A DNA stretch of 64,000 nt from Treponema sp. GTDB taxonomy: Bacteria > Spirochaetota > Spirochaetia > Treponematales > Treponemataceae. The position numbers and the translations under genes were made by a program. Under the pieces are notes generated by a model, which saw only the letters and a list, made by a program, of their open reading frames with translations, was not told the origin of the DNA and did not search any database. Every line of letters starts with the position of its first letter. Position 1 is the stretch's first letter. Below, piece by piece: positions 1 to 64,000 of the stretch. The stretch spans positions 1 to 64,000 of the forward strand of contig JAFSRD010000039.1 of NCBI GenBank assembly GCA_017446265.1, read 5' to 3'.

Positions 1-33
1 CTCGTTTTCAACGATTTTTTAGAAGTTTACCGA

Positions 34-66
34 GTTTTAAGTCGTTAAAATATCACGACTTAAAAC
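34..66. repeat. 12-bp inverted repeat (hairpin A of composite repeat copy A)
   Basis: GTTTTAAGTCGT (34-45) and ACGACTTAAAAC (55-66) form a perfect 12-bp stem with a 9-nt A/T loop. The same kind of stem, with different but still paired bases, occurs on the other strand at 15989-16021. It may act as a terminator for a gene left of the window or be part of a mobile intergenic repeat. Confidence 0.7.
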
Positions 67-84
67 ATCGCATTTTCAAGGTTG

Positions 85-134
85 CTTCTAAAAACTGTGA
101 CAGGGCAGCGAAGCATCTAGCCAGTTTTTAGAAG
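85..134. repeat. 13-bp stem-loop (hairpin B of composite repeat copy A)
   Basis: CTTCTAAAAACTG (85-97) pairs perfectly with CAGTTTTTAGAAG (122-134) around a 24-nt loop. The loop core (TGACAGGGCAGCGAAGCATC) recurs almost unchanged at 21725-21744 after tex. It lies just upstream of the BCCT gene. Confidence 0.7.
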
Positions 135-172
135 TCTCCTTATGCATTGTAAATGGAAAATTCAATTTGCAC

Positions 173-1681
173 ATGAAGCATACAAAACGTAAGATTGATT
201 TTAGTACAACAGTAATTCCTCTCGCAATTATTTTGCTGCTGTGCATATTTTTTGTTTTATTTCCAGAGCGTTCTACTTTTGTTATCGGAAAAATTAGATT
301 TTTTTTTGGTGACACATTAGGACTTTACTACCTTATTGTAGGTCTTGGAATTTTGCTCGTTTCGTTTTACATTGCGTTTTCTAGCATTGGTAAAATCAAA
401 CTAGGTGGTAAAGATGAAAAACCAAAATACAATTTTTTCGCGTGGGGTGCAATGATTTTTACTTGCGGACTTGCAGCAGACATTTTGTTTTATTCTTTTT
501 GCGAATGGATTTACTACGCAAACGAAACTCGCCTTGAAGAACTTGGCTCCTTGCAAGAATGGGGGCAAACTTTGGCTCTATTTCACTGGGGGCCAATTCC
601 CTGGAGTTTTTACGCAGTGCTTGCTGCTTGCTTCGGCTTCATGCTTCACGTGCGTGGTGTTCATAAGCAAAAATATTCGGAAAGTTGCAGAGCGCTTCTC
701 GGAAATAAAATTGATTCTTTTCCAGGCAAGTTGATTGATGTGCTTGCCGTAATCGCATTGATTGCAGGAACGGCTACGACTTTTAGTGTTGCAACACCGC
801 TACTGTCTTCTGCTATAACAAGTCTCGCAGGAATTCCTTCGAGTAAATATCTTACGATAGCAATATTAGTTGTAATCTGCACAGTTTATACGATTGCCGT
901 CCTTACGGGAATGAAAGGCGTGAGTTATCTTGCAAATTTGTGCATGTATTTTTTTGCCGCCTTGCTGCTATATGTTTTGATTTTTGGTGGAAAATTTTTC
1001 TATATTCTTGAAACAGGCTTTTCATCACTCGGAACTATGTTGCAAAATTTTATTACACTTAGCACTTATACAGACCCATTGCGAAAAACTAATTTTCCGC
1101 AAAACTGGACAATTTTTTTCTGGGCATACTGGCTCGTCTGGTGCGTTGCATCTCCGTTTTTTATGGGAAGCATTTCGCAAGGGAGGACAATACGGCAAGT
1201 CGTGATAGGCTCCTATCTTTTCGGAATGAGTGCAACGCTCGTTTCTTTTGTCATTCTTGGAAATTACGGCATGGGCATACATGTATCTGGCACATTTAAC
1301 GCTCTTGAATTTTTCACGAAGACAGGAAACCTTTACGAAACGGTCATCGCAATCATCCAAACTTTGCCGTTCTACAAAGTTGTTCTTGTGCTTTTAATCA
1401 TCTCAATGATTTCGTTTTATGCGACATCGTTCGATTCCATTACGCTCGTTGCATCAGCATATTCGTATAAGGAGTTGGGCAAAGGCGAAGAAGCGAGCGC
1501 ACAAACAAAATTGTTTTGGGCAATATTGCTTATGCTCCTCCCGATTGCACTTATTTTTAATGAAAGCAGCATGAACAATTTGCAAAGCGTCTCAATTATC
1601 GCAGCATTTCCCGTCGGCATTGTTATAATCTTGATTATTGCAAGTTTTATAAAAGACGCGCATTCATATTTGAAAGAATGA
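173..1681 (+). CDS. BCCT-family betaine/carnitine/choline-type transporter
   Basis: An inner-membrane secondary transporter of 502 residues, the usual BCCT length, with about 12 hydrophobic segments. BCCT landmarks are visible: the TM3-TM4 stretch with CGLAADILFYSFCEW, a following HWGPIPWSFYA segment, and the family signature region FFWAYWLVWCVASPFF followed by SQGRTIRQ. The family imports quaternary amines such as glycine betaine, choline or carnitine, coupled to Na+ or H+; the substrate here cannot be read. ATG at 173 is chosen over an in-frame TTG at 167; neither has a clear Shine-Dalgarno site. Codon use looks more A+T-rich than in the genes that follow. It stands alone, preceded by a two-hairpin repeat. 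Confidence 0.88.
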   Translation: MKHTKRKIDFSTTVIPLAIILLLCIFFVLFPERSTFVIGKIRFFFGDTLGLYYLIVGLGILLVSFYIAFSSIGKIKLGGKDEKPKYNFFAWGAMIFTCGLAADILFYSFCEWIYYANETRLEELGSLQEWGQTLALFHWGPIPWSFYAVLAACFGFMLHVRGVHKQKYSESCRALLGNKIDSFPGKLIDVLAVIALIAGTATTFSVATPLLSSAITSLAGIPSSKYLTIAILVVICTVYTIAVLTGMKGVSYLANLCMYFFAALLLYVLIFGGKFFYILETGFSSLGTMLQNFITLSTYTDPLRKTNFPQNWTIFFWAYWLVWCVASPFFMGSISQGRTIRQVVIGSYLFGMSATLVSFVILGNYGMGIHVSGTFNALEFFTKTGNLYETVIAIIQTLPFYKVVLVLLIISMISFYATSFDSITLVASAYSYKELGKGEEASAQTKLFWAILLMLLPIALIFNESSMNNLQSVSIIAAFPVGIVIILIIASFIKDAHSYLKE

Positions 1682-1711
1682 TTACCGTCATGCCTTAAAA
1701 GGATTTTCGCA

Positions 1712-2641
1712 ATGATTCTCAATACAGGTCAGCGCACCGACATTCCTGCATTTTATTCAGAGTGGTTCTGCAATCGTCTGCGCGAAAAACACGTGCTCGT
1801 ACGAAATCCGTATAATGTGTCACAACTTATTCGCTACCGCATCTCTCCCGATGTCGTCGATGCAATCTGCTTTTGCACAAAAAATCCTGCGCCGATGCTT
1901 GCACATATGGAGCTGCTTGCGCCGTTCGGACAACTCTGGTTTGTCACAATCACACCGTATGGAAAAAGCATTGAGCCGAACGTTCCCGATAAAACTGAAA
2001 TCATTGAATCGTTCAAAGCGCTTTCAAAAATCGTTGGAGCGGCGCGCATTGTGTGGCGATATGACCCCATCATCATCTTTGGGAAATATACGGTGGCGCA
2101 ACATATGCAAAGCTTTGAGAAAATGTGCCGCGCGCTTTCAGGCTTTACGAAGACATGCGTCATCAGTTTTATAGACTTATATCCAAAAGTATGTCGCAAT
2201 TTTCCCGATGTACAGGAAGTTGCCGCAAACGATAGGCGTGCGCTCGGAAAATCATGCGCAGAAATAGGCGCGTCATACGGCATACAAATCAAAGCGTGCG
2301 CGGAAGGAAATGATTTGGCGCAATTCGGCATAGACTGCACTGGCTGCATGACAAAAGCAGTGTACGAAGCAGTGCTTGGATGTTCGCTAAACATTCCTGA
2401 AAAAAACTATGCGCGTAAAGAATGCAACTGCTATTTAAGCGCAGACATAGGCGCATACAATACGTGCGCGCATTTTTGCCGCTACTGTTACGCAAACTAT
2501 GACAGGCAGACAGTTCTAAACAACATGCAACGTCACAATCCACGTTCGCCGCTTCTCATAGGAAACGTACAGCATGGCGACATCATTCAAGACGCTGTGC
2601 AGGTAAGTTTCAAAAATGGCCAAGCGATGCTTCATTTGTAA
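1712..2641 (+). CDS. DUF1848 protein with C-terminal CxxxCxxC cluster
   Basis: A 309-residue soluble protein matching DUF1848: the N-terminal RTDIPAFYSEWF and VLVRNPYN motifs, then DVVDAICFCTKNP. The C-terminus carries C238-x-C240 and the CxxxCxxC triad C252/C256/C259 (in CAHFCRYCYAN), the spacing of a radical-SAM iron-sulfur ligand set, but placed at the C-terminal end rather than near the N-terminus. C209 and C212 form another pair. The family's reaction is not established as far as I know, so function is open; an Fe-S redox or SAM enzyme is the inference. The ATG at 1712 has an AAAAGGA site 8 nt upstream. It follows the BCCT gene by 30 nt and may be cotranscribed. Confidence 0.8.
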   Translation: MILNTGQRTDIPAFYSEWFCNRLREKHVLVRNPYNVSQLIRYRISPDVVDAICFCTKNPAPMLAHMELLAPFGQLWFVTITPYGKSIEPNVPDKTEIIESFKALSKIVGAARIVWRYDPIIIFGKYTVAQHMQSFEKMCRALSGFTKTCVISFIDLYPKVCRNFPDVQEVAANDRRALGKSCAEIGASYGIQIKACAEGNDLAQFGIDCTGCMTKAVYEAVLGCSLNIPEKNYARKECNCYLSADIGAYNTCAHFCRYCYANYDRQTVLNNMQRHNPRSPLLIGNVQHGDIIQDAVQVSFKNGQAMLHL

Positions 2642-2651
2642 CGCATAATTA

Positions 2652-4334
2652 TCAATAGCCGTCCGACATGGCACGGTTGTTGTCTTTTATGCACAATTCA
2701 TCATACACGAGGCTCCGTTTGCGCAACTCCTGCTTAAGCTCATTCGGAAACGGCATGTTGCGCCAGAAAATGCCGCGTACTTCTTTGTCAAGCCGCTGTA
2801 CGCCGTTCGACTCTTTTGTCATCCACAAAATATAGTCTTCAATGAAAAATTGCTTTAAGTCACCTTTGAGTTTTTGCCTGTCGATGTATTGATAATATTG
2901 GCCAGTGAGCCCTTCTTCCATCCAGTAGTACGACGCTTTTTCTTTTGCAACTTGCCAGCGCAAATCTGCAACAGCAGTGAGCACTGCAATGCGCAAGTCG
3001 CGTGGGTACATGGGCACTGCAATGCGCGCTCGGCTCGTAACGAGATTATAGCGGTCGAACGGCTGCCAGCAAAAACCGCGGTCGCCATATGTGGGCACGA
3101 GCAGCACGTACGGTACAATGCGATTCGGCACGCTTTTGTGAATGCGACAGAACGCGCCCGGGTCGAGCGACTCAATCCAACGCATCACTTCAAGCACATT
3201 TTCGCGTGTGCCTGTACCGTTTTCCGTGCAGTGAAAAAATTCGCGCGTAAAAATAGGAAACTGGTTTCCCTGTCGGCCAACAGTCATCTTTGCCATTTGG
3301 CGCACTGTGTCGAATTCGGTTTTGAGTTCGCCCGTATTCGCTTCAATTATTTCCGGTCCCGCATCAAGCTTATTCTGCACGCTGTCATACACGCCTTTTG
3401 CTTCTTCAAATTCTTTGAAATTTTTTGACAGCTCTTTGTCGTTACGCGACAGTCCGCGCAGTTTTTCTGTAATGAGCGAAAAATTATGTTTTTGCGCTTC
3501 AGTGTATGGAGCAGTATGTGGCTCCATGCCAAAGCACGGCTGATGCTCGCATATGTCGTCTATGAGACGCTTCAATTCTATTTCGAGCATTTCGCGCTCG
3601 TGCTCTTTCATCGTGAGCATGTTTTCCGCACTTTGCAGCTTGCCAGAATTTTTTGACTGCAACTGCATGAGGCGCGTCTGTTCTGCCAACTGAGCTTCAG
3701 TCGGGTCCTTAATAATTTTTCGCGCAGAAGCAGGCTCATCTGTTACCGAAACTCCCATGCGTCCCGAGAGAATTTCCTTAAACCATTCGTCCATGTAGAG
3801 AATGGGCTCATTTGTTAAATTTTCAAATATAATTTTTGAAAAAAACTCTTTATGTTCAGGCTTAAAAAGCGATGGCAACAAAATGCCAAACCGTATGAGC
3901 ATGCGTTTTGGCATAGGCAGCTGCAAATTGCCTGTCTTGACTGCCATGCCGCGCAAAAGTTCCCAATACGCAGAGATGATATTTTGACGATATACCGAGC
4001 GATCTTTCGGGTCTTGACATGTTAAATATTTTGAGAGCTGCGTGTGCACGCGCTGTGCCGATTCATTTTCGCCAGAAAGCGCAGTTTTATAATACTGCGG
4101 GTCATCGAAAACTGATGACGGCATATCGTTTACTAATTTTCCAGGCGGACCAAATTGCCGCACACTTAAATCAACTTCGTGAATTGTTTTTGATGAATGC
4201 CCCGCATATCCTGATGTCTGCGTGTCAGGAAGCGGCTCCATCTTTGCAACATCTACAGCAACTTCACTATCTCTGTGCGCACGCTCAGCTTCTGCGAGAA
4301 TCGCAGCAATTGAGGGGTCTAAATCTTCAGCCAT
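2652..4334 (-). CDS. conserved hypothetical protein, probably spirochaete-specific
   Basis: A 560-residue protein that I do not recognise. It has no signal peptide or membrane segment. The first ~100 residues are acidic and low in predicted structure; residues ~220-330 look like a coiled coil (many E/K/L/Q, e.g. MLTMKEHEREMLEIELKRL); the C-terminal ~200 residues are globular with many W, Y and F. The product is likely cytoplasmic. Its ATG at 4334 has a CGGAG site. It is convergent with the DUF1848 gene (10 nt between stops) and downstream of birA on the same strand, with 63 nt between. Confidence 0.75.
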   Translation of the reverse strand: MAEDLDPSIAAILAEAERAHRDSEVAVDVAKMEPLPDTQTSGYAGHSSKTIHEVDLSVRQFGPPGKLVNDMPSSVFDDPQYYKTALSGENESAQRVHTQLSKYLTCQDPKDRSVYRQNIISAYWELLRGMAVKTGNLQLPMPKRMLIRFGILLPSLFKPEHKEFFSKIIFENLTNEPILYMDEWFKEILSGRMGVSVTDEPASARKIIKDPTEAQLAEQTRLMQLQSKNSGKLQSAENMLTMKEHEREMLEIELKRLIDDICEHQPCFGMEPHTAPYTEAQKHNFSLITEKLRGLSRNDKELSKNFKEFEEAKGVYDSVQNKLDAGPEIIEANTGELKTEFDTVRQMAKMTVGRQGNQFPIFTREFFHCTENGTGTRENVLEVMRWIESLDPGAFCRIHKSVPNRIVPYVLLVPTYGDRGFCWQPFDRYNLVTSRARIAVPMYPRDLRIAVLTAVADLRWQVAKEKASYYWMEEGLTGQYYQYIDRQKLKGDLKQFFIEDYILWMTKESNGVQRLDKEVRGIFWRNMPFPNELKQELRKRSLVYDELCIKDNNRAMSDGY

Positions 4335-4397
4335 TATACACTCCGAACTTTACTATATCACAAAAATAATATTGCCGCAACATACAGACAGCTACCC

Positions 4398-5402
4398 TCA
4401 TACTGCATCTGACCCAATGTGAACTTCACCACTTTCAAGCACGCACTCTCTTCCATCCTCGTTTTGAACAATAAGTTTTGCGTCATCTGTAATTCCTTTT
4501 ACAAATGCTTCGTACGGTTCGCAAGCATTTTCTACAACAGGATGAATTGCAACTTTCATTCCAATAAGAAACGACCTTTTTCTGTATTCAATCATTGCAT
4601 TTAAAAAATCATTGTTTTTGTAAAGAGACAAAATGTGTGTGATTATACTTGCAGCAAATTCACTTCGTTTGGTGTCTGCATTTTTATCTTCTAGCACACT
4701 TCCTGCAATAGCAGAAAGTTCTTTTGGAAAATTAGTCGGAAGAATATTCACTCCAATTCCAACAATGGCACATTCAATTAAACCTGTTTCAAAATTAGTA
4801 ATTCCCTCGGTAAGAATGCCACATATTTTTTTCCCATTTAAAAATAAATCATTCACCCATTTTATACGTGCTTCAACTCCATAAACATCTTGAAGGGCAT
4901 AGCACACTCCAACTGATGCAACGGCTGTAAGAAGCGAAGGTGTAATGGTAAATATTTTTGGTGAATAAATAATCGACAAGTACAGCCCCGAATCTTTAGG
5001 CGAATAAAAAGTTCTTCCCATGCGCCCTCTTCCAGCCGTCTGTTTTTCTGCAATAATTACAGTGCCGTTCAATTTATGAACATCAAAAGCATCTGCACAC
5101 TTTCGTTTTGCTTCCGTATTCGTTGAATCAATCGTTTCGTAAACAATAATGTTTGCATCTATATTTTTTCCAAGCAACAACCTAACATCATCTTCACTAA
5201 TTATTCCAGCGCTTCCAACTAATCTGTATCCCCTATTCGTAACCGATTCAATTTTTGCACCACGCAGGCGAAGAGAACGAACTGCCTTCCATACTGCTTG
5301 TCTTGAAATTCCACATTTTTCTGCAAGGTATTCACCAGAAACAAATCCGTCTTTAGAATGAGGAAATAAAAGTTCGCTCTTAACAGCGCAAAGAGTCTTC
5401 AA
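4398..5402 (-). CDS. birA: biotin--[biotin carboxyl-carrier protein] ligase with repressor domain
   Basis: 334 residues in the BirA bifunctional layout. A winged helix at ~20-62 (helix with CGISRQAVWKAVRSLRLRG, then wing with NRGYRLV) precedes the catalytic domain with the adenylate-binding GRGRMGR loop at 124-130 and KWVNDL at 181-186, the lysine matching the catalytic K183 of E. coli BirA. It activates biotin to biotinyl-AMP and transfers it to carrier-protein lysine; the HTH suggests it also represses biotin genes, none of which lie here. The start is a TTG whose last two bases are shared with the TGA stop of the PII-like gene (TTGA overlap), so translation is probably coupled. Third gene of the DUF1538 operon. 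Confidence 0.93.
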   Translation of the reverse strand: MKTLCAVKSELLFPHSKDGFVSGEYLAEKCGISRQAVWKAVRSLRLRGAKIESVTNRGYRLVGSAGIISEDDVRLLLGKNIDANIIVYETIDSTNTEAKRKCADAFDVHKLNGTVIIAEKQTAGRGRMGRTFYSPKDSGLYLSIIYSPKIFTITPSLLTAVASVGVCYALQDVYGVEARIKWVNDLFLNGKKICGILTEGITNFETGLIECAIVGIGVNILPTNFPKELSAIAGSVLEDKNADTKRSEFAASIITHILSLYKNNDFLNAMIEYRKRSFLIGMKVAIHPVVENACEPYEAFVKGITDDAKLIVQNEDGRECVLESGEVHIGSDAV

Positions 5403-6043
5403 GCGTTTTTTCCTAAAACTATAAAATCAGACGCAGGACTACAAAATACAATGCCGCTACCAGGCTTTTCAAGGCACGGAAGAGTGTGAATTGCTTCCAA
5501 TACAACGCTTGCTTTTGCTGACTCAACTGCAACAAGGAGCATATCTTTTTCTGGAACAATTTCCATGCCAAAAAATTTTGGGTCATTCTGCATTGCGGTT
5601 CCCCTTGCATGAATGACAGTTCCACCGCCTGCGCCTGCTTTTCGAGCCGCAGCCATTATATCATCTGCATATCCTTTGTTTGCAATAACGGTGATAAGCG
5701 TGTGCGTTGTGTTAGAAGTCATATTTTTTTCTCCTTTAGAAACAATGCCATTCTTTACTAAATGAGTTGCACTTACTGTGAACAAAACTCCGAATCCTTT
5801 TTTCTTTGTTGAATTTTCATTTTGTATGTTGCTAATAATTTTATTTTTTGAATCATCACTCATCAGAATGTATACAACATCTTTTGATGAATCGCCTAAC
5901 GCTAATGCTTGCAAAATGCTATTTGACGCAATTCCTCTTCCCATTAAAATGGTAGCGCCTGTGGAACCCGCATTTGTTGCAAGTTTACTGATGTTTTCTC
6001 CGTACCCATGGGGAACAATGCACATTAGCAATGTATAATTCAT
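5399..6043 (-). CDS. tandem PII-like (GlnB-fold) signalling protein
   Basis: A 214-residue protein made of two copies of one PII-like ferredoxin-fold unit. Copy 1 spans ~1-100 and copy 2 ~112-214. Aligned landmarks are IVPHGYGENISKLATNAG versus IANKGYADDIMAAARKAG, then GRG versus ARG, then KDVVYILM versus KDMLLVAV, and GFGVLF versus GSGIVF. PII proteins bind nucleotides or other small effectors at subunit clefts and control transporters or enzymes. The gene overlaps the upstream DUF1538 membrane-protein gene by ATGA and has a strong GGAGG site, so the product very probably regulates that membrane protein. Its effector is unknown. The canonical GlnB uridylylation T-loop is not recognisable. 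Confidence 0.85.
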   Translation of the reverse strand: MNYTLLMCIVPHGYGENISKLATNAGSTGATILMGRGIASNSILQALALGDSSKDVVYILMSDDSKNKIISNIQNENSTKKKGFGVLFTVSATHLVKNGIVSKGEKNMTSNTTHTLITVIANKGYADDIMAAARKAGAGGGTVIHARGTAMQNDPKFFGMEIVPEKDMLLVAVESAKASVVLEAIHTLPCLEKPGSGIVFCSPASDFIVLGKNA

Positions 6044-7530
6044 TCATACCCTCCTGTACGTTTTTTGTATGCAATGCCTAAAATTTGAATTGCAATAAGA
6101 GGAGTCATAGCGATTAGAGCAATCACGCCGAATGCATCTTGAGCGGCACCGCTTGCCTTTGACGCTCCAAGTGTAAAAGATAACACAAATGTTGAACTAA
6201 TTGGACCAGAAGCGACGCCTCCTGAATCGAATGCAATTCCCGTAAAAAGTTTAGGAGAAAAAATCATCAGCATAAGAGCAAGCGCATATCCTGGAATAAG
6301 CACATAAAGCAAATTAAAATTTTTTATTGCACGAATCATTGCAAGTCCTATTGCAACAGAAGCTCCAACAGAAAGAGACAAAAGCAGCACACGGCGTTTT
6401 ATTGCACCACCAGAAATAAGTTCAACTTGTTCAGTTAAAACCCACACAGCAGGCTCTGCGCAAACAACAACTGCCCCAATGATAAATCCTGTTGCAACAA
6501 GAAGAAATTGCCACATGGCGCCTCTTTCAAACGCTTTAGTTCCAAGCAATTCTCCAAGCGTTCTACCTGCACTCATAAACCCTCCGTTTACCCCAACAAG
6601 AAAAATTACAAGCCCAATGTAACTGTAAACAAAACCAATTGTCATACGCTGAACTTGCCGTGGCGGCATTTTTAAAAGTAACAGTTGAAACACAAAAAAT
6701 AAAAACGCAACAGGAAAAAGCGAAGTAGCAGCTTCTTTTGCAAAGTGCGGCAATATTGAAATGAATGAAAAAAGACCGTGCACGGATTCATGTGCAGTTT
6801 GCAAAACAGCATTTCCTGCAATAGCATGATCTGGAAAAAGCACTCCATAGAGCAACACAGCCATAACAGGCCCGACAGAAGCCATACCAGTAAGGCCAAA
6901 GCTGTCGTCTTCTGAATTATCGTGCCCATTTTCTGACCTTGCTCGAACGCTTGAAACGCCAACACCGAGAGCCATAATAAATGGAACTGTCATAGGTCCA
7001 GTTGTAGCACCGCCTGAATCAAACGCGATTCCAGAAAAACTTCTTGAGCAAACAAATGCAAGTAAAAAAATCAAAATATATGAAAGGGCAAGAATTATTT
7101 TTAGCGAAAGATTTAATACTGTTCGAAGAAGTCCTATCATTATAAAAAGGGCAACTCCAACTGCAATCATAATAATAAAAAAACGAGTGCTTACTAATGG
7201 AAAAACACTTTTCACTTGGATTGCAAGCACTTGGATATCTGGCTCGGAAGCTGTTACTAAAAAGCCAATTACAAATGCAGAAAAAAGTAAAAGTGGAAGA
7301 TTGCGTTTTTTTGTTAATTCTGAACCACACTGTTGACCAAGTGGCAAAATGCCAATATCAAGACCGATTAAAAAAATTGTAAGTCCTATGATAAGTAAAA
7401 CACCGCCAACACAAAATCGCAAAAGCAAATCAATGCCAAGTGGTGCAACTGTAAATCCAAGAACAATAACAATCACCATAACAGGCAAAACAGAAGAGGC
7501 AGTTTCCTTAAATTTTTTTGCAATATCCAT
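6040..7530 (-). CDS. DUF1538 integral membrane protein, internally duplicated
   Basis: 496 residues with about 12-14 hydrophobic segments, built from two homologous halves. The same signature appears near residue 167 (FSGIAFDSGGATTGP) and near residue 432 (FTGIAFDSGGVASGP), ~265 residues apart, as expected for an inverted- or parallel-repeat transporter. This is the DUF1538 family. The substrate is not known; the repeated GIAFDSGG loops would be natural substrate- or ion-binding segments. It heads an operon with a two-domain PII-like protein and birA. No clear Shine-Dalgarno site precedes the ATG at 7530. Codon use is A+T-richer than in flanking pth and mazG. Confidence 0.85.
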   Translation of the reverse strand: MDIAKKFKETASSVLPVMVIVIVLGFTVAPLGIDLLLRFCVGGVLLIIGLTIFLIGLDIGILPLGQQCGSELTKKRNLPLLLFSAFVIGFLVTASEPDIQVLAIQVKSVFPLVSTRFFIIMIAVGVALFIMIGLLRTVLNLSLKIILALSYILIFLLAFVCSRSFSGIAFDSGGATTGPMTVPFIMALGVGVSSVRARSENGHDNSEDDSFGLTGMASVGPVMAVLLYGVLFPDHAIAGNAVLQTAHESVHGLFSFISILPHFAKEAATSLFPVAFLFFVFQLLLLKMPPRQVQRMTIGFVYSYIGLVIFLVGVNGGFMSAGRTLGELLGTKAFERGAMWQFLLVATGFIIGAVVVCAEPAVWVLTEQVELISGGAIKRRVLLLSLSVGASVAIGLAMIRAIKNFNLLYVLIPGYALALMLMIFSPKLFTGIAFDSGGVASGPISSTFVLSFTLGASKASGAAQDAFGVIALIAMTPLIAIQILGIAYKKRTGGYE

Positions 7531-7620
7531 ATTTATTTACATACACCATACTATTTTTTTTATCTTTTTTCTACGGGCGGGCATTTTGCCACAGGGCATG
7601 CAAGGATGCACAAAGCGATG

Positions 7621-7649
7621 CTGAACAAAACCATACATTGTGCTATACT
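7621..7649 (+). promoter_or_regulatory. extended -10 promoter of pth, predicted leaderless
   Basis: TGCTATACT (7641-7649) is an extended -10 box; a weak CTGAAC lies 17 bp upstream. Transcription should start about 7656, 1 nt before the ATG at 7657, leaving no room for a ribosome-binding site. Confidence 0.65.
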
Positions 7650-7656
7650 GATGCGT

Positions 7657-8334
7657 ATGATTCAACTTGTTGCATTTCTTGGCAATTACGGAAATAAATA
7701 TAGCGCCACACGCCACAATGCTGCATGGATTTTTGCGGATGCGTTGCCGTTTGCTCATCGTTTAGATTGGCAACAGAAGTTTAAAGGATCATATTGCGGT
7801 GTGGGAATGACTCAGTTCGCCGACTGGGTTTTCCGTGACATGCTTTGCAATACAGAATCTGATTCAGCACCTGTTGCAGCAGAAAACGAGCGTGCGCCTA
7901 CCCTTGCAGAAAATGCGCCGAGCAAGATTTTTCTTCTAAAACCGCAAACATACATGAATGCTTCGGGCGAAAGCATCATAGAACTTGCAAACTTTTACAA
8001 ACTCAAGGCAAATGAAATTCTTGTAGTACATGACGAACTTGAGCTGCCGTTGGGCACAATCAGTTTTAAATGGTCGGGCGGACTGGGCGGTCACAACGGG
8101 CTTCGTTCAACCAAAACTGTTTTGGGCACAGCTGATTTTTGGCGTCTGCGCTTTGGAATAGGACGGCCAAACAACGCCGATGTTGCAGCTTACGTGCTTT
8201 CGCCGTTTACAAGCGATGAACGAATCACATTGGAACAAACGTTTCAGAGCGCGGCAAAACTGCTTGCACAGGCAATTCTTGCACAAGAACCACGCACACT
8301 GCTCAAAATATGGGGAAAGAAAAAAATTGGCTAA
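7657..8334 (+). CDS. pth: peptidyl-tRNA hydrolase
   Basis: 225 residues. Hydrolyses the ester bond of peptidyl-tRNA released from stalled ribosomes. With the start at 7657, N10 and H20 fall exactly where E. coli Pth has its active-site Asn10 and catalytic His20. KPQTYMNASGE supplies the second Asn, VVHDELELPLG the Asp that orients the histidine, and GGLGGHNGLRS the third Asn. An earlier in-frame ATG at 7651 is possible, but the promoter position favours 7657. An acidic/Ala-rich insert of ~25 residues (around TESDSAPVAAENERAPTLAE) sits before the KPQTYMN motif. Overlaps the downstream mazG start by 8 nt. Confidence 0.95.
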   Translation: MIQLVAFLGNYGNKYSATRHNAAWIFADALPFAHRLDWQQKFKGSYCGVGMTQFADWVFRDMLCNTESDSAPVAAENERAPTLAENAPSKIFLLKPQTYMNASGESIIELANFYKLKANEILVVHDELELPLGTISFKWSGGLGGHNGLRSTKTVLGTADFWRLRFGIGRPNNADVAAYVLSPFTSDERITLEQTFQSAAKLLAQAILAQEPRTLLKIWGKKKIG

Positions 8335-9313
8335 CAGAGAAAAATCATATAATGATATTGCAGCACAGCACAACACTGAACGCACTATGCAAACTGGCTT
8401 GCAGCGCAGCGACGTACAGCATGATTGCGTACAGCACGACGACGTAGAAAAAACTGCACGCGCGTACAAGCGTTTATACGAAACAATATGCATATTGCGC
8501 GCGCCAGACGGCTGTCCGTGGGACAGAGAGCAAACGCCGCTTTCCATGCGCCGCGATTTACTTGAAGAAGTGTTTGAAGCTGTTGATGCAATTTCTGAAG
8601 GAGATGCGGCTCATGCAAAAGAAGAGCTTGGGGATGTGCTGCTCAACGCAACAATGATTGCATACATGTACGAACAGCAGCACGATTTTTCTGTTGCAGA
8701 TGTGCTAACCGAGCTTACCGAAAAATTAATCCGCCGCCACCCACATGTATTTCCCGAAAGCGAAGGTAAAATTGCTGCAATGGGAGACGTAAAAACTGGC
8801 AAAGAAGTGCTTGCCCAGTGGGACGCAATAAAAGCGAATGTAGAAAATCGTTGCGGGCAGTCAGTGCTCGATGATGTGCCAAAGGGGTTTCCACCGCTTT
8901 TGCGCGCATACAAAATGCAAAAAAAAGCAGCAAAAAAAGGATTCGACTGGCACGACATAACAACTGTACAAGAAAAAGTATTTGAGGAACTGGCGGAAGT
9001 TGCAGAAGCTGCTCACCTGCTGCCGGCGCAGCAATCACAGAAAGAGGCGTTCACTGTCGGCACGCCAAAAGAGCAGAATGATGCCTTGCTTCATGTAGAA
9101 GAGGAAATAGGCGATGTGTTTTTTGCGCTCGTAAATTATGCACGGCATCTTGGCATTGACCCAGAAATTGCGCTTGCTCATGCAAACAAAAAATTTTACC
9201 GCCGTTTTTCCTACATAGAAGCGCAGTGCCGTGAACGTAACATTCCTATGGATAGTTCGCATTTAAAAGAAGAAGACGCGCTGTGGAACGAGGCAAAGCA
9301 AAAAGGTTTATAA
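8327..9313 (+). CDS. mazG: nucleoside triphosphate pyrophosphohydrolase MazG
   Basis: About 328 residues, hydrolysing (d)NTPs to NMP and pyrophosphate as a house-cleaning enzyme. It has the two MazG repeats: the first with GCPWDREQTPLSMRRDLLEE and KEELGDVLLN, the second with EELAEVAEA and EEEIGDVFFALVNYARHL. The acidic clusters are the Mg2+ ligands. The reading frame is open back into pth, but the family N-terminus begins near YKRLYETICILRAPDGCPWD. TTG at 8327 overlapping the pth stop is preferred (GGGGAAAG just upstream, coupled translation); ATG at 8387 is the alternative and would remove 20 poorly conserved residues. Confidence 0.9.
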   Translation: MANREKSYNDIAAQHNTERTMQTGLQRSDVQHDCVQHDDVEKTARAYKRLYETICILRAPDGCPWDREQTPLSMRRDLLEEVFEAVDAISEGDAAHAKEELGDVLLNATMIAYMYEQQHDFSVADVLTELTEKLIRRHPHVFPESEGKIAAMGDVKTGKEVLAQWDAIKANVENRCGQSVLDDVPKGFPPLLRAYKMQKKAAKKGFDWHDITTVQEKVFEELAEVAEAAHLLPAQQSQKEAFTVGTPKEQNDALLHVEEEIGDVFFALVNYARHLGIDPEIALAHANKKFYRRFSYIEAQCRERNIPMDSSHLKEEDALWNEAKQKGL

Positions 9314-9329
9314 CAGTCAGAAACAGCAA

Positions 9330-9367
9330 GCTGGTGTCTGCTCTCAATGCACCTGACAAACACCAGC
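9330..9367. terminator. hairpin between convergent mazG and the 9381 gene
   Basis: GCTGGTGT (9330-9337) pairs with ACACCAGC (9360-9367) across a 22-nt loop between two converging stops. There is no strong T-run, so termination is only likely. Confidence 0.45.
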
Positions 9368-9380
9368 GCACGCGGCAACG

Positions 9381-10121
9381 CTAGAACGGCAAGCGCGCAA
9401 GCAAGCCTGTCCGTTTTGAACCTGCTTTAATCCATGCAAGCGATTGCTTTGCACTCATCTTGTGTTTTGCGCTGTCTATGTCGGCAAGGTATGCTGCAAG
9501 CCACGAAGCAAGCATTGTATCTTTTGATGCAATTTCGTTTTGAGCATCGCACGTAACGAGCACAATCGTCACATTTTGTTTGTCGCCTGCAAACGCAGCA
9601 ATATTTTCTGCAAATGCAACAAATGCAGCCTCTGCGCTGTTCACAAATGGATTTGCAGGCGATGCCGTGCTGCTGCGCAGCGACGAAGAGCGAATGACAT
9701 CTGCCATGCTCGGATGATGCTTTACGATAAATATTAATTTTCCGCTCGCTTTCCGTTGTTCAATTCTGTTTAGCAATTCCATAGTTAAATATTCGTAGCC
9801 TGAAATCATCGTGTCGATTGCACGCGTGCACTCTTCAGGAGAAAGCGCAGTAAACTGCTCAACGTACACGCTTGCATCAAAGTAGAGCACCGCTTCGTCA
9901 ATCACTGTGAAAGCATTTTCCGCTTGGAGCATAAGCGAGCGCGCAGAAATAGACGAAGGTCTGTTCCATGATACAATCACTATGCTTTCGGCAGAAACAG
10001 ATGCACTGTCAGCTTCAGGATTTCCCGTAACTACAACATTATATCCTGCGAGCGCCATGCCGTCTGCAAAATCACCGCCAGCAGGCAAATCTTTTCCTGC
10101 GACTAAAATCGTTTTATCCAT
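9381..10121 (-). CDS. hypothetical Rossmann-like protein
   Basis: 246 residues. I do not recognise a named family beyond a dinucleotide-fold look: the N-terminus KTILVAGKDLPAGGDFADGMALAGYNVVVTG has the beta-loop-helix-beta pattern of short-chain dehydrogenase-like proteins, but the glycine loop is atypical and no YxxxK catalytic pair is evident. It is soluble and lacks a signal peptide. It is transcribed divergently from the DAACS symporter with only 76 nt between start codons. Its -10 box ends 8 nt before the ATG, so it is expected to be leaderless. Confidence 0.75.
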   Translation of the reverse strand: MDKTILVAGKDLPAGGDFADGMALAGYNVVVTGNPEADSASVSAESIVIVSWNRPSSISARSLMLQAENAFTVIDEAVLYFDASVYVEQFTALSPEECTRAIDTMISGYEYLTMELLNRIEQRKASGKLIFIVKHHPSMADVIRSSSLRSSTASPANPFVNSAEAAFVAFAENIAAFAGDKQNVTIVLVTCDAQNEIASKDTMLASWLAAYLADIDSAKHKMSAKQSLAWIKAGSKRTGLLARLPF

Positions 10122-10129
10122 ATTGAGAC

Positions 10130-10158
10130 ATTATAGCATATTGCCGCACGAATAAAAA
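10130..10158 (-). promoter_or_regulatory. extended -10 promoter, predicted leaderless
   Basis: On the minus strand TGC-TATAAT occupies 10138-10130, 8 nt before the ATG at 10121; the -35 (TTTTTA, 10158-10153) is poor. Transcription would start 1-2 nt before the start codon. Confidence 0.65.
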
Positions 10159-10161
10159 GGC

Positions 10162-10190
10162 TTCACACACCTATTTCTATATGTTATACT
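10162..10190 (+). promoter_or_regulatory. promoter of DAACS symporter, predicted leaderless
   Basis: TTCACA (10162-10167), 17-bp spacer, extended -10 TGTTATACT (10182-10190). The ATG at 10198 begins 7 nt after the -10, so transcription should start at or 1 nt before the start codon. The promoter is divergent with that of the 9381-10121 gene. Confidence 0.7.
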
Positions 10191-10197
10191 TACGCCC

Positions 10198-11424
10198 ATG
10201 AAACTTTGGATAAAATATCTCATTGGCGCATTGCTTGGCGCGGCACTCTCGTTTACCATTTCTGCAAACTCACCGGCGGCAAATTCTGCGCTCGCATTTA
10301 TTACAGACATCATAATCAGATTTGGACGATACATCATCATTCCGCTGTTGTTTTTTTCAGCAATGGCAGCCGTCAATAAACTTCGCGAAACAAAGCTCAT
10401 ACTAAAAACAGGCACATGGATTGTCGCAATCACTGTTGCCTCTACATTTCTTCTCACACTCATAGGGCTTATCTCAATATTATTAATTCAACTTCCGCGC
10501 ATTCCAATAACTGCAAGCAGAGCGGCAGAAACAGTCACGCTCAACGCCGCTGAATTTGTACGTGCGCTGTTTCCTTCGTCAGCGTTTGAAACGCTCATAA
10601 ACGGCACGTTCCTGCTCCCTGCATTTTTGTTTGCTTGTTTTTCAGGCGGCGCATGCACTGCTGACCAAACGGCATTCAAACCGATTATTACGCTTGTCGA
10701 TTCGCTTTCAAAACTCTGCTACAACATTGTAACGCTATTCACAGAAATTCTTTCAATAGGCATGATTGCAATCATGTGCAGTTGGACAATACAATTTCGC
10801 TCAATTATATTCGGCGGTACGTTCATGCCGCTCATCCTCATGCTGCTCGTCATCTTTATCGTAATTGCATTTGGCATATATCCTGCAATCATCCGCTACA
10901 TGTGCAATGACCCGCATCCGTATCGCGTACTATATGCAAGCCTTGCGGCTGTCATTGCCGCATTTATAAGCGGCGACACCAATTTTGTTTTGCCAATGAA
11001 TATCCGCATCGGAAACGAAAGCCTTGGCATCAAGCGGCGAATAAACGGCGTAACGTTTCCATTCTTTTCCATCTTTGCACGCGGCGGAGCTTCACTCATT
11101 GTGACGCTGAGTTTTGTAGTCATTTGGCGTTCGTATGTGCAGGCAATTCCCGCAGAAAATATTCCGTGGATTTTTTTCATGTCGTTTGCGCTTTCATTTT
11201 TACTCGGAGGATTTCCGTCTGGAGGACCATTTGCCGCGCTCACTATCCTTTGTACTATGTATGGACGTGGATTTGAAACAGGCTATCTCTTGCTCAAACC
11301 AGTTGCGCCAATCCTCTGTTCATTCGCCGCGGCATTTGACGTGCTCACAGCGATGTTCGGAAGCTATATGATTGCGGTAAAAACAAAGATGATTGAACAC
11401 CATTCAACGCAGCATTTTATTTAA
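10198..11424 (+). CDS. dicarboxylate/amino acid:cation symporter (DAACS/SDF family), divergent
   Basis: 408 residues, about 8 membrane helices plus re-entrant regions, matching the sodium:dicarboxylate symporter family in length and in the N-terminal pattern (KYLIGALLGAALSF, then FGRYIIIPLLFFSAMAAVNKLRE). The family imports glutamate, aspartate or C4-dicarboxylates with Na+ or H+. The usual serine-rich re-entrant loop and the NMDGT motif are not recognisable; the corresponding segments read GDTNFVLPMNIR and FARGGASL. Substrate may therefore differ from glutamate. Leaderless promoter; followed by a bidirectional hairpin at 11430-11479. Confidence 0.8.
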   Translation: MKLWIKYLIGALLGAALSFTISANSPAANSALAFITDIIIRFGRYIIIPLLFFSAMAAVNKLRETKLILKTGTWIVAITVASTFLLTLIGLISILLIQLPRIPITASRAAETVTLNAAEFVRALFPSSAFETLINGTFLLPAFLFACFSGGACTADQTAFKPIITLVDSLSKLCYNIVTLFTEILSIGMIAIMCSWTIQFRSIIFGGTFMPLILMLLVIFIVIAFGIYPAIIRYMCNDPHPYRVLYASLAAVIAAFISGDTNFVLPMNIRIGNESLGIKRRINGVTFPFFSIFARGGASLIVTLSFVVIWRSYVQAIPAENIPWIFFMSFALSFLLGGFPSGGPFAALTILCTMYGRGFETGYLLLKPVAPILCSFAAAFDVLTAMFGSYMIAVKTKMIEHHSTQHFI

Positions 11425-11429
11425 ATTGT

Positions 11430-11479
11430 GGCATCTCGAAAAACGTAAAACAACTTCCGCTGCCATCTTTCGAGATGCC
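11430..11479. terminator. 12-bp bidirectional terminator hairpin
   Basis: GGCATCTCGAAA (11430-11441) and TTTCGAGATGCC (11468-11479) pair perfectly, with a 26-nt loop, between the convergent ends of the DAACS gene and the sugar permease gene. The right flank continues TTATATTTT. Confidence 0.7.
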
Positions 11480-11487
11480 CTTATATT

Positions 11488-12336
11488 TTATCCTTTTACA
11501 GCGCCCGCCGTGAGACCAGCAATAAATTGCTTTGACATGGCAAGATAGAGCGCAATGACGGGAATTGCAGAGAGCGTGAGCACTGCAAGCACTTTTGACC
11601 AATCTGTCTGGTACTGTCCGAACAGACGTGTAACGCCGAGCAGCAGCGTTTTCGCTTTTTCATCGGTAATGAAGATGAGCGGGAACCACAAATCGTTCCA
11701 AAATGGCACGAGATTGTAGATGGCAACAGTGGCAAGCGCGGGGCGAATGAGCGGTACGATAATTGCTCGGAAGATGTAAAATCTACCTGCTCCGTCTACA
11801 AGCGCTGCTTCTGTGAGTTCAATAGGAAGTTCACGGATAAAAGAAGTGAGCACAAAAATGGCAATCGGTATGCCCATAGCTACATAAATGGGAATGAGAG
11901 ACACAATAGTGTTGAGCAGGTGGAGTGCACGCATCATCTCAAGCAGGCGGATTGAAGCGATTTTTATGGGCAGCATCATGCCAGCAATCATACACAGGAA
12001 AAGCACACGCGGCAATTTTCCACGCCAAGACGCAAACGCATAGCTTGCAAGCGCTCCAAAAACGAGCACAAGCGTGAGTGACACAACAACGATAATAAAA
12101 GAGTTTTTAAAATAGTTGATAAAACTGCTGTTGTGCAAAATGTCTGTGTAGTTTTTAAAATTCCACGATGTGGGCAACCAAAATGGATTTTCGTAGATTG
12201 ACAGCCTGTCTTTAAATGAGTTGACAACCATAACCCACAGCGGAAACAATACGAGCAGCGACCAAAGTGCAAGGCATATATGTGCTCCGGGATGCCGCTG
12301 CTGCCATGCAAGCGAACCAGTTTTGTTATTCTTCAT
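11488..12336 (-). CDS. sugar ABC transporter permease, MalG type
   Basis: 282 residues with six membrane helices. The cytoplasmic EAA loop that docks the ATPase reads EAALVDGAGRFYIFRAIIVP, which places it in the carbohydrate-uptake CUT1 family. It forms the membrane channel with the MalF-type partner encoded just upstream, whose 3' end overlaps this gene by 11 nt. No ATPase gene lies in the operon, so a shared MsmK/UgpC-like ATPase encoded elsewhere is expected. Substrate undetermined: probably an oligosaccharide or sugar-phosphate ester. Confidence 0.9.
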   Translation of the reverse strand: MKNNKTGSLAWQQRHPGAHICLALWSLLVLFPLWVMVVNSFKDRLSIYENPFWLPTSWNFKNYTDILHNSSFINYFKNSFIIVVVSLTLVLVFGALASYAFASWRGKLPRVLFLCMIAGMMLPIKIASIRLLEMMRALHLLNTIVSLIPIYVAMGIPIAIFVLTSFIRELPIELTEAALVDGAGRFYIFRAIIVPLIRPALATVAIYNLVPFWNDLWFPLIFITDEKAKTLLLGVTRLFGQYQTDWSKVLAVLTLSAIPVIALYLAMSKQFIAGLTAGAVKG

Positions 12337-13243
12337 CTTTTAGCCCCTGCGTTTTATACAGCGTAGGAATGACGCCTGCGCACAAAATAATAAATGTGAT
12401 TGTGGCTATTGCCGCGCCAAGCCCCGTGTCGGGAATGCCAATCGGATGCTGTCCTGCAATGCTCGTGCGGTAAAAAAGCGTGCCGAGTATGTCTGTTGCA
12501 TAGCCTGGCGCGCCGTTTGCATTTTCCATAGCAAACACGATGTCAAACGCATTGAAATTATTGACAAATGTGAGAATCGCTATCATGCCGATAACAGGCA
12601 TAATCATGGGCACTTTAATTTTGGTAAAAATGAGCCATGAGCCTGCACCTTCAATGCGCGCTGCTTCAATCAATTCTTCAGGTACATTTTGAAGTGCAGC
12701 GGTAAACATCATTGTAGGAATGCCTACCCACTGCCAACACGAGACAAGCGATACGACGACAAGAGCTGTTTTTGTGTCACCAAGCCATGGATATACGAGG
12801 AAATCAAGCTTTAACTTTTGCAGCATGGGACCTGCCCACATGGGGTTAAGCAGCAATTTCCATAAATAGCCAGTGATAAGTACAGCAAATGTTGTAGGAA
12901 TAAAGATGATGGTACGATATATATTGCGCCCCTGCATCGTTGTATCGGTGAGAATGACTGCAAAAAGAATGCCGAGCACATTTTGCACGAGCATGTGGAT
13001 TGCAAAAAATATAAACGTGTGACCGAGCGCACTCCAATACCGCACGGAAATGTTCGGGTCGGTGAACAGCTTGACGAAATTCGCAAAACCGACAAATGTT
13101 CTCTGGCCAGTAGGATTGCCGCTTAAAAAACTCAACTTTAAGGAATCAACGAGCGGATACGCCATGAAAACGATATACACAATCATAGCGGGAATGACAT
13201 AGCGTATCCAGTATTTTCCTGTCATCGTTATATTTTTTTTCAT
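12326..13243 (-). CDS. sugar ABC transporter permease, MalF type
   Basis: 305 residues, six membrane helices. The EAA loop reads EAARIEGAGSWLIFTKIKVP, typical of CUT1 permeases. Partner of the MalG-type permease with which it overlaps by 11 nt; the binding-protein gene ends 10 nt upstream of its ATG, so all three are one transcript. Confidence 0.9.
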   Translation of the reverse strand: MKKNITMTGKYWIRYVIPAMIVYIVFMAYPLVDSLKLSFLSGNPTGQRTFVGFANFVKLFTDPNISVRYWSALGHTFIFFAIHMLVQNVLGILFAVILTDTTMQGRNIYRTIIFIPTTFAVLITGYLWKLLLNPMWAGPMLQKLKLDFLVYPWLGDTKTALVVVSLVSCWQWVGIPTMMFTAALQNVPEELIEAARIEGAGSWLIFTKIKVPMIMPVIGMIAILTFVNNFNAFDIVFAMENANGAPGYATDILGTLFYRTSIAGQHPIGIPDTGLGAAIATITFIILCAGVIPTLYKTQGLKDEE

Positions 13244-13253
13244 ACAACTCGCA

Positions 13254-14480
13254 TTACTTTTTCTGTGCTGCTACAGAATCTGCTGCCTGCTGCGGCGTCA
13301 TGCTGCCCGTCATCACTCTGATGACAGCTTGATTCATTGGCGCATACAAATCCATAAGCGCAGGCCACACAAAGCGCGCGTCAGTTTCTTTGCCTGCATT
13401 GAGCGCGAGGAATTCGTTTGCATGAGCGTCTTCAAGCGTAATATCAAATGAAATCATCGGATAGTATCCAACAGGCAAGTTCTGCGAAGCCACAGTTGCG
13501 CCTTCTTTTGTACAGAGCCAAGCGAGGAATGCACGTGCTTCGTCGGGATGCGCTGTCTTTGTGTTCATTGTGAGCGCCATGTCAGGATGGAAGCAGATGC
13601 CCGTATTTCTGCCACTCGGAGCAGGCAGCGCGAATACGCCCCACTCAAAACTTGCATCTTTGTACACGCCCGCGGTCCATGAACCGTCCATAAACATGAC
13701 TGCCTGCTGTGTGTTGAAAAGCACTTGGCTGTCGTTATATGTTACAGACTGGAAGCCGTTCGGGCAATATTGTGCTACGTCGCTCATTGCCTGATACGCT
13801 GCAACAAACTGCGCGTCGTTCAACTGTGCCTCGCCGCTTTCATATTTGACGCGTTCTGACGCACCGCCGACAAAACCGGGTATGATGCCGCCGAGGAAAA
13901 AACATTCGAGAATGTCCCACTCTTCTGCTACACCGTTTGCAAGCGGCGTGTAACCTTTGCTTTTGAGCGATGCGCACATTGCAAGGAAGTCTTCCCATGT
14001 TTGCGGGATTGTGATGCTTTCTTTAGCGAAAATGTCTTTGTTGTAATACACAGCATGCGATACTGCTGCAAACGGCACTGCAAACATCTTGCCGTCTTTT
14101 GAAAGCCACGGAGCGCGGTTTGATTCGGTGAAATTTTCGAGGAGTCCGGGAATGTCGGTGCAGTCTGCAAAAAATCCTGCTTCAAACAATTCCTGACCGG
14201 TTGCATAGGAGCGTGCATACATTAAATCGGGGCCAGTGCCACTGTCAAGCTGTAGGCGGAGCGTGGCATTATAGTCGCTCGGATTTGTGGGCATGAATTG
14301 AATCTCCACATTCGGAGCTACCTTTTTGTATTCAGCAAGCAAGTTGTTCATTTGCTCCACGTCATCGGCTCTCCATGAGCCCATAGTGAGCACAATCTTC
14401 TCACTGCTCGTTTTTTTTGCGCATCCGACAATAGATATTGCACCTATAACCGCCAGAAGCAGCACGTTGATTTTTTTCAT
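13254..14480 (-). CDS. extracellular solute-binding lipoprotein of sugar ABC importer
   Basis: 408 residues. The signal peptide ends in a lipobox (IVGC, C20), so the protein is lipid-anchored at the outer face of the inner membrane. The body is a family-1 extracellular solute-binding protein (bacterial SBP_bac_1 type, e.g. SEKIVLTMGSWRADDVEQMN, LQLDSGTGPDLMYAR, AARAFLAWL-like C-terminal motifs). It captures sugar and hands it to the two downstream permeases. The start at 14480 has AGGAGG 7 nt upstream, better than an earlier in-frame ATG at 14525. Confidence 0.9.
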   Translation of the reverse strand: MKKINVLLLAVIGAISIVGCAKKTSSEKIVLTMGSWRADDVEQMNNLLAEYKKVAPNVEIQFMPTNPSDYNATLRLQLDSGTGPDLMYARSYATGQELFEAGFFADCTDIPGLLENFTESNRAPWLSKDGKMFAVPFAAVSHAVYYNKDIFAKESITIPQTWEDFLAMCASLKSKGYTPLANGVAEEWDILECFFLGGIIPGFVGGASERVKYESGEAQLNDAQFVAAYQAMSDVAQYCPNGFQSVTYNDSQVLFNTQQAVMFMDGSWTAGVYKDASFEWGVFALPAPSGRNTGICFHPDMALTMNTKTAHPDEARAFLAWLCTKEGATVASQNLPVGYYPMISFDITLEDAHANEFLALNAGKETDARFVWPALMDLYAPMNQAVIRVMTGSMTPQQAADSVAAQKK

Positions 14481-14619
14481 AAAATTCCTCCTGTATTCAT
14501 ATATAAGAATATGTTTATTTTGCAAGGCATATTTTATACTAAATCATATTTATTTGCAAGAAAAAAATATATCGCCCAAAATAGAGGATAAGCACAGAGA
14601 AAGCTGCGTTCGCATCTCC

Positions 14620-14647
14620 TTGACATCTGCTAAAAATATGCTATAGT
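14620..14647 (+). promoter_or_regulatory. strong sigma70 promoter of mglBAC
   Basis: Consensus TTGACA (14620-14625), 16-bp spacer, extended -10 TGC-TATAGT (14642-14647). Transcription should start about 14654, inside the inverted repeat at 14649-14684. Confidence 0.8.
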
Positions 14648-14648
14648 A

Positions 14649-15909
<1,261 letters not shown>

Positions 15910-15940
15910 TCTTCAGGAGGTATACGCGTATATTTATTAC

Positions 15941-15983
15941 ACCTGTTCGAAAACCTCAGTTTCAGAACAGGTTGCTTTGAAAT
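15941..15983 (+). repeat. 43-nt stem-loop repeat, copy B
   Basis: ACCTGTTC (15941-15948) pairs with GAACAGGT (15965-15972), with AAAC/GTTT pairing inside. The 43-nt unit matches the reverse complement of 40651-40693 at 40 of 43 positions; the tail GGTTGCTTTGAAAT is shared. Confidence 0.8.
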
Positions 15984-15988
15984 GCGAT

Positions 15989-16021
15989 GTTTTAATTCGT
16001 ACTATTTTAGCAAATTAAAAC
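15989..16021. repeat. 9-bp inverted repeat (hairpin A type, copy B)
   Basis: GTTTTAATT (15989-15997) and AATTAAAAC (16013-16021) enclose a 15-nt loop. On the minus strand this stem and its flank TTAAAACATCGCATTT align with copy A at 34-74. Confidence 0.65.
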
Positions 16022-16097
16022 GCGCAAAGGTCTATTACGTGTCATGGCCATGTTCCTTTACGGGAATATGGCCTTTTTAAAAGCGAAGGAATTAGTA

Positions 16098-17594
16098 ATG
16101 GCTGATGACATGGTCCTGCAGATAAAAAATCTGTCAAAATCATTTGCAAAAAATAAAGTGCTTGATGGCATTACGCTGTCTGTAAAAAAAGGCTCCGTGC
16201 TTGGCCTTATGGGAGAAAACGGCGCAGGAAAATCTACCATGATGAAATGTCTCTTTGGCATCTATACAAAAGATGAAGGGCAGCTCATACTCGACGGAAA
16301 ACCGATTGATTTTAAAAATCCCAAAGAAGCGCTGGAAAATGGTGTTGCAATGGTGCATCAGGAATTGAACCAATGCCTTGACCGCTCCGTCATGGACAAC
16401 TTGTATCTCGGCCGCTACCCAAAACAATTTGGAGTCGTAGATGAAGCTAAAATGCTCAAGGACAGTACAGCGCTCTTTGAGTCCCTTCATATGAATGTAG
16501 ACCCGCATACGATAATGCGCACCATGTCTGTTTCGCAGCGGCAAATGGTAGAAATTGCAAAAGCTGTTTCATACAACGCAAAAATCATTGTACTTGATGA
16601 ACCGTCTTCCTCACTCACAGAAAATGAGGTGGAGAAGCTATTCTTAATCATCAAAAATCTAAAGGCACAGGGAATTTCTTTCATATTTATTTCACATAGA
16701 ATGGACGAAATCTTTTTAATCTGTGATGAGGTTGCTGTCCTACGCGATGGCAAAATGATTCTTGCAAAAGAAATAAAAAAAACTGATATGAACGAACTTA
16801 TCGCTGCTATGGTGGGACGGTCGCTCGAAAAACGCTATCCTGATATAGATAATGTTCCGGGAGAATATATCCTTGAAGTGAAAGACCTAACGACAAAATA
16901 TGAACCTGCGCTTAAAAGCATTTCTTTTAAAGTCCGACGAGGTGAAATTTTCGGCTTATATGGTTTGGTAGGTGCAGGCAGAAGCGAACTGCTTGAAGCG
17001 CTGTTCGGCGTACGCACTATTGCGTCAGGAGCTGTCATTTACAACGGCAGACGGCTTCGCTTTAAAGACAGCCGCGATGCCATGGACCACAATTTTGCGC
17101 TCGTCACGGAAGAACGAAAACTTAATGGCATGTTCGGCAAAGCTTCGATTATGTTCAATACGACAATAACAAATCTGGAAAGTTATAAAACAAATGGCAT
17201 TCTATCAAATCGAAAAATGTATGAGGCGGCAAACCGTGAAATTGCGCGGATGAAAACAAAATGTGTCTCTGCAGATGAAATCATAACGGCGCTTTCGGGA
17301 GGCAATCAGCAAAAAGTTATCATCGGAAAATGGATTGAGCGTACGCCGGAAATTTTCCTCATGGATGAACCGACGCGGGGCATTGATGTAGGTGCAAAAT
17401 ATGAAATATATCAACTCATCATCAATATGGCAAAAGAAGGCAAAACAATTATACTTGTATCAAGCGAAATGCCGGAAATACTCGGCATTACAAATCGCGT
17501 GGCGGTCATGTCAAATCACCGCCTTGCAGGAATTGTAGACACAAGCACGACAGATCAGGAAACGCTCATGCGCCTTTCTGCTCAATATGTCTAA
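16098..17594 (+). CDS. mglA: sugar ABC transporter ATP-binding protein MglA
   Basis: 498 residues with two fused ABC domains, the normal architecture for ribose/galactose (CUT2) importers. Domain 1 has Walker A GENGAGKST at 39-47 and Walker B IIVLDEP. Its signature is weak (MSVSQRQMVEIAKA instead of LSGGQ), as usual for the family. Domain 2 has a degenerate Walker A (GLVGAGRSE) and a good LSGGNQQK plus FLMDEPTRGID. It powers sugar entry through MglC. ATG at 16098 follows AAGGA; an upstream in-frame ATG at 16044 would add 18 residues and falls right after the repeat region. Confidence 0.93.
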   Translation: MADDMVLQIKNLSKSFAKNKVLDGITLSVKKGSVLGLMGENGAGKSTMMKCLFGIYTKDEGQLILDGKPIDFKNPKEALENGVAMVHQELNQCLDRSVMDNLYLGRYPKQFGVVDEAKMLKDSTALFESLHMNVDPHTIMRTMSVSQRQMVEIAKAVSYNAKIIVLDEPSSSLTENEVEKLFLIIKNLKAQGISFIFISHRMDEIFLICDEVAVLRDGKMILAKEIKKTDMNELIAAMVGRSLEKRYPDIDNVPGEYILEVKDLTTKYEPALKSISFKVRRGEIFGLYGLVGAGRSELLEALFGVRTIASGAVIYNGRRLRFKDSRDAMDHNFALVTEERKLNGMFGKASIMFNTTITNLESYKTNGILSNRKMYEAANREIARMKTKCVSADEIITALSGGNQQKVIIGKWIERTPEIFLMDEPTRGIDVGAKYEIYQLIINMAKEGKTIILVSSEMPEILGITNRVAVMSNHRLAGIVDTSTTDQETLMRLSAQYV

Positions 17595-17625
17595 AATAAG
17601 AAACATGTAATGTAAGGAGATACTT

Positions 17626-19302
17626 ATGGCAAACTACCTTGAGGACGATATAAAATTAAAAGAATACAGCAGTACATTGACCGAACTCAGAAAAAACGGT
17701 GTCGATAGAATATCTGAATTAAAGCAGGAAATTGCCGCTGCAAAACGCAACAAACTGCTTGCAGCTGATGCACGGGAAAAAATAATCACTGAGGCACAGA
17801 GCGGCATAGCTGCAGCAAAAAAGATTGCCGTACAAAACAGGAAAGCAATTGCTTCGCTGCAAAAAGAAGCAGTTGACCGCTCAAACAAACTTGCAAAAAA
17901 ATATCTTGCCGATGCGCGCGACGAGGAGAAAAAAGAACTTGCACGGCTGCATGCAGAATACGACGGGAATATTGCAGCTATCAAAGCAGAATTCACTGCA
18001 AAACGTACAGCTGTCAGCGCTTCATATGACGGAAAATCATCTCGTGCCGATGCTGCCGCAAAAAACGAAGAGTTGGACATCATACAGTATGAATTAAAAT
18101 CTGCGCTTTTTGACGCAAAGAGCAAATACGCATCAGACAGTGACCGTGTAAAATCTGTAAAAAATCAGGCATATGTCAATGTCGTACAAAAAAACAGGAG
18201 CCTCAGAAACGGCACGACACGTCTTTCAGAGAACTTGATGCTCGGCTGGCAGAACTATCTGTACCAATTTAAGCTGTCAACATTCTTTTTAAAAAACGGC
18301 CTTTACATTGCAATCCTTATTTTCTTCGTTGTATGTTTCATTGTGGCGCCTGTCTCAGGCAACGGCAACCTCCTTACACTGCCGAATATCTTCACAATTT
18401 TGGAGCAAGCATCTGTACGCATGTTCTATGCACTCGGCGTCGCAGGACTTATTTTAATCGCGGGTACTGATCTGAGCGTCGGCCGTATGGTTGCAATGGG
18501 CGCAGTCATTACAGGTCTCATCTTGCACCCCGGCATTAACATCGTTACGTTTTTTCATCTCGGTCCTTGGGATTTTACAGCGATTCCTACAGCAGGAAGG
18601 ATTGGCATGGCGCTCGGCACCTCCGTCATTCTCTGCGTGCTGTTCAGTTGCTTTGCAGGAGTCTTTACCGCAAGGCTGAAGATTCACCCATTTATCTCTA
18701 CGCTTTCCACACAGCTTATCATCTATGGGCTCCTGTTTTTCGGCACAAGCGGTACGCCGGTCGGCTCAATTGATGCAGACATCAAGAACATGCTCGGCGG
18801 CAGATGGGAACTCGGCTACATCGGAGGTGATTTTATTACGTTTCCAAAATTAATACTTCCGGCAATAATCGCAATTTTTATTGCATGGTTCATTTGGAAT
18901 AAAACGACATTCGGCAAAAATATGTATGCAGTTGGAGGAAACTCCGAAGCTGCAAGCGTAAGCGGCATCAGCGTTTTTCGGGTTACAATGGGTATTTTTG
19001 CCATGGCGGGAGTGTTCTATGGATTCGGCTCATTCCTTGAAGCGTTTAAAGCAAATGCAAGCGCAGGTACAGGACAAGGATACGAACTTGATGCAATTGC
19101 AGCATGCGTTGTAGGGGGCATCTCGTTCTCAGGCGGCATAGGGAAAATAAGCGGGGCGGTGACAGGCGTTATCATTTTCACAGGACTGACATACTGCCTT
19201 ACATTTCTCGGCATTGACACAAATTTGCAGTTTGTATTCAAAGGACTTATCCTGATTACAGCAGTTGCACTTGACTCAATCAAATATCTAAAACGAAAAT
19301 AA
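17626..19302 (+). CDS. mglC: sugar ABC transporter permease MglC with long N-terminal coiled coil
   Basis: 558 residues. Residues ~225-558 are a standard CUT2 permease (GTDLSVGRMVAMGA, then YAVGGNSEAASVSGISV, then GGISFSGGIG), equal to the ~336-residue E. coli protein. Before it sits an extra ~200-residue hydrophilic segment rich in Ala, Lys and Glu with heptad character (ISELKQEIAAAKRN, LAKKYLADARDEEKKELARL). It has no signal peptide, so the segment should be cytoplasmic, next to the ATPase. The ATG at 17626 has TAAGGAG. It lies 31 nt after mglA. The extension is the odd feature; it could mediate oligomerisation, ATPase regulation or tethering. Confidence 0.9.
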   Translation: MANYLEDDIKLKEYSSTLTELRKNGVDRISELKQEIAAAKRNKLLAADAREKIITEAQSGIAAAKKIAVQNRKAIASLQKEAVDRSNKLAKKYLADARDEEKKELARLHAEYDGNIAAIKAEFTAKRTAVSASYDGKSSRADAAAKNEELDIIQYELKSALFDAKSKYASDSDRVKSVKNQAYVNVVQKNRSLRNGTTRLSENLMLGWQNYLYQFKLSTFFLKNGLYIAILIFFVVCFIVAPVSGNGNLLTLPNIFTILEQASVRMFYALGVAGLILIAGTDLSVGRMVAMGAVITGLILHPGINIVTFFHLGPWDFTAIPTAGRIGMALGTSVILCVLFSCFAGVFTARLKIHPFISTLSTQLIIYGLLFFGTSGTPVGSIDADIKNMLGGRWELGYIGGDFITFPKLILPAIIAIFIAWFIWNKTTFGKNMYAVGGNSEAASVSGISVFRVTMGIFAMAGVFYGFGSFLEAFKANASAGTGQGYELDAIAACVVGGISFSGGIGKISGAVTGVIIFTGLTYCLTFLGIDTNLQFVFKGLILITAVALDSIKYLKRK

Positions 19303-19305
19303 GCT

Positions 19306-21717
19306 ATGGAATTTACACAAGAACAAATCGATTCTCTTTCGATTGATGAATCAAAAATTATTGAAAAAATTGCAGGTGAATTACAGATACGAGGAACACA
19401 AGCTTCGGCTGTAATCAATTTAATTGGCGAAGGCTGCACAGTGCCTTTTATTGCACGATACAGAAAAGAAGCACACGGCTCTCTTGACGAAGTGCAAGTT
19501 CGTGACTGTGCACATAAATTTTCATCATATAAAAATCTTGAGGAGCGAAGGCTCGAAATTGTTAAGGGAATTTTTTCGCAAGGAAAATTAACAGAAACTT
19601 TATACAAGTCGGTTCAAGATGCGACAACGCTTTCCGCTCTCGAAGATTTGTGGACTCCGTTTAAGAAAAAGAAAAAGACGCGTGGAATGCTTGCAATCGA
19701 AAGGGGGCTTGAGCCATTGGCAGATGCAATGCTTTCTCTTGACGATGCAGAAATCGAAAAAAGAGCAAAAGAATTTATAAATGATAACAGCGAGAATCCT
19801 GAACTTTCTGTTGCAACGGCAGAGGATGCACTTTCTGGTGCGAAAGATATTCTTGCAGAGAGACTCTCTCAAGATAGCGAGTGCAGAAAATTAGTAATGG
19901 ATTTGTATCGTTCGACTGGCAGCATCGTAACGAAGGGAATTGGGAGCGAGGAAGATGCAAAGACTTCGGTGTATCAGATGTATTGGGATTATAGCGAGGC
20001 ACTTTCCGAGATTAAGGCTCATCGTGTGCTTGCAATAAATCGTGGGGAGCGAGAGGGCGTGCTTGATGTAACAATCGATGTTGATGTAGACGGTGCAATC
20101 ACGCTTTTAAAAAAGCATGCAAAAACAAACAATCGCTATCATGCAGAGGCGGTTGAAGACGGCATTGTTCGCTTGCTCTCTCCATCTGTTGTTCGAGAAA
20201 TCCGAAGTGACGAAAGTGATAAAGCAGATGAGCACGGCATTGGAATTTTTAGCGAGAACCTTCGTAATCTTTTAATGACGCAGCCAATCAAAGGAAGCCG
20301 CGTACTTGGCGTAGACCCTGGCATTAGAACAGGAACAAAGTGTGCTGTTCTTGACGAAACTGGAAAATACATTGCAAGTTTTTTGATAAAACAAGTTTCA
20401 GACGAAACAGGTTCATACAATGCACTAAAAGATGCAATCAAAAAATATAACATACAAATTGTTGCTGTCGGAAATGGAACAGGCAGTCAAGAAGTTCAAA
20501 AAATTGTGAGCAAGGTTATAAGCGAAAACTATCCTGATGTTCATTATACTGTCGTGGACGAAAGCGGTGCATCTGTTTATTCTGCAAGTGACATTGCAAG
20601 AGAAGAATTTCCCGACTTGGATTTAACAATACGAGGTGCAATCAGTATGGGTAGAAGATTACAGGATCCGCTTGCAGAACTTGTTAAAATCGATCCGAAA
20701 GCGATTGGTGTGGGGCTTTATCAACATGATGTAAATCAAAAAAAACTTTCCGAAACTCTTGATGAAGTCGTAAGTTCTGTAGTGAACAATGTGGGCGTAA
20801 ATTTAAACACGGCGAGTGCATCTTTGTTAAAATATGTTTCAGGAATAACTTCTAGCACTGCAAAAAAAATTGTAGCCTATCGAGATGCAAACGGAAAAAT
20901 TACCAGTCGGGAAGATTTAAAAAAGGTGAGTGGGCTAGGACCGAAAGCGTTCGAGCAATGTGCAGGATTTTTAAAAATTCCTGAAAGCAGCGACGAACTC
21001 GATAATACATGGGTTCATCCGGAAAATTACGAAGTCGCTAGAGAGCTTCTTCAGGTGATAAAATCTGGAAAAGATGTTTCGCCTGCGTTAAAAGAAAATC
21101 TTAAAAAAACATACAATCTGGGTGATACAACTCTTTCAGATATTATTGATGAGTTACGAAAGCCAAATCGTGACCCACGCGAAAGTTATCCTGCTCCAAT
21201 TATGCAGCAAGGTGTGCTTTCATTTGAAGATTTAAAACCTGGCATGAAAGTAAACGGTAAGATTCGAAATGTTGTAGATTTTGGCGCCTTTGTTGATATA
21301 GGCTTGCACGAAACGGGACTTATTCACATAAGCGAACTTTCTGACAGTTTTGTAAGCGCTCCAATGGATTTCGTTAAGGTTGGCGATGTAAAAGAGTTTA
21401 CGGTTTTGTCGCTTGACACAGACAGAAAGCGCATAAGTTTATCGCTCAAAAGTGATGCAGCTCTTCGTGCAAGCACAGATGCGACGAAAGTAAACGCTGC
21501 AGGTCCGTCTTCGGGAAAGAAACGCATTGTCGTAAAAAAAGCTAATGCTGATGTTTTGAAAAACGCCGCTGCACGTGCAAATCCTAGACAGGGCGGACGC
21601 GATGAAAATGCAAGGCGAGGCGAACAAAGGCAAAACGCTATGCGAGGAAGTCGCACAAACAAAGACAACAGCGGCATGACATACAACCCATTTGCAGATT
21701 TGTTAAAGGGAACCTAG
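19306..21717 (+). CDS. tex: RNA-binding transcriptional accessory protein Tex
   Basis: 803 residues. Tex-family order is clear: N-terminal helical region, YqgF/RNase-H-like core (VLGVDPGIRTGTK near residue 333), helix-hairpin-helix repeats (NLNTASASLLKYVSGI and VSGLGPKAFEQCAGF, ~500-560) and an S1 RNA-binding domain at ~645-715 (GKIRNVVDFGAFVDIGLHE). A basic, Arg/Gly/Asn-rich tail of ~80 residues follows. Tex binds nucleic acid and affects transcription elongation and RNA turnover. It starts 3 nt after mglC, so it can be cotranscribed. Codon use is more A+T-rich than in mgl, hinting at a separate origin. No obvious Shine-Dalgarno site. Confidence 0.93.
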   Translation: MEFTQEQIDSLSIDESKIIEKIAGELQIRGTQASAVINLIGEGCTVPFIARYRKEAHGSLDEVQVRDCAHKFSSYKNLEERRLEIVKGIFSQGKLTETLYKSVQDATTLSALEDLWTPFKKKKKTRGMLAIERGLEPLADAMLSLDDAEIEKRAKEFINDNSENPELSVATAEDALSGAKDILAERLSQDSECRKLVMDLYRSTGSIVTKGIGSEEDAKTSVYQMYWDYSEALSEIKAHRVLAINRGEREGVLDVTIDVDVDGAITLLKKHAKTNNRYHAEAVEDGIVRLLSPSVVREIRSDESDKADEHGIGIFSENLRNLLMTQPIKGSRVLGVDPGIRTGTKCAVLDETGKYIASFLIKQVSDETGSYNALKDAIKKYNIQIVAVGNGTGSQEVQKIVSKVISENYPDVHYTVVDESGASVYSASDIAREEFPDLDLTIRGAISMGRRLQDPLAELVKIDPKAIGVGLYQHDVNQKKLSETLDEVVSSVVNNVGVNLNTASASLLKYVSGITSSTAKKIVAYRDANGKITSREDLKKVSGLGPKAFEQCAGFLKIPESSDELDNTWVHPENYEVARELLQVIKSGKDVSPALKENLKKTYNLGDTTLSDIIDELRKPNRDPRESYPAPIMQQGVLSFEDLKPGMKVNGKIRNVVDFGAFVDIGLHETGLIHISELSDSFVSAPMDFVKVGDVKEFTVLSLDTDRKRISLSLKSDAALRASTDATKVNAAGPSSGKKRIVVKKANADVLKNAAARANPRQGGRDENARRGEQRQNAMRGSRTNKDNSGMTYNPFADLLKGT

Positions 21718-21754
21718 AAAAACTGTGACAGGCAGCGAAGCATCCAGAGTTTTT
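21718..21754. repeat. stem-loop repeat, copy C, directly after tex
   Basis: AAAAACT (21718-21724) pairs with AGTTTTT (21748-21754). The loop GTGACAGGCAGCGAAGCATC matches that of copy A (98-117 region) with one base missing. It could terminate tex; the right flank GGCAACTTTGAAAAC resembles the tail of copies B and D. Confidence 0.6.
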
Positions 21755-21798
21755 CGAGGCAACTTTGAAAACGATAAATGCTAATAGTGGAAGCGACC

Positions 21799-23949
21799 TC
21801 ACTTTACGTGCACAATATTGCTGCGTGTATTTTTTGCACGCGCTTTGAACTGAGCGGGCGACATGCCAAACTGCTTTTTAAACAGCACATAAAAATATTG
21901 ATTGTTCAATATGCCTATTTGCGTTGCAATTTCTTTTACAGTCAAATCGGTGGTCAAGAGCAACTCCCGCGCATGCTTCATTCGTACACTGTTAATATAA
22001 TTGGCAAGCGAAACTTTTTCTGCCGATTTAAACACGCGGCGGACATATGCGTCTGACAAGTGCAGGCTGTCTGCTATCATCTTTGAAGAGAGCTGTGGGT
22101 CATACAATTTGTCGCGCACCAATTGCTCAATCGTGTGTGCAAGTTTCTGTTGCTTTTGCGCACGGTTCTTTCCGCTCTGTAGGCAGATAGTTTCCATGAG
22201 CGCGTAATACTCGCACCAGACAACATTCGTGTCGCGCGCATTTTCGATAATATCAGTAATATAGTCAACACTCGTGTGGAGCGCATCGCATGCACCGTCT
22301 TGAGTGAGTGCGTTTAAAAGCGTCGCCAAGTTGAGATAGAGTTTTTTTAAACTGAAAATTATTGCTGCGTAGCGATATGCAGCAAGTTCGCGCACAATGT
22401 TCAAAAACAATGTCTGTGCAAGCGCACCGTTGCCGCTTCTCAACGCCTGCATTAAGCGCGTCTCATGCTCTTCCGGATACCACATGTCGCCTTTCCGTGT
22501 GTCAAGAAAATTTTCAAAAAACACCTGCGTGTCAGGATAAAAGAGCGCAGCGCGTGACAGCTCCTGTAAGCGTGCAAACGAATGATGCACCTCGTGCCAT
22601 TGGTCAATTTTACGCGAAACAAAAACGCGCGTGCTGCATGTACGGACAAGACAGCTCATATAATCAGTTGCAGCTTTGTCGTTTAAGAACTGCGCAATGA
22701 ACACGGTGCCCTCATCATACAGTACGCTTTCAGCAATGCCGATAAACGCATCATTGCACGGCATGTCTGCAAGCGATGTCAGCACGAGGTACACAGGCTT
22801 TTGCACATCAAACGCAATCGCATATTTTTTAAATGACCGTGCAACGTCAAACTCATGTGGCGGCGAAATTAGCAATTGCTTGATGCATTCTTTTTTGAGG
22901 ATTGCCGTGTGCGCCTCTTTGTACACGCGCTCTTTTTGCACGTATTGGTCAATATTTGTTAAGACTGTATCGGGCGCAGATTCATTTTGCCCCGGCTGGA
23001 ACAAAAGCGCCTCTACAACTTTTTTGAGCGGTACATACAGCCGAAACAGTACGAGCAGCAAAATTGCCGCCCAGCTGACCGCTATGACGCACACAACTTG
23101 CAATGCAAGCGTTTTGAAATTTTGCAACTCGTACATAAGCTTAAATGAATCGATATAACGTATGTAATATAATTGTGGGTCCGCAAGATATGAATAGATG
23201 AATGATGTACCCGCTGCGCGGGCATCGCCTGTTACATAGCCTGACAGTGCAGTTTGCTCTTTGATTGCCGCTAAACTGGCGCGCGCAGCAGGTGACGGCA
23301 CAAAGCCTTCTGCATGGAAGACGATTTCGTCAGTGTCAGGTCTATAGAGCATGCAGTTATCGTACGGGAATTGAAAATACAATTTGTTAAATTCAGTTGC
23401 ATCAAGGTTCACCATCATGGCGTTGTCACACCGCCCGCAACCGTCCGTCTCAAAAATAATCAGCGAATATACGTTCCCACGAAAAATCAGATACGGATAC
23501 TGCTTGCCGCACGCTGTCAAAATGCGCGCCGCTTCTCTGTCGGGGAAATGCGCAGAATCGCTTGAACCTGTTTCCTGCGTCGAGTAGATATAATCTTTTT
23601 TGCCGTTATATACATAGACTGAATTGATAAAGCTGTTGGAACTTGTAAACGAATTTAAAACTCTGATTGCAAGAATGCTGTCAAAGTTGCTGATGTCACC
23701 ATGCGTGCGGAGTTTTGCAACTTGCGGATTGTAGAAGTTTTGATATGTACACGCGGTGAGCATTTTTCGCACTTGCTGCCCGGTGAGCGCCGCATACTGC
23801 ACCAATTCGTCAGTCATAGATGAAATAGTGCGCAGCAACATTTTTTCGTGCGCCGCTGTCAGCATGGCAATAATGATGACAGAAGAAACGACAACTGTAA
23901 AAAAATGGAGCAGCCATGTTACAGCTGCCCACGACGATATTTTTTTCAT
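21799..23949 (-). CDS. membrane-anchored AraC-family regulator with extracytoplasmic sensor
   Basis: 716 residues. A membrane helix at ~12-32 and a second at ~286-308 bracket a ~250-residue extracytoplasmic domain, probably Cache-like. A cytoplasmic linker follows, and the C-terminal ~100 residues are an AraC double helix-turn-helix (LSSKMIADSLHLSDAYVRRVFK and LTVKEIATQIGILNNQYFYVLFKKQFGMSPAQF). Such one-component proteins sense an external ligand and activate transport genes. The adjacent iron-type ABC operon on the same strand is the likely target. Its own promoter is predicted at 23990-24019. ATG at 23949 lacks a clear ribosome-binding site. Confidence 0.88.
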   Translation of the reverse strand: MKKISSWAAVTWLLHFFTVVVSSVIIIAMLTAAHEKMLLRTISSMTDELVQYAALTGQQVRKMLTACTYQNFYNPQVAKLRTHGDISNFDSILAIRVLNSFTSSNSFINSVYVYNGKKDYIYSTQETGSSDSAHFPDREAARILTACGKQYPYLIFRGNVYSLIIFETDGCGRCDNAMMVNLDATEFNKLYFQFPYDNCMLYRPDTDEIVFHAEGFVPSPAARASLAAIKEQTALSGYVTGDARAAGTSFIYSYLADPQLYYIRYIDSFKLMYELQNFKTLALQVVCVIAVSWAAILLLVLFRLYVPLKKVVEALLFQPGQNESAPDTVLTNIDQYVQKERVYKEAHTAILKKECIKQLLISPPHEFDVARSFKKYAIAFDVQKPVYLVLTSLADMPCNDAFIGIAESVLYDEGTVFIAQFLNDKAATDYMSCLVRTCSTRVFVSRKIDQWHEVHHSFARLQELSRAALFYPDTQVFFENFLDTRKGDMWYPEEHETRLMQALRSGNGALAQTLFLNIVRELAAYRYAAIIFSLKKLYLNLATLLNALTQDGACDALHTSVDYITDIIENARDTNVVWCEYYALMETICLQSGKNRAQKQQKLAHTIEQLVRDKLYDPQLSSKMIADSLHLSDAYVRRVFKSAEKVSLANYINSVRMKHARELLLTTDLTVKEIATQIGILNNQYFYVLFKKQFGMSPAQFKARAKNTRSNIVHVK

Positions 23950-23989
23950 AGCGATGCACTACTGCGCTACTTTGTTGTGCAGCGCCATC

Positions 23990-24019
23990 ATTATACGCCA
24001 TTCCGCTTTAAACCAACAA
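23990..24019 (-). promoter_or_regulatory. candidate promoter of the AraC-type regulator
   Basis: On the minus strand TTGTTG (24019-24014), 18-bp spacer, perfect TATAAT (23995-23990). The predicted leader is about 34 nt. Confidence 0.5.
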
Positions 24020-24140
24020 CCCCCGCCTCCGTTGCTCATCTTATGTTATCTTTGCACAATTTATTTGTGCGGAGAGTCCAAAGCACCGATGCTTTGCGTC
24101 GAAAAAAATGGCATTGAATCCGACTGCAACACCTTTAGAG

Positions 24141-24174
24141 AACAACTTGCCTCGTCGCTTGCGGCAAGGTTGTT
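24141..24174. terminator. hairpin between ABC operon and AraC gene
   Basis: AACAACTTGCC (24141-24151) pairs with GGCAAGGTTGTT (24163-24174) with one bulged base. The gap 23950-24241 (292 nt) otherwise holds only the regulator's promoter. Confidence 0.5.
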
Positions 24175-24241
24175 GATTTCTCGTGTGGCTGTTCCGTGAA
24201 AAAAGCAATAGACAGTGCGCAAATGACTTTATGCGCTTCTT

Positions 24242-25351
24242 TCACACTAGCTGTCGGCGATTGCGCTCCGCTTCTGCATGTTCATCGTCGTCGTTGTACC
24301 ACATGACGCTTGCAAAATCAACGCAGCATGATTCGCCCTGTCGGAACACTACACGGTGCGGTGTTTGTATAAGCAAAAGCTGTCCACCAATTTTTACATA
24401 GTATTCTGTGCAATCTGTCAAAAAAACGCGCTTTTCTATTTTTGTTTTGTAGCCAACAGCATTCGTCAAACTGATTGCATTCGGACGCGATGCCATAAAC
24501 AGTTTTTCGCGATTTGCGGCACTGTCAGGCAGACAGCAGGGAATCGCTTGCGAGCAGTCGCCTTCGGGATACACCTTGCCGTCTTTGATTTCTACTTTAA
24601 CAAATGTCGATTTTCCCAAAAAGCTGTGCACAAATCTATTGACTGGCTTGTTGTAAAGATTTCGCGGCGTGTCTATCTGCACAATTTTGCCCATATCCAT
24701 CACCATCATGCGGTCGGAAAGCGCCATCGCTTCAGACTGATCGTGCGTCACAAATATAATCGTAAAGTTGAATTTCTTTTGCAACTCCTTGATTTCAAAG
24801 CGCATCGATTCGCGCAACTTGGGGTCAAGATTTGAAAGCGGTTCGTCAAGCAGCATGACGCGTGGATTTGTGACGATGGCGCGCGCAAGTGCAATACGCT
24901 GCTGCTGTCCGCCAGACAAGTTCCCTGGATAAAGCGCTTCAAGACCTGTCAAATTGGTATGCTTGAGAGCTGTTGCAACACGCTCTTTTATTTCAGCAGA
25001 TGGAACTTTTTTCACGCGTAGCGGCAGCGCGACATTTTCAAAGATGTTCATGTGCGGCCAGACTGCAAATGCTTGAAACACCATGCCAAGCCCGCGGTCT
25101 TCAGGTGGCACATAGAGATTCTTGCTCTTGACAGACACTGGCTTTCCGCATAAATGGATTTCACCTTCAGTCAAATCTTCAAAGCCTGCAATCATGCGGA
25201 GCGTCGTCGTTTTGCCACAGCCCGACGGTCCCAAAAACGAAAAGCATTCACCTTCTTCAACTTCAAGATTGAAGTCGTCAACAGCAACGACCGAGCCAAT
25301 TGATTTTTCAACAAACTGTTTTGTCACGTGTTTCAACACAACTTGCGCCAT
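24242..25351 (-). CDS. ABC transporter ATPase, iron/spermidine type (first of two)
   Basis: 369 residues: one ABC domain plus a C-terminal TOBE-like domain. Walker A GPSGCGKTT at 41-49, signature LSGGQQQ, Walker B VMLLDEP and switch FVTHD are all intact. The family (FbpC/PotA/AfuC) drives import of Fe3+, polyamines or sugar phosphates. It starts 15 nt after the permease stop, in an operon that carries a second, distinct ATPase, so the transporter may use a heterodimeric motor. Confidence 0.9.
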   Translation of the reverse strand: MAQVVLKHVTKQFVEKSIGSVVAVDDFNLEVEEGECFSFLGPSGCGKTTTLRMIAGFEDLTEGEIHLCGKPVSVKSKNLYVPPEDRGLGMVFQAFAVWPHMNIFENVALPLRVKKVPSAEIKERVATALKHTNLTGLEALYPGNLSGGQQQRIALARAIVTNPRVMLLDEPLSNLDPKLRESMRFEIKELQKKFNFTIIFVTHDQSEAMALSDRMMVMDMGKIVQIDTPRNLYNKPVNRFVHSFLGKSTFVKVEIKDGKVYPEGDCSQAIPCCLPDSAANREKLFMASRPNAISLTNAVGYKTKIEKRVFLTDCTEYYVKIGGQLLLIQTPHRVVFRQGESCCVDFASVMWYNDDDEHAEAERNRRQLV

Positions 25352-25366
25352 AATTCACCTCGCTCC

Positions 25367-27103
25367 TTATTGCCGTATTTTTTTCTTCCGCTCTTTTGTG
25401 ATGTGCGACACAATCGTATTGCACACGATGATAAGCACAATTGCAACAGATGCGAGCGCGGACGCACGCTGAATGTAGCCGTCACTTCTGAGCGAATAAA
25501 TTGCAACGCCGAGTGTGCGCGTGTACGGACCGTAAAGCAGCACCGATGTCGTCAGCTCGCGCATTGCAGGCAGGAAAATCAAAAAGAAGCCCGACACCAT
25601 CGCGGGGCGAATAAGCGGCAGCGTTACATCTTTGAGCGCTTCGCTATGGGATGCCCCGCACGAGCGCGCCGCATCTTCAAGCGACGGGTGCACTTGTTGC
25701 AGTGACGCAGACGCAGACTTCATCGAGAACGACAAGTAGCGCGCAATGTACGCAATCAAAATTATCCAGATAGTATTGTACAGATTGATTTTCAAAATTG
25801 CGCCCGACCACGCGAGTATGACGCCTATAGCAAGCACCGTGCCCGGAATTGAATACGGCAGCACGGAGACAATCTCAAGCACCTCTTTTCCTTTGGGACG
25901 GATTTTGTTGATAACGTATGCAATCATCACGCCGAGGAACATGCTGATAATGCCCGCAGAGACAGACAAGAACAGCGAGTTGCGTATAGAGTCGGTGACC
26001 ATCTTGTTGCCAAACAATATGTTCGCATAGTTTTTGAGCGTAAAGTTTGCGAACGTAAGCGGCAGTCCGTACGCTTTTAAAAATCCCACAAGGAAAATCA
26101 TAACGAGCGGCACAAGCACAATGACAATGAGCGACACAAACGAAACGATGAGCAACGGATATGTTGCACCGCGCAATTTAATGAGCGTTGGCCGCATGCT
26201 CTTGCCTTTGATAATGTCATAGCTTCCCGAACGAAGCACAAGCTTTTGAATGACGAGCGCAATAGCGACAACAGCAACGAGCAGCACGGAAAGTGCCGCA
26301 CCTTCGCGAATGCCGTTGAAGTCCCCTGCTGCGCGGTTTATAAGCTGATAGATTTTTGTCGGCAACGTGTAGATGTTCTGTGAAAATCCCAGTATCGACG
26401 GTACGCCAAAATGCGCGAGCGACGAAATTAAAATGAGCAGCGCTCCTGAAGAGATTGCAGGCAGCACGAGCGGCAGCGTAATGCGCCGAATCACGTAGCC
26501 CTGCTTTGCACCTGCAATGCGCGCAGATTCTTCAAGCGTCGGGTCCATGCGTTCAAGCGCGCTCACCACCTGCATAAAGACAAATGGAAAGTAGTACGAC
26601 ACCTCAACAAAGACAATGCCCCAAATCGAATTAATATTTATCGGCGCTTTTTCTAAATGCAACACTGACATGAGCCAGTTGTTCACATAGCCGCCGCGCG
26701 CAGAGAGCATCAAATCCCACGCCATGGCGCCAAAGAAGGGCGGAAACATATACGGAATTGTAAAGAGCGAGCGCATGAGTCCTTTAAGCGGAATATCGCT
26801 CCTGCCCAAAAGCCACGCGTAAAAAAGCCCTACAACAGTGCCAAGCACCGTCACCCAAAACGCAATCACAATAGTGTTCCACATGGCTCCGATGTTGTCT
26901 TTGTTTCCTATAACGCGCGCAAACAACTTTGCATCAAACGCACGCTCAAAGAAAAACGCGTTGTAGACAATCATAAAAATAGGAATGATGACAACGATGA
27001 ACAAAATGACAAAACTCAAACCAGTCATCACCCCATCGAGGTTGAGCGAAAACAGCTTGCCGTCAAGCCGCGCAAAATCTGCATTGCGATGCTTAAAAAT
27101 CAT
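25367..27103 (-). CDS. ABC transporter permease, FbpB type (two fused permease units)
   Basis: 578 residues, about 12 membrane helices, with two EAA loops (LEESARIAGAKQGYVIRRIT and LEDAARSCGASHSEALKDVT), so one chain supplies both halves of the channel as in FbpB and AfuB. A CCTCC complement (AGGAGG) lies just upstream of the ATG at 27103. Separated from the upstream ATPase gene by an unusually long, hairpin-rich 227-nt gap. Confidence 0.9.
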   Translation of the reverse strand: MIFKHRNADFARLDGKLFSLNLDGVMTGLSFVILFIVVIIPIFMIVYNAFFFERAFDAKLFARVIGNKDNIGAMWNTIVIAFWVTVLGTVVGLFYAWLLGRSDIPLKGLMRSLFTIPYMFPPFFGAMAWDLMLSARGGYVNNWLMSVLHLEKAPININSIWGIVFVEVSYYFPFVFMQVVSALERMDPTLEESARIAGAKQGYVIRRITLPLVLPAISSGALLILISSLAHFGVPSILGFSQNIYTLPTKIYQLINRAAGDFNGIREGAALSVLLVAVVAIALVIQKLVLRSGSYDIIKGKSMRPTLIKLRGATYPLLIVSFVSLIVIVLVPLVMIFLVGFLKAYGLPLTFANFTLKNYANILFGNKMVTDSIRNSLFLSVSAGIISMFLGVMIAYVINKIRPKGKEVLEIVSVLPYSIPGTVLAIGVILAWSGAILKINLYNTIWIILIAYIARYLSFSMKSASASLQQVHPSLEDAARSCGASHSEALKDVTLPLIRPAMVSGFFLIFLPAMRELTTSVLLYGPYTRTLGVAIYSLRSDGYIQRASALASVAIVLIIVCNTIVSHITKERKKKIRQ

Positions 27104-27195
27104 ACAGCCTCCTTAATAAATTTCGCATTAGCAAAGGTGCACGACTCCCACAAGACAGCTTCACGTGTGCACAGACATATTTTTTTCGGGGCATC

Positions 27196-27300
27196 TGCCT
27201 GCCGTGCGGCAGGCAAAACGGGCTTTCCGCACTTCGCCGTCTTGCCGCGAGTTTGCCACTGTCAAACTCGGCGCGGCTCATCCCGCCGCTTCGCGGCGGG
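27196..27300. repeat. three consecutive GC-rich hairpins inside an ABC operon
   Basis: TGCCTGCCG/CGGCAGGCA (27196-27204, 27207-27215, 2-nt loop), CGAGTTTG/CAAACTCG (27248-27255, 27263-27270) and CCCGCCGC/GCGGCGGG (27282-27289, 27293-27300, 3-nt loop). They fill the gap between the second ATPase gene and the permease gene. Possible roles: internal attenuation, RNase barrier or inserted repeats. I see no gene in 27104-27330. Confidence 0.75.
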
Positions 27301-27330
27301 ACTTCGGTGCTCCAATCCCTTGCCCACATT

Positions 27331-28422
27331 CTACACGCGTTTTTCTCGCGCGTAATATTTCGGGCGCACAAACAAAAGCCCCGCACTGTCGCCAACTACA
27401 TGCTCGCGCGACTTCAACATGTCGAGCGTGCTCTGCTCAACGCGAATCTCCTGTCCTTCAAAATCGACAAAGTATGTGCTCTCGCTGCCGAGAAAACTCG
27501 CACTTGTGATTGTGCCGCGCACAGGAGACGCATCATCAAATACAATGTCTGAAGGACGAATTCCCATGTCGTATTCTCCGTTTGCCACATTGTGCGGCAG
27601 CTCATCTTCGTGCACATCTGCATAGCGAATATCTTTGCCGTTTATCTGAAAATACATGCCGTCTGTTTTTTTCTTCACTGGAATAAAATTAGACACGCCT
27701 ATAAACGTAAAGACAAATTTATCTGCTGGTGCAAGAATTATGTCTTCGTCTGTACCTATTTGGCTCAATGCTCCCGACGGATTCATTACTGCAATTTTGT
27801 CGCATAGCTGGAGTGCAGCCTGCTGGTCATGCGTAATGTAGATGATAGTTGTGCCAATGTTCTGTTGGATTTGCCGAATCTCGACAAGCATTTCCTCGCG
27901 CAACTTTGCGTCGAGATTAGTTATCGGTTCGTCAAGTACAATGACATCATCCGACGACACAAGCGCACGCGCAAGTGCAACGCGCTGCTGCTGCCCGCCT
28001 GAAAGCTGCGACGGCACATGATTTTTGTAATTTTCCATGCGCACTTGTTGCAATGCAAATTCTGCCTTGCACGCTATTTCATCTTTTGCGAGTTTCTTTT
28101 TGCGCAACGGATAGACAACGTTTTCCCAGACAGTCATATGCGGCCACACTGCGTAATCCTGAAAAACAACACCTATGTTCCGTCGCTCTGGTGCAACATT
28201 GACGCGCTTTTTTGCGCTGAACACACACGCATCGCCAATGAAGATGTCGCCTTTTTCCGGCTTAATAAATCCGCACAGACAGCGCAGCAGCGTCGTCTTT
28301 CCGCAGCCAGATGGTCCCACAATACCGACAATCTGACTTTCCTCGACAGTCAGCGAAAAGTCTTCAAAGACAGTATGTTGACCGTATCTGAACGTTATTG
28401 AATCAAATCGTATGTGTGCCAT
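27331..28422 (-). CDS. ABC transporter ATPase, iron/spermidine type (second of two)
   Basis: 363 residues. Walker A GPSGCGKTT at 36-44, signature LSGGQQQ, Walker B VIVLDEP, switch YITHD and a C-terminal TOBE-like region with MGIRPSD. It is paralogous to the 24242-25351 ATPase but clearly diverged, especially in the C-terminal half (cytosolic regulatory region). Encoded between the binding-protein gene and the permease gene. Confidence 0.9.
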   Translation of the reverse strand: MAHIRFDSITFRYGQHTVFEDFSLTVEESQIVGIVGPSGCGKTTLLRCLCGFIKPEKGDIFIGDACVFSAKKRVNVAPERRNIGVVFQDYAVWPHMTVWENVVYPLRKKKLAKDEIACKAEFALQQVRMENYKNHVPSQLSGGQQQRVALARALVSSDDVIVLDEPITNLDAKLREEMLVEIRQIQQNIGTTIIYITHDQQAALQLCDKIAVMNPSGALSQIGTDEDIILAPADKFVFTFIGVSNFIPVKKKTDGMYFQINGKDIRYADVHEDELPHNVANGEYDMGIRPSDIVFDDASPVRGTITSASFLGSESTYFVDFEGQEIRVEQSTLDMLKSREHVVGDSAGLLFVRPKYYAREKRV

Positions 28423-28530
28423 AAAATATTCTCCACATGCGGCTACTGTCTACATCTCGCATGGCGTATTAGGCACAGCACTGACTAACGCCAGTGCCAG
28501 CCGCACCATGCGTTCAGCCCGTGCGCCGCG

Positions 28531-29553
28531 CTATTTGAATATGCTGTCGAATTCGGCAAGCACATCTCCGCTGTGCGCAGCAATTTCTGCGTCGTCAATT
28601 TTCATAGCGCGGCGCACAATCTCTTCTGGCGCAATGCTGCCTGCTTTTTGCACATCATTTCTAATAGGCGAGCAGTCGTTGTCGCTCAAAATTTTCTGTC
28701 CGTCTTCAGAGAGAATGAAGTCGTACAAAAGCTTGCCGTTCTCTTGGTTTGCGGAATTCTTTATAAGTGCAATCGGGCTTGAAATTGCAACCAAGTCTGA
28801 TTCAGGGTAGACAAACTGTATCGGCGAGCCATCGTTTTCAAGCGTCTGCGCAACATAATCAACTGCAATGCATACTTTATACGCCTGCGCTGCCACTTTT
28901 GTATGCGTCGATGTTGTGCCGCTTTCAAGCTCTGCGCCGTTCGCTTTGAGCTTTTGAAAATACGCTGCGCCATATCGTGAGTCTGCAAGTAATCCTGCAA
29001 CTGCATAAAATGTGGTGCCTGATTCACCGGGGTCTGTCATAACAATTTGATTTTTGAATATCGGCTTTAATAAATCGTTCCACGTTTTCGGCACCTCTTG
29101 TGCAGGAACAGTGTTCACATTGCATGCAAATCCCATGACAATCATGCGGCCGCCACAGTAATAATTTTCCGGGTCCTTGTACAAAGCATCGATGTGCGCC
29201 GCTTCGGGTGAAACATACTGTTCAAGAATGCCTTGCTCCTTAAACGTAATGTAATTTGACGGGTCTCCTACCCACACAACGTCGCACGCAATTTGCCCCG
29301 ACTGCTTTTCCGCAGCCATTTTTGTGGCAACTTTGCTTGTGCCCGCAGCGTAATAGTCCATTCTGACATTCGGATATTTTTTTGCAAAGCCGTCTTTTAT
29401 TGCCATAAGCTGCGCTTCTTTCAGTGAAGAATACAGCATTACTGAACCTGTTTCAGCCGAAGACGCTCCGCCTGAAACATGGCCTGTTTTTTTTGCACAC
29501 GAACTCAATCCTGCAATGCAGACAGCCAACGCCACTACAATGTGCTTTTTCAT
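28531..29553 (-). CDS. iron(III)-type ABC substrate-binding lipoprotein
   Basis: 340 residues. Signal peptide with lipobox LSSC (C19), then a family-1 type extracellular binding protein (MLYSSLKEAQLMAIKDGFAKKYPNV, VWVGDPSNYITFKEQGILEQY, PESDLVAISSPIALIKNSAN, LLYDFILSEDGQKILSD), the FbpA/AfuA group. Members bind Fe3+ or phosphorylated sugars or other small anions; an unmistakable tandem-tyrosine iron site is not seen, so the ligand is open. The second of two in-frame ATGs (29553) is best spaced from GGAGG. First gene of the operon, with a TATACT box at 29594-29589. Confidence 0.88.
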   Translation of the reverse strand: MKKHIVVALAVCIAGLSSCAKKTGHVSGGASSAETGSVMLYSSLKEAQLMAIKDGFAKKYPNVRMDYYAAGTSKVATKMAAEKQSGQIACDVVWVGDPSNYITFKEQGILEQYVSPEAAHIDALYKDPENYYCGGRMIVMGFACNVNTVPAQEVPKTWNDLLKPIFKNQIVMTDPGESGTTFYAVAGLLADSRYGAAYFQKLKANGAELESGTTSTHTKVAAQAYKVCIAVDYVAQTLENDGSPIQFVYPESDLVAISSPIALIKNSANQENGKLLYDFILSEDGQKILSDNDCSPIRNDVQKAGSIAPEEIVRRAMKIDDAEIAAHSGDVLAEFDSIFK

Positions 29554-29914
29554 GATTATCATGCCTCCTCAAAATGCGAATTACACACAGTATAAGGCGT
29601 ATTTTGAATTTTGCTAGTTTAAATTTCAGCTATTTGAGAGAAAAACTGCTTTTTAAACGTAGTGCATGCATGCGCTGCACTGTAATGGCGCAAACGCGAA
29701 GCGTTGCGCCCGCGTTAGCGATTGCCGCGAGTACACCGCAGACGCTTGCCGCTGCCATATTGAGTTGGCGTGGTGCAAGCAGCGGTTGTGTGTAAAACAG
29801 TTGCAGTGCATGTGCAGTCAGCAAGCGGCGAGGAGTTCGAGCAAAAGCGCGGTCTTGAGCGGACAGTTGACGTTGTACAAAACGTCCGCTCAAGAAACGC
29901 CCGAAAAAAAATTA
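29554..29914. other. 361-nt intergenic region, no gene recognised
   Basis: Besides the ABC operon leader (TATACT on the minus strand at 29594-29589), it holds a near-perfect hairpin GGCGCAAACGC/GCGTTGCGCC (29687-29710, one bulge) and an 11-bp hairpin at 29854-29894. Short open frames run through it on both strands but have biased Arg/Cys/Ala composition, no ribosome-binding sites and no recognisable domain. Confidence 0.55.
29854..29894 (-). terminator. 11-bp hairpin after threonine aldolase gene
   Basis: CTTGAGCGGAC (29854-29864) pairs perfectly with GTCCGCTCAAG (29884-29894), 21 nt beyond the aldolase stop. No T-run follows on the minus strand, so it may be a barrier rather than an intrinsic terminator. 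Confidence 0.55.
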
Positions 29915-30940
29915 TTAAAACAACTGCAATAATTCTGCCACGTCTTCTGCACGGGTCGCCCAACTCGTCGCAAGGCGTATGACAGTGTGTGCGTCGTCGT
30001 ATGGTTCCCAGATGCTAAAGCAAACGCGCTCCGCAAGTTCTTGCAGTTTTTCGTTGCTCACAATAAAGAACTGTTGATTCGTGGGCGAGTCTATAAAAAG
30101 TTCACAGCCTTTTTTCTGCATTTCGCGTTTAAGCGTCATGGCAGTTTCTATTGCGTTTCGTGAAATTGTATAGTAAAGGTTGTCTGTAAAAAGCGTGTCA
30201 AACTGAATGCCGAGCAGACGACCTTTTGCGAGCAGTGCGCCGTGCTGCTTTATGAGCGTAAAAAAATGCGGCAGCAGTTTTGGTTTTGCAACGACAACTG
30301 CTTCGCCAAAAAGCGCGCCCACTTTTGTGCCGCCAATGTAAAATACATCGCACAGTTGCGCAATTGTTTTGAGCGTTACATCGGTGTCATCTGCGGCAAG
30401 CGCGTAGCCGAGCCGTGCGCCGTCCAGAAAAAGCGGCAAATTATGCGCGCGGCAAACACTGCTCAATTTTGTTAATTCTGCTTTTGTGTACAGCGTGCCA
30501 TATTCTGTAGGATGAGAGACATACACGGCGCCAGGCTTGACCATATGCGCTTTTGTCGTGTCATTCTCAAATGCAGCAAGATAGTGCTGCAAGTCAGCGG
30601 CATCCATCTTGCCGTTATGATGAGCAAGCACAAGCACCTTATGCCCGCCCGCTTCAATAGCTCCCGCCTCATGTACGCTGATGTGCCCTGTCTGCACCGC
30701 AATGACTCCCTCGTATGCACGAAGCAGTCCGTCAATTACCGTTGCATTTGTCTGCGTGCCGCCTGTAAGAAACCACACGGCAGCGTCTGGGCAACCGCAT
30801 GCTGTTTTGATTTTTGCTTTTGCGCGCTCACAGTATTCATCGCATCCATAGCCCGCTGTTTTTTCAAAATTCGTTTCGACAAGACGCTGCAAAATAGTCG
30901 GGTGCGCGCCTTCAAGATAATCGCTTTCAAAATGCAGCAT
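29915..30940 (-). CDS. low-specificity threonine aldolase / beta-eliminating lyase family
   Basis: 341 residues, fold-type I PLP enzyme of the threonine-aldolase group that cleaves threonine to glycine and acetaldehyde. The Schiff-base lysine is K206 (YIGGTKVGALFG), the Asp pairing with the pyridine nitrogen is D173 (FLDGARLGYAL), and the ring-stacking histidine is in TGHISVHEAGA. The start codon is 2 nt after the MCP stop (TAG-TT-ATG), so translation is coupled to the MCP gene. Confidence 0.9.
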   Translation of the reverse strand: MLHFESDYLEGAHPTILQRLVETNFEKTAGYGCDEYCERAKAKIKTACGCPDAAVWFLTGGTQTNATVIDGLLRAYEGVIAVQTGHISVHEAGAIEAGGHKVLVLAHHNGKMDAADLQHYLAAFENDTTKAHMVKPGAVYVSHPTEYGTLYTKAELTKLSSVCRAHNLPLFLDGARLGYALAADDTDVTLKTIAQLCDVFYIGGTKVGALFGEAVVVAKPKLLPHFFTLIKQHGALLAKGRLLGIQFDTLFTDNLYYTISRNAIETAMTLKREMQKKGCELFIDSPTNQQFFIVSNEKLQELAERVCFSIWEPYDDAHTVIRLATSWATRAEDVAELLQLF

Positions 30941-30942
30941 AA

Positions 30943-33075
30943 CTACACCTTAAACGCATTCATGCCGTCAAGCACGCTCGCAATGCTCTTTTCATTGAGC
31001 GCAATGCTTTCATTTGTTTTTACCGCAGCGTACGCAATCGTCGTCGTCTTATTTGATATGTCGCTCATGCTGTTGGAAACAGTGTCTGCCATAACGCTCA
31101 GCTTTTCGATTTCCAATGAAACTTCCTTGCTGTTCTCAAGCACGTCACTTGCATCAGACTTTACGCGCGCAGTAATTTCATTAATATGCTTTACCGCATC
31201 AAGCACTTGTTTTCCCGCAGTTCCTTGTTCCGTCATTGCATTTGTGATGACATATTCCTGTTCATTCACTTTTTGTGCAAGTGAAAATATCGTATTAAAT
31301 CGTTCTTCGACCAATGCGCTCGATTTCGTAATTTCGTCTATAGATACTTTCACATCAGTCAAGGCTTGCTGAATTTTATTTCCCTGAAAATTCGACTCTT
31401 CGGCCAGCTTGCGGATTTCATCGGCAACAACTGCAAACCCCTTGCCTGCATTGCCTGCGTGCGCCGCTTCAATAGCTGCATTCATAGCCAAAAGGTTTGT
31501 CTGACTTGCAATATTCTGAATAACTGATGATGCATCTACGAGCGATTGCGACTGTTCAAAAATTTTCTGAGACAGCGTTACAGTATTGCTTACTAAATCG
31601 CGACTTGTCTGCGATTCATTTTGCAAAGAGTTGATAGCCTCTTTATTGAGTTCCAGTATCCTGCTGACTTCACTAACGCTCGCTGCCATCTGTTCATTCG
31701 CAGACAATGACTGCATAATGCTCGCTGCCTGCTCGTTGATTCTTGTAGAAAGCGCGCCTATGCTGTTTACGATTACCTCTATAGCATTTCTTACATTGTC
31801 AACGCCGTCAACATGCCCGGACAACTGCTCTTGAACAACATGAATGCTGTCGGTAATATTTCTGACCGCTTCGTTTGAAGCCGAAATGTTTTCTGACAAT
31901 GTTTCGCTTGACGTCTTCATTTTAACGCATTCACTTTTTACTCCGCGTATGGAGACAGCAAGTTTTTCCATGACTTTATTAAAACTGTCATACATCTGTC
32001 CAATTTCATCATTACGAGGAGCAGAAAGCCGAATAGTCAGGTCGCCGTCACCCTCTCCAATATTCTTGAAAATTTTAACGCTTTTTTGCAAGTGGCTTGT
32101 AATTGAATTGACCGTTACGAAAACAATACCGATAAGCACAACAATCATCACAGCAAACAGCAATATGGTTCTTTGAATAATCGACCGCGCTCCTGCTGTA
32201 ACTGTACTGTATGGAGTTGACGCAAACAAATACCAAATGTTTTCCGTACGGTCAATCTGAACAGGCGTAATCGTAATGAATGCGGCATTGTGCTGGAAAG
32301 AAAGCGTGCCACCCTGTGCAGCCGCCTTGAACTGCTGTTTCAAAGCATTGTCGGCAAAATATGAACTCAACTCTCCTGCGGCGGTACCATCAGATGAGGC
32401 GAGAAGCGTGCCGCCAACAGTCATCAACTCGTACTGGGTATCTGTCAAATGAGACGAGCTATTTATAGTTTGTTCTAAATCAGAAAGCTCAATATCAATT
32501 CCACACAGCCCCGCAGCATTGCCGCGCTGGTCACGGATGATTCCAAATGCCGAAGTAAGAATCGTTGCTCTGTCGTCAATCACATCTTCTGTAGGATTGT
32601 CAAATTCCATCGTACCGGTTATTCCGTTCGTATACCATTGTCCATTAATATCAAGTATTACATCTTCAACTATTTCATCATCATCATTACGCACCCAACA
32701 CAGCGGGAGTTTTTCTCTTGTTAGACGGCCCGGCTCATATACTGCCCACACAGAAACGTAGTCAGTATTCCGCACATACGACTCAACAATGGCCGAAATT
32801 GCCCCGACACGCTGAGACGGAGGAAATGCTTCATATCCCGATAACGAGGCGCCAAGTGCTGTTGCCGACGAAAGCGCCCCGTTCATGTCTTTTTCAATGA
32901 CGCTGGCACTCCGCTCAATTGATGTTTGAATGAGTCTGGTAAAATTCTCAAGGCTGCTTGCATACATATCGTTGCCAACTACAAAAAGCATGCACACGGC
33001 ACCTATCAAGAAACACACGCTTAAACTGATCAAAAGACGGGTACGAATTGAATTTCTTACGTCCTTAAAAAACAT
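30943..33075 (-). CDS. methyl-accepting chemotaxis protein with Cache-type sensor
   Basis: 710 residues: membrane helix ~13-35, ~260-residue extracytoplasmic sensor (double-Cache-like; YVSVWAVYEPGRLTR, GLCGIDIELSDLEQTI), second helix ~300-322, HAMP (FKNIGEGDGDLTIRL), then the long helical signalling rod with hairpin tip IASQTNLLAMNAAIEAAHAG and GFAVVADEIRKLAEES. It feeds CheA and the periplasmic flagella; Cache MCPs often sense amino acids or organic acids. ATG at 33075 sits 6 nt after GAGGGG; an in-frame TTG at 33081 is less likely. Confidence 0.93.
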   Translation of the reverse strand: MFFKDVRNSIRTRLLISLSVCFLIGAVCMLFVVGNDMYASSLENFTRLIQTSIERSASVIEKDMNGALSSATALGASLSGYEAFPPSQRVGAISAIVESYVRNTDYVSVWAVYEPGRLTREKLPLCWVRNDDDEIVEDVILDINGQWYTNGITGTMEFDNPTEDVIDDRATILTSAFGIIRDQRGNAAGLCGIDIELSDLEQTINSSSHLTDTQYELMTVGGTLLASSDGTAAGELSSYFADNALKQQFKAAAQGGTLSFQHNAAFITITPVQIDRTENIWYLFASTPYSTVTAGARSIIQRTILLFAVMIVVLIGIVFVTVNSITSHLQKSVKIFKNIGEGDGDLTIRLSAPRNDEIGQMYDSFNKVMEKLAVSIRGVKSECVKMKTSSETLSENISASNEAVRNITDSIHVVQEQLSGHVDGVDNVRNAIEVIVNSIGALSTRINEQAASIMQSLSANEQMAASVSEVSRILELNKEAINSLQNESQTSRDLVSNTVTLSQKIFEQSQSLVDASSVIQNIASQTNLLAMNAAIEAAHAGNAGKGFAVVADEIRKLAEESNFQGNKIQQALTDVKVSIDEITKSSALVEERFNTIFSLAQKVNEQEYVITNAMTEQGTAGKQVLDAVKHINEITARVKSDASDVLENSKEVSLEIEKLSVMADTVSNSMSDISNKTTTIAYAAVKTNESIALNEKSIASVLDGMNAFKV

Positions 33076-33105
33076 CTCCAACCCCTCTGGTAATAATTAG
33101 TATAA

Positions 33106-33134
33106 AATATATAATAGTTTATATTTAATGACAA
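33106..33134 (-). promoter_or_regulatory. promoter of the MCP-aldolase operon
   Basis: Minus strand TTGTCA (33134-33129), 17-bp spacer, TATATT (33111-33106); leader of about 24 nt with a GAGGGG ribosome-binding site. Confidence 0.6.
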
Positions 33135-33179
33135 TATGTTTTAGTTTTCACTAAACAAAAAGTACAATCACCAATTTTA

Positions 33180-33282
33180 CGACGCAGAGCGTCGGGGTAT
33201 TTGCCAGTCGCACCTGCCTGTCGGCAGACAGGTAAGCGACGAGTTAAATAATTTCCTTACAGTTCGTATCACAAAGTGATAC
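33180..33282. repeat. three short hairpins between MCP and putP
   Basis: CGACGC/GCGTCG (33180-33194), CCTGTC/GACAGG with outer GTCGC/GCGAC (33207-33240), and GTATCAC/GTGATAC with AAA loop (33266-33282). The last lies just beyond the putP stop and could terminate it. The middle one resembles the TGCCTGCCG/CGGCAGGCA element at 27196. Confidence 0.55.
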
Positions 33283-33309
33283 ATTGAACCCTCCGCACGA
33301 ATAAATATA

Positions 33310-34800
33310 TCAGTTTCTTAATTTGCGTGCATACGCGTCAAATTCGGCAAGCATTTCCGCGTCTTTGTTTTTGTCCAGAACGCTTACAACGACAGCAAAA
33401 ACAAGACACATTACAAAACCTGGAATGATTTCATACATATCGAAAATGCCGCCGCGCAGTCCATGCCACACGATGACTGTAATGCCGCCTGCAATGATGC
33501 CTGCGATTGCACCTTTATTCGTAGCTCCGCGCCAAAAAAGCGCAAGCAAAATAAGCGGTCCAAATGTAGCGCCGAATCCTGCCCACGCATAACTTACAAG
33601 AGAAAATATGGAGCTGTTTTCGTTGAGCGAAATAACAAACGCAACGAGCGCAATAGCAAACACTGTAATGCGGCTTACAACGACAACTTGTTTTTCGGAA
33701 AGCGTGCGTTTAAGGATTGTCGTCAAAAAATCTTCACTGAAAGCGGATGCTGCAACAAGCAGCTGCGAGTCTGCCGTACTCATTGCGGCGGCAAGAATGG
33801 CGCACAAAAAAATGCCTCCGATAAATGCAGGATACATCTGCTTTATCGTTTCAATGACAACAGTTTCCTGCGCCCCAGATGCAAGCGGAACTGCAAGATA
33901 CGCTTTGCCGAACGAGCCTATCATAACCGCGGCAATAAATGCAATCGTAACCCATATCATCGCAATATGACGGGAAAGCGGTACGTCGCCATCGCTGCGT
34001 ATGCCCATGAACCGGGCAAGAATGTGCGGCATGCCGAAATAACCCAACCCCCATCCAAGTGATGAGATGATTGCCATTGCGCCAAATCCCGTTCCATCAT
34101 TGACAAATGGATTGACAAACTGCTTGCCAAAAGATGCAACTTTTACAAAAGCTTCCCCTGCCCCGCCGAGCGTCGCAATCATCACTACAGAAGTAACAAT
34201 AAGCGCAATGAACATGAGCGCCCCCTGCACAAAATCAGTAGCACAGACGGCAAGAAATCCTCCTGACATTGTATATGCAAGGATAACTGCTACACCTATG
34301 AGCACTGCAAGAACATATGGAACGCCAAAAACTGAATTTAATAATTTCCCGCATGCGACAAATCCGCTCGCCGTGTATACAGTAAAGAAAATCAAAATAA
34401 AAATAACCGAAATGAACGAGATGACACGTGACGAATCTTTAAAACGGTTTGTTAAAAATTCTGGAATAGTGATTGCGTTACCGCATTGCTCTGTGTAACG
34501 ACGCAAACGCTTCGCGACGATGAGCCAGTTCAAGTATGTGCCTATTTCCAATCCTACGGCTGTCCAAAATGCTTCCTTTAATCCAGTAAGATATGCAACG
34601 CCAGGAAGCCCCATCAAAAGCCAGCCCGACATGTCCGACGCTTCTGCGCTCAACGCCGTCATCCACGGTCCGACACGTCTCCCGCCGAGAAAAAAATCTT
34701 CCGACGATTTATTTTTTTTCATATAGCGAATGCCAATGTACACCATGAACGCAAGGTATAATACAAAGGCACAAAAGCGCGCGACAACTGTTAGCGACAT
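33310..34800 (-). CDS. putP: sodium/proline symporter
   Basis: 496 residues, 13 membrane helices, Na+:solute symporter family. PutP hallmarks: FFLGGRRVGPWMTALSAEASDMSGWLLMGLPG near the N-terminus (GGR plus the SAEASDMSGW sodium-site helix), the FVQGALMF helix, and AAAMSTADSQLLVAASAFSED in the conserved TM8-loop region. It imports L-proline with Na+. Start ATG at 34800 has GGGGGAAG immediately upstream; the frame extends to 34854 but without a ribosome-binding site. Confidence 0.93.
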   Translation of the reverse strand: MSLTVVARFCAFVLYLAFMVYIGIRYMKKNKSSEDFFLGGRRVGPWMTALSAEASDMSGWLLMGLPGVAYLTGLKEAFWTAVGLEIGTYLNWLIVAKRLRRYTEQCGNAITIPEFLTNRFKDSSRVISFISVIFILIFFTVYTASGFVACGKLLNSVFGVPYVLAVLIGVAVILAYTMSGGFLAVCATDFVQGALMFIALIVTSVVMIATLGGAGEAFVKVASFGKQFVNPFVNDGTGFGAMAIISSLGWGLGYFGMPHILARFMGIRSDGDVPLSRHIAMIWVTIAFIAAVMIGSFGKAYLAVPLASGAQETVVIETIKQMYPAFIGGIFLCAILAAAMSTADSQLLVAASAFSEDFLTTILKRTLSEKQVVVVSRITVFAIALVAFVISLNENSSIFSLVSYAWAGFGATFGPLILLALFWRGATNKGAIAGIIAGGITVIVWHGLRGGIFDMYEIIPGFVMCLVFAVVVSVLDKNKDAEMLAEFDAYARKLRN

Positions 34801-34875
34801 ATGCTTCCCCCACTCGTAAAACGCTCTCTCCGTATAGATTGCGAAATTTAGCAAGAGTACATTTTATTCATTTTA

Positions 34876-35751
34876 TTAAAAATATGCAATCGTGTAGCCG
34901 AGCGATTTTGCGAACCCGAGAGATGCGTATATTTTTTTTGCCTGCTCGTTTGCCGTACGCACATACAGCACAGGGCGGCGTTTTGACTGTACAATATGCT
35001 GCACCATTATTTCAACGAGCAGCGAGGCGTAATGCCTGTCGCGATAGTGCGGCATTGTGTACACGCCGCCTATTTGCGCATAATTCACGCCGATTGCATT
35101 CGTGTGTGCTTTTGCAACAAATTCGCCGCACGCATTTTGCAACGCAATCACATATTCTGTTTGCAACAAGCGCTCAAGATTTTTGCGCACTACGGCAGCA
35201 TTTGTCTCACGGCACGCAGGCGTTACTTCTTCTGTTTCATATGCTGCTTGCAGAGGCATGAGTGCATCTGCGTCATTTTCGCAGCAACACACGACATGCC
35301 AATTCGGAAGCACACTGTGCATAAACCTGCTCTGTTTTGACGGTGATGCGTTCTGCGTATTTTTAAGCACTGTGCTGCGCAATGTCATAAGCTGATACTC
35401 GTTCACTTGTAACGGTGTTTTGTTTTGCTCTGAAAGCATATCGATAATAAGGCTTGACGAAACAGCTTCTCCATTCACGCACGAGATTTTTTTATCGCAC
35501 AAAAATTCTGCGAGGCGTATTTTGAATGCAGCCTGTTTTTTCTTGTCGCGCGCATCGGGCAGACAATGCAGCACCGTGTGCCGCACGCTCAACACGCCTG
35601 TCACCGTGCGGGCGTTATCCAAAATAGCAAAGATGCCGTCAAATTTGCGCAGGCGCACGCGCTCAACAAGCTGCACGCATGTGTGCTCATGCCGCGAAAG
35701 AAACCTGAAAACTGCCGCCCTATTTGATTCATCAACCTGGAGAAAGTTCAT
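34876..35751 (-). CDS. GNAT-family acetyltransferase
   Basis: 291 residues. The C-terminal third has GNAT features: a beta strand with AKAHTNAIGVNYAQIGGVYTM, acetyl-CoA loop region YRDRHYASLLVEIMVQHI, and the final VRTANEQAKKIYASLGFAKSLGY motif seen in many GNATs. The N-terminal ~180 residues do not match a family I know and may be a second degenerate GNAT unit. Start set at 35751, 25 nt after the upstream stop; earlier in-frame starts would overlap the DUF711 gene. An extended -10-like TGC-TGTAAT ends 9 nt before this ATG. Confidence 0.8.
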   Translation of the reverse strand: MNFLQVDESNRAAVFRFLSRHEHTCVQLVERVRLRKFDGIFAILDNARTVTGVLSVRHTVLHCLPDARDKKKQAAFKIRLAEFLCDKKISCVNGEAVSSSLIIDMLSEQNKTPLQVNEYQLMTLRSTVLKNTQNASPSKQSRFMHSVLPNWHVVCCCENDADALMPLQAAYETEEVTPACRETNAAVVRKNLERLLQTEYVIALQNACGEFVAKAHTNAIGVNYAQIGGVYTMPHYRDRHYASLLVEIMVQHIVQSKRRPVLYVRTANEQAKKIYASLGFAKSLGYTIAYF

Positions 35752-35776
35752 GTTACGCTCATTACAGCATATCGCA

Positions 35777-37138
35777 TCAATTCCTAAAACTGTGAATGGG
35801 AGCAGGAATGCGTCCGCCGCGATTGATAAATTTTTCACATGAAAATGCGTTCACGCTCATAACAGGTGCACCGCCAAGCAATCCGCCGAATTCTGCCCAT
35901 TCGCCTTCAGTTTTGCCGGGCACGGGAATGACGCGCACCGCAGTTGTTTTGTTGTTCACCATGCCTATTGCAAGCTCGTCTGCAATAATGCCGCTGATTG
36001 TAGCCGCGCTTGTGCTACCGGGAATTGCAATCATGTCAAGACCAACTGAGCACACTGTTGTCATAGCTTCAAGTTTTTCCAGCGTGATTGAATGCTGCTT
36101 TACTGCGTGAATCATGCCTTCGTCTTCTGACACGGGAATAAACGCGCCCGAAAGTCCGCCCACGCGCGTGCTCGCCATAACGCCACCTTTTTTTACCGCA
36201 TCTGTGAGCATTGCAAGTGCAGCCGTTGTACCTGGCGCGCCCGCTCCTTCAAGACCGCATGCCTCAAGAATGCGTGCAACAGAGTCGCCTACTGCGGGCG
36301 TGGGTGCAAGCGACAAATCAAGAATGCCGAACGACACGCCGAGCCTATTTGCAGCTTCCACTCCCACAAGCTGTCCCATGCGCGACACTTTAAACGCAAT
36401 TTTTTTTATGCCTTCTGCAAGTTCATCAAGTGGTTTTTCCTCATATTCTTTGGCAGCAGCAAGCACAACGCCAGGTCCTGAAACGCCCACGCTTAAAACA
36501 GCATCGCCTTCACCCACACCGTGAAATGCGCCTGCCATAAACGGATTGTCTTCGGGCGCGTTGCAAAACACAACGAGTTTTGCACAGCCAATGCCATTGC
36601 GCGTTTTTGTGTTTTCTGCAGTTTGCTTGATAATATTTCCCATGAGCTTGACTGCACCCATATTGATGCCATTTTTCGTTGTGCCCAAATTTACCGATGA
36701 GCACACGCGTTCTGTTACGGCAAGCGCTTCAGGAATGGAATTAATGAGCGTCTCGTCGCCGCGCGTCATGCCTTTTTGCACAAGCGCAGAAAATCCACCG
36801 ACAAAATCAACGCCTAGCTCTTTTGCCGCTTTATCAAGCACTTCCGCCCATGCAACAAAGTTGCCTTCACCGCTTGCCTCTGCAATAAGCGCAACAGGCG
36901 TAACAGAAATGCGCTTGTTTATAATGGGCACGCCGAACTCAGCCTCAATGTCGCGCCCGACTGCAACAAGATTGCCTGCGCGTTTCATGATTTTATCGTA
37001 GACGCGCGTCCTGCATGTTTTGCCATCGCTGCAAATGCAGTCGAGCAACGAAATGCCCATAGTGATTGCACGGATGTCAAGCTTTTGGCGCAAGAACATG
37101 TTTACAGTTTGTTCAATTTCAACTGGGGAAAAAATCAT
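35777..37138 (-). CDS. PFL/DUF711 (UPF0210) family protein
   Basis: 453 residues, the full usual length of UPF0210/DUF711. The N-terminus ([28 protein letters not shown]) and the long glycine-rich body ([52 protein letters not shown]) are diagnostic. No reaction is established for the family to my knowledge; it is often linked to one-carbon or radical-enzyme genes by resemblance only. Soluble. In many bacteria an ACT-domain gene precedes it; none does here. Predicted leaderless: -10 TACAAT ends 6 nt before the ATG. Confidence 0.9.
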
Positions 37139-37144
37139 ATGCGT

Positions 37145-37153
37145 ATTGTAACA
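37145..37153 (-). promoter_or_regulatory. extended -10 promoter of DUF711 gene, predicted leaderless
   Basis: Minus strand TGT-TACAAT (37153-37145), 6 nt before the ATG at 37138; no convincing -35. Initiation would fall on the A of the start codon. Confidence 0.6.
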
Positions 37154-37260
37154 GGTGCAGCGAAAATGTGCTATACTTACGGAAAGCAGTTTTTGCAGCA
37201 CAGCTTCTGCAAAATAACAGTGCTTAAAAATTGATTTCCGTACCTTAATAAATAAAAAAC

Positions 37261-37289
37261 TTGCAAAACATGTAAATGCATATTATAAT
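37261..37289 (+). promoter_or_regulatory. promoter of adenylate cyclase gene, predicted leaderless
   Basis: TTGCAA (37261-37266), 17-bp spacer, perfect TATAAT (37284-37289). The ATG at 37297 begins 7 nt after the -10 box. A separate extended -10 (TGC-TATACT, 37169-37177) lies further upstream on the same strand. Confidence 0.75.
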
Positions 37290-37296
37290 AATATCC

Positions 37297-38619
37297 ATGC
37301 CATATAACATAGAATTTCAAATTGCAGGTTTTTCTATTGTCTCTATTTTAACGATTGTCTTTTTTTCAAAACCACGATGGCAATCACTGCAAAATTCTAT
37401 TTTTCGCGTACTCATGCCATTCACGTTGCTTGAACTTTTATTCGACATCGTAAGCACTATCACTATTGCCGAACGCGACTTTATTTCGCGCATAAACACA
37501 TTTTTTGCAAAAGGCTATATCGTTGTTATGATTTTATGGATTGCAGGCACAATGCTTTACATCATGTCAAATTTTATATATGACGACATGCCAAAAAAAT
37601 CTCTAACTGCAATAAAAATTTCATTCCTGTTTATTATTGTGCCTGCAATTGCGTGTTGCATCATTACATTTTGCACACCGCTTTATTACGCAAATTATGG
37701 GCGCGAAATTTATTCATACGGAACGCCTTCTACATGCACGTATATATTTTCCGTGTACTGCGTCATTTTTGCAATTGCAGGTTTTTTGCTTAATTTCCGC
37801 CATCTTACATTTAAACGCAAAGTTCCCATGTTTGCATTCACCGTTATGGAAGGAGCTATTGCACTCATTCAAATGGCATTCCCAAAATTGCTGCTGCTGG
37901 GCTTTGGTACGGCACTTGTTATTTTTATCATGTACATGACAATGGAAAATCCAGACATGGACATGATTGCAAAACTGAATGACGCAAATAAACGTGCAAG
38001 CGATTTGCTGCTCAACATTTTACCTGTTGCGATTGCCGCAAAACTTGAAGAAAACACATCCTCGTTCACAGAAAAATTCGACAACGTAACAGTTGCATTC
38101 ATAGACATTGTTGATTTTACAAAAATGTCGCAAGATGTTGGCGGCGAAAAACTTGTAAAACTATTGAACTCGCTGTTCACAGAGATTGACACGCTGCTTG
38201 ACAACTACAAAATCGAAAAAATAAAAACTATTGGTGACGCATATATGATTGCGGCAGGTCTTCCTGAACGCTACGATTATAATTGCGAAGAAATGATGCG
38301 CTTCTTGATTGACGTACAAAAAACGATTGCATCGTTCAACAAGCGGAATAACACTGCATTGCAAATCCGCACTGGCGTAAACAGCGGCGAAGTTATTGCA
38401 GGCATTATCGGGAAAAAGAAATTCATTTACGACTTATGGGGAAACACCGTAAACCTTGCTTCTCGCATGGAAATGTATGGCGTTCCAAATTACATACAAG
38501 TTTCGCAAAATGTGTATGAGATGCTCAAAGATAGTTATGCATTCAATCGCAGGGGCAACATCGACATAAAAGGCATTGGCAAAACTACGTGCTATTTGCT
38601 AAAAGCATCAAACACATAA
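37297..38619 (+). CDS. membrane adenylate cyclase, class III
   Basis: 440 residues. Six or so N-terminal membrane helices fill residues ~5-225, then a class III cyclase domain (~255-440). Both metal aspartates are present (FIDIVDFTKM and TIGDAYM), the purine-selecting pair is lysine in KIKTIGD plus aspartate in YDLWGN (adenylate rather than guanylate type), and the transition-state Asn/Arg are in GNTVNLASRME. It makes cAMP, probably in response to a signal felt by the membrane part. ATG at 37297 chosen from the promoter; an ATG at 37276 lies upstream of the -10 box. Confidence 0.92.
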   Translation: MPYNIEFQIAGFSIVSILTIVFFSKPRWQSLQNSIFRVLMPFTLLELLFDIVSTITIAERDFISRINTFFAKGYIVVMILWIAGTMLYIMSNFIYDDMPKKSLTAIKISFLFIIVPAIACCIITFCTPLYYANYGREIYSYGTPSTCTYIFSVYCVIFAIAGFLLNFRHLTFKRKVPMFAFTVMEGAIALIQMAFPKLLLLGFGTALVIFIMYMTMENPDMDMIAKLNDANKRASDLLLNILPVAIAAKLEENTSSFTEKFDNVTVAFIDIVDFTKMSQDVGGEKLVKLLNSLFTEIDTLLDNYKIEKIKTIGDAYMIAAGLPERYDYNCEEMMRFLIDVQKTIASFNKRNNTALQIRTGVNSGEVIAGIIGKKKFIYDLWGNTVNLASRMEMYGVPNYIQVSQNVYEMLKDSYAFNRRGNIDIKGIGKTTCYLLKASNT

Positions 38620-38645
38620 ACGCTGCAACGAGCAGCCGCATGCTC

Positions 38646-40202
38646 CTAAAACCGCGCTTTTCGCAGACGCACCTGCTCAATGTCTTCGCTAAAAAGTTCG
38701 CGCAAATCGTTTAAGCCGAGCGCCATGAGCGCCATGCGGTCAATGCCGATTCCCCACGCAAGCACGGGTGCCTCTACACCCATCGCTTTTGTCACTTCAG
38801 GGCGGAAAATGCCTGAACCGCCAAGTTCAAACCAGCCGAGCACGGGGTGCTTTATGTGTACTTCTATTGAAGGCTCGGTAAACGGAAAATAGCCAGGCAC
38901 GTATTTGACATCTGTTGCGCCAGCAATCTCTGTTGCAAACATTTTCAAAAATCCGAGCAGCGTTTTCAAGTTCACGTTGTCTCCAAGCACAATTCCTTCC
39001 GTCTGATAAAAATCGCTCAAATGCGTTGCGTCAACTTTGTCGTATCGGAAACAGCGCGCTATGCCAAAATATTTTCCGGGCACGTTCGCCGTGTGAAGTT
39101 GATGCGCTGAAAGCACGGTGCCTTGGCTGCGCAAGATGAGGCGCTTTGTAAAATCTGTGTCAAACGCGTACTTCCAGCCACGGCTGCCAGAGGTGCCGCC
39201 GTTTTCGTGAACTGCTTTTACGTTTGAAAGATACGGTTCTTCAATTGCTTTCGCGTGCGTCGGATTCTTAATGCGGTATACATCGTGGATGTCGCGCGCA
39301 GCGTGAAACTGCGGCATAAAAAGCGCATCACCATTCCAGAACTCCGTTTCTACAAGCGGTCCGTCAAACTCCTCAAAGCCAAGCGAGCACAGTTTGTCTT
39401 TGACAGATTCCAAAAACTGCACGTAGGGATTTATGCGACCCGGAATGATTCGTGCAGGAGGAATGGAAATGTTGTACGCGCGGAACGTGCCGCCTTTCCA
39501 CTCGCCTGAGGAAAGCAACTGCGGCGTTACTTCGCCAAACTCGTTGCCGGTAACGCCCGCTTCCTTGAGCGCGGCGGCAACTGCTGCGTATTCGCCAGCA
39601 AGCCGATACGTGACAGTCTCGCGCTCAATGATTTTAAATGGACTGTCGGCTGCCCCGCGCTTTTTTGCAAGAAGTGCAATCACCTCCTGCTCTTCTGGAG
39701 AAAGCGCATCTTTTTCAAGCTGACCGTTTGCCGCATCGCTTGCACGTTTGAGCAAATCTTTAACAATGGCAAGGCGTTTTGGAGCAGGCTTTTCCGTTGC
39801 CTCTGCTTCTTTTGCTGCATTCATTTTGAGCACGCCGTCTTTTGAAAGCTGTCCAAATGCGCTGCCTATGTCTTTGTTTTCAATCTTGAGTGCAGCTGCA
39901 ATTTTTGGCAGCGCGACAGCCCGTTTTTCTTTTACAAAGTTGATGACGCGCTCTTCTACTGTGCCAATTTTTGCAAACACGCGACCGCGCTCGGTAATTT
40001 CGTAGTACGTATGCAGCGTGCGTGCAGTTTCCTCAATAAGCTCTTTTCCCAAAAGCCACGAAAATGCCTGATTCGCATGACCTTCTTTATAGTCAAGCTC
40101 ATCTTGCAGTTTTTGCGCAGTTAAATCATCAGTGTGAGCATACTTTAAAAGCACCTTCGTTTCCAACGGGTGCAAGTTTTTAATAATATTTGAGACATCC
40201 AT
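38646..40202 (-). CDS. pheS: phenylalanine--tRNA ligase alpha subunit, archaeal/eukaryal type
   Basis: 518 residues, against ~330 for ordinary bacterial PheS. The N-terminal ~150 residues are winged-helix units (ETKVLLKYAHTDDLTAQKL, EERVINFVKEKRAVALPKIA) as in archaeal and cytosolic eukaryal PheS. The catalytic core carries the class II motif 2 segment RCFRYDKVDATHLSDFYQTE and motif 3 GIGIDRMALMALGLNDLREL. It charges tRNA-Phe together with PheT, which is not adjacent. Spirochaetes are known to carry this archaeal-type enzyme, generally explained by ancient transfer. The ATG lies 15 nt after the stop of a small secreted-protein gene. Confidence 0.95.
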   Translation of the reverse strand: MDVSNIIKNLHPLETKVLLKYAHTDDLTAQKLQDELDYKEGHANQAFSWLLGKELIEETARTLHTYYEITERGRVFAKIGTVEERVINFVKEKRAVALPKIAAALKIENKDIGSAFGQLSKDGVLKMNAAKEAEATEKPAPKRLAIVKDLLKRASDAANGQLEKDALSPEEQEVIALLAKKRGAADSPFKIIERETVTYRLAGEYAAVAAALKEAGVTGNEFGEVTPQLLSSGEWKGGTFRAYNISIPPARIIPGRINPYVQFLESVKDKLCSLGFEEFDGPLVETEFWNGDALFMPQFHAARDIHDVYRIKNPTHAKAIEEPYLSNVKAVHENGGTSGSRGWKYAFDTDFTKRLILRSQGTVLSAHQLHTANVPGKYFGIARCFRYDKVDATHLSDFYQTEGIVLGDNVNLKTLLGFLKMFATEIAGATDVKYVPGYFPFTEPSIEVHIKHPVLGWFELGGSGIFRPEVTKAMGVEAPVLAWGIGIDRMALMALGLNDLRELFSEDIEQVRLRKARF

Positions 40203-40217
40203 GTATAACAGCCTGAA

Positions 40218-40625
40218 TTACCGTGAGAATTTTACGTACGACATATATTGCGCACAACTGTAGCCGCGTTCATTTTTGAAATATTTTTCGCGGTCGCGCG
40301 CAAGGTATGTGTAGTGGTAATATTGGTTGTCTTTCATAAAATCAACGAGACATTCCATCACCGTATTCATGGCTTCAGCTTTGTCGTAGGTGACATACAT
40401 GCACGTATAGTAAATGCGCACCTCGTCGTACATGGGCGTATACTCAATGCGCACTGTTGCCGTCTGGTCACGAAGATGCTGGTTTTCCGGCACAATGATG
40501 AGCGTTGTCTTTTCATCATAACCTTTGTTGTTTATTGATGTCTCTGGCGTAAACGACTGAGTGTTCTGCGCAAGCAACATGCTTGATACAAAAACCACAC
40601 TTGCTAAAACAAATATTTTTTTCAT
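40218..40625 (-). CDS. small secreted hypothetical protein
   Basis: 135 residues with a signal peptide (MKKIFVLASVVFVSSMLLAQ). The mature part is ~115 residues, rich in Tyr, with no motif I recognise. Three ATGs follow GGAGG in tandem; the third (40625) has the best spacing. Its leader contains the 43-nt stem-loop repeat copy D. It precedes pheS on the same strand, but a functional link is not apparent. Confidence 0.75.
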   Translation of the reverse strand: MKKIFVLASVVFVSSMLLAQNTQSFTPETSINNKGYDEKTTLIIVPENQHLRDQTATVRIEYTPMYDEVRIYYTCMYVTYDKAEAMNTVMECLVDFMKDNQYYHYTYLARDREKYFKNERGYSCAQYMSYVKFSR

Positions 40626-40650
40626 CATCATGCCTCCAACAAAATGACAG

Positions 40651-40693
40651 ATTTCAAAGCAACCTGTTCTAAAACTGATGTTTCCGAACAGGT
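40651..40693 (-). repeat. 43-nt stem-loop repeat, copy D
   Basis: On the minus strand this reads ACCTGTTC ... GAACAGGTTGCTTTGAAAT and matches 15941-15983 at 40 of 43 bases. A minus-strand TACAAT at 40702-40697 puts it within the leader of the small secreted-protein gene. Confidence 0.8.
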
Positions 40694-40709
40694 TTATTGT
40701 AAGTGTTTT

Positions 40710-41417
40710 TTAAAACTGCGTATATGGTACTATTTTATCAGTTTCCAGAAAAAAATCAAGTTGTACTTTATATCTACCCGACTCAATTCCTATGAGCGGC
40801 GTTCTCCGTATGAGCACTTTGCCACGTATCTCTTTAGGTTTGTTTTTGATTTTTGTGCGGAAATGCTCGCGCACCGCATCTCTGATTGCATCTTTTACTG
40901 CATCTCTCAGCCCGTCAAATCCGTCAGAAATTTTTCCGTAGCCTACACCGTGAATTGTTTCGTGCGTGATCGATGCCCAGAGGTTGTAGTTTTGGATCAT
41001 ATGAGGCGTTCTTATGAATTCAATCCAACACGTAAGGCGGCTGTCCTGCACAAGCGGCGCAACGTAGGTAATCGCTTGCTCATATTCACCAAACTCTTGC
41101 ACTGCTGAAAATTCCATGTGCTCTTCAACACCGCGCAACTTGTCCGAAGGTGTGTACGAAAAATTCCAGCCGCTCACCATGCCGCCTATCACAAACGGTG
41201 CAAGCTGTTTGAGCCGCCCTATTGAATAATCAAACATGCCCTCGGACATGGCATTCGTTTCCTCAAATCCGGGATACGCGTCGAGTTCTGCCCACAGCAA
41301 GATGCGTATCTGCTCAACAGCAGGCGATTGCGCAAAAACGCCTAACACGAGTAAAAAAAATACTGCAACGGCGCTCACGCGCGCTCGAATATAGTGCATC
41401 ATCTGCATAACGGTCAA
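40710..41417 (-). CDS. secreted hypothetical protein with HETIH motif
   Basis: 235 residues. The N-terminus has a hydrophobic signal sequence (VSAVAVFFLLVLGVFAQ). No family recognised with confidence. Residues around ASITHETIHGVGYGK contain HETIH, matching the HExxH pattern of zinc proteases; however the following GVGYGK...DAVKDAIRDAVREH run resembles LPP20-like lipoprotein repeats, so the motif may be chance. The start is TTG at 41417, overlapping the upstream TGA as TTGA and 7 nt after AAGGA; ATG at 41408 is the alternative. Confidence 0.72.
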   Translation of the reverse strand: MTVMQMMHYIRARVSAVAVFFLLVLGVFAQSPAVEQIRILLWAELDAYPGFEETNAMSEGMFDYSIGRLKQLAPFVIGGMVSGWNFSYTPSDKLRGVEEHMEFSAVQEFGEYEQAITYVAPLVQDSRLTCWIEFIRTPHMIQNYNLWASITHETIHGVGYGKISDGFDGLRDAVKDAIRDAVREHFRTKIKNKPKEIRGKVLIRRTPLIGIESGRYKVQLDFFLETDKIVPYTQF

Positions 41418-42994
41418 TTAGCTTTCCTTTTTATTATCGTATAATTTTTCATAATTTCAAAGAAAATTTCCCAACTTGCCATCTGCTGCTCTAGCAAATC
41501 AGTGCTGTCCCTGTTGCGCGACGACAGCAAAAGCACTTTCAAATTTGAGATGATTTCGCACTGCGGCTTTTTTGCATCTGCAAGCAGTTCGTCCATCTGT
41601 ATATAAAAACTTCGCAGCGTGTTGATTTCTTCCTGCATGAGTTTTTGTGCGTTGACGTTTATTGTTGTGACAAGCGTTTCCATTTTTGAATAAAAACTAG
41701 TGTCTTTGTGACTGTCACGTATGTATCCTTCAAGAACTGCCGAATCATACTGATTGCCACGCGCAAATGAATTTTCAAACGCGGCGATTCTTGCAAGGCT
41801 TTCACACACAGCGTACACTGTCGTTGAGAATTCAGTTTTATATGTGGGATTATTAAAAAATCCTTCGATGACTATATTGTTTGCAAGCAACTGAATGGGC
41901 TCGGTAACGTAACGCTCCAAAAACGTTTTAAGAATCTGCAATGGCGTAATATACATGAACGCAAGCGCCGTATTTTCTCGAAGTTTTGCATTCATGGCGC
42001 TGTCATATCCGACAAGCGGAACAAGATTCTCACCGCCAAACAGATTTGAAAGCTCATCGCTCAAACGCATGTCTTTAAGTTCCGCTTTAATACGCTGCTC
42101 GTCCGCTTGATACTGCTGTTGCAATCTTGTCGCAAAATTAATGCGTGCCGACTCTTTGTATTCAACCACTTTTGGATTATACGACGCATCTTCTTTAAAA
42201 ATGCGTATAAGCACAAGCAAATGCTCCTGCGTAAGAATGTGCGTTATGACATACGCAATTTTTTTAATATTTTCTATATAAGCATCGTTTCGTTCTGCGG
42301 TAAGTGGAGCGCCTGCTCTGAGCTGTGCAAGCGCAATCACTGCCTGTGCAACTGCGGCATTTATCTGCAATCCTGCAAGCTGCACATATAAATCTTCGAT
42401 TGCGTTGCCAAGCCGCGCAAGCGACACTTCTTCATATGAAGGCTGATATGATATATTCATAGAAGAAAAATGAGCATCGAATGGTTGAAGCATTGCGACA
42501 AAATTGAAGCGGCACAAATCGACAAGTTGATGCAGCGCAATAAGCTCTTTGTCAATGTTTTTAAATGTGTCGCCCTCAAGCAGCCTCAGCAATTTGTCAA
42601 GCATCCGCCGTTGTGCGACAAATTCGCGGTCACTCTTGTCATGCGCTTCAACCGCGCTCTGCTTGCGTTTTTCATATGAAAGCAATTCAACTGCTTCCTG
42701 ATCATCAGGCGTAAATCCTGTGAGCACAAGTTGCGATTCAAAACGCTGTCGGCGCAGAATGTCGCTTCCGCCTATTGTCTCCACGAATAAATCATTGAGT
42801 GGCTTCGTGTGTACATATAAAATGCGAATTGCTTCTGCAAAATTGGGAAGGACGCGCCCATTTTTATACAACTGTACAGAAAATGAGTGCAACTCATTTT
42901 CAAGTTTTTTACGCTGTGCACGATGCTGCACTTCTGGAGACGATTTATTGAATAACGACGAAAAAAAGTCAATAATCGTGCGAAAAACACCCAT
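41414..42994 (-). CDS. conserved spirochaete hypothetical protein (DUF5312-like)
   Basis: 526 residues, no signal peptide, mostly alpha-helical in character (long L/E/K/Q-rich stretches), likely cytoplasmic. It resembles a Treponema family I associate with DUF5312, but I am not certain of the number. No catalytic motif is visible. The 3' end overlaps the next gene by 4 nt. The ATG at 42994 comes 6 nt after a TACAAT box, so it should be leaderless. Confidence 0.78.
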   Translation of the reverse strand: MGVFRTIIDFFSSLFNKSSPEVQHRAQRKKLENELHSFSVQLYKNGRVLPNFAEAIRILYVHTKPLNDLFVETIGGSDILRRQRFESQLVLTGFTPDDQEAVELLSYEKRKQSAVEAHDKSDREFVAQRRMLDKLLRLLEGDTFKNIDKELIALHQLVDLCRFNFVAMLQPFDAHFSSMNISYQPSYEEVSLARLGNAIEDLYVQLAGLQINAAVAQAVIALAQLRAGAPLTAERNDAYIENIKKIAYVITHILTQEHLLVLIRIFKEDASYNPKVVEYKESARINFATRLQQQYQADEQRIKAELKDMRLSDELSNLFGGENLVPLVGYDSAMNAKLRENTALAFMYITPLQILKTFLERYVTEPIQLLANNIVIEGFFNNPTYKTEFSTTVYAVCESLARIAAFENSFARGNQYDSAVLEGYIRDSHKDTSFYSKMETLVTTINVNAQKLMQEEINTLRSFYIQMDELLADAKKPQCEIISNLKVLLLSSRNRDSTDLLEQQMASWEIFFEIMKNYTIIKRKAN

Positions 42995-43000
42995 ACTTTT

Positions 43001-43030
43001 ATTGTATATTCTATGCGCGCTTTATTTCAA
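43001..43030 (-). promoter_or_regulatory. promoter, predicted leaderless
   Basis: Minus strand TTGAAA (43030-43025), 18-bp spacer, TACAAT (43006-43001), then 6 nt and the ATG at 42994. Initiation should be on the A of ATG. Confidence 0.7.
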
Positions 43031-43045
43031 GCACTTTTCTAGAGT

Positions 43046-44038
43046 TCATACGTATGCGCGCACTATGTCGTTATATTCTGCAATTGTTGCAGCGTGCACA
43101 AGGCGATTACGCAACTCCGCTCCGCCTGCAATGCCTTTTGTATACGCGCAAAACCGCTTTCGCATCTCTTTGCACGCGCGCTCTTCGCCAACATCTGACG
43201 TAAGCAACTGCAACTCCTTGAACCCTGCTGCAATGCGCGCGGCGCTGCTTACGTTGCTATAGCTTCCTGTTTTTAACAATGCTGTTGTTTCAGTAAAAAT
43301 AAATGGATTTCCCATTGCGCCGCGCGCAAACATAACCGCGTCGCAGCCTGTTTGCAAAAGCATGTCGCGCGCGTCTTCTGGCGTAAACAAATCGCCGCTT
43401 CCAAATACGGGAACGCGCCCTGCAACAAATTCAACGAGCGCTGCAATAATATTCCAGTCAGCCTTGCCCTCGTAGCCTTGTGCGCGCGTACGCGGATGAA
43501 TCGTAATGGCTGATACGCCTGCATCTAATGCCGCCCCTGCCGCTTCTTTCCATGTCATCTCATGCACATCCCACCCTGAACGAATTTTCACCGTAACAGG
43601 AACGCGCCCCTGTGCGGCTGCAACAGCGGCACTCACAACATCGTGCAATTTATCAGGGTTGCGTATGAGCGCAGAGCCCGCTCCCGTTTTAACAATTTTC
43701 GGCACGGGGCAGCCGCAGTTTATGTCGAGGCACGAGCACTCTGTCGCGTCAAGCACAATAGCAACTGCGCGTGAAATCGTTTCGGGATTGCTGCCAAAAA
43801 TCTGCACTGCATATAGTCGCTCGTTTTGAGCGCGGCGCATAATCACATGCGTTTTGTCGCTCCGCCGCACAAGCGCTTCTGCACTGACCATCTCTGTGTA
43901 TGTAAACGAGGCCCCGCAGTCTACGCAGATTGAGCGGAAACTCCTGTCGCTGTAGCCTGCTACAGGAGCAAGAAAAATATTGCCGTCAAGAGAAAGCGGT
44001 TGTACGGCGGAGCCGATTGTCACTGGGCGGTAGAGCAT
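43046..44038 (-). CDS. dusB: tRNA-dihydrouridine synthase (DusB type)
   Basis: About 330 residues. FMN-dependent reductase that converts uridines in tRNA to dihydrouridine. The flavin barrel begins LAPVAGYSDRSFRSIC; the catalytic cysteine lies in DINCGCPVPKIVKTGAGSAL, and the phosphate-binding end in GSGDLFTPEDARDML and FARGAMGNPFIF. The ATG at 44038 shares its A with the TGA stop of tatD (TGATG), so the pair is translationally coupled; GTG one codon earlier (44041) is possible. Confidence 0.93.
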   Translation of the reverse strand: MLYRPVTIGSAVQPLSLDGNIFLAPVAGYSDRSFRSICVDCGASFTYTEMVSAEALVRRSDKTHVIMRRAQNERLYAVQIFGSNPETISRAVAIVLDATECSCLDINCGCPVPKIVKTGAGSALIRNPDKLHDVVSAAVAAAQGRVPVTVKIRSGWDVHEMTWKEAAGAALDAGVSAITIHPRTRAQGYEGKADWNIIAALVEFVAGRVPVFGSGDLFTPEDARDMLLQTGCDAVMFARGAMGNPFIFTETTALLKTGSYSNVSSAARIAAGFKELQLLTSDVGEERACKEMRKRFCAYTKGIAGGAELRNRLVHAATIAEYNDIVRAYV

Positions 44039-44820
44039 CACTCGGGCACGTTAAATGCTTTGCAGCTGTTCGTCCACAATTGCGCGCTCAATGCTTCTAT
44101 GTCCATTTCAAGCAAGTCTGCAAGAAAATGCGCTGTCGAAGTGAGATACGCCGGCATGGTGCGCTTCCGCTCGCGGAATTCAGCAGGAATCATGAACGGG
44201 CTTTCTGTCTCTATGAGGATTCGGTCTACTGGCACATTGAGCGCCGTTTCGTGCAGATTGCGTGCGTTGCGGTACGTTAAATTACCTGCAAATGAAAACC
44301 ACACATTGAGCCCTGCGTCAAGGCAGCGTTGCGCGTAGTCTGCATCTTCAGAGTAGCAGTGAAAAATTGCGCCCGCAGCGGGAATGCGCTCCGAAAGCAC
44401 ATCAAACACATCTTTGCCTGCGTCGCGGTTGTGAATAATCACTGGCAAATTGTGTTTTTGCGCAATCTCAAGCTGCGTAATAAAAAGCTCAATTTGCGTG
44501 CGCTTGTCGCCAAACTGTTTGTAATAGTCGAGGCCTGTCTCACCTACAGCGACAATATTTGGCAGCTTGAGGCTGTCTTCAATAAATTTTACATAGTCTT
44601 TACCAGGATTTGTCACTTCAGACGGCGCAACACCGACAGCATGGTAAATGCCGGGAACAACTTTAAGCGTATTGTACACGCGCGTAAAATCATGCAGACT
44701 GTTATTAATAGATACAATACGGGCAACTCCAGCCTGTTTTGCCTGCTGAATAACGCGTAACTGTTCAATAGGATCATCATAAATAAGCCCTATATGGGCA
44801 TGAGTATCAAAAAATTGCAT
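44038..44820 (-). CDS. tatD: TatD-family metal-dependent hydrolase
   Basis: 260 residues, amidohydrolase-like DNase family. Metal ligands: H7 and H9 (DTHAHI), E94 (GETGLDYY), H130 (IIHNRD) and H154 (IFHCYSE). The final ligand position, normally Asp in ETDAP/ETDSP, is Glu here (LIETESPFM, E206), a conservative but unusual change. ATG at 44820 has AAGGAAG upstream. Promoter at 44877-44905, divergent from the M23 gene. Confidence 0.9.
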   Translation of the reverse strand: MQFFDTHAHIGLIYDDPIEQLRVIQQAKQAGVARIVSINNSLHDFTRVYNTLKVVPGIYHAVGVAPSEVTNPGKDYVKFIEDSLKLPNIVAVGETGLDYYKQFGDKRTQIELFITQLEIAQKHNLPVIIHNRDAGKDVFDVLSERIPAAGAIFHCYSEDADYAQRCLDAGLNVWFSFAGNLTYRNARNLHETALNVPVDRILIETESPFMIPAEFRERKRTMPAYLTSTAHFLADLLEMDIEALSAQLWTNSCKAFNVPE

Positions 44821-44876
44821 GGCTTTTCTTCCTTAAAAATGTGTTGTGACACTCGGATTTTTCCGATACTATATGC

Positions 44877-44905
44877 ATGATACCACACCTTTTGCACGAA
44901 GTCAA
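44877..44905 (-). promoter_or_regulatory. promoter of tatD-dusB
   Basis: Minus strand TTGACT (44905-44900), 17-bp spacer, TATCAT (44882-44877). The leader is about 50 nt and contains a small TCGGA/TCCGA hairpin. Confidence 0.65.
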
Positions 44906-44961
44906 CTAATTTTTTTTGCAGCTTGTAGGGCATTTATAGCGTGGTGGCGCTGATTTTCTAT

Positions 44962-44990
44962 TTGACAGAGTGCCGTCCATTTGCTATAAT
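44962..44990 (+). promoter_or_regulatory. full-consensus sigma70 promoter of the M23-bactofilin operon
   Basis: TTGACA (44962-44967), exactly 17 bp, TATAAT (44985-44990), with the extended TG at 44982-44983. Both hexamers are perfect. Start predicted near 44997. Confidence 0.9.
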
Positions 44991-45054
44991 GGCGTATTAT
45001 CCCAATTGGTGCAGAGTGTCAGAGAAAATGAAAAATATAAAAGAGGAGCATGTT

Positions 45055-46077
45055 GTGGCTCGTACCCAAAGATATAAAAAAATCGAAAAAAAAGTTGCTT
45101 CAAAAACGAGCAATGCATTTTTTTCATTTTTTCGCATGATAAAACACGCTGGTCAACACATATTTAAAGTGTTTGACAGCAAGCTTACTATAATGATTGT
45201 TCCTCACTCACAGAGCAAAGTGATTAATTTTCAGACAAATGTGTTCGCACTCGCATTGAGCGCCGTTCTCGTGTTTGGCATTGTCGCTTCGTTTTTCTAT
45301 TTTGATAAAAAAGTGATAAGTTCAAGTGCAGAGATTTCACGTCTCACGTCGCAAAACCGCGAAACACAGGCAAGCCTCGACGAATTGCGTGATGAAAACA
45401 TGAACCTCATGCAAGCGGCAAAAAGATTTCAAACTTCACTGTCGCAGTCGCTCTCGCTGCTCGGCATTACAGATTCAAGCACTGTTTCGCGCGCATCTAT
45501 TTCAGGCAGCGATCTGTCGTCTCTGTTCAACACGCAGAATACTGTCACAGGCTCTGTGCGTGAAACAGAAGACGTAAAACAGCTCACGTCGTACCTTGAA
45601 AACGCAGTGCAGCCTGTTGAACAGATTGGCAAAATGCTTGAAAGCCAAAACACATTATTCACTGAAATACCGAGCATATGGCCGCTCAAAAATCCGAACG
45701 CGCACATCTCGCAGGCGTTTGGTGCAAACGAGCACCCCATTACGGGGCAATGGTATGTTCACAAAGGCATTGACTTTTCTACATTCCGTTCAGGAGACCC
45801 TGTAATTGCAACAGCAAACGGACAAATCGTTACAGTCGGCTTTGATGCCAGCTACGGCAACTACGTCATCATCAAGCACAAGCACGGCATTTACACACGG
45901 TATGCGCATTTAATGTCTGCAAGCGTTGCAAAAGGTCAATTTGTCTCACAGCGCGACACAATCGGCTACGTTGGCAATACAGGCGTTTCAACAGGTCCGC
46001 ATCTTCACTATGAAGTATACATTGGCTCAAGTATTGTCAATCCAATACAATACATCAATGTAAAACCATCAAACTAG
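45055..46077 (+). CDS. membrane-anchored M23 (LytM-type) peptidoglycan endopeptidase
   Basis: 340 residues from the GTG at 45055, which follows GAGGAG by 6 nt; upstream in-frame ATGs at 45028 and before have no ribosome site, and the frame's earlier part lies inside the promoter. A basic cytoplasmic N-terminus, one membrane helix (~60-82), a coiled coil (~85-130, SAEISRLTSQNRETQASLDE) and a C-terminal M23 domain with Zn ligands in HKGIDFST and GPHLHYEV. It should cut peptide cross-links. Four nt before a bactofilin gene, an arrangement like the CcmA-Csd1 shape module of Helicobacter. Confidence 0.93.
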   Translation: MARTQRYKKIEKKVASKTSNAFFSFFRMIKHAGQHIFKVFDSKLTIMIVPHSQSKVINFQTNVFALALSAVLVFGIVASFFYFDKKVISSSAEISRLTSQNRETQASLDELRDENMNLMQAAKRFQTSLSQSLSLLGITDSSTVSRASISGSDLSSLFNTQNTVTGSVRETEDVKQLTSYLENAVQPVEQIGKMLESQNTLFTEIPSIWPLKNPNAHISQAFGANEHPITGQWYVHKGIDFSTFRSGDPVIATANGQIVTVGFDASYGNYVIIKHKHGIYTRYAHLMSASVAKGQFVSQRDTIGYVGNTGVSTGPHLHYEVYIGSSIVNPIQYINVKPSN

Positions 46078-46080
46078 CCT

Positions 46081-46494
46081 ATGGCATTGCGCTTCGATGA
46101 TTTTTCATTCAACACGCTTATAGGCGAAGCATCAGTCATTTCCGGCACGCTCCACATAAACGGCTCTGTACGCATTGAAGGCGACATAGACGGAAACCTT
46201 GAAACAGACGGCAATGTGCAAATTGGGGAGCGTGCACGCATTAGAGGAAATATCGATGCAAAATCGGCAATCATACGCGGCATTGTGCTCGGCGATATCA
46301 TTGCAAAAGAAGGCGTTTTTTTGCTCTCGTCCGCCGTTGTGCTCGGAGACATCATTTCAAAAAAAGTGCAGATAGAGGAAAATGTCGTCTTTCACGGTCA
46401 CTGCATATCGCTTAGCGAAGACGAAAAATACGAGGCGGCATCAGAGCAGTATCTTCAAGCAAAGGCGATTCGCGGCAAGGCGGTATTTGCATGA
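46081..46494 (+). CDS. bactofilin-like polymer-forming cytoskeletal protein
   Basis: 137 residues. The core repeats a short beta-helix rung: SVISGTLHINGSVRIEGDIDGNLETDG, QIGERARIRGNIDAKSAIIRGIVLGDI, typical of bactofilin (DUF583). Bactofilins polymerise without nucleotide and place cell-wall enzymes; here the enzyme is probably the M23 peptidase encoded 4 nt upstream. No strong Shine-Dalgarno site; coupled translation likely. Confidence 0.92.
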   Translation: MALRFDDFSFNTLIGEASVISGTLHINGSVRIEGDIDGNLETDGNVQIGERARIRGNIDAKSAIIRGIVLGDIIAKEGVFLLSSAVVLGDIISKKVQIEENVVFHGHCISLSEDEKYEAASEQYLQAKAIRGKAVFA

Positions 46495-47021
46495 ACACGA
46501 TAGAGCACATCAATTCATCGCTGTATTTTTCTGCTGTTGCGTCTGCTGCAAGCGAATCGGCAAAAAAGAAAGAAAAACAACGCACAAGTTCCAAAATCAG
46601 CGCATTCAAAGCATCGCTTATAAAAAATGGAGAGATAAATGAGCTTGCTTCAAATGGACTGCCACCTGAAATCGCAGGAATGTCTGTTGACGAAGCGATT
46701 GTTTTTTTGAAAGACAGGGTTACTATGGCAGGCGATACGCTTGTTGACTCGCAGTCGGCAGCTGCGTTTGCGGCGTACCGTAACGCAGTGGGGCAGTTTA
46801 TAAAATATGTTGTCAAGTTCGGCTTTGAAAAAGAAACGCACGAGCGGCTCATGGACACGCGGACATTTCGCAAAAAAGCGCCGTTCGTTCAAATTCACGT
46901 TGTAGACAACAAGCTCAACGAACTTGCGTCTGCAATCCTCGCCAATCAAATTGACAAGCTTGCATTGTTAAAAAAAGTAGAAGAAATACAAGGGCTGATT
47001 GTCGATTTAGTTGCATCATAA
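46491..47021 (+). CDS. yaaR: YaaR (DUF327) family protein
   Basis: 176 residues, helical, soluble. Matches YaaR by length and by the segment GMSVDEAIVFLKDRVTMAGDTLVDSQ and KYVVKFGFEKETHERLMD. Function unproven in the family. It overlaps the bactofilin stop by ATGA. In Bacillus subtilis yaaR lies two genes from yaaT (ricT); here it is directly next to the RicT-like gene, which supports a shared process. Confidence 0.88.
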   Translation: MNTIEHINSSLYFSAVASAASESAKKKEKQRTSSKISAFKASLIKNGEINELASNGLPPEIAGMSVDEAIVFLKDRVTMAGDTLVDSQSAAAFAAYRNAVGQFIKYVVKFGFEKETHERLMDTRTFRKKAPFVQIHVVDNKLNELASAILANQIDKLALLKKVEEIQGLIVDLVAS

Positions 47022-47043
47022 CGAGTTCAGTTCGGGAGTTTTT

Positions 47044-47985
47044 ATGAGCGACATTTTTGAAAATGATTTTGAAGACGATATAGATAAAAACGAGCGTGAA
47101 AATTTAGAAGCGTTTGAAGACATAGGTGAGGACAGTTTTCAAAGCGACATGAATTTCATGCCCGACAGACCGCTCTATCACCTTAAACTTGCCTACTCGC
47201 GTGAAAGTATTTATGCCACTTCGGAAAATGTAGACGATGTAAAAGCAGGCGACTGGGTAATTGTGGCGTCGCGCTATGGCAAAGATATGGCAATTGTGCT
47301 CGGCAAGACAAAAAAACCGTATGGCATCAAGCAGTCAGACATTGTAGAGATAGAACGCCTTACGAACAAGGACGATTTTAAACGCGCAGACGAATTAAAA
47401 GCAAAAGAAGAAAATGCTGCTGTAATATTTAAAGAAAAAGTGGCCATGCACAATCTCGATATGAAGCTTGTCGCCGTCCATTTTTTAGTCGGCGAGCAAA
47501 AAGCGTTATTCTTTTTCAGTTCCGACAATCGTGTAGATTTCCGCGAGCTTGTAAAAGATTTAGTCGCTGTATTTAAGATGCGTATAGAACTACGACAAAT
47601 CGGCATACGAGACGAAACGCGCATTATTGGCGGACTTGGGATTTGCGGTCGCCCCTATTGCTGTCACGCCGTATCGGACAAGATTCGCCCCGTCTCCATA
47701 CGCATGGCAAAAGACCAGAACCTGTCGCTCAATTCCATGAATATATCAGGTCAATGCGGCAGGCTTTTGTGCTGCCTTTCCTACGAATACGACTGGTATA
47801 ACGAAGTGCGCAAGCATCTGCCGCAAAAAGGGATTAAGCTGTATTACGACGGAACAAATTTTAAAATCACTGAAGTAAACCCTATCACTTCAATGATAAA
47901 AATGCTCGGCGATGACGGGCGGCTGCTTGAAGTAAACGCAAAGCGATTTAGCAAAGATTCAAACAACCACTGGACAGTACAGTAG
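47044..47985 (+). CDS. ricT: PSP1-domain protein RicT (YaaT)-like
   Basis: 313 residues. An acidic N-terminus (~40 residues), then the PSP1/RicT core with the cysteine groups GICGRPYCCHAVS and GQCGRLLCCLSYE that in B. subtilis RicT ligate a 4Fe-4S cluster shared with RicA and RicF. There the complex works with RNase Y in mRNA maturation; whether RicA/RicF partners exist here cannot be told from this window. ATG at 47044 has GGGAG. The stop codon directly abuts the stop of the convergent methyltransferase gene. Confidence 0.9.
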   Translation: MSDIFENDFEDDIDKNERENLEAFEDIGEDSFQSDMNFMPDRPLYHLKLAYSRESIYATSENVDDVKAGDWVIVASRYGKDMAIVLGKTKKPYGIKQSDIVEIERLTNKDDFKRADELKAKEENAAVIFKEKVAMHNLDMKLVAVHFLVGEQKALFFFSSDNRVDFRELVKDLVAVFKMRIELRQIGIRDETRIIGGLGICGRPYCCHAVSDKIRPVSIRMAKDQNLSLNSMNISGQCGRLLCCLSYEYDWYNEVRKHLPQKGIKLYYDGTNFKITEVNPITSMIKMLGDDGRLLEVNAKRFSKDSNNHWTVQ

Positions 47986-48717
47986 CTATTTCAGCACACA
48001 CACAAGCATTGCGCTCTCTTCAGCAAATGCCTCTTTAGAAAACGAACCGTAAAATTCAAATTCGCAAAATCCTGCGCTCTGTGCAAAGTCAACAATTTCC
48101 GTTTTTGTGAGCGGGTACAATTCCTCGTCTTTCATAACGGGAAGGATTTTTCCGTTGCCTGTTTCAATCGTTTGCGTCAGCGATACGCGTCCGCGTTCAT
48201 CAGAAACAAAAAATGAATCTTGCTTTACACGTATGCTTCCTCGCGGCGGCATATGCGTTGCACCGTTTTTTTCCAAACGATAAAAATTATAGAGTTGGAG
48301 CACGAGCATGCCGTCTTGTGCAAGTAGTGTTTTGCAGTCAATAAAAAACTTTTTCAGCAATTCTTTTTCACGAATAAAAACAATTCTGCTGTTCAAACAT
48401 GAAATGATGTTGTAAAAATTTTTGCCAAGAAAACGCGTCATCTCAAGTGTTGAAAGCTGAAAAAAGCGAATCGGCGTAAGCTGCGTTTTGCGATGCAACG
48501 CTGCAGCAGTAATAAGCTCTTTTGACACTTCAAGCCCTGTTACATCTGAACCATCTTTTACTAAAAAATGCTCAAGCGCGCCTGTTCCACATCCTATATG
48601 CAAAAACCGTACCGGAGGAGCATAGTGCGTTTTTATAGCAGCATAAAACTCCTGCTGTTCAGCTGTCACTGGATAGAGTTCATCGTAATACTCTACTGCA
48701 TTTTGCATAAACGTCAT
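47986..48717 (-). CDS. SAM-dependent methyltransferase
   Basis: 243 residues, class I methyltransferase. Motif I is FLHIGCGTGALEHFLVKDG, the acidic end of beta2 is in VTGLEVSKELI, and a later hydrophobic strand DGMLVLQLYNF follows. The substrate is unknown; small-molecule type is likely. Back-to-back with ricT without a gap. Predicted leaderless: TATGAT ends 6 nt before the ATG. Confidence 0.85.
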   Translation of the reverse strand: MTFMQNAVEYYDELYPVTAEQQEFYAAIKTHYAPPVRFLHIGCGTGALEHFLVKDGSDVTGLEVSKELITAAALHRKTQLTPIRFFQLSTLEMTRFLGKNFYNIISCLNSRIVFIREKELLKKFFIDCKTLLAQDGMLVLQLYNFYRLEKNGATHMPPRGSIRVKQDSFFVSDERGRVSLTQTIETGNGKILPVMKDEELYPLTKTEIVDFAQSAGFCEFEFYGSFSKEAFAEESAMLVCVLK

Positions 48718-48723
48718 AATTCT

Positions 48724-48752
48724 ATCATAAAAAAAAATTTGCAGAAAATCAA
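48724..48752 (-). promoter_or_regulatory. promoter of methyltransferase gene, predicted leaderless
   Basis: Minus strand TTGATT (48752-48747), 17-bp spacer, TATGAT (48729-48724), 6 nt, ATG at 48717. Confidence 0.75.
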
Positions 48753-48829
48753 CATGGTACGCATAACGCGGAAATCAGTTTTTAAACTCTTCAGTTGAGC
48801 AAAAGAGCAGCGCGTACGAGCTGCACGTC

Positions 48830-50665
48830 TTACTCCTCGCTCATGGGAATGTCAGGCAGTTCTGGTTGCGGCGCAGGTGCCTCCGGCGGGGGCGCAATGA
48901 CGTTGCCCGCAGCATCTGTCTCTGTAACCGTCCTGCGTTCTGCCGCTTCGCGCGCTGCATCTGAATATACGAAACGTACTGTTTCAACTTGCTCTCGATG
49001 GCGTGATTTGAGCAGCAGCGTGTTTGTATCTGCGCGGAACACGTACCCTGAAGAGTTATATGTTTCAAAGCGTGGGTCTGTTCTGAACGCGATATTATAA
49101 ATGTAAATCGTCCTAAAGCGTTGTATTCCATTAATAATCACGTAGTGCGTGTAGCTTTGCGGAAAATCAATCGTAATGTTCACCGTGCCCATGCTGTCTT
49201 TGTTGAATGTCATGTTTGTGGCGCATGTCCACGACCACACTGCCTCATTGTTGTCAAATCCGAGCAACGCAAAATGCGGATAGTATGGATTGTCGTGCAC
49301 AATAATGGGATACAGTTCTGCAAGCGTACGCAAGTCGAACGATGCGCTTTCTGCAAGGTACGAATTTATGATGACATATCCGCCACGCTCAATCACCGTG
49401 TTTCCTGACGCGCGTCCGTACCGCAAAAGCGCATCTCCAACTTCTGCCGCCTGAATGACTGAGAGGAATGTTCCGCTTTCAGAAATAGTCACAAGCTCGT
49501 TTTCAACATTGCATGCCGCAGCAATCACATTGAGGCACACGGGAACAGCAGCTTCAAGCAACGAGGCGAGCGTTCCATTTTTTTCAAGCAATGAATCATA
49601 CACGCGAAGCACATGCGTTGCCTGCATAACAGTACATGCCTGCTCGTCGAGCGCGGCGCCAGTTGCAAGCAGACGGCGTACTGACGCAGAGCCAGGATGC
49701 ATGCACATGTAGTCGTCAATTCGCGGAACAGCGAATGCATCGAGAGTGTTCTGCATAACTATATCGTTAAAACTTACCAGTTGCTGCTGAAGCGAAGGCA
49801 GCATTGCCGCAAGCGAATCAAAATACGGTGAAGAAAGATATGTGCGCTGCATGCCGCGTCTGAACGATGAGGGAACAGCATCAAGTGCTTCGTTGTAGCG
49901 TCCCCGTTCAGACATTGCCGCAACAAACGAAACAGCTTCCTGCTCAGTGATTGCGGCAGTGCTTTGCGCCGTGAACGCAGAAATCAAATTTTGCTTGAAT
50001 GCGCTTATTGTGCTGTTATACGCAGCACTGTCTGCGGCAGCAAAACGCGATACGCTTTCAAATGTAAATTTCTTCGTCGCATCATAATACGAATATGTCG
50101 CATTGTTCATGCGATTTGTAAATGCAATAACATTGCCATCTATGCCCGCCGCCGTAAGCTCCCACTGGCTGCTGCGCAGATCAAGCTGCAAATACGTATT
50201 TGTATGCGTAACTATTGACGCGCCGCTTGTAAGCGTGTATGGAATGCGAAAATCACTTACGCCATCTGGAAGCTGCGCATGAAGCAAAAGGCGTGCTGTG
50301 TCTGTGTCGTCGCTCAAAGAAAATTGGAGCGCAATATTGCCTGAAAATATAAATTCACACGAAAGCGCGTCTCTGCTCCAGGAAATGAGCTGCACACTCC
50401 TCCACGCTTGCTCGCCGCTTCTCAACATTGCTGCATTTCGTTCGTCGTCTACAATAAACGAAATGCCGTTAAATGCAACATTCATCCTGTTGCGCAATGA
50501 TGTCGTGCCATCTTCTGCACGCAATTCTGCAAGCGTGACACGAAGCGCGCCTATCTTTTCAGATATGACAGAATCACTTCTAAATTGCATGATAAAAATG
50601 CCGACAATTATAATAGCGTAAGCAAAAAGCAAACCAAATGCTTTTTTGACAGTATTCGTGTGCAT
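48830..50665 (-). CDS. hypothetical membrane-anchored protein with Pro-rich tail
   Basis: 611 residues. One N-terminal membrane helix (~10-27, FGLLFAYAIIIVGIFIM) then a large extracytoplasmic part with mixed beta structure and a C-terminal Pro/Glu-rich tail (PPPEAPAPQPELP). I do not recognise the family; it is probably specific to treponemes. The N-terminus lacks a signal-peptidase site, so it is likely anchored. Divergent from the TPR lipoprotein gene, and leaderless by promoter position. Confidence 0.75.
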   Translation of the reverse strand: MHTNTVKKAFGLLFAYAIIIVGIFIMQFRSDSVISEKIGALRVTLAELRAEDGTTSLRNRMNVAFNGISFIVDDERNAAMLRSGEQAWRSVQLISWSRDALSCEFIFSGNIALQFSLSDDTDTARLLLHAQLPDGVSDFRIPYTLTSGASIVTHTNTYLQLDLRSSQWELTAAGIDGNVIAFTNRMNNATYSYYDATKKFTFESVSRFAAADSAAYNSTISAFKQNLISAFTAQSTAAITEQEAVSFVAAMSERGRYNEALDAVPSSFRRGMQRTYLSSPYFDSLAAMLPSLQQQLVSFNDIVMQNTLDAFAVPRIDDYMCMHPGSASVRRLLATGAALDEQACTVMQATHVLRVYDSLLEKNGTLASLLEAAVPVCLNVIAAACNVENELVTISESGTFLSVIQAAEVGDALLRYGRASGNTVIERGGYVIINSYLAESASFDLRTLAELYPIIVHDNPYYPHFALLGFDNNEAVWSWTCATNMTFNKDSMGTVNITIDFPQSYTHYVIINGIQRFRTIYIYNIAFRTDPRFETYNSSGYVFRADTNTLLLKSRHREQVETVRFVYSDAAREAAERRTVTETDAAGNVIAPPPEAPAPQPELPDIPMSEE

Positions 50666-50671
50666 TGTGTC

Positions 50672-50700
50672 AGTTTACCTGATGATGCAATGAATTGCAA
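50672..50700 (-). promoter_or_regulatory. promoter of the 611-residue membrane protein, predicted leaderless
   Basis: Minus strand TTGCAA (50700-50695), 17-bp spacer, TAAACT (50677-50672), 6 nt, ATG at 50665. Confidence 0.6.
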
Positions 50701-50748
50701 CTGTAATTTTACGCCTCATTGATTATTTTATATAAAAGGACTAAAACG

Positions 50749-52296
50749 ATGAAAAAGATTCTCATACATATGTTCCTCGTCACAGTTGTTTCGCTGTTTA
50801 TGCTTTCATGCACAAGTACGCCCAGCCGACAGACTGAAGAAACGCATGCTGCAGAAAATCAATCCGCACATGTTGCTGCGACAGAACCGATTGCTGACAC
50901 CCCCGAAAAAGAAGCGGTACAAGAACGCACGCTGGAAACTACAAAAACTGCGGCTCCTGAACCACAAACTGAGCAAGCACTGGAAACAACAGCGCAGGAA
51001 GCAATAATTTCACCAGAGCTTGCGTTTATGCAACAAGTGCAAAATTATCTTGCTAAAAACGACATACGCGGCGCGCTCAACTGCTTTAACGACATGCCTG
51101 AAGCAGCAGCGCACAACACAGACACAGATGTCTTGTACGCTTCGCTGTTGCTCTCTGACGGACGCATACAAGATGCGCAAAATATTGCAGACGAGCTTCT
51201 CAAAAACAACAACGACAACATCGACGTGCTTGAATTGAACGCGTATATTGCGTTCATCACAAACAGCAAAAATCGCGACAGTTTGCTAAAACAGATTCTT
51301 GCAAAAGAACCGTACAATGCGCAGGCAAATATGCTGCAAGCGCAAGTGCATTTCGCAAAACATCGTTACAAGCTTGCAAACAACTCGTATCAAAATGTGC
51401 TTAAAGGCAACCCGAACAATGTCGATGCGCTGTTCGGTTACGGTCAAACAATGTTCTATATGAAAGAGACGGGCATTGACGAACTAAAAGAAGCAGAGAA
51501 CGCGTTCCAAAAAGTTCTTGCCATAGACAGCACGCATGCGCTTGCACTTTCCTACTTGGGCAAAATCGCTGCGGAAGATAAAAATTATTTGCGCGCAACG
51601 TCATACATTCAAAAGGCAATTGCAGTGGATGATGCAAATTATGATTTTTTCATGGACTTAGGAACATATATGCGCTATCAAGGAAAATTCAGCGATGCAG
51701 AAAATGCATGGACGCGTGCAATCGCCTTGGAGCCGTCATATTTTCTTGCATACACATACCGCGCAAGTTTATACAAGGAGCAAAAAAAATATGCACAGGC
51801 ACTTGCAGACTTCAATAAAGCAGTCGAAACAAATCCAAAATATTATTACGCGTATGAAGACATAGGCATGCTTGAATGGCGCGAGCAGAATTGGGCAAAA
51901 TCTCGTGCAGCATTTCAAAACGCGCTCACATTCAACAAAGACAACATTTCATATGCGCTTATGGTTGGCGCAACATATTTAAAAGAAAAAAAATCTGCCG
52001 ACTGCAAAAAATTTCTTGCACAATTTATGCGCACCATGAACCGCGCTACAGTGCAATATGACATGGCAAGGCTATACCACGACCAAGGCGGCATAAACGC
52101 AGAGAATACAATTCGCCTTAAGCTCGACAAAATTGAACAATCTGCCGAGCGAGGAAAAATGTGGTACTACATGGGACTATATTATGAGTTGCTCGGCTCA
52201 ACAAGCGCGGCAAACGAATACTATTCAAAAGTTATGAATATGAACGCATCGCTCTTTTTTGAATACGAGCTTGCATTGTGGAGCATAAACAAGTGA
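50749..52296 (+). CDS. TPR-repeat lipoprotein
   Basis: 515 residues. Signal peptide with lipobox MLSC (C20), then an Ala/Glu/Thr-rich low-complexity linker (~20-90) and about ten tetratricopeptide repeats (e.g. NVDALFGYGQTMFYMKE, HALALSYLGKIAAEDKNYLR, YFLAYTYRASLYKEQKKYAQ). It should be a lipid-anchored periplasmic scaffold for protein-protein contacts. ATG at 50749 follows AAAAGGA. Its 3' end overlaps traB by 4 nt. Confidence 0.9.
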   Translation: MKKILIHMFLVTVVSLFMLSCTSTPSRQTEETHAAENQSAHVAATEPIADTPEKEAVQERTLETTKTAAPEPQTEQALETTAQEAIISPELAFMQQVQNYLAKNDIRGALNCFNDMPEAAAHNTDTDVLYASLLLSDGRIQDAQNIADELLKNNNDNIDVLELNAYIAFITNSKNRDSLLKQILAKEPYNAQANMLQAQVHFAKHRYKLANNSYQNVLKGNPNNVDALFGYGQTMFYMKETGIDELKEAENAFQKVLAIDSTHALALSYLGKIAAEDKNYLRATSYIQKAIAVDDANYDFFMDLGTYMRYQGKFSDAENAWTRAIALEPSYFLAYTYRASLYKEQKKYAQALADFNKAVETNPKYYYAYEDIGMLEWREQNWAKSRAAFQNALTFNKDNISYALMVGATYLKEKKSADCKKFLAQFMRTMNRATVQYDMARLYHDQGGINAENTIRLKLDKIEQSAERGKMWYYMGLYYELLGSTSAANEYYSKVMNMNASLFFEYELALWSINK

Positions 52297-53477
52297 GTCA
52301 AACGCAAAAAACGCTTTCTCTAAACGGCAGAACTATAACGTTGCTCGGCACTGCGCACATCTCAAACGAAAGCATTGCAGAAGTGATTGCTACAATCGAA
52401 AATCTACGCCCTGACTGTGTTGCGATTGAGCTTGATGAAAAACGCCGAGCTTCCATGACAGACCCTGAAGGATATCGCAAGCTTGATATTATTGCAGTGC
52501 TCAAACGCAAAGAAGGATTTTTGCTTTTAGCAAATCTCGTGCTCGCTTCTTTCCAAAAGCGCATGGGGCAAAATGTCGGTGTAAAGCCTGGCGATGAAAT
52601 GCTCGCAGCCATGACCGCCGCAAGCAAACTGAACATTCCGTGCATTATGATAGACCGCCCTATTGCAATAACGCTGCGCCGCGCGTGGGCAAAAAATTCG
52701 CTGTGGGGAAAATGCAAGCTCCTTTCAGCATTGATTGCAAGCGCATTTGACAAAGAATCAGTTTCTCCAGAGCAAATTGAAGCGCTCAAAAAATCAAACG
52801 AAATGGATTCAATGATGAACGAACTTTCAGAATTTTTGCCGACAGTAAAAGAAGTTTTAATAAATGAACGCGACAAATACCTTGCGTGCCACATCTGGAA
52901 AGCGCACGAAAACAATACGCTTGCAGTGCTTGGCGCAGGGCATTTGCCAGGCGTACAAGCGCACCTTGAAAAGCTTGCAGCAGGCGAAGAGACAGCGGAC
53001 ACGAGCGATATAGAAGACATTCCGCAAAAACGCGGCATTGCAAAATATGCAGGCTGGATAATTCCCGCTTTGATAATTATTCTTATCGTTACAGGATTTA
53101 TTTTAGGCGGCAAAAACGTTGGCAGCAAAATGGTAGGCAGCTGGATTTTATGGAACGGTGTGCTCGCAGCAATTAGCGCACTCGCAGCGGGCGCGCATCC
53201 TTTAACAATATTAACCGCAGCAGTTGGAGCGCCGCTCACATCGCTTACGCCAGTTGTCGGTGTTGGCATTCTTACCGGCATTGTGCAAGCTATTGTATGC
53301 AAGCCGAAAGTTTCAGATATGGAAACGCTGCAAAACGATGTCGCAAGCGTCAAAGGCTGGTATCGCAACAGAATTTTGCGCGTGCTGCTCGTATTTGCGC
53401 TTTCATCTCTTGGAAGTTCAATAGGCACATTTGTAGCGGGAGCGGACATTATTAAATCTCTTCCTGGAATACAATAA
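52293..53477 (+). CDS. TraB-family membrane protein
   Basis: 394 residues from GTG at 52293, which overlaps the upstream TGA (GTGA). The N-terminal domain has the TraB/GumN-type motifs LLGTAHISNESIAEV and GAGHLPGV, with acidic residues (VAIELDEKRR) in a putative metal site; the C-terminal ~150 residues form about four membrane helices (IIPALIIILIVTGFILGG onward). TraB of enterococcal plasmids lowers pheromone output; the wider family is thought to be metalloprotease-like. Role in spirochaetes unknown. Confidence 0.88.
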   Translation: MSQTQKTLSLNGRTITLLGTAHISNESIAEVIATIENLRPDCVAIELDEKRRASMTDPEGYRKLDIIAVLKRKEGFLLLANLVLASFQKRMGQNVGVKPGDEMLAAMTAASKLNIPCIMIDRPIAITLRRAWAKNSLWGKCKLLSALIASAFDKESVSPEQIEALKKSNEMDSMMNELSEFLPTVKEVLINERDKYLACHIWKAHENNTLAVLGAGHLPGVQAHLEKLAAGEETADTSDIEDIPQKRGIAKYAGWIIPALIIILIVTGFILGGKNVGSKMVGSWILWNGVLAAISALAAGAHPLTILTAAVGAPLTSLTPVVGVGILTGIVQAIVCKPKVSDMETLQNDVASVKGWYRNRILRVLLVFALSSLGSSIGTFVAGADIIKSLPGIQ

Positions 53478-53602
53478 CGAGTGACACATCAACTTCAGAA
53501 GTTATTGCATTGGCACACTCGCTTTGCAGTATCGTGAATTACAACATTTTATTCTTTTCTAACAAATTTTTAATCATCGTTTAATGTATCAAACAAGTTG
53601 AT

Positions 53603-53611
53603 TGTTATATT
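53603..53611 (+). promoter_or_regulatory. extended -10 promoter of tolC-like gene, predicted leaderless
   Basis: TGT-TATATT (53603-53611); ATG at 53620 begins 8 nt later. A TATACT box at 53611-53616 overlaps but would place the start inside the ATG. No good -35. Confidence 0.55.
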
Positions 53612-53619
53612 ATACTGTC

Positions 53620-55032
53620 ATGCGAACAAAACTGACAATAAGCCTTGTCGCGTTGCATGTTGCTATGAGCACGCTTTTTTGCCAAATAGCAATAACAGAA
53701 TTGCTGCAAGGCTATCTTCAAAACGACATTGAGCTGCAAAAACTTGCCGCCGCCACTGACGCGGCATCGCTTTCAAACAATGCCACAAAAATCAACAACG
53801 GTTTTACCATGCAACTTGCTACAGGCACCGTTTCATTCAAGGCAGGTGGCTCTAACCCGCGCATAACGTTTAGACCACAGGCAAGCGCGACTATCCCGCA
53901 AGCAAACAACCTTACGGTTTCCGCATCAAGCGAAGTGACGATTGGGCAAAACGGCAACATAGAAAACACAGACATAACTGCTTCCGTAGACATTATCTCG
54001 CCAAATATAGGTTCGCGCAAAGTGACACTGCTCAAATCGGAGCGCGCGCTTTTGCAGGCACAGCGCAACTTGCAAAATGGCGCACTTATCGCAGAGCGGG
54101 ATTTTTACAACAGCTTAAAATCGCTCTACTCGCTTGCAAGCACGATTGCGCAAACACAAAAAGATTTATACGACGACCAAATTACGCTCGATGGATTGCG
54201 CGCGCGAGGCTACAGCACAACATCTTCTACATATCGTGCACAGCACATGAAAGTGCTCTCCGACGAGCACACTGTTCAAACAACGCAGCGGTCGCTCGAC
54301 AGAGAAGCGACTATTTTTCTTGCAAAGTGCGGCATTTCATACGACAGCGAAAAAAGCGCACAAGAATATTTGCCGCTCCAAATTCCTGAAGTTGAGCCTG
54401 TTGACATCACTTCGTTTAGCAAAGAGTCGTATGCAAAAATTGAAAGCGCAATCTGGACAAACTACATCAACTCGCTCTCGCGCAAAGCAGACAAAGACAT
54501 TACGCTCAAAGCAAACGGCGGCTACACATTCGACAACTCTGCAACAGATTCTGATTCTGCAAATATTGGAGCTTCGCTTTCGTGGAGCGGATTGTCTGCA
54601 AGCGCGGGCATTGCAATTCCAACTGCAAACAAAACTGCTGCCTCGTCGCCTGCGTACACATTTTCGCTTGCAATAAATCCTGCATCATTTTTTCTTTCAG
54701 ACATTACGAAAAAACAAAAGGCGCTTGCAGAAAAGCAAGAGCAGCTAGAAATCAAATCGGCAGAAGACAATTACAACACTATGTTCATCACGCAGCAAAC
54801 ATCGCTTGCAAACATTCTGTGGGAAAAGCAGCGCAACGGCGAGTTGTACGACATGTACAAGACGCTTGAAGCAGACAATGCACGCTATTTTTCGCAAGGC
54901 ATAATCACCGAAAGCGAATACCGTTCGGCACTTGTGAACAAAGAGCTTTACCGCTACAAAATGCTCGTGAACGACATTGAATTGATAATGTACAACAACG
55001 AAACAACGTTGTTGTTTTGCCAAGACGACTAA
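53620..55032 (+). CDS. TolC-family outer-membrane efflux protein
   Basis: 470 residues. Signal peptide MRTKLTISLVALHVAMSTLFCQ, then OEP repeats: long helices with heptads (LLKSERALLQAQRNLQNG, SAEDNYNTMFITQQTSLANI) alternating with Ser/Thr-rich beta strands (FTMQLATGTVSFKAGG, TVSASSEVTIGQNG). It should form the outer-membrane duct of the pump encoded by the next three genes. Start at 53620 fits both signal peptide and promoter. Confidence 0.88.
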   Translation: MRTKLTISLVALHVAMSTLFCQIAITELLQGYLQNDIELQKLAAATDAASLSNNATKINNGFTMQLATGTVSFKAGGSNPRITFRPQASATIPQANNLTVSASSEVTIGQNGNIENTDITASVDIISPNIGSRKVTLLKSERALLQAQRNLQNGALIAERDFYNSLKSLYSLASTIAQTQKDLYDDQITLDGLRARGYSTTSSTYRAQHMKVLSDEHTVQTTQRSLDREATIFLAKCGISYDSEKSAQEYLPLQIPEVEPVDITSFSKESYAKIESAIWTNYINSLSRKADKDITLKANGGYTFDNSATDSDSANIGASLSWSGLSASAGIAIPTANKTAASSPAYTFSLAINPASFFLSDITKKQKALAEKQEQLEIKSAEDNYNTMFITQQTSLANILWEKQRNGELYDMYKTLEADNARYFSQGIITESEYRSALVNKELYRYKMLVNDIELIMYNNETTLLFCQDD

Positions 55033-55101
55033 AGCAGCATCTGTGCATGGCTACGCCCTGTTTGCCGATAGGCTTTTGCCCAATTTTTAGGAGATATGCT
55101 G

Positions 55102-56118
55102 ATGAAGAAAAAAATTAAACTGGTGGTTATTATTGCAAGTGTGCTTGCCGTGCTGTGCATTGCACTCGTTGTCGCTCGAAAAATAATCGCATTGAAAAAT
55201 CAAAACGCTACGACATACACGGTGCGCAAAGAAAGATACAAAAATGAAATCAACATCGCGGGCACTGTTTCTGCTGCAAACGAGCAGACGCTGCAAGCGC
55301 TCGGCAACGGCACTGTCGTAGGCGTATACGTTAAAAAAGGCGACACACTCAAAAAAGGCGATTTAATAATGCAGCTTGACGACACAACAGAACAGTACAA
55401 TCTTGAAAAACTCGACTACGATATTGCCACAACGCGCATCACCGGCTCGCAGCGCGAATATGAGCTCATGCAAAAGCAACGCGTATCACTCTTGCAAAAA
55501 ATAAGCGACAGAAAAGTTGTAGCAACATTTGACGGCGTTATTGCAGATTTAGATGTTGCAGTTGGCGACTCGCTTGAAGCAAAAGATAAAGTCGGCACGC
55601 TCGTGGACATCAGCTATCTTACAGCGGAAGTTGAAATTGCAGAGACAGATGTTGCAAAGCTCAGGGTGAATCAAACTGTTGAGTTTACATTTCCTGCGCA
55701 TGATGACACAGTAATTGGCTACGTGACAGGCTGGCCTGCAATCGGAACAGTCACATCCCGCGGCGCAACAGTTGTGAACGCAACGCTCCGCATCGACAAC
55801 TACCCCGAAAGCATTTTGCCAAATTTTTCGTTTACGGGAAAAATCAAAATCGCAGACGACCAGGAACTGTTGATTGTGGAGCGGTACGCAATCGCACGAG
55901 AAGGGGGCAATGCGTTTGTGGAACTTGCAAAAACAGGCGAGCGCATTGCAGTGCAAGCAAAGCAATACAGCGGCGACTACATGCAAATTACTGAAGGACT
56001 TTCTGGTGGCGAAGTGCTCAAAGCGCAAAGCACGCCGCGTCAGTCAGGACCGCGCGGAGGCGGTGGACAAGGAAGAGTTCCACGTACTGGTGGCGGCATG
56101 CTGCCCGGAGGCAGATAG
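55102..56118 (+). CDS. periplasmic adaptor (MacA/HlyD family)
   Basis: 338 residues. N-terminal membrane anchor (KLVVIIASVLAVLCIALVVA), lipoyl half-motifs (GNGTVVGVYVKKGDTLKKGD and VATFDGVIADLDVAVGDSLEA) around a short alpha-hairpin, and a beta-barrel region. It bridges the inner-membrane ABC permease to the TolC-like duct. The last ~25 residues are Gly/Arg/Pro-rich (GPRGGGGQGRVPRTGGG). Start at 55102, 8 nt after AGGAG, preferred to ATG 55096. Confidence 0.9.
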   Translation: MKKKIKLVVIIASVLAVLCIALVVARKIIALKNQNATTYTVRKERYKNEINIAGTVSAANEQTLQALGNGTVVGVYVKKGDTLKKGDLIMQLDDTTEQYNLEKLDYDIATTRITGSQREYELMQKQRVSLLQKISDRKVVATFDGVIADLDVAVGDSLEAKDKVGTLVDISYLTAEVEIAETDVAKLRVNQTVEFTFPAHDDTVIGYVTGWPAIGTVTSRGATVVNATLRIDNYPESILPNFSFTGKIKIADDQELLIVERYAIAREGGNAFVELAKTGERIAVQAKQYSGDYMQITEGLSGGEVLKAQSTPRQSGPRGGGGQGRVPRTGGGMLPGGR

Positions 56119-56119
56119 C

Positions 56120-56875
56120 ATGGCAAAAACAGTTATCTGTTTGGACAACGTAAAAAAAACATACGACATGGGCAATACGTCTGTGCACGCGCTTCGCGGC
56201 ATCAGCTTTTCGATTGGGCAAGGAGAGTTCGTTTCAATTATGGGTCCCTCTGGTTCGGGCAAATCAACATGCATGAATATGGTCGGCTGCCTTGACAGAC
56301 CAACGAGCGGCATTGTTGAAGTAGGTGGCAAGGAAACGGCAAAGATGAGTGAAAAAGAACTTGCCGTTTTGCGAAACGAAACAATTGGCTTTGTGTTTCA
56401 GCAGTATCATCTTATTTCGTCGCTTTCTGTGCTCGAAAATGTAATGCTGCCGCTTCGTTACCGCGGCATGGAAAAAAGCGTGCGCATTGAGCAAGCAAAA
56501 GAGGCGCTTGACCGCGTGGGACTTTCAGAGCGCATGAACCACATGCCGTATGAGCTTTCCGGCGGACAAAAACAGCGCGTGGCGATTGCACGTGCCACAG
56601 TGACAAAGCCGTACATCGTTCTTGCAGACGAGCCAACAGGCGCGCTCGACAGTGAAACAGGGCTTGCAGTGCTCAAACTTTTTCGCGAAATCAACAATTC
56701 AGGTACAACGATTGTGATTGTTACACACGATGCAGGAATAGGCGCAAGCACGAACAGGTGCATAAAAATATTTGACGGGCGCATACAGAGCGACAAAACG
56801 CAAACGCCTATCTCTGCAAAAGATGCTATTGCAGGAGATGTGCAGTACCGCGCAAGCAGCGAACCACCGCTTTAG
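56120..56875 (+). CDS. MacB/LolD-type ABC ATPase
   Basis: 251 residues. Walker A GPSGSGKST at 42-50, Q-loop VFQQYHL, signature LSGGQKQRVAIARA, Walker B IVLADEPTGALD and switch VTHDA. It energises the FtsX-like permease encoded 13 nt downstream, in a MacAB-TolC type exporter. ATG at 56120 is 2 nt after the adaptor stop, with GGAGG inside the adaptor's last codons; a longer frame overlapping the adaptor gene is out-of-phase noise. Confidence 0.93.
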   Translation: MAKTVICLDNVKKTYDMGNTSVHALRGISFSIGQGEFVSIMGPSGSGKSTCMNMVGCLDRPTSGIVEVGGKETAKMSEKELAVLRNETIGFVFQQYHLISSLSVLENVMLPLRYRGMEKSVRIEQAKEALDRVGLSERMNHMPYELSGGQKQRVAIARATVTKPYIVLADEPTGALDSETGLAVLKLFREINNSGTTIVIVTHDAGIGASTNRCIKIFDGRIQSDKTQTPISAKDAIAGDVQYRASSEPPL

Positions 56876-56888
56876 ATAAGGATGCAGT

Positions 56889-58085
56889 ATGTTTGAAGAT
56901 TTTATAAATGCAATGCAGAATTTCAGGCGCAACAAAGTGCGCACATTTCTCTCGCTGCTCGGCGTAATTATCGGCGTAGCCTCTGTCATTGTCATTATGA
57001 GCATGGGCGCAAGTTCCACCGCGCAAATTGCAGATACATTCGGTTCGTCAGGACTTGATTTTGTAAGCGTGGGCACAAGCTATTTTTCGCGCAGGGCGGG
57101 GAGAGCAATTGCCATCACTTTTGACGAAGAATTTCGCGAGGAACTTTTTGACAACATTAGCGATATAAAAAAAATCTGGTATAAAAACACTGCATCGGGA
57201 ACACTTTCATATGGAGAGACGAGCACCTCTTCGCAGCTCATTGCGATTGAGACAGGCTATCTTGAAACATACGGTCTTAAACTTGACTACGGCGATTTTT
57301 TTTCTGTTACCGACAATGCAAGCGGCGCACAAAAAATCATACTCGGAAGCGAAATAGCAGGAACGCTTTTCCCATCTGGGAGCGCACTCGGAAAATATAT
57401 TACTGCAACAATAAGCAATGTCGTATTCAATTTTGAAGTAGTCGGCGTGCTAAAAGAGCAAGTGTCAGGCATGGAATCGGCAACAACAGGCGCATACGTA
57501 CCTCGTGGATTTTACGAAAAAAAAATTGCACCGCATCCGGCAGCGTCCACCGTCATGGTGCAAGCAACATCTTCTGCAAAAGCAGTAAAACTCGTGGACA
57601 CAATAAACGCATACTGCACAGAAAAAACTGGCTCTGAATATGCTGTAAGCATACAATCAATGCAGTCGTTCATCGATCAAATGAGCGAAATAACGAATAC
57701 GCTGAGCACCATGCTTTCAGCAATTGCTGCCATTTCATTGCTCGTCGGCGGCATAGGAATCATGAACATCATGATTGTAACGGTGACAGAGCGTAAACAG
57801 GAAATAGGCATACGCAAAGCACTCGGCGCAAGCCCTGCAGCAATACGGCGGCAGTTCCTTGTAGAAAGTGCGAGCATCACCGTTATAGGCGGCACGCTCG
57901 GCATACTGCTCGGAGCAGCAATAAGTCTTGCAGTCGAATACGTTCGCTCACTCGCTTATGTTATAAGCTTTCCAGCATGCCTCGTAGCATTTGTGTTTTC
58001 TGTGTGCATCGGCATTTTCTTTGGCCTCAACCCTGCCGCGCGCGCTGCAAAACTTGATCCCGTCGATGCCCTTGCAGATAATTGA
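56889..58085 (+). CDS. MacB-type ABC permease (FtsX domain)
   Basis: 398 residues: membrane helix ~18-40 (LLGVIIGVASVIVIMSMGA, the typical MacB start), a ~220-residue periplasmic domain, then three helices with the FtsX motif MNIMIVTVTERKQEIGIRKALGAS. With the ATPase, adaptor and TolC-like genes it forms a complete tripartite pump for macrolides, peptides, lipoproteins or other envelope compounds. Confidence 0.93.
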   Translation: MFEDFINAMQNFRRNKVRTFLSLLGVIIGVASVIVIMSMGASSTAQIADTFGSSGLDFVSVGTSYFSRRAGRAIAITFDEEFREELFDNISDIKKIWYKNTASGTLSYGETSTSSQLIAIETGYLETYGLKLDYGDFFSVTDNASGAQKIILGSEIAGTLFPSGSALGKYITATISNVVFNFEVVGVLKEQVSGMESATTGAYVPRGFYEKKIAPHPAASTVMVQATSSAKAVKLVDTINAYCTEKTGSEYAVSIQSMQSFIDQMSEITNTLSTMLSAIAAISLLVGGIGIMNIMIVTVTERKQEIGIRKALGASPAAIRRQFLVESASITVIGGTLGILLGAAISLAVEYVRSLAYVISFPACLVAFVFSVCIGIFFGLNPAARAAKLDPVDALADN

Positions 58086-58139
58086 AAAAGTAAAAAGCAG
58101 TGCAAACGCAACTAATCGCGACACATACTCGTTTTGTTC

Positions 58140-58168
58140 TTGCACAAACACAACAGGTGCAGTAATCT
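58140..58168 (+). promoter_or_regulatory. promoter of murJ, predicted leaderless on GTG
   Basis: TTGCAC (58140-58145), 17-bp spacer, TAATCT (58163-58168); the GTG at 58175 begins 6 nt after, so initiation should be on the G of the start codon. Confidence 0.65.
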
Positions 58169-58174
58169 AGTACA

Positions 58175-59761
58175 GTGGAAAATAAAAAATCTCATTCGCT
58201 TTTAAAATCAGGCATACAACTTTCACTTGCAACACTGCTCTCGCGCATACTCGGACTTGTACGCGAAATGACGAAAGCAGCTTTTTTAGGCACAGGCGGT
58301 CTTGCAGATGCGTTCGGCATCGCATTTCAGTTGCCAAATCTTTTTCGCCGTCTATTTGCAGAGAACAGCATTTCTGTCGCATTCATTCCCACATTCCGCA
58401 CATACATTGAAGACGAGCAAAACGACAAGCGCACAACGCAGGACTTTGTTTCTGCGACGCTCACACTCGTTACGTTTTTAACAACTGTTGTTGTAACGCT
58501 CGGACTCATCGTTACACCACTGCTCATCAAACTTTTCTATGGCGATTCAGACCCGCAGTCATTTCCAGAGGCAGTGCTGCTTACGCGCATTATGTTTCCG
58601 TATCTTATTGTCGTTTCTGTTGCCGCTTTTTTTCAAGGCATTTTAAACGGCGTGAACATTTTTACGCCATCGGGATTCGCGCCCGTGCTGTTCAACGCGG
58701 TTGTGATTGCAGCAACATACACGCTTTCTCCGCGCATGGAAAATCCTGCGCGCGCAATGGCAACGGGCGTTATTGCAGGCGGTATTGTACAAATGTTGTT
58801 CCAGTTTCCGTTTGTGCTGCATGCCACATGGCGCGTTTCATTTACATCGCTCAAAAACGCATTCACCAATCCAGGCACGCGCCGCGTTATTGCGCTTGTA
58901 TTGCCAACGATTATAGGCATGGCGGCATATCAAGTGAATGATGTTGTATCGAGTACGCTCGCAAAACGAGCAGGAATTGGCATTTACGCAAGCTTGCAAT
59001 ATTCGCTTCGTCTGCAAGAATTGATTCTGGGGATTTTTGCCGTTTCAATCGGGAGTGTTATTCTTCCAGACATGGCAGCTCTTGCGCAAAAAAAACAATG
59101 GGATGATTTTACAGTTCTCCTTACGCGCGCAATACAAATCATCACGCTCATTGCAATTCCCGTAACGCTTTACTCACTCATATGCGGGCGCGAAATAATT
59201 TCGCTCGTGTACAAAAGCAAAAACTTTACTGACGAATCTGTAGCGATGACGCTTTCCGTGTTCCGATTTCACATGATAGGACTTGCATTCATTGCGCTCA
59301 ATCGAATTCTTGCGCCCGCTTTTTACGCTCAGCAAAACACAACGCTTCCCACAGTGGCAGGCATTTTCAACTTTGCCGTAAATATTACGCTTGCCGCAGT
59401 ACTTGTAAAAACGATGCATGGAAGCGGCATAGCACTTGCGCTTTCTGTTGCAAGTTTTGCGAACACAGTGTTTTTGTTTTGCGCCATGCCGCGCCTTCAT
59501 TCTGTTGAAACAAAAAAAATTGTCAAAGTGTTTGTTTTGTACGCGCTCAAAATTACTGCATTCTCTTTTATTGCCGCATTGCCGGTGCATGCCTCGTTGC
59601 CGCATCTTGTCAATTTTTTTGCAGGGCATTCGCGGCTTATTTCAAACGGCGCAGTAATTGTGCTTTCCGCACTGTTGTTCGCGCTTGTGGGAGTTGCATT
59701 GCTTGCGCTTACAAAAGACGATATTGCAAAAGAAGTTGCAGCAAAGTTGCAACGGAAATGA
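58175..59761 (+). CDS. murJ: lipid II flippase MurJ (MviN)
   Basis: 528 residues, 14 membrane helices, MATE-like. N-terminal motif SLLKSGIQLSLATLLSRILGLVREM and ADAFGIAFQLPNLFRRLFAE are diagnostic for MurJ/MviN. It moves lipid II across the inner membrane for peptidoglycan synthesis. Starts with GTG at 58175; no Shine-Dalgarno site. It follows the efflux operon after 89 nt with its own promoter. Confidence 0.95.
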   Translation: MENKKSHSLLKSGIQLSLATLLSRILGLVREMTKAAFLGTGGLADAFGIAFQLPNLFRRLFAENSISVAFIPTFRTYIEDEQNDKRTTQDFVSATLTLVTFLTTVVVTLGLIVTPLLIKLFYGDSDPQSFPEAVLLTRIMFPYLIVVSVAAFFQGILNGVNIFTPSGFAPVLFNAVVIAATYTLSPRMENPARAMATGVIAGGIVQMLFQFPFVLHATWRVSFTSLKNAFTNPGTRRVIALVLPTIIGMAAYQVNDVVSSTLAKRAGIGIYASLQYSLRLQELILGIFAVSIGSVILPDMAALAQKKQWDDFTVLLTRAIQIITLIAIPVTLYSLICGREIISLVYKSKNFTDESVAMTLSVFRFHMIGLAFIALNRILAPAFYAQQNTTLPTVAGIFNFAVNITLAAVLVKTMHGSGIALALSVASFANTVFLFCAMPRLHSVETKKIVKVFVLYALKITAFSFIAALPVHASLPHLVNFFAGHSRLISNGAVIVLSALLFALVGVALLALTKDDIAKEVAAKLQRK

Positions 59762-59792
59762 CGTGAAGCAACATTTGTGCAAACTGCCCATT

Positions 59793-59836
59793 GGGACTGT
59801 CCGAGAAGTTTTCAAAACTTCATCAAAGACAGCCCC
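59793..59836. terminator. nested hairpin after murJ
   Basis: GGGACTGTC (59793-59801) pairs with GACAGCCCC (59828-59836), one mismatch, around an inner 17-nt palindrome GAAGTTTTCAAAACTTC (59805-59821). Confidence 0.6.
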
Positions 59837-59858
59837 GTAAGCAAAGTTGAATCAGCAG

Positions 59859-59888
59859 GATTTTCTTGCAATTCGCTCCAAGAAAATC
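59859..59888. terminator. 10-bp hairpin between convergent murJ and ushA-like genes
   Basis: GATTTTCTTG (59859-59868) and CAAGAAAATC (59879-59888) pair perfectly with a 10-nt loop, 40 nt beyond the minus-strand stop. Confidence 0.6.
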
Positions 59889-59928
59889 ATTCATTCTACC
59901 GTAAATGACGCGAGTTGGTCATTACCAT

Positions 59929-61746
59929 TTAAAAGTGCAGCACGACATTTGAATCCGTATATGCCATAAAGTCAGGATTCTTTTTCAGGAATTTGATGAA
60001 CGATTCTGCATCGGGCAAGTAGGTGTCCTCGCCGCCGCGCTCCTGCACAACTTTGCCGAGCGTCACGTAGCCGTCCTTTTCACCTGCAATGTAAGCATTG
60101 GTGCCCATACGATACATTTTCGTCTCGTCAACGAGTTCCCACGCACCTGTCTTGCGGTTTTGAATCTCAAGCTTCACCAGACGTTTTCCATTTCCGTCCT
60201 TCTCTCTATTCGCTTCAAAACGGATGCCCGCACCATAGGGAAACGCACCTGTCGATGTGCCTGCGAGCGCGAACTCCATCGCATCTTCAACAATCTGTTT
60301 TGCTTCCGCACCAGTTACATCTACCAAGAAAAGCGTATTGCCAAACGGCAAGAACGTATATGCATCATTGAATGTAACAGCTCCTGGCACGATGTCGGCA
60401 CGCACACCGCCAGAATTTTGAATAGTAAAATCAATGTTGCCCGTGCCGAGCGAACGCATTTCTGACAGCATCGTTTCCGCAACAAAGCGCGTTGCAACAG
60501 AACCGCGCGGGTTGTCTGCATTGGGGATTCTGTTTTTGGTGCCGCCGGGCATGACGCTGCCTGATATGGAGCCAACAACTTCACTTCCGAGCGTTTCTTT
60601 TTCTTTTTTAAATTGCTCAAGGACCGCGGCAGCATTCTCGTCTGCCCGTGCAATGCTCACAAACGGCAACTGTTTCAACTCTGAGATGATGGCATCCTTT
60701 TCTGCACCTGTCGGAGTGTATTTTTTGTTGGCGCTGTCTCTCCGCTCAAACCACGTGTCGTGAACGAGCACATGCGGCTTTCCTTCAATGCTTGTCACAA
60801 TGCCTGCTGCGTTGAACTGAATGCGGAGCTCGCCCACAAATTTTGAGTATTCCCAACCTTCAACAACATAGACAGGCTCGTTCGCAGGAGACATGAATTT
60901 TTTGGGGTAGTCAGCGGTGCCATATGTCTGGTCAGTGACGACAGGGAGACCAGCTTTTTTCATTGCTTCGTTGCCAAACAGCCAGTGCGTATCGCCGGTG
61001 ATGATGATATCAATTCCCGCAACCTTTTCGGCAATTTCAAAATTTTTGAGTGCGCCGCCATGTGAAAGCAAAATAATTTTATTGATGCCCTGTTTTTTAA
61101 GCTCGTCAGCATATTTTTGAGATGCTTCAATTTCATCAACAAAACGCACATCTTTTCCAGGGCTAGAAGAGTCCACTGTTTTCCGCACAGTATCTAATCC
61201 GATAATGCCGATTTTCTGTCCTTCAACCTCCATGACAGCGTAGGGTTTCCACATGCCGTACAGAATGCTGCTCTTATCGGGATTGACATTTGCAGAAAGC
61301 ACGGGAACTTTCAGATAGTCTAAAAATTTTTTCAAGCCTTCGTTTCCCGCGTCAAACTCATGGTTGCCAAGCGTAAAGTAATCAAAGCCGCTGATGTTCA
61401 TCATGGCAGCATCAGCACTGCCACCGAACAGCGTAAAGTAGAGCGTGCCGGTAATTGCATCTCCTGCATGCAGCGTTATCGGATTCTTTGCCGACTGCTT
61501 GAGCATTTTAATCTCATGCACTACTTCAGGATACCCACCGAACAGCGCCGCCGTCTTTTTTCCGCCAATCATCATGTCAAGCTGCACGGGCTCAAGGTGC
61601 GAATGGTGGTCATTGATGTGAATGACAGTAATCTCTAACGGTGCATTCATGCTTGCTGATGTTGCAAGCGGTTTGGTGCCTGCACAACTTACTGTAAAGA
61701 AAAGCAGCGCAGCAAGCGTAAAAGCAGACAGGTGAAATTTCTTCAT
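59929..61746 (-). CDS. 5'-nucleotidase/UshA-family lipoprotein
   Basis: 605 residues. Signal peptide with lipobox TVSC (C21). N-terminal metallophosphatase domain with metal motifs HINDHHSHLEP, HAGDAITGTLYF, GNHEFDAG, LSHGG and TGDTHWLF; C-terminal nucleotidase domain with NSGGVRADI and GNTLFLVDV. It hydrolyses extracellular nucleotides (5'-AMP, UDP-sugar or NAD type) for nucleoside and phosphate salvage at the cell surface. ATG at 61746 has GAGGATT. A small hairpin TTTAGGA/TCCTAAA (61773-61796) lies in its leader. Confidence 0.93.
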   Translation of the reverse strand: MKKFHLSAFTLAALLFFTVSCAGTKPLATSASMNAPLEITVIHINDHHSHLEPVQLDMMIGGKKTAALFGGYPEVVHEIKMLKQSAKNPITLHAGDAITGTLYFTLFGGSADAAMMNISGFDYFTLGNHEFDAGNEGLKKFLDYLKVPVLSANVNPDKSSILYGMWKPYAVMEVEGQKIGIIGLDTVRKTVDSSSPGKDVRFVDEIEASQKYADELKKQGINKIILLSHGGALKNFEIAEKVAGIDIIITGDTHWLFGNEAMKKAGLPVVTDQTYGTADYPKKFMSPANEPVYVVEGWEYSKFVGELRIQFNAAGIVTSIEGKPHVLVHDTWFERRDSANKKYTPTGAEKDAIISELKQLPFVSIARADENAAAVLEQFKKEKETLGSEVVGSISGSVMPGGTKNRIPNADNPRGSVATRFVAETMLSEMRSLGTGNIDFTIQNSGGVRADIVPGAVTFNDAYTFLPFGNTLFLVDVTGAEAKQIVEDAMEFALAGTSTGAFPYGAGIRFEANREKDGNGKRLVKLEIQNRKTGAWELVDETKMYRMGTNAYIAGEKDGYVTLGKVVQERGGEDTYLPDAESFIKFLKKNPDFMAYTDSNVVLHF

Positions 61747-61867
61747 AATAATCCTCCTATGAATTTCATCGTTTTAGGAATCACTCTCATCCTAAACAGC
61801 CATTGCCCAATGAACATCGCTCTTTATACAAACATCAGTCATGTGCCTTTCGCACGAATCAGCTATG

Positions 61868-62611
61868 TTAGTGGTTGCTCCTCAACTCCATGAACGCGCG
61901 CGCTCTTTCTTTACGCGAAGGACTGTCCAATTGTTTTCGCGTAACATCTAACGTTGAAAAATCATCGAGCATCATATTGTATGCATTATTGGCAAGGGCG
62001 GCGACAAAAGCTGCATAGCCGACGCGCGTGTTGCTCGCTTTTGTTAAAAGCAGCACGCGACGGTATAGCAAATTATCCATGTTGTACTGATGAGTTTTTA
62101 CATCGTCGAGCAATGCTGGCAGAATCTGTGCCGCCGCCGCCTTGTTGCTGTCTGCCGATATTTCAAACACGCGCTCAAACGGCATTCCTGTCGTTTTTAT
62201 GGCTGTACGCAACACTGCTCGCACATCTTTTGAGCCTGCTACAAACACTTTCATAGACGCCCTGTCCATGTTTGCAAGAACGGCAAGGCGTACAGTGTCG
62301 GAAGCTTGTTTTAATAATTCCTCGTTGCTATTTTCATAGCCGTAGATGACAAGGTAATTGCACTGTTTGGGAACAAGCTGCTTTTCCGTTTTCAGAACTT
62401 CCGTGAAAATGCCTGCTACCGCTTCCGCCTGCTTTTTGAGCGTAGCAGCACGCGCTGCATCTAAAACGGCAAGGGCTTCATAGCTTTTTGTCCAATCTTT
62501 TCCGTTGCTGTATGCGTGCAAAAAAGCATCTTCAGCCTTTTGCCATGCGCGCGTTTGAGCAACAGCAGGATTATGCGAAAAGAGAAAAAATAAAGCAAAA
62601 AATAAAAACAT
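61868..62611 (-). CDS. secreted hypothetical protein
   Basis: 247 residues with a signal peptide (MFLFFALFFLFSHNPAVAQ). The mature part is all-helical, rich in Ala and Leu, with a possible HEAT/armadillo-like pattern (ASDTVRLAVLANMDRASMKV, AAAAQILPALLDDVKTH), but I do not recognise a family. Adjacent to the nucleotidase gene on the same strand, 121 nt apart. No strong ribosome site. Confidence 0.72.
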   Translation of the reverse strand: MFLFFALFFLFSHNPAVAQTRAWQKAEDAFLHAYSNGKDWTKSYEALAVLDAARAATLKKQAEAVAGIFTEVLKTEKQLVPKQCNYLVIYGYENSNEELLKQASDTVRLAVLANMDRASMKVFVAGSKDVRAVLRTAIKTTGMPFERVFEISADSNKAAAAQILPALLDDVKTHQYNMDNLLYRRVLLLTKASNTRVGYAAFVAALANNAYNMMLDDFSTLDVTRKQLDSPSRKERARAFMELRSNH

Positions 62612-62642
62612 ATTTTAAATTATCTTTTATGTATTTAAAGTA

Positions 62643-62671
62643 ATTATACTATACCATTTCTATTTCGTCAA
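62643..62671 (-). promoter_or_regulatory. strong promoter of the 61868-62611 gene
   Basis: Minus strand TTGACG (62671-62666), 17-bp spacer, TATAAT (62648-62643); leader about 25 nt, A/T-rich. Confidence 0.75.
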
Positions 62672-62788
62672 ATAAAAAATATGCAAATATGTGAGTGCTA
62701 TTCACAACAGCAAAAAAAATGTATACTGTATGCATCTCTAAAACTGTCGCGGCATGCCCGGCAGCAACGCAGAGTATGAGATGACTGT

Positions 62789-64000
62789 ATGATTGACAAA
62801 TATGAAGTAGTAATCGGCTGTGAAATTCATACACAGCTTATCACAAGGACAAAAGCGTTTTGCGCGTGCGAGAATCGCTACGGCGGCATGCCTGACACGC
62901 GCGTGTGCCCTGTGTGCCTTGGATTGCCCGGTGCAATGCCGCGCGTGAGCAAGGGCTATGTGGAGCTCGGTGCTGTTGCGGGCAAGGCATTGAATTGCAC
63001 TATTGCGCACTTTACAAAGTTCGACCGCAAACACTATTTTTATCCTGACTTGGCAAAAGGCTACCAGATAACTCAGTACGACATGCCTCTGTGCACAGAC
63101 GGCTTCGTCGATTTGCCACTTGTACATTATCCCGAAAACGAGCAGCAGGGAGGAGCGGAGTTTCGTCCGAACAACTTTACGGGCGAGCCATGCATCATCG
63201 ACAATAAGTACCGCCGCGTACGCATTGAGCGAATCCATCTTGAAGAGGATGTAGGAAAATCACTCCACCTTGAAGGCGCGCATTCATACATTGACTACAA
63301 CCGCTGCGGCACGCCGCTCATCGAAATCGTAACAAAGCCCGACATGACAAGCCCCGATGAAGCAGCCCTTTTTATGCAGACAGTGCAGGAAATCTTGCGG
63401 TACGTAAAAGTGACAAAGGGCAATCTTGAAGAAGGCAACATGAGGTGCGACGCGAATATTAACTTGAATGTATGGGAAAACGGCAAACTTTATCATACGC
63501 CTATTTCTGAAATCAAAAACTTAAACTCGTTCCGCGCAATTCGCGACGCGTGCGCATATGAGGCAAAACGGCAACTCAAAGAATTTGAAACAGAGCGCAA
63601 AGAGTTTAACGCTGGTTTTAAAGTGACTATGGGTTGGGACGAAGCGAAAGGCGAAACAGTCATCCAGCGTACAAAAAATTCGTTTGTCGATTACCGCTTT
63701 GTCGTAGAGCCGGACATAAAGCCGTTTTCTGTGAGCGAAGAGTTGATTGCAAAGGCAGCGCAAAATGTTGGCGAGCTTCCCGAAGCAAAACGGCGGCGGT
63801 TTGTCGCGCAGTTTGCGCTTTCTGAAGCAGATGCCGAAACGCTCACATCCACAAAAGAACTTTCGCTATGGTTTGAACAAGCAGCACAAGGAGCAAAGAG
63901 CGCAAAACGCGTTGCGAATCTCATTTTAACAGAACTGCTCGCCGTGCTCAACGAAAAGCAAAAAACAATCGACGACGTGGAGATTACGCCGCTCCATATT
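62789..64000 (+). CDS. gatB: Asp/Glu-tRNA amidotransferase subunit B (partial, cut by window end)
   Basis: First 404 codons of GatB, open to the last base. With GatA and GatC it converts misacylated Glu-tRNA-Gln and Asp-tRNA-Asn to the correct Gln/Asn forms. Evidence: [17 protein letters not shown] at the start; the zinc-type cysteines in [10 protein letters not shown] and [31 protein letters not shown]; and [18 protein letters not shown]. Genes gatA and gatC are not adjacent upstream. ATG at 62789 has only a weak GAGATG-like site; a TATACT box is at 62722-62727. Confidence 0.95.

Follow-up and report, generated by a model that had tools for sequence, protein, structure and literature searches.

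Several small bacterial repeats, namely RUP, Correia/NEMIS, ERIC/RU-1 and MITEAba12, have been described as miniature mobile elements (MITEs) that are non-coding, possess inverted ends, create a target duplication, occur as dispersed intergenic copies and are presumed to be mobilised in trans (PMC6382973, PMC2229807). The repeats analysed here have the same properties and are very probably copies and fragments of such an element, a MITE (non-autonomous DNA transposon) that occurs in Treponema and related bacteria. They differ from the named MITEs in their three separate stem-loops, which come in a constant order and of which the outer two each hold the end motif twice, in a target duplication of 4 bp, and in a core hairpin that is conserved across genera and end types. 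REP/BIME repeats are likewise mosaics of palindromes found between genes, but the Treponema element shows a target duplication and its genome has no Y1 transposase. Pneumococcal BOX elements are modular, structured and dispersed, like the Treponema element. The latter has inverted ends and target duplications, and it is by these features that we set it apart from BOX (BOX and RUP are both covered in PMC3049150). A literature search, with subscription papers outside its coverage, yielded no description of a MITE of Treponema. Its recognition adds to the Treponema order a mobile element that is small and widespread, and accounts for the repeated hairpins beside many genes.

Architecture of the element and its remains in the window

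The comparison of copies from the genome of origin and from related genomes gave a full element of ~131 bp (usually 129-131, range 128-160), in which hairpin H1, the core hairpin H2, a linker and hairpin H3 follow each other in this order. Full copies are bounded by the inverted ends GGGNANCTCTAAAAACT ... AGTTTTTAGAGRTTCCC (class I), which are contained in the outermost stem-loops H1 and H3. The end motif occurs four times per element, once in each arm of H1 and once in each arm of H3. The core hairpin has the layout GACGAGTT-stem-loop-AACATCGC with a bulged A and is followed by the linker, with the family consensus CATTTTCARAGTTACC; extra small palindromes are present in H2 or the linker of some lineages. 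The element is non-coding, given that 128-160 bp is below ordinary gene size and that indels occur between copies. It shows four features by which MITEs are recognised: a non-coding length within 50-600 bp, terminal inverted repeats, target duplications and empty sites, and dispersed copies. Two other kinds of hairpin were considered and rejected. An intrinsic terminator was ruled out, as H3 is followed by RTTCCC and not by a T run, and an integron attC site was dropped on the basis of the GTT...AAC order of the element, which is the reverse of that in attC.

The window, that is the whole stretch of 64,000 nucleotides that was analysed (positions 1 to 64,000 of contig JAFSRD010000039.1), contains four places, copies A to D. 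A preliminary description had presented these as members of a dispersed family with conserved structure, and that reading is correct: the four places are real and mutually related, as seen from genome BLAST, from direct comparison of the copies and from a covariance model built from full-length copies, to which the E values given for the four copies belong. The family had been described as a two-hairpin repeat, but the unit is a transposable element of three hairpins that has inverted ends and makes 4-bp target duplications, and each of the four copies in the window is either a truncated copy or a fragment of this unit. Copy A (1-139, + strand; E 2.8e-18) comprises the rest of H1 (1-30), H2 (31-70; CGAGTTTTAAGTCG...CGACTTAAAAC(A)TCG), the linker (71-84; CATTTTCAAGGTTG) and H3 (85-134; arms CTTCTAAAAACTG at 85-97 and CAGTTTTTAGAAG at 122-134), and has TTAT as its right flank (140-143). 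The bulged A ahead of TCG in its H2 is conserved in the family, and its H3 loop carries a 28-nt insertion that recurs elsewhere in the same genome. Copy A falls short of a full element: it is cut at the 5' side within H1 because the contig (G000:C24) starts there, base 1 of the contig being base 1 of the window. Element copies are probably behind several contig breaks.

Copy B (15937-16036, - strand; E 1.6e-8) consists of a remnant of H1, which is not intact, together with H2 and H3, and has the CCTGTTC end type. Folding into both hairpins, as proposed, was found for copy A (z -6.6 relative to shuffled sequence) and likewise for copy B (z -3.4). Copy C (21708-21774, - strand; E 0.0045) retains H3 and remains of the linker; the loop it was said to share with copy A is indeed a common H3 loop, but its orientation relative to the linker is opposite. 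Copy D (40646-40693, + strand) is a bare H3 preceded by the end of the linker (E 0.39), has the CCTGTTC end type, and is identical to copy B at exactly 40 of 43 bases. A BLAST search of the genome with positions 1-400 of the window gave 21 matches, the best of which elsewhere had an E value of 3e-31; copies B and C were recovered with 4e-7 and 8e-7, respectively.

The existence of solo hairpins like copies C and D can be explained by internal deletion, judging from orthologous loci: one locus (L300) retains H1 alone where its orthologue (L237) is complete, and another (L304) has lost the greater part of H1 and H2 in comparison with its orthologue (L239). Considering the fact that some solo hairpins have matching 4-bp flanks of their own (TCAA at L003, ATAA at L168 and ATTA at L181), deletion after insertion and movement of the solo hairpin itself are both possible. 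In genome G001, another abundant repeat with the ends GGGGCTGTCCAATAAGTATGAGTCATTGCC was observed (L047, L048, L049, L050, L194, L205), which in places abuts truncated copies of the element.

On the basis of simple ORF calling, copies are intergenic and lie within tandem, divergent and convergent gene pairs, often a few bases from a stop codon. All four copies in the window were said to be intergenic and they are found between genes, except that the ORF upstream of copy C (19306-21717), a large one with S1/ComEA-type domains, ends within this copy: its final codons and its stop codon (TAG, 21715-21717) come from the left end of C (GGGAACCTAG, 21708-21717). As copy C supplies the stop, its insertion or decay altered the C-terminus of the protein. 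ORF 40218-40631 (- strand) starts ~12 nt away from copy D. Copy B is located between an mglB-like gene for a binding protein (14659-15909) and an mglA-like gene for an ATPase (16044-17594), and the MglA-like protein has 85% identity to that of Treponema socranskii, the nearest named relative. In other bacteria, hairpins in a gap like the one that holds copy B (15910-16043) tune the mRNA levels of the binding protein.

Target duplications, empty sites and distribution

Exact 4-bp direct repeats were found to flank 26 of the 37 full copies, with boundaries that were assigned mechanically, versus a mean of 2.7 and a maximum of 10 in 2000 shuffled pairings. Repeat lengths other than 4 bp showed no comparable enrichment among these 37 copies. 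Furthermore, exact empty sites that correspond to four copies of genome G141 are present in its sister genomes, at most three per copy (L251 versus L279 and L280; L253 versus L283 and L284; L254 versus L271, L275 and L273; L257 versus L276). The duplications are TGAA, TATA and ATAC, with GATC/GATA (one mismatch) at L257. These four pairs of sites are insertions, since the filled site in each case equals the empty site plus the 140-143-bp element and one additional copy of the 4-bp target. Comparable attempts in G131 and G071 led to sites that were rearranged or replaced. Near-identical copies at separate loci point, by their sequence, to recent spread: the 130-bp copies at L009 and L019 of the genome of origin are identical, and G001 contains eight near-identical copies at different loci. 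Element copies can serve as markers of recent insertion.

In the proposed mechanism, a DDE-type transposase acting in trans would recognise the fourfold end motif, excise or copy the element and insert it at AT-rich positions by joins staggered by 4 bp. Once the element is in place, parts of it could be lost through recombination or slippage between its repeated arms, which would leave solo hairpins such as copies C and D. As to a transposase partner of class I, the genome of origin contained no match to Y1_Tnp, DDE_Tnp_1, DDE_Tnp_1_6 or DUF4096 (PF13751, PF13340), and a search of 118 congeners by the class I end motif revealed, in those loci that were inspected, MITEs and solo hairpins only, with no autonomous element of the same ends and duplication length. 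A search of phages and plasmids gave no match to the element. The mosaic of palindromic modules, solo hairpins included, would also suit a REP/BIME-like repeat, the hairpins of which are moved as single strands by a Y1 (HUH/RAYT) transposase. To our knowledge, HUH transposition yields no 4-bp target duplication, such as is present here, and the missing Y1_Tnp stands beside a positive control search, so that we regard this origin as extremely improbable.

The preliminary description had suggested a genome-wide search with a covariance model, and this recovered many further copies: 22 distinct places with E<=0.01 for model R1 in the genome of origin (2.21 Mb, 44 contigs). Matches with E<=1e-7 were obtained in 26 of the 99 genomes of the order, representing 11 of 48 genera and including T. 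socranskii. The class I end motif alone was detected in 45 of 118 congeners, and a backward control pattern seldom matched. Among 80 named Treponema loci (0.57 Mb) there were weak matches only.

Covariation of the stems and its origin

Within the 37 distinct sequences of H2, 90.1% of the cells pair and 12 of the 16 pairs show double-sided changes. The covariation score was 0.312 versus 0.098 after shuffling, and 59 double-sided changes were counted versus a shuffled mean of 12.3, a number that none of 500 shuffles reached. The signal was lost when the partners were slid by 1-3 columns. H3 covaries too. The covariation that the preliminary description had expected upon alignment of more copies is therefore present. 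To see what happens to copies that stay in place, six orthologous pairs of resident copies from two sister genomes were compared: 248 pairs were unchanged, 15 had one-sided changes that left the pairing intact, 11 were broken and 1 showed a double-sided change. The sample is small, and its pairs derive from folds predicted for single sequences. Compensatory changes seem to accumulate along lines of descent of moving copies and not where copies stay fixed. Given that resident copies change mostly without compensation, host-level selection at individual sites fails as an explanation of the covariation. The earlier proposal of selection on structure may be valid between lineages of the mobile copies; in the form of host selection on each resident copy, it is unsupported. 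In two of the six pairs (L196/L200 and L207/L192), many differences were observed in H1 and H2 and none in H3, for which recombination with other copies or a constraint on H3 is possible.

Strong stem covariation, a conserved bulged A and loop, and a position between operon genes, like that of copy B, are also what one would look for in a structured regulatory RNA, or a processing or stability hairpin, that is selected for host function at each locus. The resident orthologues, however, break pairs without compensation, the copies in the window each have different neighbour genes, a search of the window at Rfam gathering thresholds gave no RNA family match, and insertion is evident from the empty sites and the 4-bp duplications. 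We therefore consider such a role very unlikely as the explanation of the repeats, while secondary effects of the hairpins on neighbouring genes, e.g. mglB/mglA, are plausible.

A different matter is whether the paired changes reflect structural selection at all, or template-switch (quasipalindrome) correction, in which case the repeats would still be a MITE. Such correction is known to act on long near-perfect palindromes, and double-sided changes are frequent between copies. The predominance of one-sided and pair-breaking changes in the orthologous resident copies argues against efficient correction in place, although correction could still act during transposition; we see this as a possible source of the paired changes, if a somewhat doubtful one. 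Under the MITE reading itself, H2 would be retained in movable copies by virtue of a fold or sequence that aids mobility or expression, with decay of the resident copies. In several of the G141 copies (L251-L257), the H2 loop carries TATCAATGACTTA, a match to the IHF consensus WATCARNNNNTTR that is not conserved in the other genera.

End types and a possible connection to IS1182

A similar core was found under three kinds of ends: class I (GGGNANCTCTAAAAACT), class II (GGGGCTGTCCAAAAACT) and the CCTGTTC type of copies B and D. The second end type, GGGGCTGTCC (class II), carries the same core as class I and occurs in the copies L234, L235, L237, L239, L261 and L265. Reading by eye, a 4-bp repeat was absent from 7 of 7 class II copies. 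The class II ends match those of IS1182-like insertion sequences over most of the end motif. Such sequences, with terminal stem-loops, are present in three congeners (L060, L061, L186), and the L060 transposase scored 280 bits against the NCBIfam IS1182 model (cut-off 270). Ends of the IS1182 type were recognised in the class II copies L234, L237, L261 and L265 and not in class I or in the CCTGTTC copies of the window. The likeness to the IS1182 family (IS1272) concerns the ends GGGGCTGTCCAAAAAG with their terminal stem-loop, which are nearly identical to the class II ends, whereas the class I ends differ and yield a 4-bp duplication. No duplication was visible at L060 and L061, and the insertion sequences at L060, L061 and L186 showed no core H2 at their ends.

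IS1272, which is placed in the IS1182 family, replaces stem-loops without duplication (PMC5678879), unlike the class I ends with their 4-bp duplication. One class II copy (L227:8037-8176) occupies the position of a stem-loop in a sister genome (CCGCCCG-TTTGA-CGGACGG; L228 near 16424-16466). By analogy, this position fits an IS1272-like insertion, and as a single locus it is a lead and no proof. H2 might be a module of at least two transposition systems, the one with class I ends and a 4-bp duplication, the other IS1182-like with class II ends, stem-loop-replacing and without duplication, and might be conserved by covariation in many genera of the Treponema order because it aids mobility. We put this forward as a speculation that is rather unlikely to hold. 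If true, a role of H2 as a structural cofactor, as DNA or RNA, would make such MITEs more than empty transposon ends. The conserved, structured core raises the question of why a MITE that is devoid of genes should retain a covarying hairpin in different genera and with different end types.

Two further observations concern the ends. In the copy at L146:531-670 and its orthologue at L157, H3 is a hybrid, with a class II end in the left arm (GGAAACTGTCC) and a class I end in the right arm, the sequence of which suggests exchange between end types. Finally, the window contains a palindrome of the GGGACTGTCC...GGACAGCCCC kind at 59793-59836, which resembles an end hairpin of the class II/IS1182 type.
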